Notes under the pieces: model-generated
Told to the model about the DNA's origin: nothing
Seen by the model: the letters and a program-made list of their open reading frames with translations, nothing else
The model's database searches: none
Position numbers and translations under genes: made by a program
In this document: positions 1-64,000 of the stretch, one piece after another
Layout of the letters: every line of letters starts with the position of its first letter
Numbering within the stretch: the stretch's first letter is position 1
Source of the DNA: Candidatus Brocadia sinica JPN1
Lineage (GTDB): Bacteria > Planctomycetota > Brocadiia > Brocadiales > Brocadiaceae
Assembly (NCBI RefSeq): GCF_000949635.1
Contig: NZ_BAFN01000001.1
Location: 2,717,673-2,781,672, forward strand
Reading direction: 5' to 3'
DNA: 64,000 bases

Positions 1-1118
1 CTTATACCCGGGAGAAGACGGAAGAAAGACACTTTTTTCAGGATAGCCGGGAATACTTATTCTACCAATTGAAACATATACAACATCACGCTGCAGCCCA
101 ATCTATTGTTGGCTTTTTAACTTCCCTTGCACCGGTCCTCGTGGTCTGGTTTGGGGCAATGCAGGTTATCCATGGTCACCTGACCGTTGGCGAGCTAGCT
201 GCATTTTATGCCTATCTAAGCATGTTTTACAACCCTCTGAACCGGCTTACTGAACTGAATGTCCTTTTAGCCAATTCCCAATCTGCGATGGAGAGGATTT
301 TTGAGGTATTTAACACTTCTCCTGAGGTTGTGGATTGTCCTGCCGCTCAGGAACTTGGACCTATTAAGGGAGAGATCAAATTCTTCAATGTCCATTTTGC
401 CTATGAAATGTCAAAAACTGTCCTGAAGGATATCAATTTGCGTATACCGGCTGGCTGCACGGTGGCGCTGGTGGGGCCGAGTGGCGCTGGGAAATCTACG
501 TTTGTCAAACTCATCCCGAGGTTTTACGATGTCTCGGCGGGAAAGATTACCATTGATGGCTGGGATATTCGGGATTTCAAGCTGAGTTGGTTAAGGAGAC
601 ATATTGCTACCGTGCCTCAGGATCCAATCTTGTTTTCCGGTACGATCCACGAGAATATCCTGTTTGGCAAGCCCAATGCTATTGAAAGAGAGATTCAGTC
701 CGCGGCTATTTTCGCCAACGCCCATGATTTTATTAGTAAACTGCCAAAGGGTTATCAAACGGAAATCGGTGAAGGCGGCCTTAAACTTTCAGGGGGACAG
801 AGGCAGCGTGTTGCTCTGGCACGGGCATTTCTAAAAAATGCGCCTGTTTTAATTTTAGACGAGGCGACTTCTTCCCTGGATTCCGAGTCAGAAAATCTGG
901 TCCAGACGGCATTGAAGAGATTAATGCAAGGACGAACGACCATAATTATTGCCCACAGGCTGTCCACTATTCAATCGGCGGATATGATTGTTGTCTTTGA
1001 CAATGGAGAGATTGTAGAGATTGGCAGCCATCAAAAACTTTTGCAGCATTCATCTAGTCTTTACCGTCAACTGTATGAAAAACAATTTCATTGCAAAAAA
1101 ACAGGAGTAGATGTATAA
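1..1118 (+). CDS. ABC exporter (MsbA/lipid-flippase type), 5'-truncated by window edge
   Basis: C-terminal part of a half-size ABC exporter. The reading frame (codons from position 3) is open to the left edge, so the start lies outside the window. The visible part begins in the last transmembrane region, with a hydrophobic segment around LAPVLVVWFGAMQVI, followed by a full nucleotide-binding domain. That domain shows Walker A GPSGAGKST, Q-loop VPQDP, signature LSGGQRQR, Walker B VLILDEATSS and H-loop AHRLS. Such proteins sit in the inner membrane as dimers and pump lipids or drugs outward using ATP. An MsbA-like role in LPS lipid A transport is possible, but the substrate cannot be read from this fragment. 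Confidence is high for the family and low for the substrate. Confidence 0.9.
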   Translation, partial: YTREKTEERHFFQDSREYLFYQLKHIQHHAAAQSIVGFLTSLAPVLVVWFGAMQVIHGHLTVGELAAFYAYLSMFYNPLNRLTELNVLLANSQSAMERIFEVFNTSPEVVDCPAAQELGPIKGEIKFFNVHFAYEMSKTVLKDINLRIPAGCTVALVGPSGAGKSTFVKLIPRFYDVSAGKITIDGWDIRDFKLSWLRRHIATVPQDPILFSGTIHENILFGKPNAIEREIQSAAIFANAHDFISKLPKGYQTEIGEGGLKLSGGQRQRVALARAFLKNAPVLILDEATSSLDSESENLVQTALKRLMQGRTTIIIAHRLSTIQSADMIVVFDNGEIVEIGSHQKLLQHSSSLYRQLYEKQFHCKKTGVDV

Positions 1119-1231
1119 AAATCGCAATCAGTATTATTTTATTTTATTCATAGAACGAAATCCTTTATCGGTATGAGCCTTGGCTATTCAACAATCAAAT
1201 TTTATTGAGGTGCCACCATCAGGGCTAAATT

Positions 1232-4105
1232 ATGATAAATGAAGTAATAACCAAAAGGTTCCTTGTTATTTCTTTAGGCGGTAAAGATGCAGAATATACA
1301 TCTTTTCGAGATTATTTTACGCAGAATGGCTTTGATGTTTCTTTTGTTTATGACGAGAGAGATTTACACAAGATACCGGAGAGTAGAAATGGTTTCGATG
1401 TAGTTTTGGTAGACGTGGATCGAGATCCGGATAAACAGATAGTGGCTGTTCAAATCATGAAAAAATATTATCCTCACACAGCGGTAGTGCCAATAACAAA
1501 GGAAAGCAAGATTGATATTGCATTACAAATGAGGATGTCATGCCTGGGACTTTTTGATTATATTACGAGGCCAATTCATTGGGGGAATCTTGATGATGTA
1601 TTGAGAAGGGTATTCCGGAAAATTGACACTGATCGTATGTTGAAAAGGATGGAGCAGGAGCGGGAGACCATCCTGAATATCAATCGCTTAGTACTCTCTC
1701 ACATGAGTTACAAGGATTTTTGTAATGCGTTATGCCTTGAACTCAGAAAGATTATTAACTTTGATTACTTCAGTTTAGTATCGAGAATTGAACCTTCGGG
1801 TGAATATTATATGTACTTATTTGATTTAGAGCAAAATGTACACAATTTTCAGAGAGGCACCGAATTGAAAACAACCCTGGAAAGTTTTCTTTTTAATGAG
1901 GTGTCAAAGTCCAGTAAGATCATTATTAGAAATGAAGTATGCAAAAATGGGAGTGAGGATGAAAAAGACATAGTGAACGACGGCATCACATCTTACATGG
2001 TCTACCCGCTCTTTATTAATAATGCTTTAATTGGTTGTATAAATATTCTCAGTAAACATCGTGCCCATTTTTCTGAAACCCATAGTAACCTTATAGGTCA
2101 GGTGTCAGCGCAAATTACGGTTACGCTGATGAATGCCATGCTGCTGGATAGTCTTACTGCGTCGGAAGAGAAATACAGGGACCTGGTCGAGAATGCCCCA
2201 GAGATTATATTTAAGATGGATAGTCACGGAAGGTTTTTGCACGTAAATAAGATGGGGCTGGAGATACTTGGGTATAGTGCGAAAGAAATGACCTCGATGT
2301 ATTTGTTTGATCTCGTTGCTGACGAGCATGGAACTATTATTAAGAAGCAATACGACACGTCAGTCAATTCCCGGAAGGATAATAATTTGGTTATGACCTT
2401 ATTGACAAAAGATGGCAAACGACTGGACGCGGAAATAATTTGTTCCATACAATACGATACCATTCTTAACGATTACCTGGTCAGAGCCTTTGTTCGCGAT
2501 GTGACAGAACGACGTATATTGGAAAAAAGAATATTTGAATATCAGAGGCGTTTAAAGGGTTTGCTAAAAGAAAAAACGCTGAAGTTAAGTGAAACCGAAA
2601 AAGAAATGTACAATCAAAGAAAATTTCTGGATGCCTTGATACAAAACACGAACGTGTATGTGGTTACCATTACCTTGAAGGGAGAGATTGTGTTTGTGAA
2701 CCGTGCCATAGAGAAGAGGTTTGGCTACACATTAGATGAGGTCATTGGAAAATCTATCGTCGACGTTTTTATTCCTCAGGACAAGGCAGAAGAATTGTCC
2801 GATGATATACAGATGCTCTTTAGTGGAAACAAGGGAGAGCAGATCGAGATACCTTTTGCCTCAAGGAACCAGAAGGTTCGGGATATTTTATGGATTGTGA
2901 CCTATCTGAAAGACGAGTGGAATACCATCTCGAATATTAACTTGTTCGGTTATGACATTACTGAGCAGAAGATATTAAAGGAACAACTTATCCAGGCCGA
3001 AAAGATGAGCAGCGTTGGGACAATGATTTCCGGGGTGGCCCATGAACTGAATAATCCCCTGTCAATTATATTGAATTTCAGCGAGCTTATATTGATGTGT
3101 GATAATTTATCAAAGAGTGCAACCAATCGATTGAGACATATTATAGATGCCTCCCAGCGTTGTACCCGTATTGTGGAAAATCTACTTACCTTTGCAACGA
3201 AACGAAAATCCGTCAGGAAGGGGCAATATATCTGTATTAACGAGGTTTTAAAGAATGCCCTTGAATTAAAGATCAATGACTTCAGAGTCAATAATATTGA
3301 AGTGGAACAATTGTTTTCTCAATCATTGCCCAGGACGATGGCCGATCGGGTGCAGCTTATGCAGGTTTTTATAAATCTCATTAATAACGCTTATGATGCT
3401 ATGAAAAGTGCGCATGGGAGGGGGAGTCTGGCTATTCGTACGCTCCAGAGGGGGGATAAGATCGTAATAGAATTTGAGGACGACGGACCTGGCATTCTTG
3501 AGCCGGAAAAGTTGTTTACTCCTTTTTATACTACGAAAGAAGTGGGAAAAGGTACTGGCCTGGGTTTGGCGGTAAGTTATGGCATTATAAAAGAACATGG
3601 AGGAACAATTGTCGGCAGGAATTGGCAGAGAGGCGCTATTTTTACCGTTACGCTTCCTATCAAGGTACAGACGAGCAAAGAGATCAAACTTCCAGTAAAG
3701 GGGGATTATAATTTATATGGTTTACGTTTACTGCTGGTAGAAGACGAGGTAGGTATTGCAGAGTCTTGCAGTGAATTATTAATGGCAAAAGGTTGCCATG
3801 TAACATCAGTATCCAGCGCAAAAGATGCAATGCAGGCTATCCAGGAGGATCGATTTGATATCGTTGTTATGGATTTGAAAATGCCTGGTGAAATATCCGG
3901 AATCCAATTTTATGAATGGATGATGGGCTATATGCCGACCTTGAGGGAGAAGGTGATTTTGATGACTGGGGATACTCTTTCTCCGGAATTTAGGGCATTT
4001 ATTGAAAAGAGCAAGGTTCCTGTTATCCCTAAACCGTTCCGTTTTAATACTTTCCTTGAAAAGATAGGTTTCACCGCAAAAAAGGCGGGTTTGTTTCAGG
4101 TGTGA
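1232..4105 (+). CDS. Hybrid sensor histidine kinase with receiver-like N-terminus, GAF, two PAS, kinase core and C-terminal receiver
   Basis: A 957-residue cytoplasmic signalling protein with no transmembrane segment. Domains in order: receiver-like region (about 10-130, LVDVDRD at the acceptor position), GAF (about 165-305), PAS (about 312-425), short coiled coil, PAS (about 468-580), HisKA with HELNNP and phosphorylatable His604, HATPase (N-box INNAYDAM near 716, DDGPGI near 750, GTGLGL near 774) and a C-terminal receiver with acidic VEDE and acceptor Asp881 in MDLKMPG. It probably integrates small-ligand or redox signals and runs a phosphorelay. The output partner is unknown. The nearest regulators are the NtrC-type proteins a few kilobases downstream, but no operon link is visible. 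Confidence 0.9.
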   Translation: MINEVITKRFLVISLGGKDAEYTSFRDYFTQNGFDVSFVYDERDLHKIPESRNGFDVVLVDVDRDPDKQIVAVQIMKKYYPHTAVVPITKESKIDIALQMRMSCLGLFDYITRPIHWGNLDDVLRRVFRKIDTDRMLKRMEQERETILNINRLVLSHMSYKDFCNALCLELRKIINFDYFSLVSRIEPSGEYYMYLFDLEQNVHNFQRGTELKTTLESFLFNEVSKSSKIIIRNEVCKNGSEDEKDIVNDGITSYMVYPLFINNALIGCINILSKHRAHFSETHSNLIGQVSAQITVTLMNAMLLDSLTASEEKYRDLVENAPEIIFKMDSHGRFLHVNKMGLEILGYSAKEMTSMYLFDLVADEHGTIIKKQYDTSVNSRKDNNLVMTLLTKDGKRLDAEIICSIQYDTILNDYLVRAFVRDVTERRILEKRIFEYQRRLKGLLKEKTLKLSETEKEMYNQRKFLDALIQNTNVYVVTITLKGEIVFVNRAIEKRFGYTLDEVIGKSIVDVFIPQDKAEELSDDIQMLFSGNKGEQIEIPFASRNQKVRDILWIVTYLKDEWNTISNINLFGYDITEQKILKEQLIQAEKMSSVGTMISGVAHELNNPLSIILNFSELILMCDNLSKSATNRLRHIIDASQRCTRIVENLLTFATKRKSVRKGQYICINEVLKNALELKINDFRVNNIEVEQLFSQSLPRTMADRVQLMQVFINLINNAYDAMKSAHGRGSLAIRTLQRGDKIVIEFEDDGPGILEPEKLFTPFYTTKEVGKGTGLGLAVSYGIIKEHGGTIVGRNWQRGAIFTVTLPIKVQTSKEIKLPVKGDYNLYGLRLLLVEDEVGIAESCSELLMAKGCHVTSVSSAKDAMQAIQEDRFDIVVMDLKMPGEISGIQFYEWMMGYMPTLREKVILMTGDTLSPEFRAFIEKSKVPVIPKPFRFNTFLEKIGFTAKKAGLFQV

Positions 4106-4147
4106 TAATGGTGATAATACTGAATATATTGAAAATTTGTGCTTTGT

Positions 4148-5194
4148 TTAGTACCTTCTTGTGCTGATTCGCTGTCTCCATATTTTTTTAACTATGCCAT
4201 CGTCATCCTCATCATAGATTTCTCCTACGACTTCTTCTAAAATATCTTCCAATGTTATAATACCTATAATCTTGGTACTCTCGCGTACAATGGCCATGTG
4301 AACGCGATTTCCTTGAAAATTTTTGAGTATTCTAAGAATGGATTCGTTATCATCTACAAAATAAGGTTTACGGAGCAAGTTAGCTAAGGAAAATTCTATT
4401 TTGGTATCCATCATAGCTACGAATTCTTTTGTATGAAGAATTCCGATTACCTGTGGTTCAGCTTCATTCAGCAGGACGGGAAGTCTTGTATGTCCACAAT
4501 CAATGATGACCTTTAAGATTTCTTCCTTGCTCATAGAACTACGAATCGCAATCACCTTGGAGAAGGGGAGCATTACTTCTGATGCCTTTTTGAAGCGTAG
4601 TGCAAATAAGTTCAAAATGTAATCCCTATGAAAAGGATGTAGTGATTTTAGAGATAGTTCTGATATTCCTTCTTCAGAAGAAGGAATATGGCGAATACCT
4701 ATCTGGGAAAGAAATTGCAGTGTTGATTGCTCAAGGATATGGACAACAGGCGTAGCGATCTTTGTCAAAATCGTTAACATGTGACTGGAGGCCAAAGAGA
4801 CCTCTTCGGGGTAACGAATTGCAATGGCTTTGGGTATTAGCTCACCGATGACAACAGTAAAAAAAGTAAATGGGATGACAAAGAGTGCGATTCCGATAAT
4901 TTCAGCGGTTGTTCCAGAAACTCCCAAAAGTCTATTGAGATATGGAAGTATAGATTCTTTTACTTCTACGCCCCCGACCGCCGCTGATAACGTTCCGATT
5001 AATGTAATGCCTATCTGGATTACGGCAAAGGTTCTATCTGGACGTGTTCTTAAGATAATGAATTTCTTGGCAGCAACATTACCCTTAGAGGCCATATCTC
5101 GTAAAAACGGGACATTGGAAGAAGCGAAGGCCATTTCAATACATGAAAACAGTCCATTGAAGAGAAGCAATATGATTATTATAATCCATTCCAT
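4148..5194 (-). CDS. CNNM-domain (DUF21) / CBS-pair membrane protein, HlyC/CorC family
   Basis: 348 residues. The N-terminal CNNM domain (about 1-175) has hydrophobic helices, beginning with a run of isoleucine and leucine and continuing through an AAFASS-type segment and IGIALFVIPFTFF. A CBS pair follows (about 195-325: SKVIAIRSSMSKEE, GHTRLPVL, ILHTKEF and the second repeat ending IITLEDILEEVVGEI, the hallmark of this family). Members are linked to Mg2+/Co2+ efflux or tolerance. The usual C-terminal CorC_HlyC transporter-associated domain is missing, since the protein ends about 20 residues after the EEVVGEI motif. Convergent with the kinase gene and divergent from flgM. Older 'hemolysin' names should not be taken as function. 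Confidence 0.85.
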   Translation of the reverse strand: MEWIIIIILLLFNGLFSCIEMAFASSNVPFLRDMASKGNVAAKKFIILRTRPDRTFAVIQIGITLIGTLSAAVGGVEVKESILPYLNRLLGVSGTTAEIIGIALFVIPFTFFTVVIGELIPKAIAIRYPEEVSLASSHMLTILTKIATPVVHILEQSTLQFLSQIGIRHIPSSEEGISELSLKSLHPFHRDYILNLFALRFKKASEVMLPFSKVIAIRSSMSKEEILKVIIDCGHTRLPVLLNEAEPQVIGILHTKEFVAMMDTKIEFSLANLLRKPYFVDDNESILRILKNFQGNRVHMAIVRESTKIIGIITLEDILEEVVGEIYDEDDDGIVKKIWRQRISTRRY

Positions 5195-5584
5195 AATATG
5201 TCAAACCGTGAGAAAATACCCTGTTACCTTTTTTCCTTAAATTATGATAAAATAAAAAAGTAAACCTTTTTCTAAATAAGTATTGTATGTAGTCAACTAC
5301 ACAGATGCGGATAAACCTATAAAACTACAATTAATGGTACTTGTTTTTTAGATAGATCAATCTAATTTTAATAAAATCATCCTAAATAATATGTGTATTT
5401 AATTCAACAAAGTAATTAAAAAAAGTTAAATTTTTTAAAAAACATGCCGATATATTAAAGATAAATAGTTAGTGATTGTTACCTGTGAAGAAATAAACTG
5501 GAAATTAGTTGACGGATACACCTTGAGAATTTATTATCATTCCAGATATTACGGGTAAGGTATTTATTAACCGGGAGATTTCAA
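5195..5584. other. Divergent intergenic region upstream of flgM
   Basis: 390 bases without a gene, very AT-rich. It must hold the promoter of the minus-strand CBS protein and carries a strong sigma-28 promoter for flgM (listed separately). No convincing small ORF or RNA gene was seen. Confidence 0.6.
5427..5453 (+). promoter_or_regulatory. Sigma-28 (FliA) promoter of flgM
   Basis: TAAA at 5427-5430, exactly 15 bases, then GCCGATAT at 5446-5453, against the FliA consensus TAAA-N15-GCCGATAA. Only the last base departs from consensus. Transcription would begin near 5460, about 125 bases before the flgM ATG. FliA is encoded at 35479-36243 in the same window, so late-stage feedback expression of its anti-sigma factor is the natural reading. 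Confidence 0.85.
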
Positions 5585-5920
5585 ATGCCAATAGAAGATG
5601 TTTCCAAAACCTCTTTACACCAAGGAGTTGCTAATATAAACCGTATTGAGATAAATCGGCCACATGCAAAGGTAGAAAAGGACGAACGCTCTGCTAAAGT
5701 GAAATTTGATTCAGTGGATATCTCCAAAGAAGCAAGGAACCTTGAGAAGACGATTGCGAGTCTCAAGGCCAGTGTGAGTGAAATGCATGATGTAAGGGCA
5801 GCAAAGATGAAGGAAGTTAAAATAAAATTAGAAAATGGTTTCTATGACCAGCCAGAGGTGATCGAACAGGTAGCGAAGAAGGTTGCAGATGTTTTTAGTG
5901 TTAAAAAGCAAGAGGCATGA
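5585..5920 (+). CDS. flgM: Anti-sigma-28 factor FlgM
   Basis: 111 residues. The C-terminal half carries the FlgM pattern: VDISKEAR (about 38-45), then VRAAKMKEVKIKLENGFYD (about 69-87) and an EVIEQVAKKVADVF helix. FlgM binds FliA until the hook-basal body is finished and is then exported through the flagellar channel. The start is ATG 5585, with the purine-rich GGGAGATT seven to eight bases upstream. A strong sigma-28 promoter lies about 130 bases upstream, fitting autoregulation. The next ORF follows after only 3 bases. Identity rests on the conserved C-terminal motif; the N-terminus is divergent, as is normal for the family. Confidence 0.85.
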   Translation: MPIEDVSKTSLHQGVANINRIEINRPHAKVEKDERSAKVKFDSVDISKEARNLEKTIASLKASVSEMHDVRAAKMKEVKIKLENGFYDQPEVIEQVAKKVADVFSVKKQEA

Positions 5921-5923
5921 TTT

Positions 5924-6127
5924 ATGTTGAACGATAAAACGGCAGATATGCAAAGAATCCGTAAGCGATTTATAGGGGTTAAATTTGATTGCTGTCAGGT
6001 ATATACACGGATTTACGCTAACAAGGAGGAAACAGCGTACGAGGGTAGATGTCCAAAATGTTTGCGAAAAATATGTATCAAAATACGCAAAGATGGAGTA
6101 AATTGCAGATTTTTTTCAGCATTTTAA
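5924..6127 (+). CDS. Small zinc-ribbon-like protein encoded directly after flgM
   Basis: 67 residues, not a recognised named family. It has a Cys pair (FDCCQ, about residue 23) and a CPKC knuckle (about 43-46), spaced like a small zinc-binding module, followed by a basic tail (KICIKIRK). The ATG sits 3 bases after the flgM stop, and the end of flgM supplies an AAGAGG-type ribosome site, so the two are very likely co-transcribed from the sigma-28 promoter. A perfect intrinsic terminator follows about 30 bases later and closes this two-gene unit. Function unknown. A role in late flagellar regulation is inferred from position only. Confidence 0.65.
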
Positions 6128-6157
6128 CCTTGAGTTTTAGGCATTTATAGTGGCCTT

Positions 6158-6207
6158 AAAAGCCTGTCCATTTGTATTTCAATATTATACAAATGGACAG
6201 GCTTTTT
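6158..6207. terminator. Intrinsic (bidirectional-looking) terminator
   Basis: A perfect 20-bp inverted repeat, arms 6158-6177 and 6187-6206, with a GC core GCCTGTCC and A/T ends so that either strand ends in a U-run. Loop of 9 bases. It separates the flgM unit from the next TPR gene. Confidence 0.9.
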
Positions 6208-6259
6208 TAATTTGTGTTGAGGATGTCTTATTCGATAATAACTTTTGGCGATTATAAGA

Positions 6260-7441
6260 ATGGGTTGGAAAATATATCAAAAATTACTAGCATTGCTGGT
6301 TGTTTTTTTTGTTGTTGTGGTAACTGTTGTCCACGGAAATGACCGAAAGTCGAAAGTTGTTATTTTTCCTCTTAAAAACAATCAGGATTTAAATTGTCTT
6401 ATTCAGGGAATCGAAGAAGTAATACGGAGCGAATTGATTCGTTCTGGATATTTTGCCGTGACAGAACAAGAGCGCACCTATGAGTTCGTGAAAGAGGCCG
6501 TGCTGTACAACTTTATTAAAATTGAAGATGTGAATGTGGAAGCCGCGTTACCCAGGGCAAATATTGTTGATTTGTTTGCCAAGGTTGATTCGAAGGTAAT
6601 CATTCGAGTTGCAGAAAGGTTGAAAGCGGATTTTGTGGTTAAAGGGTCTCTTAATCAGTTTGGGGAAAAGTTTCGGGCAGATATTGAAGTTATTGATGTG
6701 AAGGCTAAAGAGACGTCAAGCGCTCTAGTAGGTGAATGCGAATCGAAGGAAAAAATTCCGGAGATGATGGAATATCTCTCACAGCAAATCGTTAATGTTT
6801 GCAAAGGCGCAAATGTACAAAAGGAAATTGACTATATACGAAGTAGCTATCAACAGGGAAATTTAACTTATGAAGAGACGTCAGATAGATTAAAAAATCT
6901 TTCTTCACTGATGCCAGAGTCATTTCTAATTCACTGCGCCTTATTTTTACACTATTTGGGACATCAAGAGATGCAAGATAGTTTGATTGAAGAAGGTGAA
7001 GAGGTAATAAATCTGTTTAATCCCGATAGCGAGGCGGATATCAGATATTTGTCTTTTTTAGGCATAGACCCCTTTTATGAACTCGCCAATGTTTATAGTG
7101 CGGCGGGAAAAATTGATAACGCAATAGAGGTTTATAATCGGGCAATCCGGGGATATCGCATGAATCACATAAAATACTATAAACAGTTAGGGGTATTATA
7201 TAAACGAGAGGGTAAAACCGAATTGGCTATTAATGTCTTTAAACAGGTATTAGGCATGAATCCAGCAGATTATGAGACAAGATTGACACTCGCTGCAGCG
7301 TATGAAACTAAGGGCGACGTATCAAACGCCATGGAGCAATATCGGCATTGCCTGAAATACACTAAGAATACGAAAGAAAGTTCACATGTAAAAGATATGA
7401 TTGCACGGCTTCAGTCAAAAAAAGATGTTGAGAACAAATAG
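6260..7441 (+). CDS. Exported CsgG/FlgO-like domain protein with C-terminal TPRs
   Basis: About 393 residues from ATG 6260. The start at 6260 was chosen because it gives a clean signal peptide (basic MGWKIYQK, then a valine/leucine-rich core ending VVHGND). The N-terminal domain (about 30-190) has the CsgG/TolB-N/FlgO look: KVVIFPLKNN, a helix IEEVIRSELIRSG, then FAVTEQER and a later AERLKADFVVKGSL. TPR repeats occupy the C-terminal third (for example YELANVYSAAGKIDNAIEVYNRAI). Proteins of this sort sit in the periplasm or outer membrane as assembly factors. Placement between flgM and the sigma-54 regulators suggests a flagellar or cell-envelope assembly role, by inference only. The ribosome site is weak. 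Confidence 0.7.
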   Translation: MGWKIYQKLLALLVVFFVVVVTVVHGNDRKSKVVIFPLKNNQDLNCLIQGIEEVIRSELIRSGYFAVTEQERTYEFVKEAVLYNFIKIEDVNVEAALPRANIVDLFAKVDSKVIIRVAERLKADFVVKGSLNQFGEKFRADIEVIDVKAKETSSALVGECESKEKIPEMMEYLSQQIVNVCKGANVQKEIDYIRSSYQQGNLTYEETSDRLKNLSSLMPESFLIHCALFLHYLGHQEMQDSLIEEGEEVINLFNPDSEADIRYLSFLGIDPFYELANVYSAAGKIDNAIEVYNRAIRGYRMNHIKYYKQLGVLYKREGKTELAINVFKQVLGMNPADYETRLTLAAAYETKGDVSNAMEQYRHCLKYTKNTKESSHVKDMIARLQSKKDVENK

Positions 7442-7447
7442 ACAAAC

Positions 7448-7463
7448 TGGCATATTGTTTGCC
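7448..7463 (+). promoter_or_regulatory. Sigma-54-type promoter before the NtrC-type regulator
   Basis: TGGCAT-N5-TTGCC with correct GG-to-GC spacing of 12. Predicted transcription start near 7474, giving a leader of about 130 bases to the regulator at 7603. It begins 7 bases after the stop of the upstream TPR gene. Confidence 0.5.
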
Positions 7464-7602
7464 TTAAGACAATAAAAATATTTATCGATGATAAAGTGTT
7501 GAATTGTTCAACCTATTATGATAACCTGCTCGAATATGTGTTTAGAAATTAAACATTTTTGTATATATCTGATAGGTTGTTTTCTGTAAAAAGGGGGGGG
7601 AA

Positions 7603-9000
7603 ATGTCATCGAAGGCAATAATTCTTATTGTGGACGATGAGGAAACGATTCGGTTTTCAATGAAAGAGTTTTTGGAGGGGCAAGGATATGAGGTTGTTGT
7701 CGCCGAAACGTGTGTGCAGGCATTAGAGAAGATAAATGAGTTTCTGCCTGACCTGGTGCTGTTGGATTTGAGGTTGCCCAACATGGATGGAATAGAACTC
7801 CTTGAAAAGGTAAAAACGAAAGATCCTAATGCCTTGATCATTGTTATGACGGGGTATGGAAGTGTTGACTCAGCAGTCGAGGCAATGAAGATAGGGGCTT
7901 ATGATTATTTGGAAAAGCCTTTCAAAACAGAACACTTAAAAGTGGTTATCGAAAAGGCCTTGGGTACCCAGGCATTGAGGAGGGAAGTGTTAGAATTACG
8001 GGCACAGCAGTGGACTTTTGCTGATGAGCCTGGTGGTGTGATAATCGGGAATAGTCAGCAAATGAAAGAGGTGTATAGCCTTATTAAACAGGTGTCAAAG
8101 AGTCCATCAACAACGGTACTAATACAGGGAGAAAGTGGTACAGGGAAGGAACTTGTTGCTCGGGCTATTCATCATTTAAGCTCGCGGAAGAATGGTCGTT
8201 TTGTAGATATTAATTGCGCTGCTTTGACAGAGAGTCTGCTTGAAGCAGAATTATTTGGATATGAAAAGGGCTCCTTTACAGGTGCTACTACGACTGGCAA
8301 GCCGGGCTTGTTTGAAGTTGCTGATAAAGGAACTATTTTTTTGGATGAAATAGGCGAGATGGGTATTGCCTTACAAGCGAAACTTCTGAGAATCCTGCAA
8401 GAGAGACAATTTAAGAGAGTTGGTGGGATTAACGATATCAAAATTGATGTCAGGGTAATTGCGTCAACCAACCGGAATTTGGAAGAGGAGGTGGAATCGG
8501 GTAATTTTAGAAAAGACCTTTATTATAGGTTGAAGGTGTTGCCGATCTATGTTCCTCCATTAAGTGAGAGGAAGGATGATATCATGCTTTTAGTGAAACA
8601 TTTTGTGCATAAATATAATAACGAATTTAACAAAAATGTTCATCACATACCTCCAGAAACAGAAAGATTGCTTTTGGAATACCAGTGGCCCGGAAATATT
8701 CGCGAGTTAAAAAATGTAATTGAGCGAGCTGTCTTGATTTCGAGCAATGGTACATTGCAACCTGAATTAGGTGTTACCGTCGATTCAAGAAGAAATACAA
8801 TTGATAATAATGACATGCATGGGAGTGGAGAAAGCGATAAGGAACTAAATGCTCGTTCGTTGGCAAATATTGAAAGGCAACATATCCAGAGGGTTCTCAA
8901 TGAGACTTCCTGGCGGAGAACCGAGGCGGCCAAGATATTAGGTATCAACAGGACTACTTTATACAATAAAATAAAAGAATATGGCCTTAGTCCGTCATAA
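7603..9000 (+). CDS. Sigma-54-dependent response regulator (NtrC/FlrC type)
   Basis: 465 residues with the complete NtrC architecture. The receiver domain (1-120) has acidic DDE and acceptor Asp55 in LLDLRLP. The AAA+ domain has Walker A GESGTGKE (176-183), sigma-54 contact loop GSFTGA (223-228) and Walker B FLDEIG (246-251). A C-terminal Fis-type helix-turn-helix covers about 425-460 (RTEAAKILGINRTTLYNKI). The intact loop means it should open sigma-54 promoters when phosphorylated. The ATG follows an eight-G run (7592-7599) that acts as a very strong ribosome site. Its position before the flagellar cluster suggests control of flagellar classes, and TGGCAY-N5-TTGCY sites occur at several places in the window. 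Cognate kinase not certain. Confidence 0.9.
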   Translation: MSSKAIILIVDDEETIRFSMKEFLEGQGYEVVVAETCVQALEKINEFLPDLVLLDLRLPNMDGIELLEKVKTKDPNALIIVMTGYGSVDSAVEAMKIGAYDYLEKPFKTEHLKVVIEKALGTQALRREVLELRAQQWTFADEPGGVIIGNSQQMKEVYSLIKQVSKSPSTTVLIQGESGTGKELVARAIHHLSSRKNGRFVDINCAALTESLLEAELFGYEKGSFTGATTTGKPGLFEVADKGTIFLDEIGEMGIALQAKLLRILQERQFKRVGGINDIKIDVRVIASTNRNLEEEVESGNFRKDLYYRLKVLPIYVPPLSERKDDIMLLVKHFVHKYNNEFNKNVHHIPPETERLLLEYQWPGNIRELKNVIERAVLISSNGTLQPELGVTVDSRRNTIDNNDMHGSGESDKELNARSLANIERQHIQRVLNETSWRRTEAAKILGINRTTLYNKIKEYGLSPS

Positions 9001-9098
9001 ATTAGACGATTTAAGTAACAGGGTTGCATATTTGCATTTAAATTGAAGAAAAGTGTTTACGTTTATTATTTCTATGCGTTTACCGGTATGGTACGGGC

Positions 9099-10625
9099 AT
9101 GAAAAAAAAGATTTTGTTGGTAGATGACGAAGAAACGCTACGATGGGCTCTCCAGGAAGCACTGATGGAAGAAGGCTATAATGTAGATAATACCAGTGAC
9201 GGTGTCAAAGCGCTGGAATTTATCAGGAAAGCTAATTATGATTTAGTGATCAGCGATTTGAGAATGCCTGCTATGGGTGGGTTACAATTAATTTCCGAGA
9301 TAAAAAAGATACGTCCGGATGTTAAATCTATTATTATCACGGCATATGGCTCAATAGAAACAGTAATCGAAGCCATGCACATCGGTGTGTCAGATTTTCT
9401 GACAAAACCGTTTAAAATTGAGCATATTAAAAGTGTCATTCATAGGGTTTTGTACGATTCTTCAATTTCAAAAAATAATGCTGGAGATGGCAGGGGTAGC
9501 GGAGGATTGAAAATTAAATACAACAATCCATGCAGACAACCACGCACCTGTTTCCTTGCAAAGGATACGGCAGGAAATGCAAATCATATACTGTATGATT
9601 TTCTTGAATTAGGGAAATTAAATGTGCTTCTGTTTGGAAGTGTCTCATATGAGGTAAATACAAATAATTTTGATGTTATGATGAAAACAATCTTCCGTAA
9701 TGTGATAAAAAAGGATAAATCTCCTGCTTCTTTACTAAAGGAGATTAATTTGTATCTTTGTAAGAATATTTTACAGCGGTTTCCTGTGGCATTATTTTGC
9801 GCCTTTTTGGATATACAAAGGCAAATTCTTTCCTATGCAACGTATGGGGAAGAGCTAACAGGTATTCTATGTCTGCCCACAAAAGAAGTAAAGATGTTAG
9901 GATCAGCCCCTTTTTCTTTAAATTTGTTTCCGGGAATGATGATTGTGGAAAGTTCTGTACCTTTCGTATCTGGTAGCAAATTAATTTTGATATGCAGTGG
10001 ACCGTTGTCGAATGGTCTGAGAAATGAAATAATCGCTCTCGATAGGCTCAGGGACGTGATATTCGATGCGAGTACGGCCGGGTGTGAAGATATGGCAAAA
10101 GATATTAAACTTCAGATCAGAGAACTCGATAAGCAAGTTGCCGAAGAAAAAGGCATCGCTGTGATGGTTTCGAGCCTTGAGTGTAAGGCAGACACCGCTT
10201 GGGAAGAGGTGATATCCCTTCCAATACCTATTCATAATTATGGAAAAATGATAGAACATTTTGATAGAAAATTATCGTCGATTGTGGAGGATAATTTTAA
10301 GAGATATCAAATTGTCGCATCCATTAATGAGGCTGTTTTAAACGTGGCGTCTTTTGCATATAAAACGGATGAGGTGGGGGAGGTTTTGTTGAAATTTTCG
10401 AAATTAGGGGATGAAGTTATTATAGAGATTTGTGATCAGGGTTGTGGATTTGATATACAGAACTATAGAGAACCGGATGTAACAGTATACAAAGAGTTAA
10501 CAAAGAAGAGTGGGAGAGGGATATTTCTTATGAAGAATTTAATGGATAGAATGATGATACAATCCTCTAAAGAAATGGGGACCGCTGTTCATATGGCAAA
10601 GCGAGTAACCTGCAATGAAAATTGA
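9099..10625 (+). CDS. Response regulator with degenerate SpoIIE/PP2C-like domain and RsbW-like ATPase domain
   Basis: 508 residues. The receiver (1-120) has acceptor Asp53 in ISDLRMP. The middle region (about 145-345) follows the SpoIIE/RsbU fold pattern (YDFLELG, SPASLLKEIN, ALFCAFLDIQ, SYATYGEE). The metal-binding aspartates expected in GGD, GDVSGHG and YTDG are replaced by GNA (159-161), GSVSYEV (180-186) and CSGPL (299-303), so phosphatase activity is unlikely. A C-terminal HATPase of the anti-sigma kinase type follows (about 385-505: NEAVLN N-box, CDQGCGFD, GRGIFLM). Its stop overlaps the start of the STAS gene by 11 bases, so the two form a partner-switch pair. Target unknown; flagellar or sigma control is inferred from position. 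Confidence 0.75.
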   Translation: MKKKILLVDDEETLRWALQEALMEEGYNVDNTSDGVKALEFIRKANYDLVISDLRMPAMGGLQLISEIKKIRPDVKSIIITAYGSIETVIEAMHIGVSDFLTKPFKIEHIKSVIHRVLYDSSISKNNAGDGRGSGGLKIKYNNPCRQPRTCFLAKDTAGNANHILYDFLELGKLNVLLFGSVSYEVNTNNFDVMMKTIFRNVIKKDKSPASLLKEINLYLCKNILQRFPVALFCAFLDIQRQILSYATYGEELTGILCLPTKEVKMLGSAPFSLNLFPGMMIVESSVPFVSGSKLILICSGPLSNGLRNEIIALDRLRDVIFDASTAGCEDMAKDIKLQIRELDKQVAEEKGIAVMVSSLECKADTAWEEVISLPIPIHNYGKMIEHFDRKLSSIVEDNFKRYQIVASINEAVLNVASFAYKTDEVGEVLLKFSKLGDEVIIEICDQGCGFDIQNYREPDVTVYKELTKKSGRGIFLMKNLMDRMMIQSSKEMGTAVHMAKRVTCNEN

Positions 10626-11001
10626 GAGACAAGAAAAAGAGAAAGCTACAATATTGGTACCAGCAGGGGATTTAGTTTATGAGGGGATAGATGAACTTGA
10701 AACTCTTTTTAAGGAATTGAGTGATGATGCCCGTTATGTTATACTTGATCTCGAGAATACAAGATATCTATCGGCAAGGGCACTGGGTATAATGGCGTTT
10801 TATGTAAAACTTTTCGGGGATAAACAAAGAGGTTTGAAATTGGTCCATGTGAGTGAACACATAAAAAACTTATTTGATGTTACTGGCATACTGAAAATTA
10901 TTGAGATATTTGAGAGTGAAGATGCGGCTTTTGTGAGTATCGGATCACAAGTTGGAAAACTAGAGAAAATGTTTTTATGGTCGAATGATTGTTTTAGTTA
11001 A
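10615..11001 (+). CDS. STAS-domain anti-sigma-factor antagonist-like protein
   Basis: 128 residues, SpoIIAA/RsbV-like: a beta strand ILVPAGDL, DLENTRYLSARALG around the regulatory loop, and the typical end HIKNLFDVTGILKIIEIF. In classical antagonists the loop reads D-S-S-G-L with the first serine phosphorylated by the ATPase partner. Here it reads S53-A54-R55-A56-L57, so the phosphoacceptor position is alanine. It overlaps the upstream receiver-ATPase gene by 11 bases, so translational coupling is likely. Loss of both the phosphosite and the phosphatase metal ligands in its partner suggests a switch run by binding rather than by a phosphorylation cycle. That is inference; neighbouring Ser53 might substitute. 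Confidence 0.8.
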   Translation: MKIERQEKEKATILVPAGDLVYEGIDELETLFKELSDDARYVILDLENTRYLSARALGIMAFYVKLFGDKQRGLKLVHVSEHIKNLFDVTGILKIIEIFESEDAAFVSIGSQVGKLEKMFLWSNDCFS

Positions 11002-11036
11002 AGATTTTGACTGGCACTGATAAGATAGGTACAAAT

Positions 11037-11366
11037 ATGTCCGATTTGATTCAACAGGATGAACCTCAGTCCAGAGCGGAAATTGGTGAGCAGACTCCGG
11101 CAGTATTGAACGAGATTAGTACGAAATCGGAAGGAAAGAAATTCTCCATGCCGAGGGTAGATATTACTCGAATAATTTTATTGTTTCGGCAATATGGAAT
11201 TTCAATATCTGTGAACCTGGCAATCTTGGGGGCGATTTGCTTTTTATTCTTACTCCAGAGGGATTGGATTGAAGGGGGGAATAAAGATATTGGGCGCATT
11301 GTGGAAGAAAAGGTGATGGAGACCATCAAAAAAAAACCTCTCTCCAGGGAAAGGAAAAAACAATGA
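11037..11366 (+). CDS. Single-pass membrane-anchor protein, probably the N-terminal half of a split TPR protein
   Basis: 109 residues from ATG 11037. A hydrophilic N-terminus (about 1-55) is followed by one transmembrane helix (SVNLAILGAICFLFLL, about 60-80), then a charged stretch to the stop at 11366. No known domain. The next frame continues open straight through the stop: removing one A from the A6 run at 11355-11360 joins this protein to the TPR protein at 11395-11898. The result would be an inner-membrane-anchored TPR protein of about 285 residues. A separate ATG (11363) overlaps the stop as ATGA but reads only 14 codons. Whether the break is an assembly error, decay or slippage is unresolved. 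Confidence 0.55.
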   Translation: MSDLIQQDEPQSRAEIGEQTPAVLNEISTKSEGKKFSMPRVDITRIILLFRQYGISISVNLAILGAICFLFLLQRDWIEGGNKDIGRIVEEKVMETIKKKPLSRERKKQ

Positions 11367-11394
11367 AGATTCATTTTCAAATCAAAAAAAAGAA

Positions 11395-11898
11395 GTGGAA
11401 TCATTGAATTTAAAGGGCATGTCAGGTGCAGTTGATAACTCGAAATATGTAATCGAGGCCAATAGATTGTACGAACAGGGAAATTATGAAAGCGCTGCGG
11501 CTTTTTATGAAAAAGGTTTGGATAAATCAATACCCTTTGTAAACGAAGATTTTGTGATGTATCGTTTAGGGGATTGCTATTTATTGTCTGAAAGATATGA
11601 GGAGGCATTAAAGGTGTTTCAGACATTAAACAGTGACTACATTAATAGTTCGTATCAGTTTAAAAGCCGGTTAAAAACAGGAGAATGTTATGCCGCATTG
11701 GGAGAATATAAAAAGGCGCGGAAAACACTCTATTCGATTGTAGCACAAGAGGGGAAATGTTGTTCCGATGACGACAAACTAACAGTTGTGGACTCTTATT
11801 ATAAAATTGCAGAGTATTATATGCAAGAAGCCGAACGACTTCGTAAAGTAGCTGCTGGAGGACCTGGTTACTCGGACCGGCCGCTGGCCCTGAAATAA
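11395..11898 (+). CDS. TPR-repeat protein, probably the C-terminal half of the preceding ORF
   Basis: 167 residues from a GTG at 11395. No ribosome site is obvious and the frame is open further upstream, which argues against an independent start. Contains TPR-type helices: EANRLYEQGNYESAAAFYEK, YRLGDCYLLSERYEEALKVF and TGECYAALGEYKKARKTL. It lacks a signal peptide of its own. In frame with it, codons from 11356 read through the A6 run and would follow the transmembrane anchor encoded just upstream. TPR domains mediate protein contacts, and several similar TPR proteins sit in this block. No partner can be named. Confidence 0.6.
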   Translation: MESLNLKGMSGAVDNSKYVIEANRLYEQGNYESAAAFYEKGLDKSIPFVNEDFVMYRLGDCYLLSERYEEALKVFQTLNSDYINSSYQFKSRLKTGECYAALGEYKKARKTLYSIVAQEGKCCSDDDKLTVVDSYYKIAEYYMQEAERLRKVAAGGPGYSDRPLALK

Positions 11899-11996
11899 GT
11901 TACTCAATTCACAGTTATAAATTTAAAACCAACTAAGTAGTGGCACGATGCGCCTTGCCATTATTGTTATAAAGTTCCTAGGTTCCTAATTTAAAG

Positions 11997-13823
11997 ATGA
12001 AGAAAAATTTGTCTTTTAAGATATTGTTAATTGCCTACAGTTTTCTGACAGTATTTACCTTTTCTCTTGTACAGGGGGATGAAAGCATAAATACTCCATT
12101 TGATGTCCATGAGAAATTAGACGCTGAGAAGCGTAATTTGGAAAAGCTTCAGATGCAGTTGCAAATACTCGAAACAGGCAAAGACGAGAATGAACAGGAT
12201 CAAAATGTTCAGTTTCAAATTGGCGAACTGATCAAAAGTAAATCAATAGGCCAGACTCCAATCGTGATTAATCCGAATGAGAATATTGTGTTAACAAAAG
12301 AACTAGGGGAGTATGGTGTCCCTGTGTATTCAATTGATGCAACTCAAGTAAAGATAGCAGACGTGTTGCAGGCATTATCAGCCAGTTTAGGCAAGAGTAT
12401 TATTGTGGACGATGAAGTAGACCTTTCCAACTTATCTTCTTATGTAAATATTTCAATTCAGAAAAGTCCTGTACAAGATATATTAGAGATGGTACTGGGA
12501 ATGCGAGGTTTGGAATTTGTTCAAAATGAAGATTCCATATTTGTTACCTCTTTGGCGAAACTCAATGTCGACACGGCCTTTGAGTATTATAGGGATAAGA
12601 GCATCCATCTGTATCAAAAGGCACAGATAAAATATCCTAATGATCGTAGGGTTGTAAAGGCATATTTCGAATTAGGGAATTATTATTATGAACTGGGTTT
12701 TAATTTTCTTGCATTACAAGAATACCAGATTATCGTGGGAAAATATAGAGAAAGTCCCCAGGCCAAGGAGTCGTTATTCAAAATAGGCCGTTGCTATGAC
12801 AGTTTAAAGGATCCGGAAAGTGCAAGGCGGGCATATTTCCAATTTATGTATAGTTATCCAAAAGATCCCTTAGTTGGTGATGCACTCTTGTCCGTAGGAG
12901 ACTCTCTGGCGGAACAAGGTCTTTATCATAAAGCATTAGATGTCTATGAAAAGATTATTCGCGAGTTTGCCACTGAAGATACTGTCACCACCAGAGCTCA
13001 ATTTAATATGGCAAAAACATACGTCCAGATGGGAGATTATAGAAAAGCAATACAATTGTTTTTAAAGACGAGATGGAAATATTATTCAGATCAAATGAGT
13101 GCGGAAATTGAATATCAAATTGGCAATTGTCTATATTTATTGAATGAATATCAGGATGCTGGAAATGTTTTCGGTAATTTTTTAATGAACCAGAAGGGAG
13201 AAGAATTTGTAGAAAATGTCAGTTATTTGCTTGGTGATTGTTTTTACAAACAGGACAATTACCTGGGTGCATTTCAAATATTCAGAAAAACAGTTGAGGC
13301 TTATCCTAAAAGCAAAAAGATTCCCTACGGAATGTATTGTATGGGAAAAAGCTTAAAAGCAATGAGTATGCCGGAGTCTGCAATAAAGACATTTCGCGAG
13401 GGAATACAAGGATATCCCGATGATGATTATGCCAGTAAAATGTTATTCGAAATAGGAAAGTGCTATTTTGATAAAGGGGATTATTGGCTGGCATATAATG
13501 CATTTGATAGTTTCGTGAGACAGTATCCTCACAGTGAACTGGCCGCTGAAGGTATGATTGGGATGTCTGATGCGCTTCTGCATGACAAAAAATATACAGA
13601 AGCAATAAACAGTTATATTGAGTTATTAAAAACGAGTAATGAAAAAAAGATACGACAATATGCATATAATCGTATAGGTGAGTGTTATAGAGATATGGGA
13701 AAGTTGGAACAGGCAATAAAGGCATACCGGATGAGTTTAGGCAGTAGCGAAGATACCATTCAGGAGACGTGGGATATAAATGATTCCTCAGGTACAAAGA
13801 CCTGTAATGTGGAACATATGTAG
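11997..13823 (+). CDS. Exported STN-domain plus TPR protein
   Basis: 608 residues. It has a signal peptide (basic MKKN, hydrophobic core, cleavage near VQGDE), a coiled-coil stretch (EKLDAEKRNLEKLQMQLQ, about 40-58), a secretin/TonB N-terminal-like (STN) domain (about 105-180: PVYSIDATQVKIADVLQALS, ending LEFVQNEDSIFVTS), then about ten TPR units to the C-terminus (for example KSLKAMSMPESAIKTF and FEIGKCYFDKGDYWLAYNAF). STN domains normally occur in secretins or TonB receptors, and here none follows. It probably works in the periplasm as a scaffold. The N-terminal coiled coil resembles that of the ORF at 14286. Position inside the flagellar regulatory block suggests envelope assembly, by inference. 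Confidence 0.75.
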   Translation: MKKNLSFKILLIAYSFLTVFTFSLVQGDESINTPFDVHEKLDAEKRNLEKLQMQLQILETGKDENEQDQNVQFQIGELIKSKSIGQTPIVINPNENIVLTKELGEYGVPVYSIDATQVKIADVLQALSASLGKSIIVDDEVDLSNLSSYVNISIQKSPVQDILEMVLGMRGLEFVQNEDSIFVTSLAKLNVDTAFEYYRDKSIHLYQKAQIKYPNDRRVVKAYFELGNYYYELGFNFLALQEYQIIVGKYRESPQAKESLFKIGRCYDSLKDPESARRAYFQFMYSYPKDPLVGDALLSVGDSLAEQGLYHKALDVYEKIIREFATEDTVTTRAQFNMAKTYVQMGDYRKAIQLFLKTRWKYYSDQMSAEIEYQIGNCLYLLNEYQDAGNVFGNFLMNQKGEEFVENVSYLLGDCFYKQDNYLGAFQIFRKTVEAYPKSKKIPYGMYCMGKSLKAMSMPESAIKTFREGIQGYPDDDYASKMLFEIGKCYFDKGDYWLAYNAFDSFVRQYPHSELAAEGMIGMSDALLHDKKYTEAINSYIELLKTSNEKKIRQYAYNRIGECYRDMGKLEQAIKAYRMSLGSSEDTIQETWDINDSSGTKTCNVEHM

Positions 13824-14285
13824 TAAAAGTAAAATTGCATTAGATTCCCGTTTTAGTTTAGAATTATTTGAAATTCCCTGCAATAAAGCATAGAGAAAGA
13901 AACTATTTAAAATAGTACACACCTTCGAAAAAACATATCCCATACGACTAATTTTGTTTTCTGTTCTTGTATTCATTTTCAACTGATATGTCAAGAGATG
14001 TCGATATTTTATCGTTTAAGTGTACGCTGATTAACTATGAAACTAATAATACGAGATAATAAGCAATAATCTTCTTTTTCAAAACAATTCAATATCGCTT
14101 GTGCTTAATCTGTTTTTTTTATATAAGTTAAGATTTTTTCAATCCTTTCTACTAATCATTTATATCTAAATATCTAGATATTTTTTGTGACTTTCCTAGT
14201 CGTGGCACAACGCTTGCTCTTATTCCTATTGACGATGATGTAGTATTTTGAAACTAACAATTTGGGCAATAATCAGGGTGATTTT
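13824..14285. other. AT-rich intergenic region with sigma-54 site
   Basis: 462 bases without a supported gene. A minus-strand ORF at 13788-13994 has no ribosome site and was not accepted. The clear content is a consensus sigma-54 promoter at 14203-14218. The upstream 350 bases are extremely AT-rich, suitable for activator or IHF-type binding, but no specific repeat was identified. Confidence 0.5.
14203..14218 (+). promoter_or_regulatory. Consensus sigma-54 promoter
   Basis: TGGCAC-N5-TTGCT, a full match to the sigma-54 core. Predicted transcription start near 14229, about 57 bases before the ATG at 14286. It would drive the split TPR gene, the sensor kinase and probably the NtrC-type regulator. 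Confidence 0.85.
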
Positions 14286-14630
14286 ATGATAGCAATGAAA
14301 GGATTTCTCTATATTGGGATTATTTTGGGATGTATGTCTTCTCTTTTGGGAGAAAATGAAAATAGTGCTTCTCAGAAAATAAATATTTCTCCTGTATCAT
14401 CGGAAAAAGTGTATACAAAAACAGAAATAAGTAGTGACATTGAAAGACCATTACTAAGACCTGTTAAAGTAGAAAAAGAAGATACTGCTACGAATGGTCT
14501 GGAAACGGAGAAATCACCATCGAACCCTAAAACGGAGCAGTGTATAGAAAATATAATGTCAATTCTTGAGGCTGAAAGAAAGAAACTTCAAGAATTAGAA
14601 AATGAATATAAAAAATTAAAAAAGACGTGA
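14286..14630 (+). CDS. Exported coiled-coil protein, likely N-terminal half of a frameshifted TPR protein
   Basis: 114 residues from ATG 14286, first gene after the sigma-54 promoter. The N-terminus is a signal peptide (MIAMKGFLYIGIILGCMSS), with LGC allowing a lipoprotein reading. A low-complexity polar stretch follows, ending in a heptad coiled coil (MSILEAERKKLQELENEY). The stop overlaps the next ORF's GTG as GTGA. The last codons contain A AAA AAG in frame just before the stop. A -1 slip there would continue into the TPR ORF at 14627 and make a protein of about 315 residues laid out as signal peptide, coiled coil and TPR, similar to the protein at 11997. Confidence 0.6.
   Translation: MIAMKGFLYIGIILGCMSSLLGENENSASQKINISPVSSEKVYTKTEISSDIERPLLRPVKVEKEDTATNGLETEKSPSNPKTEQCIENIMSILEAERKKLQELENEYKKLKKT
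14618..14624 (+). other. Candidate -1 frameshift heptamer A AAA AAG
   Basis: The heptamer is in the phase required for tandem -1 slippage relative to the ORF starting at 14286 (codons TTA AAA AAG ACG TGA) and ends 3 bases before the stop. Slippage enters the frame of the ORF at 14627. The heptamer is identical to the slippery sequence of E. coli dnaX. No upstream Shine-Dalgarno-like stimulator or downstream stem was verified, so a sequencing indel is an equal possibility. Confidence 0.4.
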
Positions 14631-15235
14631 TAGAAAAAGACAATGTTAAAAATTCTGAAATAGACGTGAAAAAGGAGAACGAATCGATATCTATTTCGGG
14701 CAGTAATGGTCTTATTAATGACCGCTTGCAGCCCAATGAGAAGTCTGCGATAGTTGGTACATCCTCAGTATTGGCAACAATATATTCATCAAAAGATTCG
14801 AGCATACAAAACAGTAACCCGACAGGTCAGCTATCCGTTAAAAATCCGGAAGTGGATATAAATAATGACTTAAATCAACGGTTATCGAAGGTGATTGGGA
14901 ATGTGAGTATATTTGATCTTGCAGAGTGTTTTTATAAATTATGTGAGTATGATAATGCATTGCAGACGTATAAATTACTTACTCCGGATGATATCTCTTT
15001 GGATCAGTATATTTGGTCTCAATACCAGATCGCAAATTGTTATAGGAACATAAAAAAACTCGACGTTGCCTTGGGTGAATATCAGCGTTTTGTTAATCAA
15101 TACCCTGGCAGTGATCTGATAGAACAGGCAAAGTGGTATATAGAAGATATTCATTGGTGGAAGTCCTGGTATGAGAAGAATACTTTGACCAATAATCCAT
15201 TACTTGCGGCATCAGACGGCCACGAATCGAGATAA
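14627..15235 (+). CDS. TPR-containing protein, probably translated with the preceding ORF
   Basis: 202 residues from GTG 14627, which overlaps the previous stop. The first 90 residues are polar and low complexity. The rest is TPR-like (FDLAECFYKLCEYDNALQTY, YQIANCYRNIKKLDVALGEY, FVNQYPGSDLIEQAKWYI), resembling BamD/YbgF-type periplasmic TPR modules. There is no signal peptide, which makes little sense for an isolated protein of this type and supports fusion with the upstream signal-peptide ORF by a -1 shift. The kinase gene follows 20 bases later. Confidence 0.6.
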   Translation: MIEKDNVKNSEIDVKKENESISISGSNGLINDRLQPNEKSAIVGTSSVLATIYSSKDSSIQNSNPTGQLSVKNPEVDINNDLNQRLSKVIGNVSIFDLAECFYKLCEYDNALQTYKLLTPDDISLDQYIWSQYQIANCYRNIKKLDVALGEYQRFVNQYPGSDLIEQAKWYIEDIHWWKSWYEKNTLTNNPLLAASDGHESR

Positions 15236-15255
15236 GGGAAGAGGACGAGATTAAA

Positions 15256-16578
15256 ATGATGGAAAATGCATCTATAAAAGAATTCACAAAAAATCGGGAT
15301 ACCGAGCTTGTTGCTGCCTTTCATCTGTTTAATCAGTATACCCAGCGTCTTGAGGAAGCTTACAATCAGCTCCAAAGTAGGGTTAAAGAGATTGACAGAG
15401 AAATGGCACATACGAATAGATGTTTGAAGGACAAGGTGCAGGAGTTAGATAGTCTTACTAAGTATTTAAACAGCCTTTTAAGCAGCATTCACAGCGGTGT
15501 CATTGCGGTGAATTTAAAAGGTGAAGTGTCTACTTTGAATACGGCAGCAGAAAAAATATTAAACTTAAAGGTATCGGAAGCGATAGGAAAAAGAGTTGAG
15601 TTCATTTTCAAGAATAGTGATGGTAGTATACCGTTACTGCTATTAGCGCTTGAAAGAGGGAGGAATTGTATAGACGTAGAACGGAAGATAGAAACAAATC
15701 ACGGGATGTTGAAGTGGATTGAAAGCAGTGTGTCCCTGATTAGGGATGCAAATGAAAATACGATAGGTGCAGTCGAGGTATTTAGGGATTTGTCAGAAAT
15801 CAGGGAACTGGAGACGCGCCTGAGAAATGCAGATAAATTGGCCGCTGTTGGCGCTATGGCTGCATGTATTGCTCATGAAATTCGTAACCCTCTGAACGGA
15901 ATAGAGGGGTTCTCCGCTTTGCTTGCAAGAGACTTCGAGGATTCAGATCCAAGAAAGAAGCTGGTAAAAAATATCATACAGGGTACAAAGAATTTAAATA
16001 AGTCGGTGACTGATCTGCTGATATTTGCCCGTCCACTCAGACTGAAATTAAGGAACAATAGTATTTCTGAGATATTGAATAAGACACTTTTCTTTGTGAC
16101 AGAGGATATGAAACAAAAGGGCATTACGAACATTCTCATTCGGAAAGAATATAATTTTGACACAGACTGCTTGCGATGTGATCCCGAGAAATTGCACCAG
16201 GCTTTTTTAAATCTCTGCTTTAATGCGATCCAGTCCATGGTGCGCGGGGGTTGTTTAACGATATTTACACGCCTGGCAGAGGATGATGCACAGGGGAGTA
16301 TCCAGGTAGGGATAAGGGATACAGGGGCTGGCATTGAGAAAGAAGTTGTTCATAAAATCTTTGACCCGTTTTTTACGACAAAACAAGAAGGGACTGGTTT
16401 AGGATTGGCGATCGTGAGCAGGATTATTGAGGCGCATAACGGCAAGATTTATGTTGAGAGCGTGGAGGGCAAAGGGACAACTTTTTATATTAACTTGCCA
16501 AGGAATGGTAATTTCAATACAGATATTTTCAATGATGCGAATCTGAAAAACGAAGCTTTGGTGCCGCAGCTTGTATAA
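15256..16578 (+). CDS. NtrB/FlrB-type sensor histidine kinase
   Basis: 440 residues, soluble. A coiled-coil N-terminus (about 20-70) leads into a PAS domain (about 70-185: LNSLLSSIHSGVIAVN, LSEIRELETRLRNADK), then HisKA with AHEIRNPLNG (His207) and HATPase (CFNAIQSM, DTGAGIE, GTGLGLAI). Such soluble PAS kinases (FlrB, FleS, FlgS, NtrB) phosphorylate a partner sigma-54 activator. The NtrC-type gene immediately downstream is the obvious partner. In flagellar systems the kinase senses assembly of the export gate and MS ring. Position before flgBC-fliE and downstream of a sigma-54 promoter fits that role. Confidence 0.9.
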   Translation: MMENASIKEFTKNRDTELVAAFHLFNQYTQRLEEAYNQLQSRVKEIDREMAHTNRCLKDKVQELDSLTKYLNSLLSSIHSGVIAVNLKGEVSTLNTAAEKILNLKVSEAIGKRVEFIFKNSDGSIPLLLLALERGRNCIDVERKIETNHGMLKWIESSVSLIRDANENTIGAVEVFRDLSEIRELETRLRNADKLAAVGAMAACIAHEIRNPLNGIEGFSALLARDFEDSDPRKKLVKNIIQGTKNLNKSVTDLLIFARPLRLKLRNNSISEILNKTLFFVTEDMKQKGITNILIRKEYNFDTDCLRCDPEKLHQAFLNLCFNAIQSMVRGGCLTIFTRLAEDDAQGSIQVGIRDTGAGIEKEVVHKIFDPFFTTKQEGTGLGLAIVSRIIEAHNGKIYVESVEGKGTTFYINLPRNGNFNTDIFNDANLKNEALVPQLV

Positions 16579-16648
16579 AGTCACGGTCTTGTTGAAGAAA
16601 ACGATGTATGTTTATTTTTTTGATTTTGACATTCTACAGGGGAATTAT

Positions 16649-18043
16649 ATGAGTGTAGAAAAGGTATTGGTTGTAGACGATGATACATTGGGTCGAGAAT
16701 ATCTTTGTGAAACGTTGACGAGAGGTGGGTATGATATTGTTTCAGCAAGTGATGGACAACAAGCGATAGCCAGGGTTGGCAGGGAAGGATACGATTTGAT
16801 TTTTCTGGATATGAAAATGCCGGGAATGTGCGGTATGGAGGTTCTCGAAAAGGTAAAGGCTATTTCACCCGAGACCGTTGTAATTCTTATGACAGCCTAT
16901 GGAACTATAGAGACTGCAGTAGAGGCAATGAAAAAAGGGGCGTATGATTACATCATTAAACCATTTTCCCCTGATCAGATAGAACGTTTAATTTCCAGAG
17001 TGAATGAGCGTCAAAAACTAATTATAGAGAATAAATATTGGAGAGCCAACTCAAATATTGACGAAAAATTGAATCCCGTCTTTAGCCGAAACTCCAGAAT
17101 GTCCCAGATATATGAACAGATTAAAAAGATCGCGCAAAGCAAGGCAAGTGTTCTTATTCAAGGGGAAAGTGGTACGGGAAAGGAACTCGTTGCACGTGCG
17201 ATACACTATCATAGCCATCGATGCGAAAAGCCTTTTATTCGGGTTAATTGTGCCGCTCTGGCAGAAACCCTTTTGGAAAGCGAACTTTTCGGACATGAAC
17301 GTGGGGCTTATACTGGCGCCAATTCAAAACGCGTAGGGCGTTTTGAATTGGCGAATGAAGGTACTTTATTGCTTGATGAGATCAGTGAAATATCACCCAA
17401 TATACAGGCTAAATTACTAAGGGTTCTTGAAGAGGAAGAGTTTGAGCGGGTAGGGGGAGAAAAGACTATAAAGATTGACGTAAGGATTGTAGCAACGACA
17501 AACAGGGACCTAATGGATGAAATTCATAAAGGTACTTTTCGTGAAGACCTTTTTTATCGTCTGAATGTTGTCCCTATCCATTTACCGTCTTTAAGGGAAC
17601 GACGAGAGGATATTCCTCTGCTTGTGGACTACTATCTCAAAAAGTACAGTATAGAAAATGATGCTATAGTAAAATCTGTAGATAAGGAGACGCTAGATTA
17701 TCTGTGTCAATACAATTGGCCGGGAAATGTGAGAGAATTAAAAAATGTCATACAAAGATCTGTAGTTATGGGATCATCTGAGGTACTTCAAAGAGAGCAA
17801 TTTACTGGTCTTTTTATTCATCAGGATCTAAAACAAACAGAAAGTACATTGACAGCAGGAAAAGCCATTGAGGATGTAGAGAAAGACCTGATTTATAATA
17901 CACTTGAAAAAACGGGTGGAAATAAAACTAAGGCTGCGGAATTGCTTAAGATCACGACGAGGACATTACGAAACAAACTCAACAGATACGATGCAGAATC
18001 TAAATCTTCTCAGGAAAGGGAAATAATTTCCTGTGTGAAATGA
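16649..18043 (+). CDS. Sigma-54-dependent response regulator (FlrC/FleR/FlgR type)
   Basis: 464 residues from ATG 16649, chosen for the CAGGGGAATT ribosome site. Upstream codons of the same frame encode a non-conserved extension. The receiver has DDD and acceptor Asp54 in FLDMKMPG. The AAA+ domain has GESGTGKE, contact loop GAYTGA and Walker B LLLDEIS. The Fis-type HTH at the C-terminus reads NKTKAAELLKITTRTLRNKL. Encoded 70 bases after the NtrB-type kinase and about 105 bases before a sigma-54-type site ahead of flgB, it is the best candidate activator of the flgBC-fliE and fliF operons. It is a paralog of the protein at 7603. Confidence 0.92.
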   Translation: MSVEKVLVVDDDTLGREYLCETLTRGGYDIVSASDGQQAIARVGREGYDLIFLDMKMPGMCGMEVLEKVKAISPETVVILMTAYGTIETAVEAMKKGAYDYIIKPFSPDQIERLISRVNERQKLIIENKYWRANSNIDEKLNPVFSRNSRMSQIYEQIKKIAQSKASVLIQGESGTGKELVARAIHYHSHRCEKPFIRVNCAALAETLLESELFGHERGAYTGANSKRVGRFELANEGTLLLDEISEISPNIQAKLLRVLEEEEFERVGGEKTIKIDVRIVATTNRDLMDEIHKGTFREDLFYRLNVVPIHLPSLRERREDIPLLVDYYLKKYSIENDAIVKSVDKETLDYLCQYNWPGNVRELKNVIQRSVVMGSSEVLQREQFTGLFIHQDLKQTESTLTAGKAIEDVEKDLIYNTLEKTGGNKTKAAELLKITTRTLRNKLNRYDAESKSSQEREIISCVK

Positions 18044-18148
18044 ATATTTTACCTGTTAGCTTTCAATAAGTATTTTCGTGTGTTATATAAGATCTTGCAA
18101 TTGTGCTAGTTAGGTAATGATCATGTGTTGTGGAATGGTCTAATATTG

Positions 18149-18164
18149 TGGCATTTGTTTTGCT
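18149..18164 (+). promoter_or_regulatory. Sigma-54-type site before flgB
   Basis: TGGCAT-N5-TTGCT with canonical spacing. The predicted start (about 18175) would fall inside the AGGAG ribosome site of flgB at 18172-18176, giving an almost leaderless message. Either the real start is shifted or translation is unusual. Confidence 0.5.
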
Positions 18165-18183
18165 CAAATTCAGGAGAATTAAT

Positions 18184-18561
18184 ATGATTACAGGCATAGA
18201 CAAAAGTATTAATTTATTAGAAAAAATGTTGGATGTTTCAGCAATAAAACACAAGGTTATTGCGAACAACATTGCAAATATCAATACCCCCGGCTATAAA
18301 AAAATGGAGGTAAGCTTTGCCGAACAGCTTGAAAAAGTGATAAAAGATAATTCTATGAACAAATTCGACAGCCTTCAGCCCAAGATTGTTCTTTCAAAGG
18401 AAGACGCAAATGGAACCGTGCGGAATGATGGTAATAACGTAGATATGGATAAAGAAGTTTCTTCTTTAATGAAAAATACCCTTTCATACAATATTTATAC
18501 GCAATTGCTGGCAAAAAAGATGGAGTCGTTAAAATCGGCAATTGAAAATTCTCGAATTTAA
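18184..18561 (+). CDS. flgB: Flagellar basal-body proximal rod protein FlgB
   Basis: 125 residues. Start at ATG 18184 after CAGGAGAATTAAT; longer upstream frames are not conserved. The N-terminal rod motif reads KVIANNIANINTPGYKK (about 22-38) and the C-terminal helix is typical of axial proteins (YNIYTQLLAKKMESLKSAI). FlgB forms the proximal rod together with FlgC and FliE, which are encoded next at gaps of 12 and 11 bases. It is exported by the type III apparatus encoded further downstream. Flagellar rod genes flgF and flgG are not in this window. Confidence 0.95.
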   Translation: MITGIDKSINLLEKMLDVSAIKHKVIANNIANINTPGYKKMEVSFAEQLEKVIKDNSMNKFDSLQPKIVLSKEDANGTVRNDGNNVDMDKEVSSLMKNTLSYNIYTQLLAKKMESLKSAIENSRI

Positions 18562-18573
18562 AGGAGTAATGAA

Positions 18574-19017
18574 ATGGGAATAGATAGTATGCTTTCCATA
18601 TTTGATATTAGTGGTTCTGGACTGTCTGCTGAACGGATAAGGATGAATGTAATTGCTAACAATATAGCAAACGCAAATGCTACCGATACTCCTGAGGGGG
18701 GGCCATATCGTAAAGAACAAGTGGAATTCTCCTCGGTGCTTAACAAGACGATGCAGAAGAGCGATGTTAAAGGTGCAGAGAGATTGGGTGGTGTGAAAGT
18801 TCAAAGAATTTTGAAAAGTACAGAACCGTTTAATAGGGTGTATATTCCTGGTCATCCCAAGGCAGATGCAAAAGGTTTTGTGGAGATGCCCAACGTGAGT
18901 GTTATGATGGAGATGGTAGATCTTGTCACAGCAACAAGATCATATGAGGCAAACCTTGCGGTAATAAATTCATCAAAAGATATGAATAACCGCGCCTTAT
19001 CGATTATTGGAAAATAG
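18574..19017 (+). CDS. flgC: Flagellar basal-body proximal rod protein FlgC
   Basis: 147 residues. The N-terminal motif is FDISGSGLSAERIRMNVIAN followed by NIANANATDTP, and the C-terminus has EMVDLVTATRSYEANL, both diagnostic for FlgC. Preceded by AAGGAG at a good distance from ATG 18574. Second gene of a three-gene unit flgB-flgC-fliE. Length matches the family (about 135-150 residues). Confidence 0.95.
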   Translation: MGIDSMLSIFDISGSGLSAERIRMNVIANNIANANATDTPEGGPYRKEQVEFSSVLNKTMQKSDVKGAERLGGVKVQRILKSTEPFNRVYIPGHPKADAKGFVEMPNVSVMMEMVDLVTATRSYEANLAVINSSKDMNNRALSIIGK

Positions 19018-19028
19018 AGGATAGATTA

Positions 19029-19331
19029 ATGGACATTTCACCTATTAAAAATAAAGGAACCAGTCCGACAAATAAGGAGCTTGTTAGCTTGGTTGATGAG
19101 CAGGAACAAGGTCCCTCATTTCAAAGAACATTAAGCGGTTTCATAAATGAAGTAAACGACCTTCAAACAAAGGCTAATGCAAGTATTGAAAATCTTGCAA
19201 CCGGAAAAGTAGAAAATGTCCATGAGGTCATGATCGCCATGGCAAAGGCGGAGGTGAGTTTTAAATTTATGATGGAAGCACGTAACAAACTTGTGGAAAC
19301 TTACAAAGAAGTTATGCGCATGCAGATGTAG
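19029..19331 (+). CDS. fliE: Flagellar hook-basal body complex protein FliE
   Basis: 100 residues. The C-terminal half carries the FliE pattern: LQTKANASIENLATGKVENV, then HEVMIAMAKAEVSFKFMMEA and RNKLVETYKEVMRMQM. FliE joins the MS ring (FliF) to the proximal rod. The gene closes the flgBC-fliE unit, and a 420-base gap then separates it from fliF, which has its own sigma-54 site. The ATG at 19029 is preceded by AGAGGATAG. Confidence 0.93.
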   Translation: MDISPIKNKGTSPTNKELVSLVDEQEQGPSFQRTLSGFINEVNDLQTKANASIENLATGKVENVHEVMIAMAKAEVSFKFMMEARNKLVETYKEVMRMQM

Positions 19332-19753
19332 GTAGTATTGTAAAAATTGGCAACATGCCAGGAAAGAACATCTCGAACAAACCCCTTCGATTTATAAGCT
19401 TCTTTTCAATTGGTTCAAAACCAGATTCTGATCTCAATATTTCAATAGTAGAATGTCATTTCAAAATAATTTTTGATTCTTTCCAACAATTCAAACGTCC
19501 TGTTCATAAAGGTTGTTAAAATAATATACAGATGATTAGCGCATTGTATTGGAATTGTGGACTTCCGCATGTAGTCATTTAAATTGATCTGTATGGAGTC
19601 GTATGTTGTTAATCTGTAATATCAATTTTAATAATAAGTTAAGACTATTTTGTCTTGAGCAACTTAATAGTGTTTCTTGGTACCAAAATTGCTTTTTTCT
19701 CCGTAGACAACTAACTCGTATCAGGGGATTTGAAAATATGGAGAGAGAGGACT
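19332..19753. other. Intergenic region between fliE and fliF
   Basis: 422 bases without a supported gene. It contains a strong sigma-54 site at 19678-19693. A possible 54-codon ORF from about 19353 has no ribosome site and was not accepted. No clear terminator hairpin was seen after fliE. Confidence 0.5.
19678..19693 (+). promoter_or_regulatory. Sigma-54 promoter of the fliF operon
   Basis: TGGTAC-N5-TTGCT with exact spacing. Predicted start near 19704, 50 bases before the fliF ATG at 19754. It would drive the tightly packed fliFGHIJ series. Confidence 0.75.
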
Positions 19754-21400
19754 ATGAATTTTGATTTGAAGAAAGTAATGAGTCAATTCGGAAATATCTG
19801 GAATGGAATCAGCTTTTCCCACAAATTTATTATGATTATGATGACTATGGGGTTTATAGGAAGTATGATTGGAGTAACGCAATGGGCAAGGAAGCCTGAT
19901 TTCGGTTTGCTTTACGGGGAACTGAATCCAAGAGAAAGCGGAGAAATAATAGATTTCATTAAAGAGGAAAACATTCCCTACCAGATTAGTGGGAGCGGGT
20001 CTACGATCTTAATTCCTTCTGAGAAGATACATGAAGTGAGGCTAAGACTTGCAGGTAAAGGATTGCCACGGGAGGAATCTGGGTATGAGTTATTGGATAA
20101 AGTGGGTTTTGGCACGTCAGATTTCGTACAAAGGGTGAATTACCGCAGGGCGATTCAAGGAGAACTTGCAAAAACAATCAGACATTTAGATTACGTAGAA
20201 TGGGCACAAGTACACATAGCTTTGCCGGAGGCTTCTCTTTTTGTAGAGGATGAAAAACAACCGACGGCCTCCGTAATTTTAAAGTTAAAAACGAAGAGTG
20301 GTGGTATTTTAAAGCCTGAGCAGGTAGTCAGTATTACCCATCTTGTCAGTTCAAGCGTTGAGGGGCTCAAACCAGAAAATGTTACTATTGCTGATACACG
20401 TGGGAATCTGCTTTCGAAGAAAGAATCATCGTTGTCAAATGCGGGTGTGAGTAATGACCAGTTAGAAGTTAAGAAAAAGATTGAGGAGTATTTTGTTGCC
20501 AAGGCCCAGGATCTGTTGGACAGGATTGTTGGAGCCGGTAAGTCTGTTGTGCGTGTAAGTGCAGAGTTGGATTTTAAACATGTAGATGAAAAACTGGTTG
20601 AATATGATCCTGAACGCAGAGTACCCAAGGTCCAGACCGTAACGACAAGGGTATCTGGTGGTGCGCCTTTTTCGGGCGGTGGTGTGCCAGGGATGCAGGC
20701 CAATCTCAATCTTTCCCAGTCGGGGATTATTCAGTCCGTAGGGTCATCGGAGGAAGAAGAGACTGCGCAAACTCAATATGAGTTGAGTAAAACGGAACGT
20801 ATTATTGCCGACCACGGTGCGAACCTGAAACGCTTATCTGTGGCGGTGCTTGTGGATGGTATGTACGAAGAGCAAAAATCCGGGGATGGAAAAGTTCAAA
20901 AAATTTATATTCCCAGAAATAAAGATGATTTGACAAGAATTGCAGGGCTTGTAAAACAGGCAATTGGGATCGATGAATCCGGTAATCGTAATGATGGTTT
21001 TGAAATACAAAATGTGCAATTTTATGAACCATCTTATGAACAAGAAGAGGCTTCAATAAAAAAAGAACAACAAAAAGAATTTATATTAAAAATGGCAAAG
21101 AATGGGTCACTTGCGATTACCGTATTAGCCTTTCTGATGTTTATGCTGAGGAGTATGAAAAAACTCAGAAAGACAAATACTGTTGTAGCTCAAGATGCTC
21201 AGAACAACATTATAAAAACACGTGCGAAGAATGCGAACATGCCGGCAGAAGAAAATACATATGAGGAAGAAGAAAAAGATAGTGAGGCAAGGCATTCAAA
21301 ATTACGTTCACAAATTATTCAGAATGTACGAAAAGACCCGAGTTTAACTGCCAATTCGTTAAAAAAATGGATAACTGCAGATCTCGCGGTTAGAGAATAA
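19754..21400 (+). CDS. fliF: Flagellar MS-ring protein FliF
   Basis: 548 residues from ATG 19754 (GAGAGAGG six bases upstream). A TTG eight codons earlier is the alternative. It has a transmembrane segment near residue 30 (FIMIMMTMGFIGSMIG), ring-building domains with LLYGELNPRESGEII and the EELAKTIRHLDYVEWAQVH-type YscJ/FliF region, and a second transmembrane helix (LAITVLAFLMFML, about 450). The cytoplasmic tail binds FliG, which is encoded directly after with no gap. FliF forms the inner-membrane platform that houses the export gate. Length matches the family. Confidence 0.95.
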   Translation: MNFDLKKVMSQFGNIWNGISFSHKFIMIMMTMGFIGSMIGVTQWARKPDFGLLYGELNPRESGEIIDFIKEENIPYQISGSGSTILIPSEKIHEVRLRLAGKGLPREESGYELLDKVGFGTSDFVQRVNYRRAIQGELAKTIRHLDYVEWAQVHIALPEASLFVEDEKQPTASVILKLKTKSGGILKPEQVVSITHLVSSSVEGLKPENVTIADTRGNLLSKKESSLSNAGVSNDQLEVKKKIEEYFVAKAQDLLDRIVGAGKSVVRVSAELDFKHVDEKLVEYDPERRVPKVQTVTTRVSGGAPFSGGGVPGMQANLNLSQSGIIQSVGSSEEEETAQTQYELSKTERIIADHGANLKRLSVAVLVDGMYEEQKSGDGKVQKIYIPRNKDDLTRIAGLVKQAIGIDESGNRNDGFEIQNVQFYEPSYEQEEASIKKEQQKEFILKMAKNGSLAITVLAFLMFMLRSMKKLRKTNTVVAQDAQNNIIKTRAKNANMPAEENTYEEEEKDSEARHSKLRSQIIQNVRKDPSLTANSLKKWITADLAVRE

Positions 21401-22423
21401 ATGAATACTATAAATTTAACAGGAATTCAAAAAGTAGCAATCTTGTTATCAACCCTTGACGCTGATACTGCTGCGGAGGTAATTAAGGAATTTAACGAAG
21501 AGCAAATTGCGGCTGTTACTGCGGCAATGTCAGATATTGAACGTGTTGAAAAAGAACTTGTCGAAAGGGTACTCTATGATTTATCTGAAGAATTAAAGTC
21601 AAATGAAAGGATCGTCAAATATGACAACAATTCTTTCAAAAAACTTCTTGAAAAGGCCATAGGAGTACAAAAAAGTGAAGAAATCATAACAAGTGTTCAG
21701 GAAGGGACTATATTCCCTACACCTTTTTCTGCGCTCCGTGAGGCCAGCGATGAGGATGTAATACGTATTCTTGCAGGTGAACATCCGCAAACGATTGCAC
21801 TTGTGCTGTCGTATGTTGATTCACAGCGTGCTGCGAAGGTTTTGTCGCAATTCCCTACGGAGTTTCAATCAGAGATCATTATGAGAATTGCTACGATGGA
21901 ACCGCCCCCTACAAAGCTGCTGCTGCAAGTAAATGAAGTTGTTGTATCAAAAATAAAAAGTGATGATCGTCGCCGAAAGACGCCAGCAAAGAAAAAATAT
22001 AAATTCGCTTCGGAAATTATTGGCAGTATGGATGGATCTGCTGATAAAAACGTAATTGATCAAATAAGCTACAAGAACCCAGAGCTTGCAGATGAGATTA
22101 AAAAATTACTGTTTACCTTTGAAGATGTTGTTAATGTCCAGGACGAAGCTCTAAGAAAAATTCTTACAGAGATAGACAATAATGTGATTGCACTGGCGCT
22201 AAAAACTGCCAATCCAGAGGTTGAGAAAAAATTCTTCAGCAATATGTCCAAACGTGTTGGAGACTCAGTCAGGGAAGTCAAGGATCTCTTAGGGCCGAGG
22301 CTCTTATCTGAAGTGGAATCTGCACAGCAGCAGATTGTTGAGGCGGTAAAACGACTTGAAGCAAAAGGGGAAGCTATTTTGAAAAAGAAGGGCGCTAAGG
22401 GGGGTGCTGATAAATTTGTATGA
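21401..22423 (+). CDS. fliG: Flagellar motor switch protein FliG
   Basis: 340 residues. The start directly abuts the fliF stop. Three FliG domains are seen: N-terminal (GIQKVAILLSTLDADTAAEV), middle (EHPQTIALVLSYVDSQRAAK, SEIIMRIATME) and C-terminal with the charged torque helix (LKTANPEVEKKFFSNMSKR, DLLGPRLLSEVESAQ). It forms the rotor face that contacts the stator. No motA/motB genes lie in the window. The final ATGA overlaps the fliH start. Confidence 0.95.
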   Translation: MNTINLTGIQKVAILLSTLDADTAAEVIKEFNEEQIAAVTAAMSDIERVEKELVERVLYDLSEELKSNERIVKYDNNSFKKLLEKAIGVQKSEEIITSVQEGTIFPTPFSALREASDEDVIRILAGEHPQTIALVLSYVDSQRAAKVLSQFPTEFQSEIIMRIATMEPPPTKLLLQVNEVVVSKIKSDDRRRKTPAKKKYKFASEIIGSMDGSADKNVIDQISYKNPELADEIKKLLFTFEDVVNVQDEALRKILTEIDNNVIALALKTANPEVEKKFFSNMSKRVGDSVREVKDLLGPRLLSEVESAQQQIVEAVKRLEAKGEAILKKKGAKGGADKFV

Positions 22424-23109
22424 AAAACAAAAAGGTATATCTATCGCCTGATGTGAAAGGTATTTATATTTTACAATCCACTGCCAATCAAAAAAAATCT
22501 TCTCCAGAGGACTATGAGATAAAACAGGAAATGGAAGAGAAGGAAAATGAAAAAAAAAGGAAAGAGGAAGAGAACAGATTAAAGGAACTTGAAGCGGTGA
22601 AGGAAGAGGCATATGAAAAGGGAAGGCTGAATGCTGAACATGACTTTGCATTGGAAATTGAAGAACTAAGAAACGAATATGGGTCGTTGGTGACGCTATT
22701 CCGGGATGCGGTAAAACAGCTAACAGATATAAGAAAGAAAATATGGCAAGAGAGTGAAACCGAGATCATCAAACTTATTTTAACTATATCAAAAAAAATC
22801 GTGGGATACGAAATTAATACGAACGGTATTCATGTTGTAAAACATATAGTGAAGGAAGCACTTTCTAGTGTCGGTGAGAAGAAGATTGTTGCTGTTCGGC
22901 TTTCTCCTGATGATCTTAGAAAAATAAATACGCTGGAAGAAACGAAAATAATGGATCAGAGCATAAAGGTGGTGGAAGACAGTACGATTGCATCTGGTGG
23001 TTGTATCGTAGAAACAAATTTTGGAAGTGTGGAGAGTCAGATAGAGACGCGTTGGGAAGAAATTTTGAAGGCTTTTTTGGGAAATAGTAATGAGCCAACA
23101 GTGCATTGA
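22420..23109 (+). CDS. fliH: Flagellar assembly protein FliH
   Basis: 229 residues. ATG overlaps the fliG stop (ATGA), so translation is probably coupled. A long glutamate/lysine-rich coiled coil (about 30-75) is followed by the FliH/HrpE/V-ATPase subunit-E-like C-terminus (ETEIIKLILTISKKIVGYEI, ASGGCIVETNFGSVESQIET). FliH holds and regulates the FliI ATPase at the export gate. The gene ends 20 bases inside fliI. Confidence 0.9.
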   Translation: MKNKKVYLSPDVKGIYILQSTANQKKSSPEDYEIKQEMEEKENEKKRKEEENRLKELEAVKEEAYEKGRLNAEHDFALEIEELRNEYGSLVTLFRDAVKQLTDIRKKIWQESETEIIKLILTISKKIVGYEINTNGIHVVKHIVKEALSSVGEKKIVAVRLSPDDLRKINTLEETKIMDQSIKVVEDSTIASGGCIVETNFGSVESQIETRWEEILKAFLGNSNEPTVH

Positions 23110-24460
23110 TTTTGCACGCTATCAAAAAAGATTATCTGCCGTTGTTCCGTTCAAATACACAGGCAGGGTGGTTCATGTTGCAGGTCTGGTGATTGAATCA
23201 AATGGCCCATCCGTTCCAATAGGAGATTTGTGCTATGTTCACTTAAATAATGGGCATGCGCCAGTGCCCGCGGAAGTAGTGGGCTTTAAGGCGAAAAAAA
23301 TACTTCTGATGCCCATCGGTGAATTAGATAGAATCAGTCCAGGGGCAAAAGTTGTGGCGTCAGGGTCTCCTTTGATGATAAAAGTAGGAATGGATCTCAT
23401 GGGGCGAGTTATCGGAGGACTTGGTGAACCAATAGACGGAAAGGGGATGATAAAGATGGAAGAGTATCGTTCCATTTATAATTCTCCGCCTGATCCATTA
23501 AAAAGAAGCAGGATAAAGGAACCACTAAGGACTGGAATACGAGTGTTAGATGGATTATTTACCTGCGGAAAAGGGCAGCGGTTGGGTATATTTGCAGGGA
23601 GTGGTGTGGGAAAGAGTACGCTGATGGGTATGATCGCAAGAAATTCTGAAGCAGATGTAAATGTGATCGCCCTCATTGGTGAACGAGGTAGAGAGGTTCG
23701 TGAATTTATTGAAAAAAGCCTCGGTGAGGAAGGTCTAAAAAAGTCTGTGGTAGTCTCTGTTACTTCTGATAAACCGGCTTTATTGCGAGTAAAAGGCGCT
23801 TATATTGCTTCTACTGTTGCTGAGTATTTCAGAGATCAGGGAATGCAGGTAATGTTATTGGTGGATTCTGTTACGCGTTTTGCAAATGCACAGAGAGAAG
23901 TAGGGTTAGCGATTGGAGAACCTCCAACATCCAAAGGCTATACACCTTCTGTCTTTGCCTTGTTACCAAAGCTTTTGGAAAGGTCTGGAACCGGATCAAG
24001 AGGAAGCATTACAGGGTTATATACTGTGTTAGTAGATGGTGATGATATGAATGAACCTATTGCTGATGCTGTCAGAGGCATTCTTGATGGACATATCGTG
24101 TTGTCGAGAATGCTGGCCAATCAAAACCATTTTCCTGCGATCGACATCCTGGAAAGTGTTAGCAGGTGTATGGACGACATTATAACGTCAGAACACAGAA
24201 AAGCAGCCAATCAGCTAAAAACAGTATATGCCACATATAAAGAATCTGAGGATATGATTAATATCGGGGCATATGCAAAAGGGGGCAACCCCAAAATAGA
24301 TTTTGCCATATCGATGATTGATCGGATAAAGGATTATCTGAAACAAGATGTTACGGAGGATAGTAAGCTTCATGATACAATTGCCAGACTTGAAAATCTT
24401 TGTACAAAAAATGAGGGATTGCGGAAGAATAACGTCATTAAGGCCGAGAAAAATCAGTAA
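23090..24460 (+). CDS. fliI: Flagellum-specific ATPase FliI
   Basis: 456 residues, F1-beta-like. Walker A GSGVGKST near residues 174-181, VIALIGERGREVREF after it, Walker B MLLVDSVTRFA and the type III specific segment EVGLAIGEPPTSKGYTP. The C-terminus ends with the RLENLCTK-type helix. It powers unfolding and entry of export substrates at the base of the flagellum together with FliH and FliJ, whose genes flank it. The start overlaps fliH by 20 bases. Confidence 0.95.
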   Translation: MSQQCIDFARYQKRLSAVVPFKYTGRVVHVAGLVIESNGPSVPIGDLCYVHLNNGHAPVPAEVVGFKAKKILLMPIGELDRISPGAKVVASGSPLMIKVGMDLMGRVIGGLGEPIDGKGMIKMEEYRSIYNSPPDPLKRSRIKEPLRTGIRVLDGLFTCGKGQRLGIFAGSGVGKSTLMGMIARNSEADVNVIALIGERGREVREFIEKSLGEEGLKKSVVVSVTSDKPALLRVKGAYIASTVAEYFRDQGMQVMLLVDSVTRFANAQREVGLAIGEPPTSKGYTPSVFALLPKLLERSGTGSRGSITGLYTVLVDGDDMNEPIADAVRGILDGHIVLSRMLANQNHFPAIDILESVSRCMDDIITSEHRKAANQLKTVYATYKESEDMINIGAYAKGGNPKIDFAISMIDRIKDYLKQDVTEDSKLHDTIARLENLCTKNEGLRKNNVIKAEKNQ

Positions 24461-24474
24461 TTATTTACACTGAT

Positions 24475-24933
24475 ATGAGATTCCATTTTAAATTTCAAAA
24501 ATTGCTGGAAATTGAAAAATGTCGGGAAGAAGGACTCGTGAAAGAATTGAAAATTTTGCAAAAGCAATTTCATGATGAGGAAAAGTTGCTGGGATTTTTA
24601 CAGTCAATTCTGACGTTGCAACAATCGGAGATGGGAAAAAAATTATGTACGCAATCTGAAGCAGGAGTGTTTGTCCTCTTTGAATCATATTTTTCAAAAC
24701 TGAATCGGGATATTGTCGTACAAAGCTCTAAAGTAAAAGAGGTTTTCAAAAAAATGGATCATGTACGGGAAAAACTCTTGATTGTATTTAAGAAGAGAAA
24801 AGTCCTTGAAAAATTACGGGAACGGTATAAAAAAGAATATAAAGAGCAGGTATTACGAATAGAAAATAAGCATTTCGATGAGGTTGCTACATCCAGGTTT
24901 TTTCGCAAACGTACGAAAGAAGATATCCATTAG
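24475..24933 (+). CDS. fliJ: Flagellar export protein FliJ
   Basis: 152 residues, almost entirely a two-helix coiled coil rich in Lys, Glu and Leu (FKFQKLLEIEKCREEGLVKE at the start, RKVLEKLRERYKKEYKEQ near the end), as in FliJ and the ATP-synthase gamma stalk it mimics. The position directly after fliI is the conserved one. Sequence conservation in this family is low, so the call rests on length, coiled-coil form, the N-terminal FKFQKLL motif and context. Confidence 0.85.
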   Translation: MRFHFKFQKLLEIEKCREEGLVKELKILQKQFHDEEKLLGFLQSILTLQQSEMGKKLCTQSEAGVFVLFESYFSKLNRDIVVQSSKVKEVFKKMDHVREKLLIVFKKRKVLEKLRERYKKEYKEQVLRIENKHFDEVATSRFFRKRTKEDIH

Positions 24934-24954
24934 TCATTCCTGGAGAATGTAATT

Positions 24955-25707
24955 ATGAGACTTCTGGTAAACAAAAAAATGATGATGTTGCCTGGCATAG
25001 GAATTGTTGTTTTTGGAATTTCTGTCATGGGTATGATTTTTATGAGAGGTTCAAAGTCTTCGCTGACAGAGCAGACGACACAAGTAACATCTCAAGATGT
25101 AAATGAAGATGATGAAACAAATATAAATCAGATTGCTACTTCTACTGTTAAGAATAAAAAGATACAAAAAGACATGAAAGAGAAATTGGTGACGAAATTG
25201 CCTGCCGTATATAAACAAAATGCAACAACAATATTTAAACCTCTTTCTTCAAGTGAGATAGCTGTAATGTTAAAGGAAATAGAGATGGAAAAAAATGAGT
25301 ATAAGAAAAGGAAGGAGATGTTGGATTATAAAGAGAAAGTCTTGGAGTCATTACGTGCTGACCTGGAAGCTGAGAGAAAGGAACTCGATGCTGTCAAACA
25401 GGAATTAAATAAAATTCTCGAAGTCGTATCTACTCAAAAGGTAAAACTAAAAAAAGAAACAGTTCAGCTTGATGAGGCAGAATCAAAAAACATAAAAAAA
25501 TTGGCAGCCGTATATAGTGGTATGAAACCAGAAAAAGCAGCAATGATTATTAAAGAAATGGATGAGGATACTGCCGTTAAATTACTCACAATGATGGATG
25601 GTAAAAGTTCTGGAAGAATCTTGGAGTCTGTTGATCTTACTCTTGCGGTTAAATTGAGTGAAAGATTAAAATTATTGAAGAGTGATTTTAAAAAGGGCAA
25701 AAAATAA
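24955..25707 (+). CDS. MotE-like flagellar protein (MgtE N-terminal-like domain)
   Basis: 250 residues. One N-terminal transmembrane helix (LPGIGIVVFGISVMGMIF), a long coiled coil (about 95-175) and a C-terminal MgtE-N/FliG-M-like domain (about 180-245: LAAVYSGMKPEKAAMIIKEM, DTAVKLLTMM, AVKLSERLK). This matches MotE, a periplasmic chaperone for stator protein MotC found in alpha-proteobacteria, and similar proteins placed between fliJ and fliL in other phyla. It replaces the position where fliK is often found; no FliK-like hook-length protein is visible in the window. Confidence 0.75.
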   Translation: MRLLVNKKMMMLPGIGIVVFGISVMGMIFMRGSKSSLTEQTTQVTSQDVNEDDETNINQIATSTVKNKKIQKDMKEKLVTKLPAVYKQNATTIFKPLSSSEIAVMLKEIEMEKNEYKKRKEMLDYKEKVLESLRADLEAERKELDAVKQELNKILEVVSTQKVKLKKETVQLDEAESKNIKKLAAVYSGMKPEKAAMIIKEMDEDTAVKLLTMMDGKSSGRILESVDLTLAVKLSERLKLLKSDFKKGKK

Positions 25708-25762
25708 TTTTATCCTTAAAATGTTTATATGAAACCTATGAAAAAGGTAAAGGTGTGTATCT

Positions 25763-26401
25763 ATGGCAAAGAATACGGCAAAAAGTGAAATAGAGGAAAC
25801 GCTGGAGGAAAAGATCGCAGATCAGCCGACAAATAAGGGGAAAGGTAATAAAACTCTCATAATGATGGGCGGGGTCGTTCTGATCTCAGTCGGATGTGCG
25901 TTTGTATTTGTTTCAAAGGTATATCCTTCATTAATAGGAAATACACAACCAGATGTGATGGAACAAGACCAGAAACAAGCAGAAGAGACAGCAGATGAAC
26001 AAACAGCGAAACTCCCTGAAATAAAGAAGGAACCAGTCTCTACATCAAAAAAGAAGGATGAAAAAGGAAAAGAGGATAAAAAAGAGGTCGCGGAAGAATC
26101 CATGATTGTACCCCTCGATACAGTCATCGTAAATCTTTGTGGTTCCGGTGGGAGACGATATCTTAAGGCTAAGATAAACCTGGAAGCAAGGGACGAAGAC
26201 GTAAAAAAGAAGATCGAAGCCAGATCAGTACAAATAAAAGATCGGTTAATTTCTATCCTTTCTTCAAAAACATTGGAAGATGCTGAAGGGTTGGAAGGGC
26301 AGGAAAGCCTTCGAAGGGAAATAAAAGATGCTGTAGACGTAGTATTAAAGATGGAAGACGGGATACTGCAAGTATATTTTACAGAGTTTGTTATCCAATA
26401 A
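25763..26401 (+). CDS. fliL: Flagellar basal body-associated protein FliL
   Basis: 212 residues. One transmembrane helix (TLIMMGGVVLISVGCAFVFV, about 28-50), a charged low-complexity linker (Lys/Glu rich, about 70-115) longer than usual, then the FliL domain (VPLDTVIVNLCGSGGRRYLK, IKDRLISILSSKTLEDAEG, LREIKDAVD-type, VYFTEFVIQ at the end). FliL rings surround the stator units and support torque. Precedes fliM by 24 bases. RBS AAAGGTGTG before ATG 25763. Confidence 0.9.
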   Translation: MAKNTAKSEIEETLEEKIADQPTNKGKGNKTLIMMGGVVLISVGCAFVFVSKVYPSLIGNTQPDVMEQDQKQAEETADEQTAKLPEIKKEPVSTSKKKDEKGKEDKKEVAEESMIVPLDTVIVNLCGSGGRRYLKAKINLEARDEDVKKKIEARSVQIKDRLISILSSKTLEDAEGLEGQESLRREIKDAVDVVLKMEDGILQVYFTEFVIQ

Positions 26402-26425
26402 TGCATCAAATCGAGGATTGATGAA

Positions 26426-27382
26426 ATGTCAAATGCAATACTGAGCAACCAGGAAGTGGATGCACTCCTATCTGCTATAGAAAGTGGGCAAGTATTGGTT
26501 GGACAAAAGATTGAGCCCAAAAAAGACAGAAAAGTTCAACATTATGATTTCAGTCGTCCTGATAGATTTCCGAGGGAACAAAAGCGCCGATTACAGAAGA
26601 TTAGTGAAGAGATGGCCAAAACGATTGGGATTACACTTTCCCGATTCCTCAGAGTTTCAGTAAATGTTGAACTTATTGCTATTGAAGAATTTAGTTACGA
26701 AGTGTTTGTGAATTCATTTACTGATCCAGTGTGTGCAAATGTTGTGAACTTAAATCCTCTCGCCGGATTTGGTTGCTTGACTGTTGATGTAGGTTTTTGT
26801 CTTGCTATTGTAGATCGAGGTTTAGGCGGACCAGGGAAAATACCACAAAAGATCAGACCCCTTACATTAATCGAAGAGTCGGTAGTGGGTGCGGTGTTAT
26901 CTAATATTATAGAAGAGATAAGGCTTTGCTGGTTAAAGATGGTTCAACCAGAATGGAAGATAGAAAAGATGGATACTGATATAAAATCATTACAGATTGC
27001 GCCCCCTACTGAACTCATGATATCAATCAATTTTGCTGCAAACGGAGATCTGGGTAATGGGACAATCATTTTATGTATTCCTGTCATGAGTCTGGAAATG
27101 ATAATGGTAAAATCAAAAATAGAAAAAATGAAGAGGGAAGACGAAATTGTCATTATTAAAGATGTTATGAGAGAAACAAAGTTAACTACTTCTGTGATCC
27201 TAGGAACAACCCAATTGATGTTTAATGAACTCATTCATCTGAAAGTTGGGGATGTAATAAAACTGGATAACAAGATAACAGAGGATATACGCATGGAGAT
27301 TGGGGAAAAAACAAAATGTAGCGGTAAGCCAGGCGCAATCGGCAAAAAGATGGCATTTCAGGTATCGTCTGTATCTTATTAG
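26426..27382 (+). CDS. fliM: Flagellar motor switch protein FliM
   Basis: 318 residues. The N-terminal CheY-binding type peptide reads LSNQEVDALLSAI. A CheC-like middle domain has YDFSRPDRFPREQKRRLQ, FSYEVFVNSF and AIVDRGLGGPG. The C-terminal SpoA domain has LKVGDVIKLDNKI. FliM forms the C-ring and receives phospho-CheY, so the preserved N-terminal peptide implies chemotactic control even though no che genes are in the window. fliN follows after a 118-base gap. Confidence 0.95.
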   Translation: MSNAILSNQEVDALLSAIESGQVLVGQKIEPKKDRKVQHYDFSRPDRFPREQKRRLQKISEEMAKTIGITLSRFLRVSVNVELIAIEEFSYEVFVNSFTDPVCANVVNLNPLAGFGCLTVDVGFCLAIVDRGLGGPGKIPQKIRPLTLIEESVVGAVLSNIIEEIRLCWLKMVQPEWKIEKMDTDIKSLQIAPPTELMISINFAANGDLGNGTIILCIPVMSLEMIMVKSKIEKMKREDEIVIIKDVMRETKLTTSVILGTTQLMFNELIHLKVGDVIKLDNKITEDIRMEIGEKTKCSGKPGAIGKKMAFQVSSVSY

Positions 27383-27419
27383 CAGTTCAGAATTTTTGAT
27401 ATGGGTATCTTTTTGTTAT

Positions 27420-27464
27420 ACTTCGACTTCACTCAGCGTGAGTTCATTCCGAGCGGGGGGAATC
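27420..27464. repeat. Possible dispersed intergenic repeat fragment
   Basis: Between fliM and fliN lies a GC-richer stretch beginning ACTTCGACTTCACTCAGC and ending in a G-run. It differs in composition from its surroundings and resembles the CTTCGACT...CTCAG palindromic repeats scattered in many bacterial genomes. Only one copy is present in the window, so repeat status is unproven. Confidence 0.3.
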
Positions 27465-27500
27465 TGATTAATTGATTGAATTACTATAAAGGGGTAAAAC

Positions 27501-27878
27501 ATGGAACAAGTAAAAGAGATTGATACAAATGAGAATACAGATGCTGAGACATCAATACAATCAGTACAGTTTAGTCAACTAAACTCCATTGCTACTGACG
27601 GTATTAAAGACGAAAGTAAGCGTAATTTAGATTTGATCCTGGACATCTCAGTGCCTGTTTCGGTTGAGCTGGGACGTACAAACATGTTGGTAAAAGATAT
27701 CCTTGCTTTATCGCAAGGATCAATTGTGGAGTTAGATAAAATAGCGGGTACACCTGTTGACTTGCTCGTTCGTGGAAAACTCTTAGCACAGGGGGAAGTC
27801 GTTGTTGTAGATGAGAACTTCGGTTTGAAGATTACAAATATATGCGGTTCTGAAGAACGGGTGAGAAATTTGGGATGA
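27501..27878 (+). CDS. fliN: Flagellar motor switch protein FliN
   Basis: 125 residues. The C-terminal SpoA domain (about 50-120) is typical: LDISVPVSVELGRTNMLVKD, LSQGSIVELDKIAGTPVDLL and GEVVVVDENFGLKITNI. The N-terminal 45 residues are polar and unconserved. FliN completes the C-ring and docks FliH during export. RBS AAAGGGG before ATG 27501. A 677-base gap then separates it from fliO, where most genomes are tightly packed. Confidence 0.95.
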   Translation: MEQVKEIDTNENTDAETSIQSVQFSQLNSIATDGIKDESKRNLDLILDISVPVSVELGRTNMLVKDILALSQGSIVELDKIAGTPVDLLVRGKLLAQGEVVVVDENFGLKITNICGSEERVRNLG

Positions 27879-28555
27879 TCTGTTCTAATTCCGTAAGTAA
27901 ATTTTTTGAATCTGAATCGTTATTTTTTGGAAATTTTCAGCTTCCTCTCCGGATGCGTTTTATTTGCCGGTCAGTTCAGTTAGCAGAACGGCTAATAATT
28001 GAGATTCACGGTTTATTTCTTCCACGATAGCTTGCAGGCACAATTATTCTCACTGTGGTTTTAAATCATTGCTATTCCTTATTTCTGGATTATTTTGTGT
28101 ACCAGTTAAACATTCTCCATTAAAATCATGAATGGGGCGATTCCTTTCAACTCAACTCAACTCAACACAATTACACGGGAAAGACATTTTTCGTGTCATA
28201 ACCAAACGGTCTCCACATTTCTCTGAGATTTTGTTCAAAATTTCCACAAGCAGTACAAAAAGCCTACGATAAATAATTTCTTTCAGGTATCAGAAAAAAT
28301 TGGGAAAAATTGAATACTTTGCAGGTAGGGAGGTAATGTCTATTTAGTGTAATGTATATATTTATAATATATATACTTATCTTACGGATAGACGGAGATT
28401 GATTGTTTTTAAAAATTGTAAGAAATAATGAGGCATCTTATTTGCTCAAAACACAATGGCATGTTGCTTGATAATCCGGCAGATTCAGTAAACCGAAAAA
28501 AACAGAAAAATGTTTATATATTTCGTTTATCGATGCTGTCTTTGTGCGAAATAAA
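27879..28555. other. Long intergenic region between fliN and fliO
   Basis: 677 bases without a supported gene in an otherwise compact operon. Contents seen: a 5-bp tandem repeat of CAACT (about 28149-28168), a very AT-rich stretch (28340-28400) with alternating T/A, and a short motif near 28285 (CAGGTATCAGAAAAA) that recurs as CAGGTATCGGAAAAA near 37572. No sigma-54 or sigma-28 site with correct spacing and no clear terminator was found. A degraded gene cannot be excluded. Confidence 0.5.
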
Positions 28556-29023
28556 ATGAAAAAAAAGTGCCTGCTGCTAATTTTTTCCCTATCCTTTTTT
28601 GTCTGTGACAAGGGATATTGTATAACAGAGAAACAAGGGAGTGCTACTACAGGATCTGACAGTATTGGCGTCATGTCACCTATTAATTTTCCTAAAATTA
28701 CCAAATTGCTGAAATCAACGGGAATTGTAATCGTTATTATTGTAGTTACGGTTTTTATTTTACGGAAAAAATTGGGAATTAAAACGGGTATAAATGGAAG
28801 GAAGAGATACGTTCACATTGTGGATACGATATCTTTAGGATCAAAGAAGTATATTCATCTAGTTAAAGTGCCCGGTAAGGTATTGTTAATAGGTACTACC
28901 AATGAGAGGATTCAATCACTTACTGAAATAACGGAAAAAAATATTGTCGAGTCCATAGAAACAGAATCAAAAAACAACGAATTTATGAGGTTTTTTAAAC
29001 GTGTTTCCACAGAACAAACATAA
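28556..29023 (+). CDS. fliO: Flagellar biosynthetic protein FliO
   Basis: 155 residues from ATG 28556. It has a signal peptide (MKKKCLLLIFSLSFFVCDKG), one transmembrane helix (IVIVIIVVTVFILRKKLG, about 60-80) and a FliO cytoplasmic segment (VHIVDTISLGSKKYIHLVKV, VLLIGTTNERIQSL). FliO helps FliP assemble into the export gate. No strong ribosome site is visible before the ATG; a GTG four codons upstream is an alternative start. Followed by fliP as in the standard fliOPQR order. Confidence 0.85.
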   Translation: MKKKCLLLIFSLSFFVCDKGYCITEKQGSATTGSDSIGVMSPINFPKITKLLKSTGIVIVIIVVTVFILRKKLGIKTGINGRKRYVHIVDTISLGSKKYIHLVKVPGKVLLIGTTNERIQSLTEITEKNIVESIETESKNNEFMRFFKRVSTEQT

Positions 29024-29105
29024 ATTTATGTTTAAAATTTCAATCTGGTAGCTTCAAAATTGCTGCCAAAGGCAGCCGAATGTAGTGTTACGCAAGGATG
29101 ATGAT

Positions 29106-29870
29106 ATGAGAAGATGGTTGATGATTTTGATCATTTGTGGAATGGCGATAAATTTTGGTTCTCTGGGTGTCGTTGAGGCTGCCGGTGAAACCTCTTTGCC
29201 GTTAAAATTAACGATGAGTATCGACAATCTGGGAAAACCCAAGGAGGTAGCCAGTACCTTAAAGATTGTCCTTTTCTTAACGGCACTCTCCTTATTGCCA
29301 GGATTATTATTAACTATGACCTCGTTTACGAGAATCATTATTGTGCTGTCTTTTGTGCGGAAGGCGCTTTCATTTCAGACACTTCCTCCGAATCAGATAC
29401 TCATTGGCATTTCACTCTTTCTGACATTTTTTGTAATGGCGCCTGTATGGAAACAGGTCAATTCTGAGGCGCTTCAGCCGTATCTGAAAGAGGAGATTTC
29501 GCAGAATGAGGCATTAACGAAAGGACTCGTGCCGTTTCAAAAATTCATGCTTAAGCAGACCCGTGAGAAGGATATCGCCCTATTTATGAATATCGCAAAA
29601 ATGGAAAAACCAATGTCGGTTAGGGATATTCCGATGCACATAGTAATCCCAGCCTTTATTACCAGTGAACTGAAGACTTCATTTCAGATGGGTTTCCTCC
29701 TGTTTCTCCCTTTTCTTGTGATTGATATGGTGGTTGCCTGTGTGCTGACAGCCATGGGGATGGTTATGCTTCCTCCCGCCATGATTTCAATGCCGTTTAA
29801 GTTGATTCTTTTTGTCCTGGTGGACGGCTGGCAATTGATTATACAGTCTTTGATTTCAAGCCTGGCATAA
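29106..29870 (+). CDS. fliP: Flagellar export gate protein FliP
   Basis: 254 residues from ATG 29106 (GCAAGGA ribosome site). A cleavable signal peptide ends near VVEAAGE, as expected for FliP. Transmembrane helices and family motifs follow: LLPGLLLTMTSFTRIIIVLS, LPPNQILIGISLFLTFFVM, FITSELKTSFQMGFLLFLPF and DMVVACVLTAMGM. Five copies form the core of the type III gate with FliQ and FliR, whose genes come next. Very well conserved. Confidence 0.96.
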   Translation: MRRWLMILIICGMAINFGSLGVVEAAGETSLPLKLTMSIDNLGKPKEVASTLKIVLFLTALSLLPGLLLTMTSFTRIIIVLSFVRKALSFQTLPPNQILIGISLFLTFFVMAPVWKQVNSEALQPYLKEEISQNEALTKGLVPFQKFMLKQTREKDIALFMNIAKMEKPMSVRDIPMHIVIPAFITSELKTSFQMGFLLFLPFLVIDMVVACVLTAMGMVMLPPAMISMPFKLILFVLVDGWQLIIQSLISSLA

Positions 29871-29932
29871 ACGATCCGAATACTGAGTGCCAATTGGTAT
29901 TATTTTATACATGATAATACGGAGAGTTAGTT

Positions 29933-30202
29933 ATGACCACGGAAATAGTCGTCCATATTGGAAAAGAGTTATTACAGATAACGGTTGTTCTTATGGGACC
30001 TTTGCTTGTTGTTGCGATGGTTGTTGGTTTGATTGTCGGAATATTTCAGACAATATCGAGTATTCATGAACAAACGATTACTTTTTTACCAAAAATATTT
30101 GCTGTTATGGGAGTGTTTTTGCTGTGTTTGCCATGGATGCTGCGCATGATAACTTCTTACACCGTAAATTTATTAGGAAATTTGACCAGATATTGTCAAT
30201 AA
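29933..30202 (+). CDS. fliQ: Flagellar export gate protein FliQ
   Basis: 89 residues with two transmembrane helices. Motifs: ELLQITVVLMGPLLVVAMVV, GLIVGIFQTISSIHEQTITF and LLCLPWMLRMI. Length is normal (about 89). The ATG at 29933 is preceded by CGGAGAG. Sits between fliP and fliR. Confidence 0.95.
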   Translation: MTTEIVVHIGKELLQITVVLMGPLLVVAMVVGLIVGIFQTISSIHEQTITFLPKIFAVMGVFLLCLPWMLRMITSYTVNLLGNLTRYCQ

Positions 30203-30208
30203 GTTTCT

Positions 30209-30991
30209 ATGGATTATTTCTTGAATATTGTAAATGACCTGCCATTCTTTATGGCAGTTTTTTTCCGCGTGGGAGGGATGATGATTTTTGCCCCTGTTTT
30301 CGGTAATGCCAATGTCCCATTGCAAGTGCGGGTTGCTATTGCTTTGATGTTCGCCTTCATATTATACCCCAGCGTAGAGAAAAACCAGTTCATGTTGCCA
30401 TCCAATATTATCCCCTATGCGTTCGTTGCCTTCAAGGAGATTGCGATTGGTGCTGTGGTTGGTTTTGCAGCCTCGGTTATATTTTCAGCCTTCACTATGG
30501 CAGGTCATTTGATAAGTAACCAAATGGGACTTGATACTGCTGCGGTTGTTGATCCAACGTCAGAGACTGGGGAGGAAGAACAGTCAATATCGATCTTTTA
30601 CAACATGATTGCCATTCTTATCTTTCTTACAATTAACGGGCATCACTGGTTTATTAAAACGACAGTGCAAAGTTTCGGAATAATTCCTCTTGGGAGTTTC
30701 AAATATACCACGGTGACATTATCAAGAATACTCTCTCTGTTTAAATCTTTTTTTGTGATGGGAATTAAGATATCGGCGCCTTCATTAGTGGTTCTCATGT
30801 TAACAGTAGTTGTTCTTGGACTGATGACAAAAGTCGCGCAAGAAATTAATGTATTTATTATTGCTTTTCCTATAAAGATATTAATCGGTTTTTTAATACT
30901 CATCATAGCGCTTCCATTTGTAATTAATGCAATGAAATCTTATCTGATTCCTTTAGAACAAAGCATGATGTCGTTGTTGTCTGTTATATGA
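30209..30991 (+). CDS. fliR: Flagellar export gate protein FliR
   Basis: 260 residues, about six hydrophobic segments. FliR features: FFMAVFFRVGGMMIFAPVFG near the N-terminus, FAFKEIAIG-like VAFKEIAIGAVVGFAASVIF, LISNQMGLDTAAVVDPTSE and QEINVFIIAFPIKILIGFL. One copy closes the FliP5Q4R1 gate. The gene begins 6 bases after fliQ and ends 10 bases before flhB. Confidence 0.95.
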   Translation: MDYFLNIVNDLPFFMAVFFRVGGMMIFAPVFGNANVPLQVRVAIALMFAFILYPSVEKNQFMLPSNIIPYAFVAFKEIAIGAVVGFAASVIFSAFTMAGHLISNQMGLDTAAVVDPTSETGEEEQSISIFYNMIAILIFLTINGHHWFIKTTVQSFGIIPLGSFKYTTVTLSRILSLFKSFFVMGIKISAPSLVVLMLTVVVLGLMTKVAQEINVFIIAFPIKILIGFLILIIALPFVINAMKSYLIPLEQSMMSLLSVI

Positions 30992-31001
30992 GGCTGAAAA
31001 G

Positions 31002-32081
31002 ATGGCATTTGGTTCTGATACAGAGAAAACAGAACAACCTACCGGTAAACGTTTAAATGATGCACGAAGCAAGGGGAGTATTGCATTTAGCCAGGATTTG
31101 AACAATGCGGCTTGCTTATTGTTTGGCTTTGTATTGTTGTATGCTCTGGGTATAAGCACATATAACGGAATATGTAAAACAATGAAATTGTCTCTGGGAA
31201 ATTTGGTTTGCAAAGATTTTACAGCTGATTCAGTAGTGAATGTTATCATATCTCAGGTTTATGGATTAATGAAAATACTCTCTCCCATTTTGGGTGGATT
31301 ATTGCTAATTGGATTGGTTGCATCTTATCTTCAGGTAGGCATGATGTTTAATTTTGGGCTGTTGAAACCCAATCTTGACAAACTCAATATTCTATCAGGT
31401 ATAAAAAATCTTTTTTCGACAAAATCATGTATAAAACTTATTTTTTCCGTGCTAAAACTTCTTCTTGTTGGCGGTGTTGCCTTTTTTTATATCAGAAAGG
31501 AGTTTTGGCATACAAACATAATAGACATTATAGACCTGAGTCTCATTGAAATATTTGGGATAAGTATAAAATTGATGTATGGACTTGCCTTGCGCGTATC
31601 GACGGCATTATTCATTTTGGCTGTTTTAGATTTCTTTTATCAAAAATGGCAGTATAAACGCAATTTGCGAATGACTAAGAATGAAGTTAAAGAAGAAAGA
31701 AAGCAGTTGGATGGCGATCCGTTGATAAAGTCGAAAATCAGATCAGTACAGCGCCAAATGGCTATGAGGCGTATGATGGCATCGATTCCCACGGCAGATG
31801 TTGTGGTAACAAACCCAACACATTATGCTGTCGCATTGAAATATGATAGCACTGCGATGAAGGCGCCCACGGTAGTTGCAAAAGGCGCAGACCTGATTGC
31901 AAAGCGCATTAAAGAGATTGCAAAGAAACATAAAATTCCGTTAGTGGAAGACAAACCACTTGCACAAACACTCTATAAAACGGTTGAAATCGGAAAAGAA
32001 ATCCCACAGAAACTGTATTATGCAGTTGCAAAGGTTTTGTCTTATGTCTATCAATTGAAGAAGGGAAATCAGAGAGTATAA
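31002..32081 (+). CDS. flhB: Flagellar export switch protein FlhB
   Basis: 359 residues. The N-terminal motif SDTEKTEQPTGKRLNDARSK is typical of FlhB. Four transmembrane helices follow, then the cytoplasmic domain with the self-cleavage motif NPTHYAVALKYD (about residues 268-279). Cleavage between Asn and Pro switches export from rod/hook to filament proteins. Since the NPTH site is intact, substrate switching is expected to work in the normal way. ATG 31002 is preceded by GAGGCTGAAAAG. Confidence 0.96.
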   Translation: MAFGSDTEKTEQPTGKRLNDARSKGSIAFSQDLNNAACLLFGFVLLYALGISTYNGICKTMKLSLGNLVCKDFTADSVVNVIISQVYGLMKILSPILGGLLLIGLVASYLQVGMMFNFGLLKPNLDKLNILSGIKNLFSTKSCIKLIFSVLKLLLVGGVAFFYIRKEFWHTNIIDIIDLSLIEIFGISIKLMYGLALRVSTALFILAVLDFFYQKWQYKRNLRMTKNEVKEERKQLDGDPLIKSKIRSVQRQMAMRRMMASIPTADVVVTNPTHYAVALKYDSTAMKAPTVVAKGADLIAKRIKEIAKKHKIPLVEDKPLAQTLYKTVEIGKEIPQKLYYAVAKVLSYVYQLKKGNQRV

Positions 32082-32114
32082 ACGGAAACGGCCTCACATT
32101 GATGAAAATTGAAT

Positions 32115-34199
32115 ATGGCATCCGATAACGAAAATTACATGATTAAAAATTCTTTTGGTAAATTATTTTCACAAGGAGAGATTGCATTAGTCGTAGGGGT
32201 GATAGGCATATTTGTGGTGCTTATTATACCGATTCCAACAATTTTTCTTGATTTACTTATAACCGTAAATCTTTCAATTACCCTTTTACTGTTGTTGGTT
32301 ACTCTCCATGCAAAAGGACCACTGGATTTATCGACGTTTCCTTCCATATTGTTATTTTTAACACTTTTTCGGTTGTCACTCAACGTGGCATCCACCAGGC
32401 AAATTTTATTACATGGGTATGGGGGACAAGTAATCGCATCGTTTGGTGAGTTTGTGGTAGGTGGAAATATTGTTATCGGAATGGTGGTCTTTTTAATTAT
32501 TATTGTTATTCAATTTATCGTAATAACGAAAGGTGCTACGAGAATTTCTGAGGTGGCTGCCAGGTTTACCCTGGATGCAATGCCTGGAAAGCAAATGAGT
32601 ATTGATGCGGACTTAAATGCCGGCCTTATTACAGAGGATCAAGCCCGCAAACGGAGGGAACTGATTTCCAGGGAGGCGGAATTCCATGGGGCTATGGATG
32701 GCGCCAGTAAATTTGTAAGTGGAGATGCCATTGCTGGCATTATCATCGTATTAATTAACATTGTGGGTGGAATTGTTATGGGCATGCGACAAGGGATGCC
32801 CGTATCGGAGGCATTGCAGCATTACACGATTTTAACGGTGGGTGACGGCCTTGTATCACAAATCCCGTCTTTCATTATAGCTACTGCTTCTGCCGTCATT
32901 ATTACCAAAACATCTTCAAGCGAGAATCTGGGCAAGGATCTGAAGGGCCAGCTGTTTAATCAGCCGAATGCAGTGGCCTTTGCGGCGGGAATACTTGCGG
33001 TATTTAGTATAATTCCGGGCCTTCCTAAAATGCCTTTCATGATTCTTGCAGGGTTTTTCGGGATGCTATTTCTCGTTCTCAGGAGATCTACCAGGAAATT
33101 AGCGACGGAAGAAGTGATGGAAAAAGACGTTAAAAAGGATGTACAAGAGGCACATTCTGAAGAAAGTGTCGAAAAGCTGCTTCACGTAGATCGCATGGGG
33201 ATAGAAGTGGGATATAAATTAGTCCCTCTTGTTGATCCGCAGAAGAATGGGGGTATCCTGGAAAGAATTAATGCGCTCAGAAGGCAAATGGCCAGAGATA
33301 TGGGTATGATTGTACCCCCCATTCGGGTAAGAGATAATTTGCAATTAGAATCGAATCAATATGTTATTAAAATACGGGGACAGGATGTTGCAAGGGGGGA
33401 ATTGTTTCCCGATTGCTATCTTGCTATTGATTCTGGAGCAATTACCAAATCGGTTGAAGGAACGAAAACATTCGATCCTGCTTATGGTTTACCTGCCCTG
33501 TGGGTCTTCGAAACAGTAAAGGAAGAGGCAGAGGCTTCAGGATATACGATCGTAGATCCTGTCTCGGTGATGATTACTCATCTCACAGAAATTATAAAGA
33601 ATCATGCATATGAAATTCTGTGCCGTGAAGACGTGCAGAAACTTATTGAAAATTTGAAGAAGGAGTCACCAGCGGTTGTTGAGGAATTGACGCCAAGCGT
33701 AATGCCCCTTGGTAGTGTACAAGAGGTTCTGAAAAATTTATTAAAGGAACAAGTACCAATTCGTGATATGGCAACCATACTTGAAACGATTGCGGATTAC
33801 GTTCCAGCGACAAAAGATACTGAATTAATAACAGAATATGTGAGACAAAGACTTTCCAGGACAATTTGCCAAAGATACCAGAGTGGGGAAGGTAAAATCG
33901 GGGTCATTTCCTTTGATCCTCAACTGGAGCAGACCATTGCCAATTCGATTCATAAGACAGAAAGGGGAAACTTATTGGCCTTGGAGCCGAATATGGCACA
34001 AAAGTTGATTGATAAATTAACAGAGGTAGTTAGAGATTCTCTATCATCCGGGTATGAGGTGGTTCTGCTCACATCATCTAATGTAAGAAGTCATATTCGC
34101 CGTCTCATTGAAAGTGCATTACCTCATGTAGCGGTATTGTCCTATAAGGAGATATCATCAGGTGTTAAGATTGATTCTCTAGGTATGGTCAAATTATAA
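32115..34199 (+). CDS. flhA: Flagellar export protein FlhA
   Basis: 694 residues from ATG 32115. The N-terminal half has about eight transmembrane helices with the family segment LLLLVTLHAKGPLDLSTFPS and the FHIPEP-type region RFTLDAMPGKQMSIDADLNA. The cytoplasmic half carries LGYKLVPLVD-type IEVGYKLVPLVDPQKNGG and the C-terminal chaperone-docking domain. FlhA forms the nonameric ring that receives export substrates. No flhF gene follows, although flhF usually lies between flhA and flhG. Confidence 0.95.
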   Translation: MASDNENYMIKNSFGKLFSQGEIALVVGVIGIFVVLIIPIPTIFLDLLITVNLSITLLLLLVTLHAKGPLDLSTFPSILLFLTLFRLSLNVASTRQILLHGYGGQVIASFGEFVVGGNIVIGMVVFLIIIVIQFIVITKGATRISEVAARFTLDAMPGKQMSIDADLNAGLITEDQARKRRELISREAEFHGAMDGASKFVSGDAIAGIIIVLINIVGGIVMGMRQGMPVSEALQHYTILTVGDGLVSQIPSFIIATASAVIITKTSSSENLGKDLKGQLFNQPNAVAFAAGILAVFSIIPGLPKMPFMILAGFFGMLFLVLRRSTRKLATEEVMEKDVKKDVQEAHSEESVEKLLHVDRMGIEVGYKLVPLVDPQKNGGILERINALRRQMARDMGMIVPPIRVRDNLQLESNQYVIKIRGQDVARGELFPDCYLAIDSGAITKSVEGTKTFDPAYGLPALWVFETVKEEAEASGYTIVDPVSVMITHLTEIIKNHAYEILCREDVQKLIENLKKESPAVVEELTPSVMPLGSVQEVLKNLLKEQVPIRDMATILETIADYVPATKDTELITEYVRQRLSRTICQRYQSGEGKIGVISFDPQLEQTIANSIHKTERGNLLALEPNMAQKLIDKLTEVVRDSLSSGYEVVLLTSSNVRSHIRRLIESALPHVAVLSYKEISSGVKIDSLGMVKL

Positions 34200-34232
34200 A
34201 TAGCGTAATATTTTGTCGGAGAGTGATACAAA

Positions 34233-35075
34233 ATGACCGCGGGATTTTCTAAAGTAAGGACAATTGCAGTAACGAGCGGTAAAGGTGGGGTAGGGAAGAC
34301 GAACATTGCTACAAATCTGGCGATGATTTTTCGAAGATACAAAAAAAGAGTTTTATTGGTAGATCTCGATTTAGGGCTTGCAAATATTGATATTTTACTG
34401 GGTTTTCACGCTGAGTACACGTTACATGATGTCATTGCTGGTCGCAAGGAAATGAAAGATATTATTCACCATGGTCCCGATGGATTAATGATTGTTCCTG
34501 CCAGTTCAGGTGTTGAGGAGCTTACTTATTTAAATGAGATGCAAAAAGATCGGCTTTTTAAAGGATTTAGTGGATTAGATGATGAAGTAGATATTGTTAT
34601 TGTAGACACTGGTGCGGGGATATCGTCGAATGTATTGAGTTTTGTGCTTGCAGCGAATGAAATATTGTTGGTGACTACACCTGAGCCCACTGCGATAACG
34701 GATGCGTATGCTATGATAAAAGTTCTTTCTAAAAAGAGAAAGAATTTAAATATCAGGCTGCTGGTGAATCAATCATGCAGCAAGGAAGAGGCAGAGATAA
34801 CTGTGAAAAAAATCACATCGGTAACGAGACGGTTTCTGGATGTAAATATAGAATATTTTGGATATTTATTGCGGGATCCGAACGTGCCCATTGCGACCAG
34901 GCTTCAAAAATCGTTTGTAAAAGAATATCCTAACACAACAGCAACCAGTTGTCTCAGTAGTATAGCAGCTTCATTTTTAAAAAAAGATGATGGAACACAG
35001 GCTTTGGGAATTGAGGGTTATTTTAGACGGATTGCTGATGAAAAATACGTGGATACTCTAAGCCCAAATTCCTGA
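34233..35075 (+). CDS. flhG: MinD-like ATPase FlhG (FleN/YlxH)
   Basis: 280 residues. Deviant Walker A GKGGVGKTN (about 15-23), LVDLDLGLANIDILLG switch region and VDIVIVDTGAGIS. A C-terminal hydrophobic/amphipathic stretch is present. FlhG limits flagellar number, usually by acting on the GTPase FlhF and on FlrA/FleQ-type activators. Here it stands directly between flhA and fliA without flhF, so its partner may be encoded elsewhere or may be different. Start ATG 34233 follows GGAGAGTG. Confidence 0.9.
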   Translation: MTAGFSKVRTIAVTSGKGGVGKTNIATNLAMIFRRYKKRVLLVDLDLGLANIDILLGFHAEYTLHDVIAGRKEMKDIIHHGPDGLMIVPASSGVEELTYLNEMQKDRLFKGFSGLDDEVDIVIVDTGAGISSNVLSFVLAANEILLVTTPEPTAITDAYAMIKVLSKKRKNLNIRLLVNQSCSKEEAEITVKKITSVTRRFLDVNIEYFGYLLRDPNVPIATRLQKSFVKEYPNTTATSCLSSIAASFLKKDDGTQALGIEGYFRRIADEKYVDTLSPNS

Positions 35076-35188
35076 ATGCAAAAATGCTTGTAAACCAATG
35101 AAAACGAGCAGTAGGAAGCATAAAAATTCCCCTTAAACCATGGGGATTAACGGAGGGATCTTATGCCTGTGCAACGGAGGTTATTTGG

Positions 35189-35455
35189 ATGGAGAACCTA
35201 TTAGCCAGTCTTCGTATATATCTCATGGTGATTGTGTTTTTTTCATCGTGTTTTCTAGGGATGATGTCTGGTGTTTCTCTTCCCATCTTAGCTTTGAGAA
35301 GTATTGTAATTGTAAGCGCTGTTGGCGTATTAAGTCATTTATTCATTAAATATTTTGTGAGTGTGGCAAAGACTGTTCCGTCTGAAGAGCCTGATCAACC
35401 GCATAACTCCGTTCTTCAGAGAGCAGATCATACCATTGATCAAAACAATAAATAA
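35189..35455 (+). CDS. Small two-helix membrane protein between flhG and fliA
   Basis: 88 residues with two hydrophobic segments (LMVIVFFSSCFLGMMSGVSL and SIVIVSAVGVLSHLFIKYF) and a polar C-terminal tail. Not a named family. Start chosen at ATG 35189 behind AACGGAGGT. It resembles the small unnamed membrane ORF often found between ylxH/flhG and the fliA-type sigma gene in other phyla. Co-directional and 23 bases before fliA. Function unknown; membrane insertion is clear. Confidence 0.7.
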   Translation: MENLLASLRIYLMVIVFFSSCFLGMMSGVSLPILALRSIVIVSAVGVLSHLFIKYFVSVAKTVPSEEPDQPHNSVLQRADHTIDQNNK

Positions 35456-35478
35456 GGTTTATAAAAAGGAAAAAAGAA

Positions 35479-36243
35479 ATGAGCGCGATAAATAAGAATC
35501 GGACGAGTTATGCAGGTGAAAATATGGCGAAGCGTGATAAATTAATTACTGACAACCTCTCCCTGGTTAAGTATGTAGTGGGCAAAATTATGGTGTATCT
35601 TCCTTCATTTGTGGACAAGGAGGACCTCGTAGAATATGGCATCCTCGGATTGATAGAGGCGGCGGAAAAATACGATTCTAAAAGTAATGCAAAGTTTGGC
35701 ACATATGCCCTTTCTCGCATTCGTGGTGCAATTTTGGATCACTTGAGATCTCAGGATTGGTTACCACGTTCCATGCGCGATAAGGCAACATTGGTAAGAG
35801 ATGTGTACATGTCGTTGGAACAGAAACTAAACAGACCGCCGCGTTCGGAAGAGATTGCATCAGTACTGAAAATGAAACCGGCAGAGTGGGATAAATTATT
35901 AACGGATATCAGTTTGGGTACGTTCCTTTCGCTGGAAGAATTTTATCAAAAATCAGAAAATGCTGCGGAGGGGAATAGACGTCAGGAAATCAGCGACCCT
36001 AAACTCCATGACCCGTTAGGCGATTTAGAGACAAAGGAAGAAAGAGCCTTGCTAGCAAAAGCCATTTCTGAGCTACCCAAAAAAGAAAGATTGGTGATTA
36101 CTTTATATTATTACGAGGATCTCATGTTGAGGGAAATAAGCGAATTAATGGGCATCTCAGAATCGAGGATATCTCAGCTTCATCATCGCGCCTTATTCTT
36201 GCTTCGAGCCAAAATGAGCAAGATTACACTGAATGCGTGTTAA
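35479..36243 (+). CDS. fliA: Flagellar sigma factor FliA (sigma-28)
   Basis: 254 residues. Region 2 shows NLSLVKYVVGKI, EDLVEYGILGLIEAAEKYDS and FGTYALSRIRGAILDHLRSQ. Region 3 has RSMRDKATLVRDV. Region 4 has LPKKERLVITLYYYEDLMLR and the recognition helix MGISESRISQLHHRA. The WhiG/FliA subfamily is clear. It would read the TAAA-N15-GCCGATAT promoter of flgM found in this window. An internal ATG (35524, MAKRDKL) is an alternative start, but AAAGGAAAAAAG precedes ATG 35479. Confidence 0.95.
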   Translation: MSAINKNRTSYAGENMAKRDKLITDNLSLVKYVVGKIMVYLPSFVDKEDLVEYGILGLIEAAEKYDSKSNAKFGTYALSRIRGAILDHLRSQDWLPRSMRDKATLVRDVYMSLEQKLNRPPRSEEIASVLKMKPAEWDKLLTDISLGTFLSLEEFYQKSENAAEGNRRQEISDPKLHDPLGDLETKEERALLAKAISELPKKERLVITLYYYEDLMLREISELMGISESRISQLHHRALFLLRAKMSKITLNAC

Positions 36244-36344
36244 ATGGTTATCATTTATTCTGATGGATATATGTCGGATAGTGTTGAACGTATACAGGAA
36301 GAACTGTTTTGTGGAAATATAATTGATAGAGAAGCATAAATAAA

Positions 36345-37319
36345 ATGAATACATCAGACGATTATATATCAGTATCCCTGGAAACAATTCGGGTTGGTAC
36401 AACCGTTGGATGTGATCTTTATCTACAAAACTGTGTTGACGGTGGAACGAAGTATATATTGTATTGCAGTGGAACAAACGCTATTAAACCAGACAAAATT
36501 GAAGAGTTGTTACGGAACCGGATAAAAATATTATTTATACGTAAAAAAGATGAAAAAGCATATTTAAAGTATGTTGAATTACGCTTAAAGCACATTATTA
36601 ACGATGATAAAATACATATTAATGAAAAAGTTCAGGTAGTATATGGCGTTGCTAAAAATATCATGCTGGATATTTTCGAAGACCCACGCTCAGGTGAGCA
36701 AGTAGAACGATCTGAGGGTTGGGTATCAAATGCTGTCGAATTTATTCTGTCAAATAAAGCCTCTTTGCCAAACATGATGAGTATGATTTCTTATGATTAT
36801 TATACTTATACACACTCAGTAAATGTGTCTGTATTAGGACTGTTATTCTCAAAATATTTAGGTTTTAAATATGAAGAAATGCATGCGATTGGGACTGGAT
36901 TGTTGTTACACGATATAGGAAAAACCCAGATTGAGTCTGCAATAATTAATAAAAAAGAAAGACTGAACGAAAAAGAATTTGCGGCCATAAAAATGCACGT
37001 TGAATTTGGCGTTAATATACTCATGCAAACCCGTGGTATTGATAGCACCTCCATCATTCCTGTCATGCAGCATCATGAAAAACAGAATGGGAAGGGTTAT
37101 CCAAAAGGATTAAAAGGTAATGATATTCATAAATATGGCAAGATAGCCAGCATTATTGATGTATACGATGCTTTAACGACAAGGAGGTCTTATGCTGATG
37201 CAAGAAGCCCATTTTCAGCATTGCAAATTATGCAAGATGAGATGAAAGGAAGTTTTGACGATAACTTTTTCAGAGATTTTATATTGTTTCTTGGTTCACA
37301 AGGTGAAAAGGAACCTTAG
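36345..37319 (+). CDS. HD-GYP domain cyclic-di-GMP phosphodiesterase
   Basis: 324 residues. An N-terminal DUF3391-like domain (about 5-125: DLYLQNCVDGGTKYILYCSG, FIRKKDEKAYLKYVE) is followed by a complete HD-GYP domain: HSVNVSVLGLLF, LLLHDIGKTQ, KMHVEFGVNIL, QHHEKQNGKGYP and IIDVYDALTTRRSYADA. The metal-binding His/Asp set and the GYP are all present, so hydrolysis of cyclic di-GMP is expected. Its N-terminal domain is paralogous to that in the protein at 37793. Placement after fliA and before flagellin suggests control of motility by cyclic di-GMP. Confidence 0.88.
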   Translation: MNTSDDYISVSLETIRVGTTVGCDLYLQNCVDGGTKYILYCSGTNAIKPDKIEELLRNRIKILFIRKKDEKAYLKYVELRLKHIINDDKIHINEKVQVVYGVAKNIMLDIFEDPRSGEQVERSEGWVSNAVEFILSNKASLPNMMSMISYDYYTYTHSVNVSVLGLLFSKYLGFKYEEMHAIGTGLLLHDIGKTQIESAIINKKERLNEKEFAAIKMHVEFGVNILMQTRGIDSTSIIPVMQHHEKQNGKGYPKGLKGNDIHKYGKIASIIDVYDALTTRRSYADARSPFSALQIMQDEMKGSFDDNFFRDFILFLGSQGEKEP

Positions 37320-37475
37320 GAATATTAGCGCTTGCCGAAAAAAATAGGATTTATGATTACCGTTATGCCATTCTGTGGATGATACTATCACAGGATTTGG
37401 TCCTACCTGTTGCCACATCTGTTTGTATATTAATGTACTAATGAGATAGAAACCTATTTTTCTCATTTTGTCCAT
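37296..37475 (-). CDS. Possible 59-residue protein antisense to the HD-GYP 3' end
   Basis: Minus-strand ORF from ATG 37475 to TGA 37296. Its ATG is preceded by a perfect AGGAGGT four bases away, the strongest ribosome site in this region. The peptide begins MDKMRKIGFYLIST and has a hydrophobic end (ALIFLRFLFTL). No family recognised. It overlaps the 3' end of the HD-GYP gene by 24 bases. Codon use cannot be judged at this length, so it may be chance. Confidence 0.3.
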   Translation of the reverse strand: MDKMRKIGFYLISTLIYKQMWQQVGPNPVIVSSTEWHNGNHKSYFFRQALIFLRFLFTL

Positions 37476-37792
37476 TGATACCTCCTGGTTCCTTTTTTAG
37501 GCCTTTTACCGTGAATGGTAAAACTTCTTCAAGGGTGAATGCTGCTAAAAACGTGGTATATTTTTTCTCCAGGTATCGGAAAAATTTACATACCTTATGA
37601 TGGTTGTTTAATAATGTAACCTTTCACCATACCTTCATATGTAATTTTATATAATTATAACTTCCTATTACATAAATAGTTAACGTTGGATTTGTCTGGC
37701 AATTGTTTTTAAAATTGTTTGGCACATACATTGCTTGAGCTAAGTATCAGAAACTAAATAATTAATTTAGGTATCATTATGAGGATGGCAAT
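37320..37792. other. Intergenic region upstream of the GAF-HD-GYP gene
   Basis: 473 bases without a plus-strand gene. It holds the minus-strand small ORF above, a short hairpin (TTTTACC-GTGAAT-GGTAAAA at 37504-37523), a motif near 37572 similar to one near 28285, and a consensus sigma-54 promoter at 37720-37735. Confidence 0.5.
37720..37735 (+). promoter_or_regulatory. Consensus sigma-54 promoter before GAF-HD-GYP and fliC
   Basis: TGGCAC-N5-TTGCT, exact consensus and spacing. Predicted start near 37746, 47 bases before ATG 37793. No sigma-28 site was found immediately before flagellin, so this may also supply the flagellin message. Confidence 0.85.
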
Positions 37793-39499
37793 ATGACAAC
37801 AAGCACAGTCGACACGTCGGTTCTGAAAGATATGCAAACAGTGAACGACACATTGCATGATATTAAATGTCTTTCCAAACTATATCATATGCTTCATCAT
37901 CCCCGGAGTTCAGATATACTGTCGAATGATTTCTGCTATAGTCATAAAGAGCTAAACCTGAGAGAAATTGGACATGCGCTCATTTCCGTGCTTGATATGG
38001 AGAGGCTATTTCCACTTGTTAATAATCTTACCGTTTGCGGGACTGGTAGTTTGTCAGGGATTGTAGTATTAATTACTGGAGATGAAGCGCAATTGCTGGC
38101 TTCAATGGGCCTGTCGAGCAGTGTGGCAAACGGCACAACATTCAAAGCGAATGATGGTGCAATTGGTCAGGTTGTAAAATCCGGGGAATCGATAATTATC
38201 AACGATATCGAAAAAGATGAGCGTTTTAATAAACAGCAAGCTATATGGTATCATGGGAAGACAATGCTTTGTGTGCCTGTAAAGGTACAAGGCCGGGTTA
38301 TAGGGGTGATCGGCGTGGCGAATAAAAAGTTGGGAGAAAATTATACTGATTATGATGTGCGATTTTTAGAAACCATTGCGGCATATACCTCGATTGCCAT
38401 AAAAGATTCAGATTTGTACGCGAAAATAAAAAATTCTAATAAATTAGATCAACTTGCATCGACTTATCATGATAAAAATAATACATATTTGCCTGTGACA
38501 TGGAGAAGTATAAAAACGGGGGCTTTTGCGGAATCCGACCTGTATTTACAAACTGTAGTAAATAATGAGATTAAATATCTGTTGTATTGTAAGGGTAATA
38601 CACTGTTTGATGACGAACGGAAAGAATCTTTTATTAAAAAGAATATTCGTAAAATCTATGTTGCAAAAAATGGCAACGTACAATATCTGCGATATATGGA
38701 ATCAAATCTTGAGCAAATTGTTCATGATGAAATGTCTGCGATTCACGAGAGAATTCGGGTCGTTTATGACGTTGCAATAAACTTGTTGGCAGATGTTACG
38801 AGGGGTTCCAATATCTTTGTTAACATAGAGAGGGCCAGGGATTGGGTGACAGTCGTACTGGATTTCATACTGCGGGACAGGGAGGTTTATTCACATCTCA
38901 GGAATGTAATGATAAATGATGGAAATGTCTTTAACCATTCTGTAAATATAACTGTAATTGGTTTACTGTTTGGATATTATCTGGGTATTTCTGCCAATGA
39001 TCTTTTGGTTTTGGGTACAGGTTTGCTCCTTCACGATATTGGTAAAATCAGGATGGATCCTTATATAATAAAAAATGATTTTGAAAAGTTAACAAAGGAA
39101 GAAAGAGAACTATTGCGAAAACACGCAGATTTGGGTTTTATTTTCTTGTCGAACAGTGGGAATTTAACCAGGGAAGCCTGTCTGATCGCTAAGCAACATC
39201 ACGAGCAATATAACGGGAAGGGATATCCAGAAGGTTTAAGAGGGGAAGAGATACATTATTATAGCCGCATAGCACGTATACTGGACGAGTTTGAAACGAG
39301 CATATCGAAAACGACAGAAAATAGTGTGAACCCTGCATTCCAGGTGTTACAGGTTATGGTTAAAGAAATGGATGGCAGCTTCGACAAAGATATATTAAAG
39401 AAGTTTATTGATTTTATGCACGTTAGTAACTATGAAGAGTCTGTTGAAACCTGGAATAGTAACGTAACCGAATTCGTAGGGTGTGATATTCAGGAATAA
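37793..39499 (+). CDS. GAF and HD-GYP domain protein
   Basis: 568 residues. The GAF domain (about 60-205) has a typical VKSGESIIINDIEKDERFNK segment. A DUF3391-like domain follows (about 230-345: DLYLQTVVNNEIKYLLYCKG), homologous to the N-terminus of the protein at 36345. The HD-GYP domain has HSVNITVIGLLF, LLLHDIGKIR, KHADLGF and QHHEQYNGKGYPEGLRG. The usual D-x-Y-D-A-L-T motif reads ILDEFETSIS, so the first Asp is kept but the rest diverges, and activity may be altered. Driven by a sigma-54 promoter and 72 bases before flagellin, so it belongs to the flagellar regulon. Confidence 0.85.
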   Translation: MTTSTVDTSVLKDMQTVNDTLHDIKCLSKLYHMLHHPRSSDILSNDFCYSHKELNLREIGHALISVLDMERLFPLVNNLTVCGTGSLSGIVVLITGDEAQLLASMGLSSSVANGTTFKANDGAIGQVVKSGESIIINDIEKDERFNKQQAIWYHGKTMLCVPVKVQGRVIGVIGVANKKLGENYTDYDVRFLETIAAYTSIAIKDSDLYAKIKNSNKLDQLASTYHDKNNTYLPVTWRSIKTGAFAESDLYLQTVVNNEIKYLLYCKGNTLFDDERKESFIKKNIRKIYVAKNGNVQYLRYMESNLEQIVHDEMSAIHERIRVVYDVAINLLADVTRGSNIFVNIERARDWVTVVLDFILRDREVYSHLRNVMINDGNVFNHSVNITVIGLLFGYYLGISANDLLVLGTGLLLHDIGKIRMDPYIIKNDFEKLTKEERELLRKHADLGFIFLSNSGNLTREACLIAKQHHEQYNGKGYPEGLRGEEIHYYSRIARILDEFETSISKTTENSVNPAFQVLQVMVKEMDGSFDKDILKKFIDFMHVSNYEESVETWNSNVTEFVGCDIQE

Positions 39500-39571
39500 C
39501 AACAGACGTCCATGTTATTTCTTATAGTAGATAATTTATTTAAATAAATCAATAGCAAGGAGGTTTTCGGT

Positions 39572-40498
39572 ATGAGTACAAGAATAAACACTAATATTGG
39601 TGCTTTAAACGCTCTGAAATCGTTGAATGATATTACGAATCGAATGTCCGTAGCTCAATTACGCCTGGCGACGGGCAAAAGGATCAATACTGCTGCGGAC
39701 GATGCTGCCGGTTACTCGATTGCAAAAAAATTTAATGTTCGCGCACAAGGTCTTGGCCAGGCGTTAAACAACATTGGATCGGCCAAAAACCTGTTATCTG
39801 TTGCAGAAGGCCATTTGAACAATATAGTAGATATCCTGACACAGATGAAGACAAAGGCGACCCAGGCAGCTGATGACTCGCTTGGTACGTCAGAGCGTAC
39901 GGCAATCAAAGCAGAACTCGCTGCATTGGCAACACAAGTTAGCCTTGAAGTTACACAGGCCACATGGAACTCCAAAGCAATATTCAGCGGTACCGGTTCG
40001 AGCAATGCCACTGCCGGCAATGTTCTGTTCAGGTTCCAAATCGGGGCGGGAAACAGCACCACCAATGATTTGCTGCAGTTTAATCTGCTGAAAACTGGAA
40101 ATGTCAGCTTAGAGAGTGGAAATACCGGTTTTAAGGCTACCCAGATGAGGCTTGATTCTAGTGGTGGCACACGGCTCAGTGGTAACACCCTTGCAGGTTC
40201 ATTATTAGGCTCATCTGCATCTGCTCAGGCGTTAATGGGTAGAATAGATAGCGCTGTCGCTGATGTATCAGAGGCATTGAGCTATATTGGGTCTGTTGTG
40301 AACAGACTTACCTATCAGGAAACAAGCTTAACGGTGGCAAAGACAAATACTGAGGCAGCAAGGAGCAGAATTGAGGATGCCGATATGGCATATGAGCAGT
40401 TAGAGGCTACGAAGTTGCAGATATTACAGCAGACGGCTAGTGCAATGCTTGCCCAGGCAAATACAGGACCTCAAGCCATCCTGAGTCTCTTTAAATAA
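39572..40498 (+). CDS. fliC: Flagellin FliC
   Basis: 308 residues, a short flagellin. The N-terminal D0/D1 region is conserved (RINTNIGALNALKSLNDITN, ATGKRINTAADDAAGYSIAK) and so is the C-terminal part (EAARSRIEDADMAYEQLEAT, QILQQTASAMLAQAN). The variable D2/D3 region is reduced to a Gly/Ser/Thr-rich stretch (about 130-210) with many possible O-glycosylation sites. RBS AAGGAGG. In place of the TLR5-type LQRVRELAVQ it reads ILTQMKTKATQ. Two TPR-glycosyltransferase genes follow downstream. Confidence 0.95.
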   Translation: MSTRINTNIGALNALKSLNDITNRMSVAQLRLATGKRINTAADDAAGYSIAKKFNVRAQGLGQALNNIGSAKNLLSVAEGHLNNIVDILTQMKTKATQAADDSLGTSERTAIKAELAALATQVSLEVTQATWNSKAIFSGTGSSNATAGNVLFRFQIGAGNSTTNDLLQFNLLKTGNVSLESGNTGFKATQMRLDSSGGTRLSGNTLAGSLLGSSASAQALMGRIDSAVADVSEALSYIGSVVNRLTYQETSLTVAKTNTEAARSRIEDADMAYEQLEATKLQILQQTASAMLAQANTGPQAILSLFK

Positions 40499-40681
40499 AG
40501 AATGTTCAGCTCAATCTATGGATAATTGATATAACGTATAAATATCTATTTTGGCTCGAGTGACGGCTGACTACAGAATAAACTAAGGTAATATAGACAC
40601 TATAAGTATTCCTGTGATGACCGTTTTACTCGGTTGAAACGGCATCTTTCTTTCATCGTAATATTTGAAAACAGGAATCAC

Positions 40682-41884
40682 ATGACACAGCTTTCTGCCT
40701 GCCTTATTGTCAAAAACGAAGCCCTGTTTCTGTCCCACTGTATCGAAAGTATCCGTTCATTTGTGGATGAAATTATTGTTGTGGATACAGGTTCGGATGA
40801 TGATACCGTGGAGATAGCCTGCAGACATGGCGCACAGGTGTATCACTTTGCCTGGATAGATGACTTTTCCACTGCACGCAATGAATCACTTTGCCATGCC
40901 AAAGGTGATTGGATACTTTATATTGATGCTGATGAGACCGTCGATGCCATAAATGCAGCTAAGATTCGGCAGGTAACTACACGTAAAGATATCACAGCGG
41001 TCACCGTACGCCAGTGCATTCCCCAGCAATCCGGCAACATTGCTAACGCCTTTTATAGCGAATATTGTCGTCTCTTTCGCCGTCATCCTGCCATACGGTT
41101 TGAGGGTAAAATACACGAGCAGATTCTCCCTTCCATAGAGCGGCTAGGTGGCAAGGTGTTATGCACTGACATTGTAATTCATCATTGGGCGTATGCTGCC
41201 AGTGAAGAAAAAAAACAGCGTCGTGCAGAGCGAAACCTCCGCTACCTATTAACTGAATTGGATAGGAATCAGGATGACCCATTTTTGTACTTTAACCTGG
41301 GGATGACCTACCGGGAGCTTGGGCGACGGTATGCAGCGATTCATTCATTTCATTATGCACTTAACAAGGATGATGGCTGCATCAAACGCGAACTCTTAGG
41401 TCAGACTCACTTAAACCTAGCCAAACTGTATCTTGAATCAGGGGACAAGACAAGTGCTGCACATCATGCACAGATGGTTGCCACTTTTGATCCTGCGAAT
41501 CCACTACCTGATTATATGCTTGCAACACTAGCTATCGAAAAAGGACGGTACAAAAAGGCTATTTTTCATCTCGAGAAAGCATTAAGGATAGCAAAAGGTG
41601 AAACAGGTGTGTTTTCAAACGTCGAATTAAACCTTGCTCAAATCTATTTGGAACTCGGCAGTTGTAGATGTGCAGCGGGCGATTTCGTAAATGCAGAACA
41701 TGACTTCGTCCGCTCTATGAATCTTGGCCCTGCCGTTGCCTTACCTTGCCTATTGCTTGGGAACTGTCGTTTCCTGCGTGGAGATCTGGCAGGGGCCAGC
41801 GAGATGTTCAAACGAGCCCTGTCTCTGAATCCATTACTGGAAGGCGCCCGTCATGGCCTTTCATTGTGTCATCCTCATGAATAG
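40682..41884 (+). CDS. Family 2 glycosyltransferase with C-terminal TPRs
   Basis: 400 residues from ATG 40682 (ACAGGAATC upstream). GT-A fold at the N-terminus: LSACLIVKNEALFLSHCIES, EIIVVDTGSDDDTVEIA, DFSTARNESL and the DxD motif YIDADE. The C-terminal half has several TPRs (YFNLGMTYRELGRRYAAIHS, NLAQIYLELGSCRCAAGDF, LLGNCRFLRGDLAGASEMF). The TPR plus GT pairing is seen in protein glycosyltransferases. Being 184 bases after the Ser/Thr-rich flagellin, flagellin glycosylation is the leading hypothesis, by context only. Confidence 0.8.
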   Translation: MTQLSACLIVKNEALFLSHCIESIRSFVDEIIVVDTGSDDDTVEIACRHGAQVYHFAWIDDFSTARNESLCHAKGDWILYIDADETVDAINAAKIRQVTTRKDITAVTVRQCIPQQSGNIANAFYSEYCRLFRRHPAIRFEGKIHEQILPSIERLGGKVLCTDIVIHHWAYAASEEKKQRRAERNLRYLLTELDRNQDDPFLYFNLGMTYRELGRRYAAIHSFHYALNKDDGCIKRELLGQTHLNLAKLYLESGDKTSAAHHAQMVATFDPANPLPDYMLATLAIEKGRYKKAIFHLEKALRIAKGETGVFSNVELNLAQIYLELGSCRCAAGDFVNAEHDFVRSMNLGPAVALPCLLLGNCRFLRGDLAGASEMFKRALSLNPLLEGARHGLSLCHPHE

Positions 41885-41962
41885 CAGATAAATTTGCAAT
41901 TTACAACCAGAACGAGACGGAACAGGTAGTGTGCATTTATGTTGCTTTCATGCGAAATGTAG

Positions 41963-41990
41963 TAGGGGAGGGGTTACCCCGCCCTTACAC
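41963..41990. repeat. GC-rich hairpin between glycosyltransferase genes
   Basis: A GC-rich block in AT-rich surroundings with core GGGGTTACCCC (41970-41980). Looks like an intergenic palindromic repeat fragment or terminator; no second copy was seen in the window. Confidence 0.35.
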
Positions 41991-42058
41991 AAGGGTCGAT
42001 ACTGAATTATTTTTACTGAAAAATGGTAAAATTGTTTTATTAGGTACTCAAACATTTT

Positions 42059-43510
42059 ATGGAACAAAAGGTGTTCGCTGAAAAATACCTGCGACAGGGA
42101 ATTGAATTTGCCAGACAAGGCATGTTGCATCAGGCTCTGGCACTTTTTGAAAAGATTCTAACTGTTTATCCTGAAGATTCCCAGGCACTTTTTAACACTG
42201 CTGTAGTTCTCGATCAACTGGGACAGCGGGAAGATGCATTGACTTTGTTACACCGGAGTATCGATGCTGATCCAGCGTTTGCTAATCCGCACTATTACCT
42301 GGGTAGCTTGTATCTGCAGGCTCAACGCTATTCTGAAGCATATTATGCATTCCGCGATGCAATTGCCCGCGATGTAGAATTTGCTCCTGCTTACGAGGGG
42401 ATACGGATAGCATCATCTGCAATGGGTCAATTTGCGATGACTGACGAGGCAGACATTGTTTTTTATACCGGCGGTCACCAGTTTCACGGGAGGACAATAG
42501 ATGAAAAAGGGCTTGGGGGAAGTGAAAGTGCCCTTATCTATATAGCTCGTTCTTTGGCTGCAAGTGGGAATCGGGTTCGTGTTTTTTGTAATTGTGATCA
42601 ACCCGGGGAATATGATGGCGTACGTTATGATGATCTCGTCGACTTTCATATCTATCGTAATCAGTATACGTTGCCAGTAATTATTTCGTCGCGTTCTTTA
42701 CGTCCGTTCAAGTTGTCAATGCAGTCACAGGTACGCATTCTCTGGATACACGATGCTGTTAATGTCCCTTTTTTGAAAGGCGAAGCACCAGCCCGCATGC
42801 AGATGGACCGTATCTTTGCCATTAGTCGTTGGCAGAGGGATGAATGGTCACGTTATTTTGGTATGCCTATTGAACGTTTTTTTATAACACGCAATGGCGT
42901 GGATTTAACAATGTTTAAGCCTGGTGAAAAAAGGATTCGTCATCGCCTTATTTATCTCAGCCGTCCGGACCGCGGTCTCGGCGTGTTGTTGGAACTGTTT
43001 CCGCACATCCGGCAGAGAGTTCCGGATGCTGAATTGCATATTTATTCTTATCAGCTGCCGGGAGACAAATTGGATGATCTCATGTTCCAGAAAACACAAC
43101 AGGCAGGAGTGTACTTGCACGGAAGCTTGCCAAAATCAGGCTTGGCTGCAGAGATGGCCCTCGCCCGTCTGATGGTTTATCCCAGTACTTGGCCAGAAAC
43201 ATCTTGCATTGCCGCCATTGAAGCCCAGGCATCTGGAACGCCAGTTGTTGCGAGTACTCCGGCAGCTTTATCCGAAACAGTACACGATGGGGTAAGTGGG
43301 TGCCTTATTCCTGGGGATCCACGTACCGCTGAATTTGGACGTCGTTTTATCGAAACAGTAGTTGCTCTTATGAACGATGATGGTGTGTGGCAAAAGTTAA
43401 GTCTGGGTGCTCGCAATCGCAGTGAATTACTCTACGATTGGAATAGTATTGCTAAAGACTGGACGGCAGAATTGGAGAGGCTGATAGACATGAAGAAGCG
43501 TGGTTTATAA
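42059..43510 (+). CDS. TPR and GT4-type glycosyltransferase fusion
   Basis: 483 residues. N-terminal TPRs (about 1-110: GIEFARQGMLHQALALFEKI, HYYLGSLYLQAQRYSEAYYA) are followed by a GT-B glycosyltransferase (about 130-480) with GGSESALIYIARSLAASGNR, IFAISRWQRDEW, TRNGVDLTMFKPGEK and EAQASGTPVVASTPAALSET. The family uses nucleotide sugars. It follows the GT2-TPR gene in the same direction and is the mirror arrangement (TPR before rather than after the catalytic domain), suggesting that the two act on a common protein substrate, possibly flagellin. No clear ribosome site stands before ATG 42059. Confidence 0.8.
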   Translation: MEQKVFAEKYLRQGIEFARQGMLHQALALFEKILTVYPEDSQALFNTAVVLDQLGQREDALTLLHRSIDADPAFANPHYYLGSLYLQAQRYSEAYYAFRDAIARDVEFAPAYEGIRIASSAMGQFAMTDEADIVFYTGGHQFHGRTIDEKGLGGSESALIYIARSLAASGNRVRVFCNCDQPGEYDGVRYDDLVDFHIYRNQYTLPVIISSRSLRPFKLSMQSQVRILWIHDAVNVPFLKGEAPARMQMDRIFAISRWQRDEWSRYFGMPIERFFITRNGVDLTMFKPGEKRIRHRLIYLSRPDRGLGVLLELFPHIRQRVPDAELHIYSYQLPGDKLDDLMFQKTQQAGVYLHGSLPKSGLAAEMALARLMVYPSTWPETSCIAAIEAQASGTPVVASTPAALSETVHDGVSGCLIPGDPRTAEFGRRFIETVVALMNDDGVWQKLSLGARNRSELLYDWNSIAKDWTAELERLIDMKKRGL

Positions 43511-43625
43511 TATTTCAGATTGTATAACGGATCAGGCGTAAAAAAGAAAATACCATGCAAGGGAGGGACAAAAGTGATGTTACCTTTCTTGTGAAATGGA
43601 AGCCAACAAACCCCAGGATAATATA

Positions 43626-44357
43626 TTATTTCCTCCCTTGACTATATAATACAGACCTTTCAGAATTTTTTCTTAACATCCACCCTACAATAATGAGTGC
43701 CGACTTCTTGATTGCTTCCTGCCGGACCTTTTCGGTGATGTCTGATAGTGTTGTGCAAACGATTTTTTGGTCAGGCCATGTTGCTTTATAGACAACAGCT
43801 ACCGGGCAGTCATTGCCATAGTGGGGCAGGAGTATCTTTACGATGTCTTCTATCTTATCAATACTCAGGAAAATACACAGGGTAGGGGTAGCCGCAGCGA
43901 GGACGCTCAGATGTTCCTTCGCGGGCATGGGGGTTTTTCCTTCCATGCGGGTAATTACAATGGTTTGTGTAACTCCCGGAAGTGTTAGTTCTTGTCTCAG
44001 AACTGCTGCTGCAGCCGCAAAGGAACTGACACCAGGAATAATTTCATAGGCAATTTCAAGCTCATTAAGGACATGCATCTGTTCTTGTATTGCACCATAA
44101 ATGGAAGGGTCTCCCGAGTGTATCCTTGCAACATCCATATTTTTCTCCAATGCTTCCTTGTAGATAACCGCCATTTCTTCCAGACTCAGATTGGAGGAGT
44201 CGTATATCTTCGCGTGGGGTGGAAGAGACTTCAGTAATTCGGTATTCACCAGAGACCCCGCATAAATACAGTATCCTGAACGTTGTATGGCCTTCATTCC
44301 CTTGATCGTTATTAATTCTGGGTCGCCCGGCCCTGCACCGATAAAATATACTTTCAT
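43626..44357 (-). CDS. cobM/cbiF: Precorrin-4 / cobalt-precorrin-4 C11-methyltransferase
   Basis: 243 residues. Tetrapyrrole methylase fold with MKVYFIGAGPGDPELITIKG at the start, YAGSLVNTELL, ARIHSGDPSIYGAIQEQMHV and IIPGVSSFAAAAAVL, all typical of CobM/CbiF. It methylates the corrin ring using SAM in cobalamin synthesis. No other cob gene is adjacent in the window. Downstream on the same strand of a small exported protein, 6 bases apart. Aerobic versus anaerobic subtype cannot be decided from this gene alone. Confidence 0.93.
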   Translation of the reverse strand: MKVYFIGAGPGDPELITIKGMKAIQRSGYCIYAGSLVNTELLKSLPPHAKIYDSSNLSLEEMAVIYKEALEKNMDVARIHSGDPSIYGAIQEQMHVLNELEIAYEIIPGVSSFAAAAAVLRQELTLPGVTQTIVITRMEGKTPMPAKEHLSVLAAATPTLCIFLSIDKIEDIVKILLPHYGNDCPVAVVYKATWPDQKIVCTTLSDITEKVRQEAIKKSALIIVGWMLRKNSERSVLYSQGRK

Positions 44358-44363
44358 ACGTTT

Positions 44364-44729
44364 TTAGTTCCCATCCTTCCAGTGTATGGCATTAACAATA
44401 ACCTTTTTTGATTCTTCTCCCACGATCTTGAAAACGCTATCTTTTATTAAATATGTTGAAGCCTCTTTACTGCCGGTCCTTACCGTAACGACCCAGCACC
44501 CTGCGTCCCTGCTCACAGACTCAATTCTCCCTTTCTTTACGCTTATGCTGACATTTAATACGGATTCCTCCTCTCCGCCTGATATTTCCCGGACACCTTC
44601 TACAGCAAAGACGGTAGGTAAGCCGGTTTTTAGTCTTATTAAAGGAGCTTCGTAGTCAAAAAATTGTCCAAATGCGGTCAAAGATATACAGCATAATGCA
44701 AAAACACATACCAGTATCTTGCTTTTCAT
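44364..44729 (-). CDS. Small exported protein of unknown function
   Basis: 121 residues. A clear signal peptide (MKSKILVCVFALCCISLTAF, cleavage near GQF) is followed by about 100 residues rich in beta-forming segments (LNVSISVKKGRIESVS, CWVVTVRTGS). No family recognised. Ends 6 bases before the cobalamin methyltransferase gene, so the two may be co-transcribed from the divergent region shared with kdsA. RBS AGGGTGGC before ATG 44729. Confidence 0.7.
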   Translation of the reverse strand: MKSKILVCVFALCCISLTAFGQFFDYEAPLIRLKTGLPTVFAVEGVREISGGEEESVLNVSISVKKGRIESVSRDAGCWVVTVRTGSKEASTYLIKDSVFKIVGEESKKVIVNAIHWKDGN

Positions 44730-44926
44730 TTGCCACCCTCTTATTTTTACTAGGAATTAAATACGAAAAAACAAATATCTGAAAATCTAAAAGGCTATTT
44801 TACACGCAGAATGAAGAGGTAGCAACCCCTTTTTGGTTATCGTTCTATTTATATTCTGTTGACACCTGTAAAATTGTTATTTATATTTATCGTAATTGCA
44901 TTTCCTGGTATTTTTTCTATTGTAAA

Positions 44927-45745
44927 ATGATTAAGATGATAAATGTCAGAAATTTTTCAATAGGCCGGGGGCAACCCTTGGTCTTCATTGCAGGCCCGTG
45001 CGTCATTGAGAGCCATGAAAGTTGCCTGAAATTGGCAGAAAAATTAAAAAATATTTTCCAGGCAAAAAAGATACCCTTTATCTTTAAGGCTTCGTATGAT
45101 AAGGCGAACCGAACATCCATTAATTCATACCGGGGGCCTGGCACGAAGGAAGGTATAAAGATTTTAGCTGATATTAAGAACCGGCTTGATCTACCGATAC
45201 TTTCTGACGTCCATGCTGCGGAAGAGGTCTCATTCGTAGCAGAAACACTTGATGTTATACAAATCCCAGCCTTCCTTTGCCGTCAAACAGATCTAATCCT
45301 TGCCGCGGCAAGGACAGGGAAGCCGGTTAATGTGAAAAAGGGACAGTTTTTGGCTCCGTGGGACATGAAGTCTGTTGTTGAAAAAATACGAAGTACAGGG
45401 AATGAACAGATTGTATTGACCGAACGAGGGACTAGCTTTGGTTATAATAATCTGGTTAGCGATATGCGGTCTTTGGTTATTATGCGGGCGTTAGGTTATC
45501 CTGTGGTCTACGATGCTACGCACAGTGTCCAATTGCCAGGCGGTCAGGGATCCGTTTCCGGGGGTGAAAGAAAGATGATTGCGCCGCTTGCCAGAGCAGC
45601 TGTTGCTGCGGGCTGTGACGGTTTGTTTTTAGAGGTACATGAAACTCCTGAAACGGCACTTTCAGACGCCGCGACCATATTGTCTCTTAACGATTTGCCT
45701 TTTTTGATTGAACAGGTATTGGAGATTCACAGGATTGTTGGGTGA
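44927..45745 (+). CDS. kdsA: 2-dehydro-3-deoxyphosphooctonate aldolase (KDO8P synthase)
   Basis: 272 residues. Motifs of KdsA: VFIAGPCVIESHESCLKLAE, FKASYDKANRTSINSYRGPG, PVNVKKGQFLAPWDM, LTERGTSFGYNNLVSDMRSL and DATHSVQLPGGQGSVSGGER. It joins PEP and arabinose-5-phosphate to make KDO-8-phosphate for LPS, which implies an outer membrane. The metal-free class usually has Asn in the xNx GQF position (NVKKGQF here). Start at ATG 44927 or 44936; neither has a strong ribosome site. tRNA-Thr lies 75 bases downstream. Confidence 0.96.
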   Translation: MIKMINVRNFSIGRGQPLVFIAGPCVIESHESCLKLAEKLKNIFQAKKIPFIFKASYDKANRTSINSYRGPGTKEGIKILADIKNRLDLPILSDVHAAEEVSFVAETLDVIQIPAFLCRQTDLILAAARTGKPVNVKKGQFLAPWDMKSVVEKIRSTGNEQIVLTERGTSFGYNNLVSDMRSLVIMRALGYPVVYDATHSVQLPGGQGSVSGGERKMIAPLARAAVAAGCDGLFLEVHETPETALSDAATILSLNDLPFLIEQVLEIHRIVG

Positions 45746-45820
45746 ACAGTTCCAAATAATTTATTGTAAATAAAAAAGATTTCGTATAATATATTTTTGT
45801 TTTATGATACTGTATCTTAA

Positions 45821-45893
45821 GCCCGCGTAGCTCAACTGGCGGAGCACGTCATTCGTAATGATGAGGTTGTCGGTTCGACTCCGATCGCGGGCT
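45821..45893 (+). tRNA. tRNA-Thr (anticodon CGT)
   Basis: A 73-nt cloverleaf: acceptor stem GCCCGCG/CGCGGGC, D arm GCTC-GGAGC, anticodon arm CGTCA-TTCGTAA-TGATG (one G-T pair) with anticodon CGT, and T arm with GGTTCGACT. CCA is not encoded. Its 3' part from nucleotide 31 onward is duplicated at 54393, marking it as the attachment site of the adjacent element. Confidence 0.95.
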
Positions 45894-45896
45894 TTT
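45851..45896. repeat. attL (46-bp repeat inside tRNA-Thr)
   Basis: Covers tRNA nucleotides 31-73 plus three following T residues. Identical base for base to 54393-54438; the flanking bases differ at both ends (C versus G on the left, A versus T on the right). Confidence 0.95.
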
Positions 45897-45910
45897 ATTT
45901 TACAAGGGTT

Positions 45911-46966
45911 TCAAGCCGTTGATACATTTCTGTTACCCCCAACTGTAGTCAAATTGTAGTCAACTTTTTCCAGAACCTCAATTCCTTCCCTTAAAGACTC
46001 CGGGCAATGATGTGCATAACGCTGTGTCATGTGAATGTCACAATGCCCCAACAACTTTGATATTTTATAAAGGTCAATCCCTCTTTGCGCAAGCCGGGTG
46101 GCGAAAGTATGCCTTAAGTCATGGAAATGAAAGTTTTGTATGCCAGCCTTTTCCCTGGCAATGTCAAACGTCCTGATAAGGTTTCTGCGGTCGATCTTGG
46201 TCATTGCATTACTTGAAAAAACAAAATCGCTTTTCAGGTTCCTGACCTTCGCCTTTTCCATTAAAATATTTAGGGCAATCTGGTTTAAGGGAATTGTCCT
46301 CGGTTTACCGTTCTTGGTCTCCTGGATAATTATTGTCTTGCGAAAAAGGTCAACCCTGTCCCAGGTAAGCGAAAGTAATTCGTCTTGTCGTAATCCAGTA
46401 TGAAGGTCAAAGATAATTATATCCCTAAGCCATTGTGGAGAATTTTCAAGCAGCCTCTTTTCCTCATCTCCTGATAACCAGCGGTCTCTTTGATTGTTTT
46501 CTCTCTCTTTTGGTATCTTCAAACAAGGATTTTCCTTAATCCATTCCCATTGTTTTACCGCCAGACTGAAGGCTTTTTGAAGCATTGCCAGTTCCTTGTT
46601 TATTGTTGCTGGTTTCTTGCCCTGAGTTTTCCTTGATACCTTGTACTCGTTTATTATTTTTGGTGTTATCGCTGTCAATCTTGAATCACCAAAGAACGAT
46701 AAAAGATGTTTTGCAGATGTTGTATAACTCTTTTGCATATTCCGGGAAACCTTTGGCGCATGTTCCTTCATAAACCGTTCCATCATTTCCCTAAAGGTCT
46801 TATTCTCCCCCTCATGCCGGTCAAAATACTTGCCCTCAATCAACTCGATTCGTAGCCTGGCTTCAATAGACACGGCCAGATTCTTGTTGTCCGTTTCAAG
46901 ACTCCGCTGAATCTTCTTGCCCCGATACCGGATGCACGCCCACCATATCCCGTCACGTTTAAACAT
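45911..46966 (-). CDS. int: Tyrosine recombinase (site-specific integrase)
   Basis: 351 residues. The N-terminal arm-binding part (1-60, FKRDGIWWACIRYRGKKIQR) resembles the AP2-like domain, followed by a core-binding SAM-like domain (about 65-150). The catalytic domain (about 160-340) has Arg in TGLRQDELLSLTW, the HDLRHTFATRLA box, GHCDIHMTQRYAH with the nucleophile Tyr and its preceding His. Its 3' end lies 15 bases from the attL edge, the usual place for a tRNA integrase. RBS GGGAAAGGGGG before ATG 46966. Two TGTAGTCAA arm-type repeats lie inside its last codons. Confidence 0.95.
   Translation of the reverse strand: MFKRDGIWWACIRYRGKKIQRSLETDNKNLAVSIEARLRIELIEGKYFDRHEGENKTFREMMERFMKEHAPKVSRNMQKSYTTSAKHLLSFFGDSRLTAITPKIINEYKVSRKTQGKKPATINKELAMLQKAFSLAVKQWEWIKENPCLKIPKERENNQRDRWLSGDEEKRLLENSPQWLRDIIIFDLHTGLRQDELLSLTWDRVDLFRKTIIIQETKNGKPRTIPLNQIALNILMEKAKVRNLKSDFVFSSNAMTKIDRRNLIRTFDIAREKAGIQNFHFHDLRHTFATRLAQRGIDLYKISKLLGHCDIHMTQRYAHHCPESLREGIEVLEKVDYNLTTVGGNRNVSTA
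45944..45963. promoter_or_regulatory. Left pair of phased arm-type repeats
   Basis: TGTAGTCAA at 45944-45952 and 45955-45963, start-to-start 11 bp, overlapping the integrase 3' end. The same 9-mer recurs, again at 11-bp steps, near attR. Confidence 0.65.
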
Positions 46967-47028
46967 TCACGCCCCCTTTCCCGTGACCGGAAGGTGTCCT
47001 TTGGACTGTGTCTAAAATTATATATGCT

Positions 47029-47247
47029 TTAGCATACATCGGCAATAACCTTTTTAATGATTTTTTTATCATGGCCAGTATCACGCTTTAAAGACGCCAT
47101 GAAATTATCAATATCATTCAGATCAAACAGGACACGCCTCCCAAGTTTAATGGAAGGAATACGCCCTAAGCTTGCCCATTCGTAAAGCGTTTTAACGGGC
47201 AAAGACGTATATTCAGAAACTTCTTTAATATTTGCGTACCGTTTCAT
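47029..47247 (-). CDS. Excisionase-like MerR-type HTH protein
   Basis: 72 residues. HTH_17/excisionase pattern: YANIKEVSEYTSLPVKTLYE, WASLGRIPSIKLGRRVLFDL and DIDNFMASL. Such small winged-helix proteins bend DNA at att sites to direct excision, and the gene sits right upstream of int on the same strand. RBS CAGGAAAACA. Could instead be a plain transcription regulator. Confidence 0.75.
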   Translation of the reverse strand: MKRYANIKEVSEYTSLPVKTLYEWASLGRIPSIKLGRRVLFDLNDIDNFMASLKRDTGHDKKIIKKVIADVC

Positions 47248-47298
47248 TGTTTTCCTGCAATGTTTATAAGTTTAAGTTCGACCGATTCACTATCTATC

Positions 47299-47526
47299 CT
47301 ACAAACGATAAGTTTTCAGCCTTGTGCCGTCACAACCAAAAGCGGTGACCCGTCCCATTCCATAATTTGCGATGATGTATCCTTTCGCCGGTGAACCCTC
47401 CAGGACAAATAACGATACCCGGTAAGACTTATCACCGTAACTATCCAGTGAAGTTTCCAACCATTTGCGCCCCTCATCCCACCTTTTTGCAATCAATTTC
47501 TTTGCCTGTTCAATTAACTGTTCCAT
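47299..47526 (-). CDS. Small element protein of unknown function
   Basis: 75 residues from ATG 47526, chosen for the CAGGGGTAAT ribosome site. A longer reading to 47547 lacks one. Amphipathic N-terminal helix (EQLIEQAKKLIAKRWDEGRK), then a beta-rich part (SYRVSLFVLEGSPAKGYIIA). No family recognised. Part of the leftward gene string of the element. Confidence 0.55.
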   Translation of the reverse strand: MEQLIEQAKKLIAKRWDEGRKWLETSLDSYGDKSYRVSLFVLEGSPAKGYIIANYGMGRVTAFGCDGTRLKTYRL

Positions 47527-47631
47527 ATTACCCCTGAAAAATATCAAAAATAAGTAGAATTTAGCGTTTTGATTACCTTCATTGACCTAGACTACGTTGA
47601 AGACATCCTGAAACGTTTTTAGAAGGCGAAA

Positions 47632-47943
47632 CTATACGATTGTGGCATGCCTTTTAGAAAATTTAAACCGTTCCAAGTGTGAAGTTACGCCCGCCTTTAT
47701 TTTAGGATTACGTCCAAGTCTGTACGGATGCAAATAACAAAGACGGTCTTCAAAAAGTAGTTTCCCTGTGCATTTTTTAATTTCTTGCTTGGTTTCTACA
47801 CAGTCAAGACAATGGGCTTTGATACGCCTCAATGGTGTTAAAGACTGGTTGTTCAATTTGCAAATCTGGCTGTCGCATGAAAAGCTTCTTACGCTACCCA
47901 TGCACCAACGGCATTCGAGTTTTATTGCTATTGCTGGTGTCAT
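47632..47943 (-). CDS. Cysteine-rich zinc-binding phage-type protein
   Basis: 103 residues from ATG 47943 (CGGAG nine bases upstream). The upstream part of the longer frame has no ribosome site. Cysteines are paired as CRWC, a later SCDSQIC, then HCLDC, and C...CYLHPYRLGRNPK. The IKAHCLDC plus LCYLHPYRLGRNP layout matches a phage and satellite family of small zinc proteins of unknown role. Supports a phage-related origin of the element. Confidence 0.65.
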   Translation of the reverse strand: MTPAIAIKLECRWCMGSVRSFSCDSQICKLNNQSLTPLRRIKAHCLDCVETKQEIKKCTGKLLFEDRLCYLHPYRLGRNPKIKAGVTSHLERFKFSKRHATIV

Positions 47944-48033
47944 TTTTGTGTCTCCGATAAAAATTAAAGAATCCTTGTTAAACCAAAAATTCTGATATAA
48001 TCCGCAAAAGCTCAAAGGCTGCAATCCACAAAA

Positions 48034-48186
48034 CTATATCCTGGTAGTAATACATTCTCCGCCCTCCCGCTCTTCAATCTGTTTTTTCAGGTCATGTGCC
48101 TGTCTCAACAACATTCGGAATTTCATCAATGCGTGAAAATACTTTAACCACAAATTCATTTCTGTCTCATATTGTTCTTTGGTCAT
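48034..48186 (-). CDS. 50-residue element protein
   Basis: ATG 48186 to TAG at 48034, preceded by a strong GGAGGG eight bases away. Mostly helical (TKEQYETEMNLWLKYFHALM, LLRQAHDLKKQIEEREGG). Its start overlaps the end of the HTH gene at 48167 by 20 bases, typical of packed phage genes. No family recognised. Confidence 0.6.
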   Translation of the reverse strand: MTKEQYETEMNLWLKYFHALMKFRMLLRQAHDLKKQIEEREGGECITTRI

Positions 48187-48376
48187 CGTTTTTACCCTCC
48201 GTTCCAATTATTCGTTTGACATGAGAATCATGCCATTCGACCACTTGGTCGAAATTAAATCTATAACCCCGGCTAGTTCTCTCATATGGTAAACCCAACT
48301 GAATCCAGTCCTCAATTAAGTATCTGCTGACTCCCATTTTTTCCGATAGCTCGCTCAGGTCAATTTTTTTTGCCAT
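48167..48376 (-). CDS. Stand-alone HTH protein paralogous to the TerS DNA-binding domain
   Basis: 69 residues, essentially one winged-HTH (IDLSELSEKMGVSRYLIEDW, YRFNFDQVVEWH). Residue pattern and length match the N-terminal 55 residues of the Nu1-like protein encoded just before it (DW/NW-I-x2-G-x-P, then WH). It overlaps that gene by 17 bases. Probably a duplicated DNA-binding domain that lost the rest. It could modulate TerS DNA binding or regulate transcription. Confidence 0.65.
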   Translation of the reverse strand: MAKKIDLSELSEKMGVSRYLIEDWIQLGLPYERTSRGYRFNFDQVVEWHDSHVKRIIGTEGKNDDQRTI

Positions 48377-48860
48377 TTACACCCTCCGGTCGATTAAGAT
48401 TGTTTGATAAATTTTCCAACGCCTGGCGTAATTCTTTGCCCAAAATTTCATGCACCCTGGTTTTATCAATCCTACCCGCTGCGTTGATTTCGCCGGCTAA
48501 AAGGTCAGATATCCGATTTGGAATGATTAGCAAACCATCCCTGATCTGCCTTGCCTTTAAAAAGGCCGCATCTTTGACGTCCTTCGCCGGTACAAGCTCA
48601 CCATTTTTTTCCTTAAATTCCAGTTCAGCCAACAATGCCCGGAAGTGCTCTTTCATCGCTCTTGCTTTCGTAAGGCCTTCCGTGTCGCTGCTCTCAGTTT
48701 TTAAAAATTTCTCCTGATGCCACTTGATAACCTCGGCCAAAACAAAAAGCTTACCTTTTGCGGTTTGCTCATGCGGACACCCCCGGTTTATCCAATTGGT
48801 AAGAGTGGTTTTGCTGATCGAAAAAGCCTTACAAACTTCATTTGATGTTAATTTTCCCAT
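48360..48860 (-). CDS. Nu1-like terminase small subunit
   Basis: 166 residues from ATG 48860; a frame open to 48926 lacks a ribosome site. The N-terminal winged HTH (LTSNEVCKAFSISKTTLTNW, then VIKWHQEKF) is followed by a long helical region with RAMKEHFRALLAELEFKEKN and GELVPAKDVKDAAFLKARQI, then LLIIPNRISDLLAGEI. This GELVPxxxV-plus-P-x-R arrangement is the phage Nu1/small-terminase pattern. The small terminase recognises packaging sites. No large subunit is encoded nearby, as in phage satellites that redirect helper-phage packaging. Family is fairly sure; function inferred. Confidence 0.7.
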   Translation of the reverse strand: MGKLTSNEVCKAFSISKTTLTNWINRGCPHEQTAKGKLFVLAEVIKWHQEKFLKTESSDTEGLTKARAMKEHFRALLAELEFKEKNGELVPAKDVKDAAFLKARQIRDGLLIIPNRISDLLAGEINAAGRIDKTRVHEILGKELRQALENLSNNLNRPEGVNGKKN

Positions 48861-49000
48861 GTTTATAACAACCCCCGAAATTTTTTCTGACACTACGCAA
48901 ATTCTGCGGTGCTCTGCCCCCCGCACAAAAACGCTTCTGGAAGTACCTTAACCTTTGCCCCGCAACAACTTACAACACGCTTCCTTTTTCATGTGAAGTA

Positions 49001-49059
49001 ATGGCTGCCCGCTATGAAACAGTGACCGGGAGAACGGGCAGCCATGGAGGTCTCCCGGT
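49001..49059 (-). other. Interleaved inverted repeats (possible RNA pseudoknot) before the TerS-like gene
   Basis: On the minus strand ACCGGGAGA (49059-49051) pairs with TCTCCCGGT (49033-49025), and the loop sequence ATGGCTGCCCG (49045-49035) pairs with CGGGCAGCCAT (49011-49001). The two perfect stems, 9 and 11 bp, are interleaved, so the transcript could fold as an H-type pseudoknot or switch between hairpins. Located between the 49061 and 48860 genes. Confidence 0.55.
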
Positions 49060-49060
49060 T

Positions 49061-49591
49061 TTATCTTGCGACTGACCCCCGATGAATCTTTGCCCGACCT
49101 TCCCTTTGCGCCTTCATGAAGGAAGCATAACTATTGAATGACGTGAATTCTCTTTGCAATGCTGAATCATTTTGCCAGCTATGCAGAATTTCTTCCTCAA
49201 AACTCATGGTCGGTTTCTGTGGTTCCGGTTCCCTGATCTCGGTTTGTGGATAGCTCCGGGTGAATGGGATCCCCGACTTTAACTTTGCAAGGGCGTTCAT
49301 CGCCTCTTGCTGTGTTGCTGTGATCGTTGGAGCTTCGGCCTTGCTTGGTGTCTGTGCTTCAGCTAATTGGGTTTTAGGACGTTCACCCTTGCAACCACCG
49401 CTAATAAACTGGAGTGTTTCCCAGCGCTTCTTGTTCCAAGGCTGCTCGGCAATATCAGCTTCCGTTTTGCCCTCAAATTTTCTTTCAAGATAAGACTTTA
49501 TCTTTGATAAAGGTTCATGATTCCCAGGATCATCCGGGCAATAATGTTGAAAACCATCCAAACCAACTGGACATTTTTTCGTGTTTTCCAT
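49061..49591 (-). CDS. Element protein of unknown function
   Basis: 176 residues from ATG 49591 (GAAAGGATAG upstream). A Cys-containing N-terminus (KKCPVGLDGFQHYCPDDPG) is followed by a polar, proline-rich middle and a helical end (FEEEILHSWQNDSALQRE, ASFMKAQREG). No family recognised. Lies between two structured inverted-repeat regions. Confidence 0.55.
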   Translation of the reverse strand: MENTKKCPVGLDGFQHYCPDDPGNHEPLSKIKSYLERKFEGKTEADIAEQPWNKKRWETLQFISGGCKGERPKTQLAEAQTPSKAEAPTITATQQEAMNALAKLKSGIPFTRSYPQTEIREPEPQKPTMSFEEEILHSWQNDSALQREFTSFNSYASFMKAQREGRAKIHRGSVAR

Positions 49592-49622
49592 AACTATCCT
49601 TTCGTAAAAAATGTTTAAGAAA

Positions 49623-49679
49623 GGCATGGGGCGCTATCACGGAACACCCCATGCCAGGAATCGGCCTGGAGGTAGCCGA
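49623..49679 (-). other. Paired hairpins in the leader of the 49061 gene
   Basis: Minus strand: AATCGGC/GCCGATT with loop TACCTCCAG, then GGCATGGGG/CCCCATGCC (9 bp perfect) around TGTTCCGTGATAGCG, followed by TTTCTT. The order of stems, the ACCTCC in the first loop and the TGTT...ATAGCG spacer resemble the structure at 49001-49059. Confidence 0.5.
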
Positions 49680-50237
49680 TTAATCGTTCAAACTGTATTC
49701 CTCACGCAACTCCCCTTGAATTTGCTGGGTTTCACCGCTGCTGGGATTCGGAAACAGGCAATCCAAGATAAATTGTCGTGTCCGTCCGATCTGACAGCCG
49801 ATTGCAACTATGGTTCTTATGGTCTCCCTGACCCCACCGGTAATTTTGCTCTCGAATTGCAAAGAAATTTGTTCCCAGCATTGACGTTGCAAAAGGTCAA
49901 GTTCTGTGTATCTTTTAGGCAAATCAGTTTCCAGCGCCTTAACTTGCCTGGTTAGTGCATCATGTATTACCCGGCCATCTGCAAGGGATTTCTCGGCCTT
50001 TTCGAGCTTTTCACCAGCCTCTTGAAATTCCAGCTCAGTACATTCACCCAGGACAAATTTATCTGCAATCTTCTCACGCTCATGCCTAACCGATTCGCAA
50101 GCCCGCTCCAGCTTGGGGAGGCCTTCCCTGGCATCGTCCAGCCGTTTGATTAGCTCTCGTTGTTTTCTTAATGACTGTTCAATCTCCCCCTGTGCCGACC
50201 TATACGCTCCTACCGCAACCTCAATATTATTTCTCAT
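49680..50237 (-). CDS. Coiled-coil element protein
   Basis: 185 residues, largely helical with heptad repeats (about 10-125: EIEQSLRKQRELIKRLDDAR, LEKAEKSLADGRVIHDALTR). C-terminal 50 residues less regular. Phage replication modules often carry such a protein, but no specific family is recognised. Encoded 90 bases downstream of the helicase gene. RBS AGGGTTTAAAAA before ATG 50237. Confidence 0.6.
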   Translation of the reverse strand: MRNNIEVAVGAYRSAQGEIEQSLRKQRELIKRLDDAREGLPKLERACESVRHEREKIADKFVLGECTELEFQEAGEKLEKAEKSLADGRVIHDALTRQVKALETDLPKRYTELDLLQRQCWEQISLQFESKITGGVRETIRTIVAIGCQIGRTRQFILDCLFPNPSSGETQQIQGELREEYSLND

Positions 50238-50327
50238 TTTTTAAACCCTCCAAAAAAAAAGACTGATAAAAGTTAAAACCCGTAAAAAAAAGATAAGAAG
50301 TTTTAAGAATATCGCTACAGTTTTTCA

Positions 50328-51596
50328 TTACCCGAACCGATTCGAAAAAACATTATATTTTAAAATGGCCATACCCGGTTTTCCGACTTCTCTGAACCGA
50401 ATTTTTTGAATATGAACCTCGGTTTTATTCTCAACGTCAAGAATATCCCGCCAAATGCTCAAGCCACAATCAGCCTTGTTTCGAAAGTGTGCGCTGCCTG
50501 ATATGTCGTAGAGTGTAGGCACTCCATACGTCCCATCGACACGCTTCTGTAACTTCGTAGGATGTGCCACAAGCCATACATGGATATTATTTCCCTGTGC
50601 TAATCGCTTAAGCTTAGAAAGGGCTAGGCTAACGTATTCGGTCTCGGTTTGTCCGTCCAGCCTCGAATGGTTAACCTCATTCCACGGATCAAAGACGAAG
50701 CCTTTAACTCCAAACCTCGAAATACATGCCTTTGCCTTGCCGATAAGATCATCGACAGTCAGTCCGGTGTCTGACTGTTCCAAAAAAACGAAATGGTTGT
50801 GAACCCATTCCAGGCTATATAAAACCTCGCCCTGACTAAGCTTGTTGAAGGATTTATCCCGATCTACATACATGGAAATTATTTCGCCGATATATCTTGA
50901 TAAAGGCTGATTTTCTGGTGAAAATACTGCGAATTTCCATTGATGGCGTTTGGCAAAATTGACCATGAAGTTAGTAACCCAGGTCGATTTCCCGTGCGAA
51001 GGGATACCGGTAACTATGGTCAATTGCCCCGGTTTCACTGTGTAATATTTATCAACTTCAGGCCAACCCGTGCTAAGTCCTGGTTGCAATCCGCCATTTT
51101 CATGGAGTTTCATAACTTCGGCCTCAAGGCTCATCGGCTGGACAATCCCATCAGAGTCCGCCTTGTGATTTTCAAAGGATGATATGAATTCGGACACGTC
51201 CGTATATTTTCCAGCATATGCGCCCTCAATAATCCTGGTGGCCAGTTCAATCTTTTTACGATCATTGAAAAGTCTTAATACTTCGTTTGCGTAAAATTCA
51301 AAGCTCAATACATGTGGAACCGTATCCTCTAATGCGACAAGATAATCCTCGCCTACCAAATCCAAAAGGTCGCTTTCCTTTAGGGCATACCGCAAATTTG
51401 TTAGGTCAATCGGCAACTTTTTGATATGCAATTCGATCATGCAATCATAAAGCACTTGGTTTTTTCTGGCATAAAAGACGTCCTTTTTGCTGAAAATCTG
51501 TTGCGCCTTCTCAAGAAGGCTATTATCAAGAATCATACAGCCCAGGACACAGGTTTCAGCCTCAATGCTGTGTGGTAAAGGACGATCTAGGTTCAT
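50328..51596 (-). CDS. DnaB-type replicative helicase
   Basis: 422 residues. A DnaB N-terminal domain (about 1-110: LPHSIEAETCVLGCMILDNS) is followed by a RecA-type helicase domain (about 170-422) with Walker A GIPSHGKST, FSPENQP, FVFDPWNEVNH as Walker B region and HVWLVAHPTKL. The GxxxHGKS and FDPWN features resemble phage/Twinkle-type helicases more than chromosomal DnaB. The ATG overlaps the previous stop (ATGA), coupling it to the initiator-like gene. It indicates that the element can replicate independently. Confidence 0.9.
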   Translation of the reverse strand: MNLDRPLPHSIEAETCVLGCMILDNSLLEKAQQIFSKKDVFYARKNQVLYDCMIELHIKKLPIDLTNLRYALKESDLLDLVGEDYLVALEDTVPHVLSFEFYANEVLRLFNDRKKIELATRIIEGAYAGKYTDVSEFISSFENHKADSDGIVQPMSLEAEVMKLHENGGLQPGLSTGWPEVDKYYTVKPGQLTIVTGIPSHGKSTWVTNFMVNFAKRHQWKFAVFSPENQPLSRYIGEIISMYVDRDKSFNKLSQGEVLYSLEWVHNHFVFLEQSDTGLTVDDLIGKAKACISRFGVKGFVFDPWNEVNHSRLDGQTETEYVSLALSKLKRLAQGNNIHVWLVAHPTKLQKRVDGTYGVPTLYDISGSAHFRNKADCGLSIWRDILDVENKTEVHIQKIRFREVGKPGMAILKYNVFSNRFG

Positions 51597-52303
51597 AACA
51601 CCACCCCCGTATGTCTTTGCGGAATATATTTGCCGTTACCACTAGACATTTTTAAAAATAATTGATCGTATTTCTCCCGAAGCTTCTGAGTGCTCAAAAT
51701 ATTATTTTGCCAAAAGGAATCCTGCTGACACCAGGCAACGACCTTTTCAATTTCCTCAGGTGGTCGTTTATCAAGCCTGATCATCTTGTCAATATGGGTA
51801 GCCCATTTTTGCAAATCAGGTTCTTTGAAATTTGAATTCCTTTGTCTGATCAAATTCAAAAGAAGTTCACTTAGTCGCAACTCGTCAGAGTTGGGACAAT
51901 ATATTTTCTTGTCATTCTTATTTATTATTGTTTGTGTACCTTCTGCTGTACCTTCTGCTGTATCACTTTGATGTTTTTCGTAGTTTAAAATTGTTATAAG
52001 TGTCGTCAAGCAACCACATTCTGACTTTTCAATCTGCTGTTCCGTTTTTAGGTATTTTAAAAAATTCCTCACACGATTTCTTGACCACTGCCAACGCTTA
52101 GCCATTGTTAGCTCGCTCCAAGCAATTTGCCCCCGCTTTACCTCAACCGATATCCCACGAATAAATATCTTGCCGTCAGCATGATTTGCGTTTAAAAAAA
52201 GGTCAATCCACGCCTGGGCCCTTGTAAATGGCTCGGAAAACCATAGCGGGTTATCATCAATTTTTCTATGTAACCTAACCCATCCTTTGTTTTTTGAGGG
52301 CAT
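51593..52303 (-). CDS. Phage-type replication initiator protein (DnaD/O-like)
   Basis: 236 residues. N-terminal winged-helix segment of the phage replication family (GWVRLHRKIDDNPLWFSEPF, RAQAWIDLFLNANHADGK, MAKRWQWSRNRVRNFLKYLK). The C-terminal part (about 145-230) has the W-x3-ID-K and IEKVVAWCQQDSFWQNNILS signs of DnaD/helicase-loader domains. It would recruit the helicase encoded directly after it. Overlaps the upstream small ORF by 29 bases. Confidence 0.8.
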   Translation of the reverse strand: MPSKNKGWVRLHRKIDDNPLWFSEPFTRAQAWIDLFLNANHADGKIFIRGISVEVKRGQIAWSELTMAKRWQWSRNRVRNFLKYLKTEQQIEKSECGCLTTLITILNYEKHQSDTAEGTAEGTQTIINKNDKKIYCPNSDELRLSELLLNLIRQRNSNFKEPDLQKWATHIDKMIRLDKRPPEEIEKVVAWCQQDSFWQNNILSTQKLREKYDQLFLKMSSGNGKYIPQRHTGVVL

Positions 52304-52463
52304 CGTATTTTTCTTTCAATAACTGTGAGCGGTTATGCTTTTGCAGAAGATCCAGTATTCCGGCGATATCGTTTACAGTCAGATCGAAATTACCTACGCC
52401 GTACATACAAAAGTTTGCAGCTAGCAAGGCCTGTGCTTTTTCAAAATTTTTTTCGGTCGCCAT
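52275..52463 (-). CDS. Small element protein
   Basis: 62 residues from ATG 52463 (AAGGAATAACT). A single ATG-to-stop helical protein (EKNFEKAQALLAANFCMYG, VNDIAGILDLLQKH). It begins 2 bases after the winged-helix gene and overlaps the initiator gene by 29 bases. No family recognised. Confidence 0.55.
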   Translation of the reverse strand: MATEKNFEKAQALLAANFCMYGVGNFDLTVNDIAGILDLLQKHNRSQLLKEKYDALKKQRMG

Positions 52464-52465
52464 AG

Positions 52466-52672
52466 TTATTCCTTCTTGAAGGATTTCCACGATTTGTAAT
52501 CTTCGTTGATACAATACGCATTGGCATGATTGCCAAGTCGTATTTTGATTATGTTCATACGCTCTAATTTCCTGATAGCTCGAATAACGCTCGATCTTTT
52601 CAGCCCCGTTTCGGCGCAAAATTCAGATATTGGAATCTCGGCATATCTGGTTCCAGTTTGTAAATTTGCCAT
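52466..52672 (-). CDS. Winged-helix DNA-binding protein of the element
   Basis: 68 residues with a helix-turn-helix followed by a wing: EIPISEFCAETGLKRSSVIR, AIRKLERMNIIKIRLG. Pattern of phage replication regulators (MarR/O-N-like). Upstream of the initiator gene in the same direction. Promoter target cannot be read. Confidence 0.65.
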   Translation of the reverse strand: MANLQTGTRYAEIPISEFCAETGLKRSSVIRAIRKLERMNIIKIRLGNHANAYCINEDYKSWKSFKKE

Positions 52673-52690
52673 ACACCCCTCTCAATAAAA

Positions 52691-52876
52691 TTAAGCTTTG
52701 TGTTGATTGTCAATGATTTCGCCTTCTGATACCTTTGGACAATCGACTTTCAAATAAGATGCAAGAGCCTCCCTAGCGATTACGCTAATAGGTTTTTCGA
52801 GTTTCCGACTCTCCTTTCTAAGTGCGCCGTAAATGCTACTGTCGATCAAAAAATTTAAATGTCTGTACGTTTTCAT
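52691..52876 (-). CDS. Ribbon-helix-helix regulator
   Basis: 61 residues from ATG 52876, set by the AGGAGG ribosome site. RHH (Arc/MetJ) pattern: a short strand YRHLNFLID, helix SSIYGALRKESRKLEK and PISVIAREALASYLK. Likely repressor of the element's leftward operon; a strong terminator-like hairpin stands upstream of it. Confidence 0.7.
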   Translation of the reverse strand: MKTYRHLNFLIDSSIYGALRKESRKLEKPISVIAREALASYLKVDCPKVSEGEIIDNQHKA

Positions 52877-53375
52877 AAATTCTACCTCCTGTAAAAAGTG
52901 AGTTATGGAAATAAAAAAAGGGCAGTCTGCAAGAATGAAAAAGATGCAAGGGGAGTTACTCCCCACGCAAAATTTTCATTCTCACAGATCGCCCCTTTCA
53001 AAAGAAATCTGTGTTAATCGAATTTTTATTTTAAAAAATTTCGTTATCGTATTTTGAAGATATTTTCCTCCCAAAAAAGAAAGCGTCCATTTATTATACT
53101 GTGATCCGCCAACACAGATATTACAATAATTAACAGATTATCATGTTGTTTTAAAATGTCAATCCGTTGTTGTAAACAAAACTTGAAATGCCTTGAAACC
53201 CCTGTATTTACTGGCTTAGCGGATATGTGGTGTTTTTGTAAATTTCGTTTGTGTGGAATTTTGTTGTGGAAATACTTGGGAGATATCCAAATAAAAAAAG
53301 GCTGGAATACCACTTGTTATGCGATAATCCAGCCCTTAAATGCCTTGATATCTGATTTACTTTTATGGCAGGCCG
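52877..53375. other. Intergenic region of the element
   Basis: 499 bases without a supported gene. It holds the long hairpin at 52913-52999 near the RHH gene and otherwise AT-rich sequence that may include promoters or an origin. No iteron-type repeat was confirmed. A minus-strand ORF at 53044-53313 has no ribosome site and was rejected. Confidence 0.45.
52911..52999 (-). terminator. Long nested hairpin with U-run upstream of RHH gene
   Basis: Minus strand: an imperfect 22-bp outer stem starting GGGCGATCTG and ending CAGACTGCCC, nested around a perfect GGGGAGT-A-ACTCCCC hairpin, then TTTTTTTATTT. Fits an intrinsic terminator or attenuator between the two right-end genes and the RHH gene. Confidence 0.65.
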
Positions 53376-53642
53376 TTATAATTCGTCTGAGATAGGCAAT
53401 TCTGATGCGTAATGCCGTCTCTGCTCTTTTATTGTTCGTACAATGGTTTTGTAGCCCTCGCCTGGTAAAAACCCTTCTGCGTCCTTAATGAACATTTTTC
53501 CGGTTACACGCTCATCAGTTAATAAGTATTCTCCAGCCGTTAAATCTTCCCCGGATATCTTCTCCGTTACTTTATTCAGTACACGGGAAAGCTCTTTTTC
53601 TGGTTCGTCACCTTTGCATTCAATTGCGATGATTATGCGCAT
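53376..53642 (-). CDS. Element protein of unknown function
   Basis: 88 residues, ATG 53642 with AGGGGGTGTT. Alternating strand/helix composition (MRIIIAIECKGDEPEKELS, GEYLLTDERVTGKMFI). No family recognised. Lies 27 bases downstream of the coiled-coil gene. Confidence 0.55.
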   Translation of the reverse strand: MRIIIAIECKGDEPEKELSRVLNKVTEKISGEDLTAGEYLLTDERVTGKMFIKDAEGFLPGEGYKTIVRTIKEQRRHYASELPISDEL

Positions 53643-53669
53643 AACACCCCCTGTTACATAAAATTTGTG

Positions 53670-53987
53670 TTATTTCTGACCTTGCTTGATAGTCATTAAC
53701 ATCTGGATGATAGTGTCTATCCTCTGGTTAATAGCCCCTATCTCGGTTCTCAATTGGCTAATTTCACTCTTAACCTCACTTCTTAATTGACCAATTTCGT
53801 TTTTAACCTCGTTTCTCAATTGTCCAATATCTGTGTCCATTTTTTGTACCAGATACCGAAAATCATCTTCCTGTCGTTTCTTGATTTCTTTTATCTCCGA
53901 AACAATCTCTGTAGTTCGCTCATCTACCACTTGGTAGACAAGTTCGAGCGTTACCTTTTTTAGGGTATGTTTTATAATTCCCTTCAT
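53670..53987 (-). CDS. Coiled-coil protein with 11-residue repeats
   Basis: 105 residues from ATG 53987 (AGAGGGC). A basic N-terminus (MKGIIKHTLKKVTLELVYQV) is followed by a long coiled coil with repeated units GQLRNEVKNEI, GQLRSEVKSEI and SQLRTEIGAIN (hendecad pattern), and an IQMLMTIKQ end. Right-most gene of the element. Function unknown. Confidence 0.6.
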   Translation of the reverse strand: MKGIIKHTLKKVTLELVYQVVDERTTEIVSEIKEIKKRQEDDFRYLVQKMDTDIGQLRNEVKNEIGQLRSEVKSEISQLRTEIGAINQRIDTIIQMLMTIKQGQK

Positions 53988-54012
53988 GCATGCCCTCTTT
54001 TCTCTCAAAAAG

Positions 54013-54114
54013 AAAAAGGCAACAGCCATGAGGTCAGGTCTCACAGCCGTTGCCTTCGTTTTGCTCCTGAAGTCTACCCCAGGAGCAAAATTATTCAAGC
54101 GTCCTGACCACGCT
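54013..54114 (-). other. Structured leader with potential kissing loops
   Basis: Minus strand: GCGT-GGTCAGG-ACGC hairpin (loop 54109-54103), then TTTTGCTCCTG/CAGGAGCAAAA hairpin, then AAGGCAACGGC/GCTGTTGCCTT with loop containing CCTGACC (54038-54032), followed by T-rich sequence. The loops GGTCAGG and CCTGACC are perfectly complementary, allowing a 7-bp kissing contact upstream of the first gene. Confidence 0.5.
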
Positions 54115-54221
54115 CCAAATTGTAAAATTACCCTTTTCAAGAGACATCTTAACGGTTCTGGTTTGCCATGTCAAACCTAAATAGCTCACTTTTCCCGTGT
54201 TTGATTTTACAGCATGTAAAT

Positions 54222-54252
54222 TGTAGTCAAAACGTAGTCAAATTGTAGTCAA
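54222..54252. promoter_or_regulatory. Right set of phased arm-type repeats
   Basis: TGTAGTCAA (54222-54230), CGTAGTCAA (54233-54241) and TGTAGTCAA (54244-54252), 11 bp apart and in the same orientation as the left pair at 45944-45963. Confidence 0.7.
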
Positions 54253-54260
54253 ACCCATCG

Positions 54261-54290
54261 GAATGGACAGGAATCCACAGGAATAGGCAG
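54261..54290. repeat. Three 10-bp direct repeats near attR
   Basis: GAATGGACAG, GAATCCACAG and GAATAGGCAG in perfect tandem, one helical turn per unit, beginning 9 bases after the arm-type sites. Possible accessory-protein sites. Confidence 0.5.
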
Positions 54291-54392
54291 GAAATAAATT
54301 TATGTTGCAAGTTATCTCAAAACAAGGTATTATAGTCACAAAGGACACGCTTCTGGCCACTTGTAAAAAATGGCAAAAAATACAAAAATATG

Positions 54393-54438
54393 ATTCGTAA
54401 TGATGAGGTTGTCGGTTCGACTCCGATCGCGGGCTTTT
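54393..54438. repeat. attR (46-bp repeat)
   Basis: Exact copy of 45851-45896; represents the host's original tRNA-Thr 3' end displaced by integration. Confidence 0.95.
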
Positions 54439-54576
54439 TCAGTATTTTCAATAGAAATAAAGGTAATTCCCTCCTGACAGTTATCTGACATACCGGAAAG
54501 CAAAATATAAGGAAGTTTGACAAAATATTTTTTCTCATGCAAAAGCACCAGGAAAAGATTTAAAATTTGAATTTTT

Positions 54577-55965
54577 ATGGTAATTAATAAGAAAAAAGTT
54601 TTTGTACTGGGGTTGGACTCTGTCCCGCCTGAACTCTTGTTTGACCGATGGTTGGATCAATTGCCAAATATAAAACAATTGATTTCTCAGAGCAGATACG
54701 GTGAGATGAAGAGCACTATTCCGGCTATTACCTGTCCGGCATGGATGTCCATGATGACAAGCGCCAATCCAGGCAGGTTGGGAATATATGGGTTCAGAAA
54801 TCGATCGAGTTATGATTATGAGGGTCTCTCCTTTGCTAATTCAAAGGCCTTCAATGTAGATACTGTATGGGATGTCCTATCGAAGATGGGGAAGAAGGTT
54901 GTGGTAATCGGAGTGCCTATGACATATCCACCTCAGCCCGTCAATGGATGTATGGTTACCTGCTTTATGACGCCTGATACGAAGGGTGAATACACATATC
55001 CTCCTGAGTTAAAAGCTGAGGTAGAGGCCGTTTCCAATGGCTATATTTTGGATGTGGATGAGTTCAGAAGCGATAACAAAGAATCCACCTTAAAAGAGAT
55101 CTATGCTATGACGAACAAGCGGTTCAGGTTAACCAGACATTTTATCCGCTCTAAAGAATGGGATTTCTTTATGATGGTGGAGATGGGGCCGGACAGGATA
55201 CACCATGCCTTCTGGAAATATTTTGATCAGGACCACCCTAAACATGTGCCAGGCTCAAAATATCAGGACGCCATTCTGAATTACTATAAGTATCTCGATG
55301 AGGAAATTGGTGAGACCTTTAAACTTTTCAACGATGATACCATGGTTCTTATTGTTTCAGACCATGGGGCGAAGAAGATGGTCGGAGGTATTTGTATTAA
55401 TGAATGGCTTATTCAGAACGGTTACCTGAAATTGGTACACTATCCTGCAGAGGTTGCCCCATTTAATAAACTCACAGTCGACTGGGAAAACACGATGGCC
55501 TGGGGTGAGGGTGGCTATTATGGGCGGTTATTTATGAATGTGAAAGGGAGGGAACCCAAGGGTGTCGTTGCGCCTCAGCATTACGAGCACGTAAGAAATG
55601 AGCTGATAAAAAAACTGGAAGATTTGAGGGATGAAAACGGTAATATCATCAATACAAAGGTTTTTAAACCTGAAGATATTTATTCGGAGTGTAACGGTAT
55701 ACCACCGGATCTAATCGTGTATTACGGAGACCTCTTCTGGCGTTCCATCGGTAGCGTTGGAAATGGTACCATATGGGCGGATGAAAATGACACAGGTCCT
55801 GACGACGCAAATCATTCTCAATATGGTATTTTTATTATGCAAAATGGGAGAGATAGGGAAGGGGTGCGACTTCGTGGGGTAACTTTGTATGATATCGCCC
55901 CGACCATATTGAACTATATGGGTGTTAAGGTACCTGAAAATATGGAAGGGGAGGTTATTCAGTAA
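54577..55965 (+). CDS. Alkaline-phosphatase-superfamily phosphodiesterase/nucleotide pyrophosphatase
   Basis: 462 residues. Type I phosphodiesterase fold: VFVLGLDSVPPELL near the N-terminus, catalytic region TIPAITCPAWMSMMTSANPG (nucleophile Thr/Ser), EMGPDRIHHAFW, VLIVSDHGAKKMVGGI and TLYDIAPTILNYMGVKVP. The metal-binding Asp/His residues appear intact. Homologs hydrolyse nucleotide or phosphate diesters, and some act on sulfonucleotides. It stands before the APS kinase gene 174 bases downstream, so a sulfated-nucleotide role is possible, but the substrate cannot be named. No signal peptide. Confidence 0.85.
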   Translation: MVINKKKVFVLGLDSVPPELLFDRWLDQLPNIKQLISQSRYGEMKSTIPAITCPAWMSMMTSANPGRLGIYGFRNRSSYDYEGLSFANSKAFNVDTVWDVLSKMGKKVVVIGVPMTYPPQPVNGCMVTCFMTPDTKGEYTYPPELKAEVEAVSNGYILDVDEFRSDNKESTLKEIYAMTNKRFRLTRHFIRSKEWDFFMMVEMGPDRIHHAFWKYFDQDHPKHVPGSKYQDAILNYYKYLDEEIGETFKLFNDDTMVLIVSDHGAKKMVGGICINEWLIQNGYLKLVHYPAEVAPFNKLTVDWENTMAWGEGGYYGRLFMNVKGREPKGVVAPQHYEHVRNELIKKLEDLRDENGNIINTKVFKPEDIYSECNGIPPDLIVYYGDLFWRSIGSVGNGTIWADENDTGPDDANHSQYGIFIMQNGRDREGVRLRGVTLYDIAPTILNYMGVKVPENMEGEVIQ

Positions 55966-56034
55966 TAACAGGTATGGCGTTGTCTGGAATCAATGAAAAA
56001 GCACTTGAAACAACAGGTTACCATCATGAATAAA

Positions 56035-56068
56035 GAGAAACAGTTTAAGCGGTTTAAACTGTTTCTTT
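56035..56068 (+). terminator. Probable intrinsic terminator
   Basis: GAAACAGTTTAA (56037-56048) pairs perfectly with TTAAACTGTTTC (56054-56065) around a short loop, followed by a T-rich tail. Lies between the phosphodiesterase and APS kinase genes. Confidence 0.6.
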
Positions 56069-56139
56069 GCAATTATCTTTAATATCCCACGTAAAATAAG
56101 TAGGGATTGTATATTAAAGATTTAAGGAGAGTATAAAGG

Positions 56140-56748
56140 ATGAATAAAGGTTTTACGGTTTGGCTTACGGGATTATCAGGATCAGGGAAGTCAGCTATTT
56201 CCCATTTCTTGGGAAAAAGACTGAAGGAATTGGGCAGAAACGCTGAAATTCTTGATGGTGATGTAGTGAGAGCAAACCTCTGTCAGGGGCTGGACTTTCG
56301 TAAACAGGATCAGGATATCTATGTTCAAAGGGTTGCGTTTGTATGTAAGTTACTGACAAGAAATGGTGTGTCTGTTATTTCCTCTGTCATATCTCCATAC
56401 CGGGAGGGCAGGGAAAATGCACGTAAAGAAATTGATAATTTTGTTGAGGTTTATACAAAGTGTCCCACTGAGGTCTGTGCCCAACGAGATGTGGAGGGGA
56501 TGCATAAGAAGGTGCTCAAGGGAGAAATTCAGGATTTTCCAGGAGCTTCAGACCCATATGAGGAACCGCTCAATCCCGATCTTATTGTTGAAACCGATAA
56601 GGAAACCGTAGAAGAATCCACGAACAAAATCGTAAATAAATTGATAGAATTAGGCTATCTGAACCAAAAAGGGTCGGTTTCACACGTTTATTCACCGGAA
56701 GAAGAAGAGAAGATTAAAGAAAGACTGTCCAGGTTGGGGTATATTTAA
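56140..56748 (+). CDS. cysC: Adenylylsulfate kinase
   Basis: 202 residues. P-loop GLSGSGKSA, DGDVVRANLCQGLDF, VQRVAFVCKLLTRNGV, SVISPYREGRENAR and the FPGASDPYEEP segment are characteristic of CysC. It phosphorylates APS to PAPS for sulfation or sulfate assimilation. A family Ser/Cys change does not seem to break the core. RBS AAGGAGAG before ATG 56140. The C-terminus extends about 20 residues beyond the usual end (HVYSPEEEEKIKERLSRLGY). Confidence 0.93.
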   Translation: MNKGFTVWLTGLSGSGKSAISHFLGKRLKELGRNAEILDGDVVRANLCQGLDFRKQDQDIYVQRVAFVCKLLTRNGVSVISSVISPYREGRENARKEIDNFVEVYTKCPTEVCAQRDVEGMHKKVLKGEIQDFPGASDPYEEPLNPDLIVETDKETVEESTNKIVNKLIELGYLNQKGSVSHVYSPEEEEKIKERLSRLGYI

Positions 56749-56779
56749 AAGACGGAATAGTTCACCACAAGATACTTAT

Positions 56780-57370
56780 TTATTTTGTGCTTTTTTTATT
56801 TGCATAAGCCGTTTCTACCACATTTTTTGTTTTTGTTGCTAATTTGGAAATAAGTTTATCCAATTTGGGAACCAGGACAGGACTTGCCGCCTTTGCAAGG
56901 AAGGCAAGAAAGGCATTGTCAAACTTCAGGTGGACGGCAGTTTTTACGTTTTCATAAGGCCCTCTAGGGTAGTTTTGTGTTGTGTAATCAATCTCCAGCG
57001 CAACAGAGCCTGAGAAATTGAAGAAAATGGCAGCATTGCCATGTCCCATATAGATTACTTTTTGTGGTTTTTGTTCTGCTAACTCAAACTCTCCGGTGAT
57101 GTGTTTGGCAGGCATGTGTATGCCATACCGTCCATTTCCTTTTACTTCAAGCAACAACTCTTTTTTTCTAAAATCCTTTCCATGCCTTGTGAGTTCTTCT
57201 ACATGCTCCATGAAGTATTCCAGGGTTTCTCTGTCGGTACGAATTACGAGGGGTTTTTGAATCCTTGTAATGGTGCTGTTATCAATGATGTAGTGCACAT
57301 TGTGTCCTGATATTGGTTCTGCTGATGCAGGCTTAATAAGCGATATGCAAATAAGCACAATGGAAATCAT
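56780..57370 (-). CDS. Exported protein of unknown function
   Basis: 196 residues from ATG 57370. Start set by the signal peptide (MISIVLICISLIKPASA); the frame is open further upstream only because it runs on from the broken MpgP gene. The mature part is beta-rich (LLLEVKGNGRYGIHMPAKHI, AAIFFNFSGSVALEIDYTT) with a helical C-terminus ending in lysines. No family recognised. The ribosome site is weak, and translation by read-through from the upstream gene remnant is possible. Confidence 0.55.
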   Translation of the reverse strand: MISIVLICISLIKPASAEPISGHNVHYIIDNSTITRIQKPLVIRTDRETLEYFMEHVEELTRHGKDFRKKELLLEVKGNGRYGIHMPAKHITGEFELAEQKPQKVIYMGHGNAAIFFNFSGSVALEIDYTTQNYPRGPYENVKTAVHLKFDNAFLAFLAKAASPVLVPKLDKLISKLATKTKNVVETAYANKKSTK

Positions 57371-58169
57371 ATTTTTGAAAATCTTTAGTATGGCCCTATT
57401 CCAGCCTTCGGGTCCGATTCCATCTGTATAAATAAGGTTCGGGAGTTGTATTCTCTTATCATAATTTTCTGATGCCTTCTTGACGAGGATGGGGATATCA
57501 ACCGTTGCCAACATGGGCAAATCGATGAGACTGTCGTCCAGTCCGATTGTTTTTATAGAATCAATGAAGTTGTTCTTGTAGATATTTATGAGCATTCTTA
57601 CGGCCTTTCCTTTATCGATGGTTGTACTGAAGACGTGATGGAAGCGTTCTCCCTCCATAAAATTTAAGCGAGAGGAGTATATCATCTGTTTGACTTCATG
57701 GATTGTTTCCTTGCTGCCTTCTATGATTATTGGTTCTGAATAAAAGCATTTTTTGGCAAGCCTGGCTGAAGCGTATCAATTCCCGTTATGGTTGATATTT
57801 CTTCCGGAGTCAAATCGGAGAATCCTTTTGTCACGAAACCTGTAGATTTTTTAATCCCGGCCAGCGGTCGATGATCCTATGGTAAGTGGTTCCCAGCTCG
57901 ATTATGGTATAACGGTCTTCTGTATCCCAGACAGATGTAAAATAACCTTTCGGAATGATTATTGCCCCCCCGTTCTCAGAAATAAAAGGATCTTCGTTGC
58001 CCATTCTTTCCCGGTATACCTCGATCCCTGCCTGAGTTTTGCTCATACAAATGACGATAGGGATGTTCTTCTTTTTCACGAGAGATGTGGCCTCTCTTGC
58101 CTCTTCAAAGGAATACGTAGAATGGTCCAGTAAAGTTCCATCCAGGTCAGTGAAGATGATGTATACCAT
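57371..58169 (-). pseudogene. Frameshifted mannosyl-3-phosphoglycerate phosphatase (HAD family)
   Basis: The N-terminal part (58169-57831) begins IIFTDLDGTLLDHSTYSFEE and includes ISENGGAIIIPKGYF, typical of MpgP in the HAD-IIB group. After a stop at 57831 the protein continues in a second frame (GFSDLTPEEISTITGID, about 57840-57770) and a third (YASARLAKK..., then VFSTTIDKGKAVRMLINIY and IGLDDSLIDLPMLATVDIPI to about 57371). Two single-base losses, at an A6 run and near 57778, restore one frame. The last frame then runs uninterrupted into the exported protein at 56780-57370. Either decayed or an assembly with indels. Confidence 0.75.
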
Positions 58170-58401
58170 AATTCAAATAGGGTTGGTTGGAAAAGTTACA
58201 GTCTTGGAAAGGGGTGCAACTATAAAAATATTAAGACAGAGAAGGCAGAGAAAATCAATGATAAAACATTTGGAACAGTTTGGTTGTTTGAATGAAGAGT
58301 ATGCGCAACTGAGCAAATGGATAATCGTTGACTTTGGGAATTAAGATTGTAAAATAAAAAATCTTATCTCTTTATCATAGAATATTGGAGGACTTGACGA
58401 T

Positions 58402-59415
58402 ATGCAAAAAAGCAAGGCTGTTACGATACAACGGCATATTGTTGAACAAGAGAGATTGTTCCCGAAGGCCACGGGAGATTTTACCGGGCTTCTCTGGGAT
58501 TTAACACTTGCCGCAAAGACCATCTCGCGCGAAGTAAATAAGGCAGGTCTTGCGGAAATTTTGGGTCTTACTGGTGAAGTAAATATCCACGGTGATGCTG
58601 TAAAAAAGTTAGATGTTTATGCTAATGAAAGAATTTGTAAATCCATGGAACATGGCGGTCACCTTTGTGTTATGGCATCTGAAGAAAATGAAGATGTCAT
58701 TCCCATACCTGACGAATTTCCTAAGGGTAAATATGTACTCATGTTCGATCCATTAGACGGTTCATCGAATATAGATGCCAATGTGAGTGTGGGAACCATA
58801 TTTTCTATTTATCGAAGAAAGACAACCGGAAGAGATGCTACTATTGAGGATTGTCTGAGGAAAGGGATGGAACAGGTTGCTGCAGGATACATTGTCTATG
58901 GTTCCAGTACTATGATGGTCTATACAACAGGTCAGGGTGTACATGGTTTTACCTTAGATCCCAGTGTTGGAGAGTTTTTACTCTCCCATGAAAATATAGA
59001 GATTCCTTCAAAAGGGAAGATATATAGTATTAATGAGGGAAATGCACATACGTGGGATGAAGGTACGCGGAGATATATTGCTTATCTCAAGGAAAACGAT
59101 CCATCAACAAGCAGACCCTACTCCCTGAGATATATTGGTTCATTGGTGGCTGATTTTCATAGAAACCTACTCTACGGGGGTATATTTTTGTATCCTGCCG
59201 ATTATAAGGATCCAAAAAAACCAAAGCCAAAACTAAGATTACTTTATGAGGCAAATCCCCTTGCTTTTATTGTTGAGCAGGCAGGAGGTATGGCATCCAC
59301 AGGAAAGGAACGTATTCTGGATATCCAGGCCACCGAACTCCATCAGAAGGTACCGCTCATCATCGGGAGTAAAGAAGACGTGTTGCTTTATGAGAAGTTT
59401 TTTAATCAAAAGTAA
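58402..59415 (+). CDS. fbp: Class I fructose-1,6-bisphosphatase
   Basis: 337 residues. Motifs: [62 protein letters not shown] (metal-binding DPLDGSSN), [29 protein letters not shown] and [12 protein letters not shown]. It dephosphorylates fructose-1,6-bisphosphate to fructose-6-phosphate in gluconeogenesis. RBS GGAGGACTTG before ATG 58402. The class II aldolase gene that makes its substrate lies 19 bases downstream, so the two are a functional pair. Confidence 0.95.
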
Positions 59416-59434
59416 AATAAAGGAGTTAACTACT

Positions 59435-60837
59435 CATGCTGTATCATACGAAAGAAGATTTGTTAAACGATCTGAAGGGTGTTATTGATATTCAAAAAAA
59501 ATGGTGCTATAAAAATAATCGATAAAGATGCATTGAGAAATAAAAAAATTGATAATATTATTTATAATGCAGTTTTCAATAAAGAAAGCACAATCAAAGA
59601 GGCATCCAGGTGGTTGATCCGCAATGCCGGAAATAAGCTGGGCATTGTTTCCTCATCCATTCAATCACTTTATGAAGCCATGGGGAAAAAAGAATACAAA
59701 GGGTTCACGGTTCCTGCCATTAATATACGGGGCTTAACGTATGATGTGTCACGTTCCATTTTCAGGGCTGCTAAGAAGAACCACGTAGGCGCCTTTATCT
59801 TCGAAATTGCTCGGTCAGAGATAGGTTATACAGACCAGAGACCCGCAGAGTACATGGCGGCAATTCTTGCGGCTGCCATCAAGGAAGGATATGAAGGGCC
59901 TTTGTTTATCCAGGGAGATCATTTTCAGATTAATGCAAAGAAATACGAAAAAGATAAAAACGCAGAGATCAACACAGTAAAAGGACTCATGAAAGAAGCT
60001 ATCGAGGCTGGTTTTTATAACATTGATATAGATACATCAACCCTTGTGGATTTAAACAAACCCAATCTAACTGAACAGCAGCGGCTTAATTTTGAATTTG
60101 CAGCTGAATTTACCGCTTACATCAGGTCATTAGAACCAAAGGGAATAACGGTATCTGTCGGTGGTGAAATAGGCGAAGTGGGTAAAAAGAATAGTACCGT
60201 TGAGGAGTTAAGGGCATTTATGGATGGGTATAATACTACCCTGGATATGAAAGGCAAGGGGTTGAAAGGAATCAGCAAGCTTAGTGTACAGACTGGCACC
60301 AGCCACGGAGGAGTGCCATTGCCTGACGGAACAATCGCAAAAGTAAAGCTGGATTTTGAAACACTAAAGAATTTGTCAAGGGTTGCCAGGGATGAATATG
60401 GCCTTAGCGGGGCGGTACAACATGGCGCATCTACACTCCCGCCAGATGCGTTTGACAAATTTCCAGAAACAGGGACGGCTGAGGTGCATCTTGCCACAGA
60501 ATTCCAGAATATGATTTACGATAGTAGCGTTTTCCCGCAGGATTTCAAAAAAGAAATCTATGATTTCCTTAAGAACCATCCTGATATAAAGAAAGAGTGG
60601 AAAGAAGGAGACACCGAGGAGCAATTTTTCTATAAAGTCAGAAAGAATGGTTTTGGCCCCTTTAAAGAAAGGTTTTGGAGCCTTCCTTCAGAAGTAAGAA
60701 AGAAGATTGGCGAAGAACTCGAAGTGAAGTTTGAATTTCTTTTTAAAAAATTGAATGTCATTCACTCGAAAGAGATAATAAATAAAACGATCAAACCAGT
60801 TGAAGTAGTTCTTCCTAATCCTCCAAACCTTGCATGA
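59435..60837 (+). CDS. Class II fructose-bisphosphate aldolase-like protein with broken N-terminus
   Basis: The body (from about 59479) is a long class II aldolase: YKGFTVPAINIRGLTYDVSR, GPLFIQGDHFQINAKKY (zinc-binding His/Asp region), NIDIDTSTLVDLNK, GISKLSVQTGTSHGGVPLPD and SGAVQHGASTLPPDAFDKFP. The likely true start is ATG 59435 (AAGGAG upstream; M L Y H T K E D...), but it hits a stop because A8 at 59494-59501 is one base too long; seven As would join the frames. About 460 residues if joined. It splits or forms fructose-1,6-bisphosphate. Break may be a sequencing indel or slippage. Confidence 0.85.
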
Positions 60838-60903
60838 TTTCTACTGGGGAATGTAACCGTATAGGAATTTCAAACTTTTTCGTTAAGCAATGAATAAACA
60901 CAC

Positions 60904-60993
60904 CCCTCTCAAGAGGGAAATTTTAGAAGTCCCCTCCTGGGAGGGGTGGGTAAAAATGCCTTTAACACACCCCCGGACCCTCTTTCTAGAGGG
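60904..60993. repeat. Three CCCTC/GAGGG hairpins upstream of the subtilase
   Basis: Inverted repeats at 60904-60917 (CCCTCTCAAGAGGG), 60931-60946 (CCCCTCCTGGGAGGGG) and 60978-60993 (CCCTCTTTCTAGAGGG) in a GC-rich block unlike its surroundings. A REP-like repeat cluster, possibly a transcription boundary. Confidence 0.5.
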
Positions 60994-61029
60994 GGGTTTA
61001 AAAGTCACTGCCACAGACAGCCTAATTTA

Positions 61030-62967
61030 ATGAAAAAAATAAATATGGGGAAATGGTATTTAGTGTCGGGAATTGTTTTGTTCTTGACAATATCGTCTGT
61101 ATCTCATCACACAGCCTTTTCTGGTGTAGGTGACCCCATTATTCTGCCAGAGCATTTACCTAAAATAAAAAATGAATCTGAAAAGATCAACAGGAAAGAA
61201 AAAAAGATGAGCGGCCTGTTGCGTTTACAAATGCACTTGAGAAACAGCTATGGAGAACAGCCGACATCTGAGAGATTGAGCGCCATGCAAAAGATGGGCA
61301 TGAGGATTTCAACAGCAGAGACTGACAAACAATCGGTTTACATTCATGTAAGAAGAAAATTAAGTGCTGCGAAGATTGCATCTTTAAAGAAAATAGGGGT
61401 GATTGTATATGAGAATTCATGGATACCACCCCTGGAAAATCATCCCACGGGTTATGTCATGGCGAGCGTACCCGTGAGTCGAATGTACGATTTGGCCTCA
61501 AAAACTTACGTTGTCAGACTTGAGACAGCAGAGCAACTGTTTTTACCCAAGAACGATAAGGCGGCGAGGAGTATCAATGCAGATGATGTCTGGAATGGCT
61601 ATGGATACGATGGCAGTGATGTTAGAATCGCCGTACTGGATTCTGGTTTAGACACATCGCATAAGGACATTCCTACTCCCGTAGCAAGCAAGGATTACTC
61701 AAACTATCCTGATCTGGACGATACCATTGAAAATTTGGTAACGGAACATGGCACTCATGTAACAGGGAGTGTCGTTGGTCGTGGTACTCGGTCAAATGGG
61801 AAATACAAAGGTATGGCGTTTGGTGCTGACCTGGTCTTTTTAAAGATTGGGGAAGACACAACCGGGGGTGCTACAGAAAATGCCATTATGGCGGCCATAA
61901 AAGAGGCGGTAGATATATATAATGCTGATATTGTTACCATGAGTTACGGTGGCTTTGATGTTTATAATGATGGTTCCGAAGAAACATGTCAGGCAGTCGA
62001 TTATGCTTTTAGTAAGGGTACATTGGTTTTTATGGCGGGGGGGAATGAGGCGGATGCTAAAACGCATTATTCAGGAACGGTTGCCGCCCGCAAAAAGACG
62101 AAGTTTATTCAGATCAAGGTGCGCAGGGGGATGGCAATACTCTATTTTTACCTCGATTGGTTTGATGGTAAGGGGGTAAATAATGATCTGGATTTAATTT
62201 TATATGATGCGAAAAAGAGGAAAATACCTTCAAAGAAAATTACGAAGTATCAGGAAGGAGAAAGTCCAAGGGGTACTGAGGCTAAGCTGGTTTTCTACAA
62301 TTTTTACGTCTCCGGACCTGCACAGTATTATGCGAAGGTGAAGAATAATTCAGGCAATGAGCAGGTTTTTCATATTTATTCTTTTGACTATAATACGACC
62401 TTTAAAAAGGCAGACCCGAACTACACCGTTATAACACCTGCAACAGCAGACAACGCCATAGCCGTTGCATCGTATGTGACCCGGCCAAGCTGGACTAATT
62501 ACAAAGGGCAAACGTACGGTTATAGTAAAGATACAACTCCTGGTGAAATTTCCTCATTTAGTAGTCGTGGGCCTAGAATTGATGGGATTATAAAACCTGA
62601 TATTGCAACACCGGGACAGGGAATCATTTCTGCAAGGGATAAGATTATTACCTGGCCGGGCGAATATGATGCCCTTGTAATTGACAACGATGGGCTGAAT
62701 AACGGTAACGGGCATGCGGATTATCTGTTACTTCAGGGAACAAGCATGGCTGCTCCCATTGCGGCAGGAGCAGCGGCATTATTGATGCAGGCTCAACCTT
62801 TCTTAAAGGGGGATCCGGATAGTATCCGAAATGCCTTATTTCAAACTGCAAGCAATGAAGGATACCAGTTTAATACCGATGGTTATGGTAAAATGAATGT
62901 ATTATCGGCATTGAACTACCTGGCGAGTATATCTCATCCCCCAGTGCCTGTTACTGAGAACAAATAA
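61030..62967 (+). CDS. Secreted subtilisin-family serine protease
   Basis: 645 residues from ATG 61030. A longer frame starting at 60946 covers the hairpin repeats and is unlikely. It has a signal peptide (MKKINMGKWYLVSGIVLFLT, core to SVSHHTAFSG), a propeptide of about 150 residues, then an S8 catalytic domain: Asp in AVLDSGLDTSH, His in EHGTHVTGSVVGRGT, an oxyanion region PGEISSFSSRGPRIDG and Ser in GTSMAAPIAAGAAAL. A beta-rich insert (about residues 350-470) separates the His and Ser parts. It probably degrades proteins outside the cytoplasm. Uncertain target. No strong ribosome site. Confidence 0.9.
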   Translation: MKKINMGKWYLVSGIVLFLTISSVSHHTAFSGVGDPIILPEHLPKIKNESEKINRKEKKMSGLLRLQMHLRNSYGEQPTSERLSAMQKMGMRISTAETDKQSVYIHVRRKLSAAKIASLKKIGVIVYENSWIPPLENHPTGYVMASVPVSRMYDLASKTYVVRLETAEQLFLPKNDKAARSINADDVWNGYGYDGSDVRIAVLDSGLDTSHKDIPTPVASKDYSNYPDLDDTIENLVTEHGTHVTGSVVGRGTRSNGKYKGMAFGADLVFLKIGEDTTGGATENAIMAAIKEAVDIYNADIVTMSYGGFDVYNDGSEETCQAVDYAFSKGTLVFMAGGNEADAKTHYSGTVAARKKTKFIQIKVRRGMAILYFYLDWFDGKGVNNDLDLILYDAKKRKIPSKKITKYQEGESPRGTEAKLVFYNFYVSGPAQYYAKVKNNSGNEQVFHIYSFDYNTTFKKADPNYTVITPATADNAIAVASYVTRPSWTNYKGQTYGYSKDTTPGEISSFSSRGPRIDGIIKPDIATPGQGIISARDKIITWPGEYDALVIDNDGLNNGNGHADYLLLQGTSMAAPIAAGAAALLMQAQPFLKGDPDSIRNALFQTASNEGYQFNTDGYGKMNVLSALNYLASISHPPVPVTENK

Positions 62968-63135
62968 CAAACATGATTGATTTTCCCACTCGGTGTTGCT
63001 ACCACATTATGGCAGGTTTGAACAATGAATATGAAGGAGGAAAAAGTGGGGATTTGGGGATACGCTTACTTCATAATCTTTCAACCACCCATCCTCTCCT
63101 GTTTTTTCTGTATTTTAATAAGTAAAATTGGTTTG

Positions 63136-64000
63136 CTATTCTTTGCCAACGCGACTGAGTTTTGGTTGATAGATACAATAAGGTTCTTCAGCCAGATAGT
63201 TACCCGTGTCGTAAAAAGCCCGTGCCCTGCAGCCCTCACAGACCTTTTTGTACTCACACGCACCGCACTTCCCTTCCAATAAATCGGGGTCGCGCAACTT
63301 CTGAAAGACGGGAGAATCATTCCAGATGTCTGCAAATTTTTGTTTTTTCACATGACCTGCCTCGACCGGTAAATAACCGCAAGGGAAGACTTCTCCCTTG
63401 TGGGAAACAAAGCACACACCTGTTCCGGCCAGACAGCCCTTCGTCATGGCTGCCATACCGTGGGTTTTCGGTGAAATGGTAACCCCTTCTTCCTTCGCGC
63501 GTTCCCTCATAATACGGAAATAGTGGGGAGCGCAGGTAGCCTTTGTTTGAATCTTGGCCTCTTTGGAAAGGTCGTAGAAATGATTGAGTACCTCTTCATA
63601 TTTTTTGGGATGAAGCATCTGGTCGTCGGCAATCTGAACACCGCATCCCACGGGTACCAACATAAAGATATGGAGCGCTTCGGCGCCCAGTTTTACAGCC
63701 ATGTTATAAAGGTCATCGATCTGATGAACGTTGTGTTTTGCAATAGTGCAGTTGATTTGCATACTCATACCCAGATCTCTGAGCCTTTTAAAACCAGCAA
63801 TAGACCGTTCAAATGATCCTGGTATCTTTCTGAATTCATCATGGGTTTTGGCATCAGCGCCGTCAAAACTGATTGAAACCCTGGCAATACCTGCATCAGC
63901 GATTTTTTTTGCTGTCTTGTCATCAACTAATGTTCCGTTCGTTGCCAGTGCAACGCTTAATCCTTTACTTACGGCGTACTTCGCAATCTCAAAAATATCG
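63136..64000 (-). CDS. SPASM radical-SAM protein of the heme/heme d1 biosynthesis type (AhbC/AhbD/NirJ), truncated at right edge
   Basis: At least 288 residues; the frame is open past 64000, and the CxxxCxxC radical-SAM motif lies beyond the edge. Visible parts: LATNGTLVD, RVSISFDGADAKTH, IMLVPVG-like IFMLVPVGCG, GCLAGTGVCFVSHKGEVFPC, CGYLPVEAGHVKK and the C-terminal SPASM cluster LEGKCGACEYKKVCEGCRAR then LAEEPYCIYQP. This ending is shared by AhbD, AhbC and NirJ, which make heme or heme d1 from siroheme derivatives. A choice among them cannot be made without the N-terminus. Fits the heme-rich anammox reading. Confidence 0.75.
   Translation of the reverse strand, partial: DIFEIAKYAVSKGLSVALATNGTLVDDKTAKKIADAGIARVSISFDGADAKTHDEFRKIPGSFERSIAGFKRLRDLGMSMQINCTIAKHNVHQIDDLYNMAVKLGAEALHIFMLVPVGCGVQIADDQMLHPKKYEEVLNHFYDLSKEAKIQTKATCAPHYFRIMRERAKEEGVTISPKTHGMAAMTKGCLAGTGVCFVSHKGEVFPCGYLPVEAGHVKKQKFADIWNDSPVFQKLRDPDLLEGKCGACEYKKVCEGCRARAFYDTGNYLAEEPYCIYQPKLSRVGKE

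Follow-up and report, generated by a model that had tools for sequence, protein, structure and literature searches.

A two-gene switch of flagellar-gene-bearing anammox bacteria probably operates through protein binding alone, since its phosphatase metal site is incomplete and its phosphoacceptor absent in every relative examined; the binding mechanism is one that we infer. The genes lie in a 64,000-nucleotide stretch of DNA (hereafter the window) from the 4.08 Mb genome of the anammox planctomycete Candidatus Brocadia sinica, and encode a response regulator (RR) and a small STAS protein. The pair most resembles HsbR/HsbA of Pseudomonas aeruginosa, and we regard it as a variant of that kind and not as a new category. 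That the anammox flagellar cluster has here a partner-switch module of the HsbR/HsbA type which has given up serine phosphorylation is, in our judgement, about as likely as not. The features of the pair are as follows.

9099–10625, + strand: RR gene, 508 aa, with receiver, pseudo-PP2C and RsbW-type HATPase (open reading frame, Pfam)
9111–9440, + strand: RR receiver domain, aa 5–114 (Pfam Response_reg)
9540–10178, + strand: RR degenerate PP2C/SpoIIE domain, aa 148–360, with metal positions I164, S181, S300 and G352 (Pfam, fold, alignment)
9639–9641, + strand: codon of RR S181, the SpoIIE D628 position (alignment; ligand from PMC8080068)
10302–10601, + strand: RR HATPase_c_2 domain, aa 402–501 (Pfam; matches SpoIIAB/RsbW)
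10615–11001, + strand: STAS protein, 128 aa, overlapping the RR gene by 11 nt (open reading frame, Pfam STAS)
10774–10776, + strand: Ala54 codon GCA, the phosphoacceptor position (profile alignment, orthologs)
10939–10983, + strand: conserved C-terminal tail of the STAS protein, aa ~109–123, GxQVGKLEKxxLW (ortholog alignment)

Both reading frames described in an earlier note on this DNA were recovered, at 9099–10625 and 10615–11001. Pfam assigns Response_reg (5–114), SpoIIE (193–344, 37.7 bits) and HATPase_c_2 (402–501) to the RR and STAS (42 bits) to the second frame, and the order receiver, PP2C and HATPase within a single chain is that of HsbR/CrsR-type regulators. The phosphatase metal-ligand aspartates of such regulators are missing. 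When the RR was aligned to canonical SpoIIE-type PP2Cs from related genomes that have kept their motifs, none of the four metal positions held an aspartate: I164 occupies the GGD position, S181 that of GDVSGxG (SpoIIE D628), S300 that of TDG (D746) and G352 that of DD(I/M)T (D795), D628, D746 and D795 being metal ligands of SpoIIE (PMC8080068). The RR thus carries none of these RsbU/SpoIIE motifs. The earlier claim that all expected metal aspartates had been lost is exact for the window protein but only partly true of its relatives, as aspartate is found at position 300 in two and at position 352 in six of the 16 full-length Brocadiaceae RR proteins. At positions 164 and 181 none of the 16 has an aspartate (position 181 is S in 13/16 and I, G or C in the other three), and the first two metal aspartates are also absent from the distant homolog L082 and from three proteins of a sister family, in which D(D/E)ET is still present at the last PP2C motif. 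A complete metal site was found in 0/16 full-length family proteins, 0/1 distant homolog and 0/3 sister-family positional orthologs, and so no homolog with intact catalytic residues came to light. Judging from the alignment, the central metal ligand appears to have gone early and the other ligands to have eroded afterwards. The orthologs rule out that the loss is confined to a single genome or results from misassembly. One family genome (G027; L107, 29–1833) carries a canonical phosphatase-kinase-STAS trio alongside the degenerate pair (motifs GGDFYDF, GDVSGKG, YTDGVTE and YISSAGL), and this served as an internal control.

The second protein has the STAS fold (SpoIIAA 1thn_B, Z 17.8, 111 aligned, rmsd 1.8) and lacks the phosphoacceptor Ser/Thr of HsbA, SpoIIAA and RsbV antagonists. 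Profile alignment to SpoIIAA and RsbV places YLSARALG under FMDSSGLG, so that Ala54 corresponds to SpoIIAA Ser58, as the earlier note had proposed, and Ser53 to Asp57, the first Ser of the background motif 'YISSAGL' and one residue before the acceptor. Ser53 as the phosphosite is ruled out by this alignment and by the background motif, although a shifted acceptor is conceivable biochemically. Alanine occupies the acceptor position in 15/15 family STAS proteins and in L082, and is constant over two codons (GCA in 11, GCT in four); Ser53 and Ala54 are both invariant where most adjoining positions vary. The norm was set by 38 STAS domains from the phylum's best-scoring loci and five loci from the order (Ser 37/38, Gly 1/38, Ala 0/38), a sample that favours canonical STAS domains and from which uniqueness of the alanine does not follow. 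The top-scoring PDB chain, 1TID, also has Ala at the acceptor position in the printed alignment (FMDASGLG). Beyond the STAS fold, the tail GPQVGKLEKxLLW, which also occurs in L082, is predicted with low confidence and is a candidate docking motif. In the metagenome-assembled genome G009 (L064, 10107–10340; same gene in L006) the STAS frame ends after 77 aa, with more stops in the matched stretch (one TGA, two TAA).

The pair is embedded in a flagellar neighbourhood, in which four further genes are of interest.

5585–5920, + strand: FlgM-like anti-sigma-28 factor, same cluster (Pfam 27.3 bits, cut-off 25; below the NCBIfam cut-off)
7603–9000, + strand: NtrC-type sigma-54 activator directly upstream of the RR (Pfam, NCBIfam, synteny)
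15256–16578, + strand: histidine kinase, same cluster, candidate input (conserved position; kinase motifs in the translation)
35479–36243, + strand: FliA sigma-28 factor, likely end point (NCBIfam)

The histidine kinase, a further NtrC and flgB/flgC follow downstream of the pair, as does a flagellar cluster including FliG and FliA, and the conserved order reads FlgM, TolB/TPR, NtrC, RR, STAS, TM, TPR, HK, NtrC, FlgB. In the six family genomes whose wider surroundings were compared, NtrC-RR-STAS-TM-N0/TPR is kept in all six, as it is in L082, and FlgM and TolB/TPR lie upstream in four; neither matched in the stretch read at L062 (Kuenenia genus) or L065. Homologs ~47–81% identical to the window proteins comprise 16 RR and 15 STAS proteins, plus the distant L082. 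Across 33 genomes of the family the RR is present in 17/20 with FliG versus 0/13 without it (Fisher p ~1e-6, ignoring relatedness), a tie that is partly trivial because the genomes share ancestry and the pair is itself part of the flagellar cluster. One FliG-positive genome without the RR (G031) has its STAS gene at a contig end, and a single-contig family genome (G022) has FliG without the RR/STAS pair. A search of 392 genomes of the phylum with a PP2C-ATPase profile gave strong PP2C-part matches only from the order of the window genome, and a plasmid search returned receiver or generic SpoIIE matches only.

Gene order, with FlgM, is likewise kept in the sister family (f3), but there the RR lacks an ATPase domain, ending after the pseudophosphatase, and at three loci it is not followed by a STAS gene. 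The STAS/ATPase pair is therefore not essential to the locus, as flagellar cluster and receiver-pseudophosphatase have both been retained in the sister family in its absence. For the same reason the two losses, which the earlier note had called correlated, are not strictly coupled. Between the NtrC and the receiver-pseudophosphatase, the sister family encodes a protein of 164–167 aa (L057 10420–10917, L058 10564–11067, L059 10793–11287) with a HisKA-like H-box, THK(I/V)RNPLAGISA, and no ATPase domain, possibly a phosphotransfer or orphan dimerisation protein. Two window regions that are single frames in relatives are split here, 11007–11898 into 119 + 167 aa (296 aa at L060, 10604–11494) and 14262–15235 into 122 + 202 aa (315 aa at L060, 13925–14872), by frameshift or sequencing error. 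A sigma-54 promoter scan of the window gave 34 matches against 27.8 expected, which is no enrichment, and none at the RR/STAS pair; exact -24/-12 consensus matches lie at 14203–14218 and 37720–37735, about 45–60 bp upstream of ORF starts.

Several described systems share parts of this architecture. HsbR/HsbA of P. aeruginosa and CrsR/CrsA of Shewanella combine a receiver-PP2C-ATPase RR with a STAS protein and are linked to FlgM/FliA (PMC6482189), and E. coli RssB is a described receiver-pseudophosphatase; the earlier statement that no described system of this type was known is therefore not supported. However, HsbR is described as having both kinase and phosphatase activity, and Ser56 of HsbA is phosphorylated, whereas the Brocadia pair has neither metal site nor acceptor serine and has FlgM in its own cluster. 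The SpoIIAA/SpoIIAB/SpoIIE and RsbV/RsbW/RsbU systems of Bacillus have the same three folds and pairing, and provide the nearest solved sequence relatives for the STAS and ATPase parts, but they rely on reversible phosphorylation of Ser58/Ser56, while the Brocadia pair lacks both sites and has its ATPase and pseudophosphatase fused to a receiver. The Ala58 form of SpoIIAA has been solved in structure with SpoIIAB. Rv1364c of Mycobacterium tuberculosis, an RsbU-RsbW fusion, also carries a PP2C and an ATPase domain on a single chain (3ke6, matched by Foldseek), but has no flagellar context; it is likened here at the level of fold.

Given the missing catalytic residues, the pair could be read as what is left of a canonical partner switch, in decay and functionless today, and the pseudo-PP2C domain (pPP2C) is indeed less conserved in Brocadiaceae than the receiver and ATPase domains. 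We find this very improbable. Frames are open in nearly all orthologs, Ala54 is invariant, synteny is conserved, and dN/dS in close pairs (pairwise NG86, without a formal test) is 0–0.13 in the receiver, 0.04–0.26 in the HATPase and 0.17–0.36 even in pPP2C. With these values well below 1, the RR is under purifying selection and the pair does not look like decay, and a pseudogene reading is disfavoured. The same conclusion follows from the signature residues, as receiver residues D9, D10, D53, T81 and K103 and the ATPase/kinase signatures E411, N415, DxGxGF, GRG and GT are intact and invariant in all 16 full-length family RRs; the earlier note makes no mention of the ATPase signatures. The ATPase domain, which aligns to SpoIIAB and RsbW, in this way retains the ATP-binding and kinase signature of HsbR/CrsR-type regulators, and the invariance of E411 and N415 is unexpected if phosphoryl transfer had lost importance, which counts against a phosphorylation-free reading. 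The domain could thus be a still-active kinase with another target, be it the invariant Ser53, another STAS residue or another protein. We judge this unlikely: Ser53 falls one residue before the acceptor, and the family searches, within their sensitivity, turned up no further stand-alone STAS, RsbU-like or RsbW-like protein in the genome, leaving no evident alternative substrate or phosphatase for the pair. A second STAS substrate in the genome was rejected, as the only other STAS domain found is fused to an MlaE-like permease; no further HATPase_c_2 protein exceeds the cut-off, and no intact SpoIIE-type PP2C partner for reversal was found, the second PF07228 (SpoIIE) match reading as an ordinary 240-aa PP2C-type phosphatase.

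A different role is suggested by RssB, in which a receiver is joined to a PP2C fold that, in the E. coli protein, has no active-site residues (PMC7226468, PMC12143880), a combination also found in the RR. The receiver and pseudophosphatase could act as an RssB-like adaptor which, once the receiver is phosphorylated, sequesters a sigma factor or FlgM or hands it on, perhaps to a protease, with ATPase and STAS parts as accessories. The RssB proteins of P. aeruginosa and E. coli were the best Foldseek matches of the RR model, with the receiver contributing much of the score, and the sister family keeps only the receiver-pseudophosphatase at the same locus. Against this, conservation in Brocadiaceae is higher in the ATPase and STAS parts than in the PP2C part, and the NCBIfam RssB models match the receiver only (~76 bits against cut-offs of 329 and 700) in a protein that has an HATPase. 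RssB itself lacks an ATPase domain and controls sigma-S proteolysis, and the P. aeruginosa form, which has an RsbV-like RssC, is described as catalytically active. The 508-aa model has a pTM of 0.47 with its ATPase end poorly predicted, and a further structural search with it was filled by receiver domains and silent on the other parts. Overall we consider an adaptor of this kind unlikely but, like the kinase with another target, a serious rival.

The most likely reading remains that of the earlier note, a phosphorylation-independent switch within a flagellar block, which withstood both the search for intact orthologs and the placing of Ser53. The proposal that it is gated by the receiver alone is not supported, as the ATP site is intact and nucleotide state may matter too. 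In its specific form, which we put forward tentatively and at somewhat less than even weight, this would be a naturally evolved switch without serine phosphorylation, in which a STAS protein that is permanently 'unphosphorylated' moves between the FlgM/FliA circuit and the ATPase domain under the sole control of receiver phosphorylation, perhaps with the ATP/ADP state, and the former phosphatase serves as a relay scaffold. The Ala54 protein would be permanently in the 'dephosphorylated' binding state, comparable to HsbA S56A and the Ala58 form of SpoIIAA, and would be held by the ATPase domain of the RR. Phosphorylation of the receiver would be relayed through the non-catalytic PP2C domain, serving as a dimerisation and relay scaffold, an idea taken from a comparison of RsbU and RssB (PMC12143880), and the receiver signal, the nucleotide state of the ATPase or both would alter STAS-ATPase binding. 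The freed STAS protein or ATPase domain may then target FlgM/FliA or else a different sigma factor, candidates suggested by gene position and by HsbA. In P. aeruginosa, FliA is freed when HsbA in its unphosphorylated form binds FlgM, and the S56A form of HsbA gives about 80% more swimming (PMC6482189); by analogy, a STAS protein with a natural Ala54 should behave likewise.

No description of flagellar control in anammox bacteria was found in the literature searched, and the pair offers a first entry into it. The usual account of how partner switches work is a phosphorylation cycle. A conserved lineage that has neither phosphatase site nor acceptor, and whose binding domains are under selection, is a natural test of this architecture minus the cycle. 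The pair also provides a parallel to E. coli RssB, as another receiver-linked PP2C that has lost catalysis and turned binding protein.
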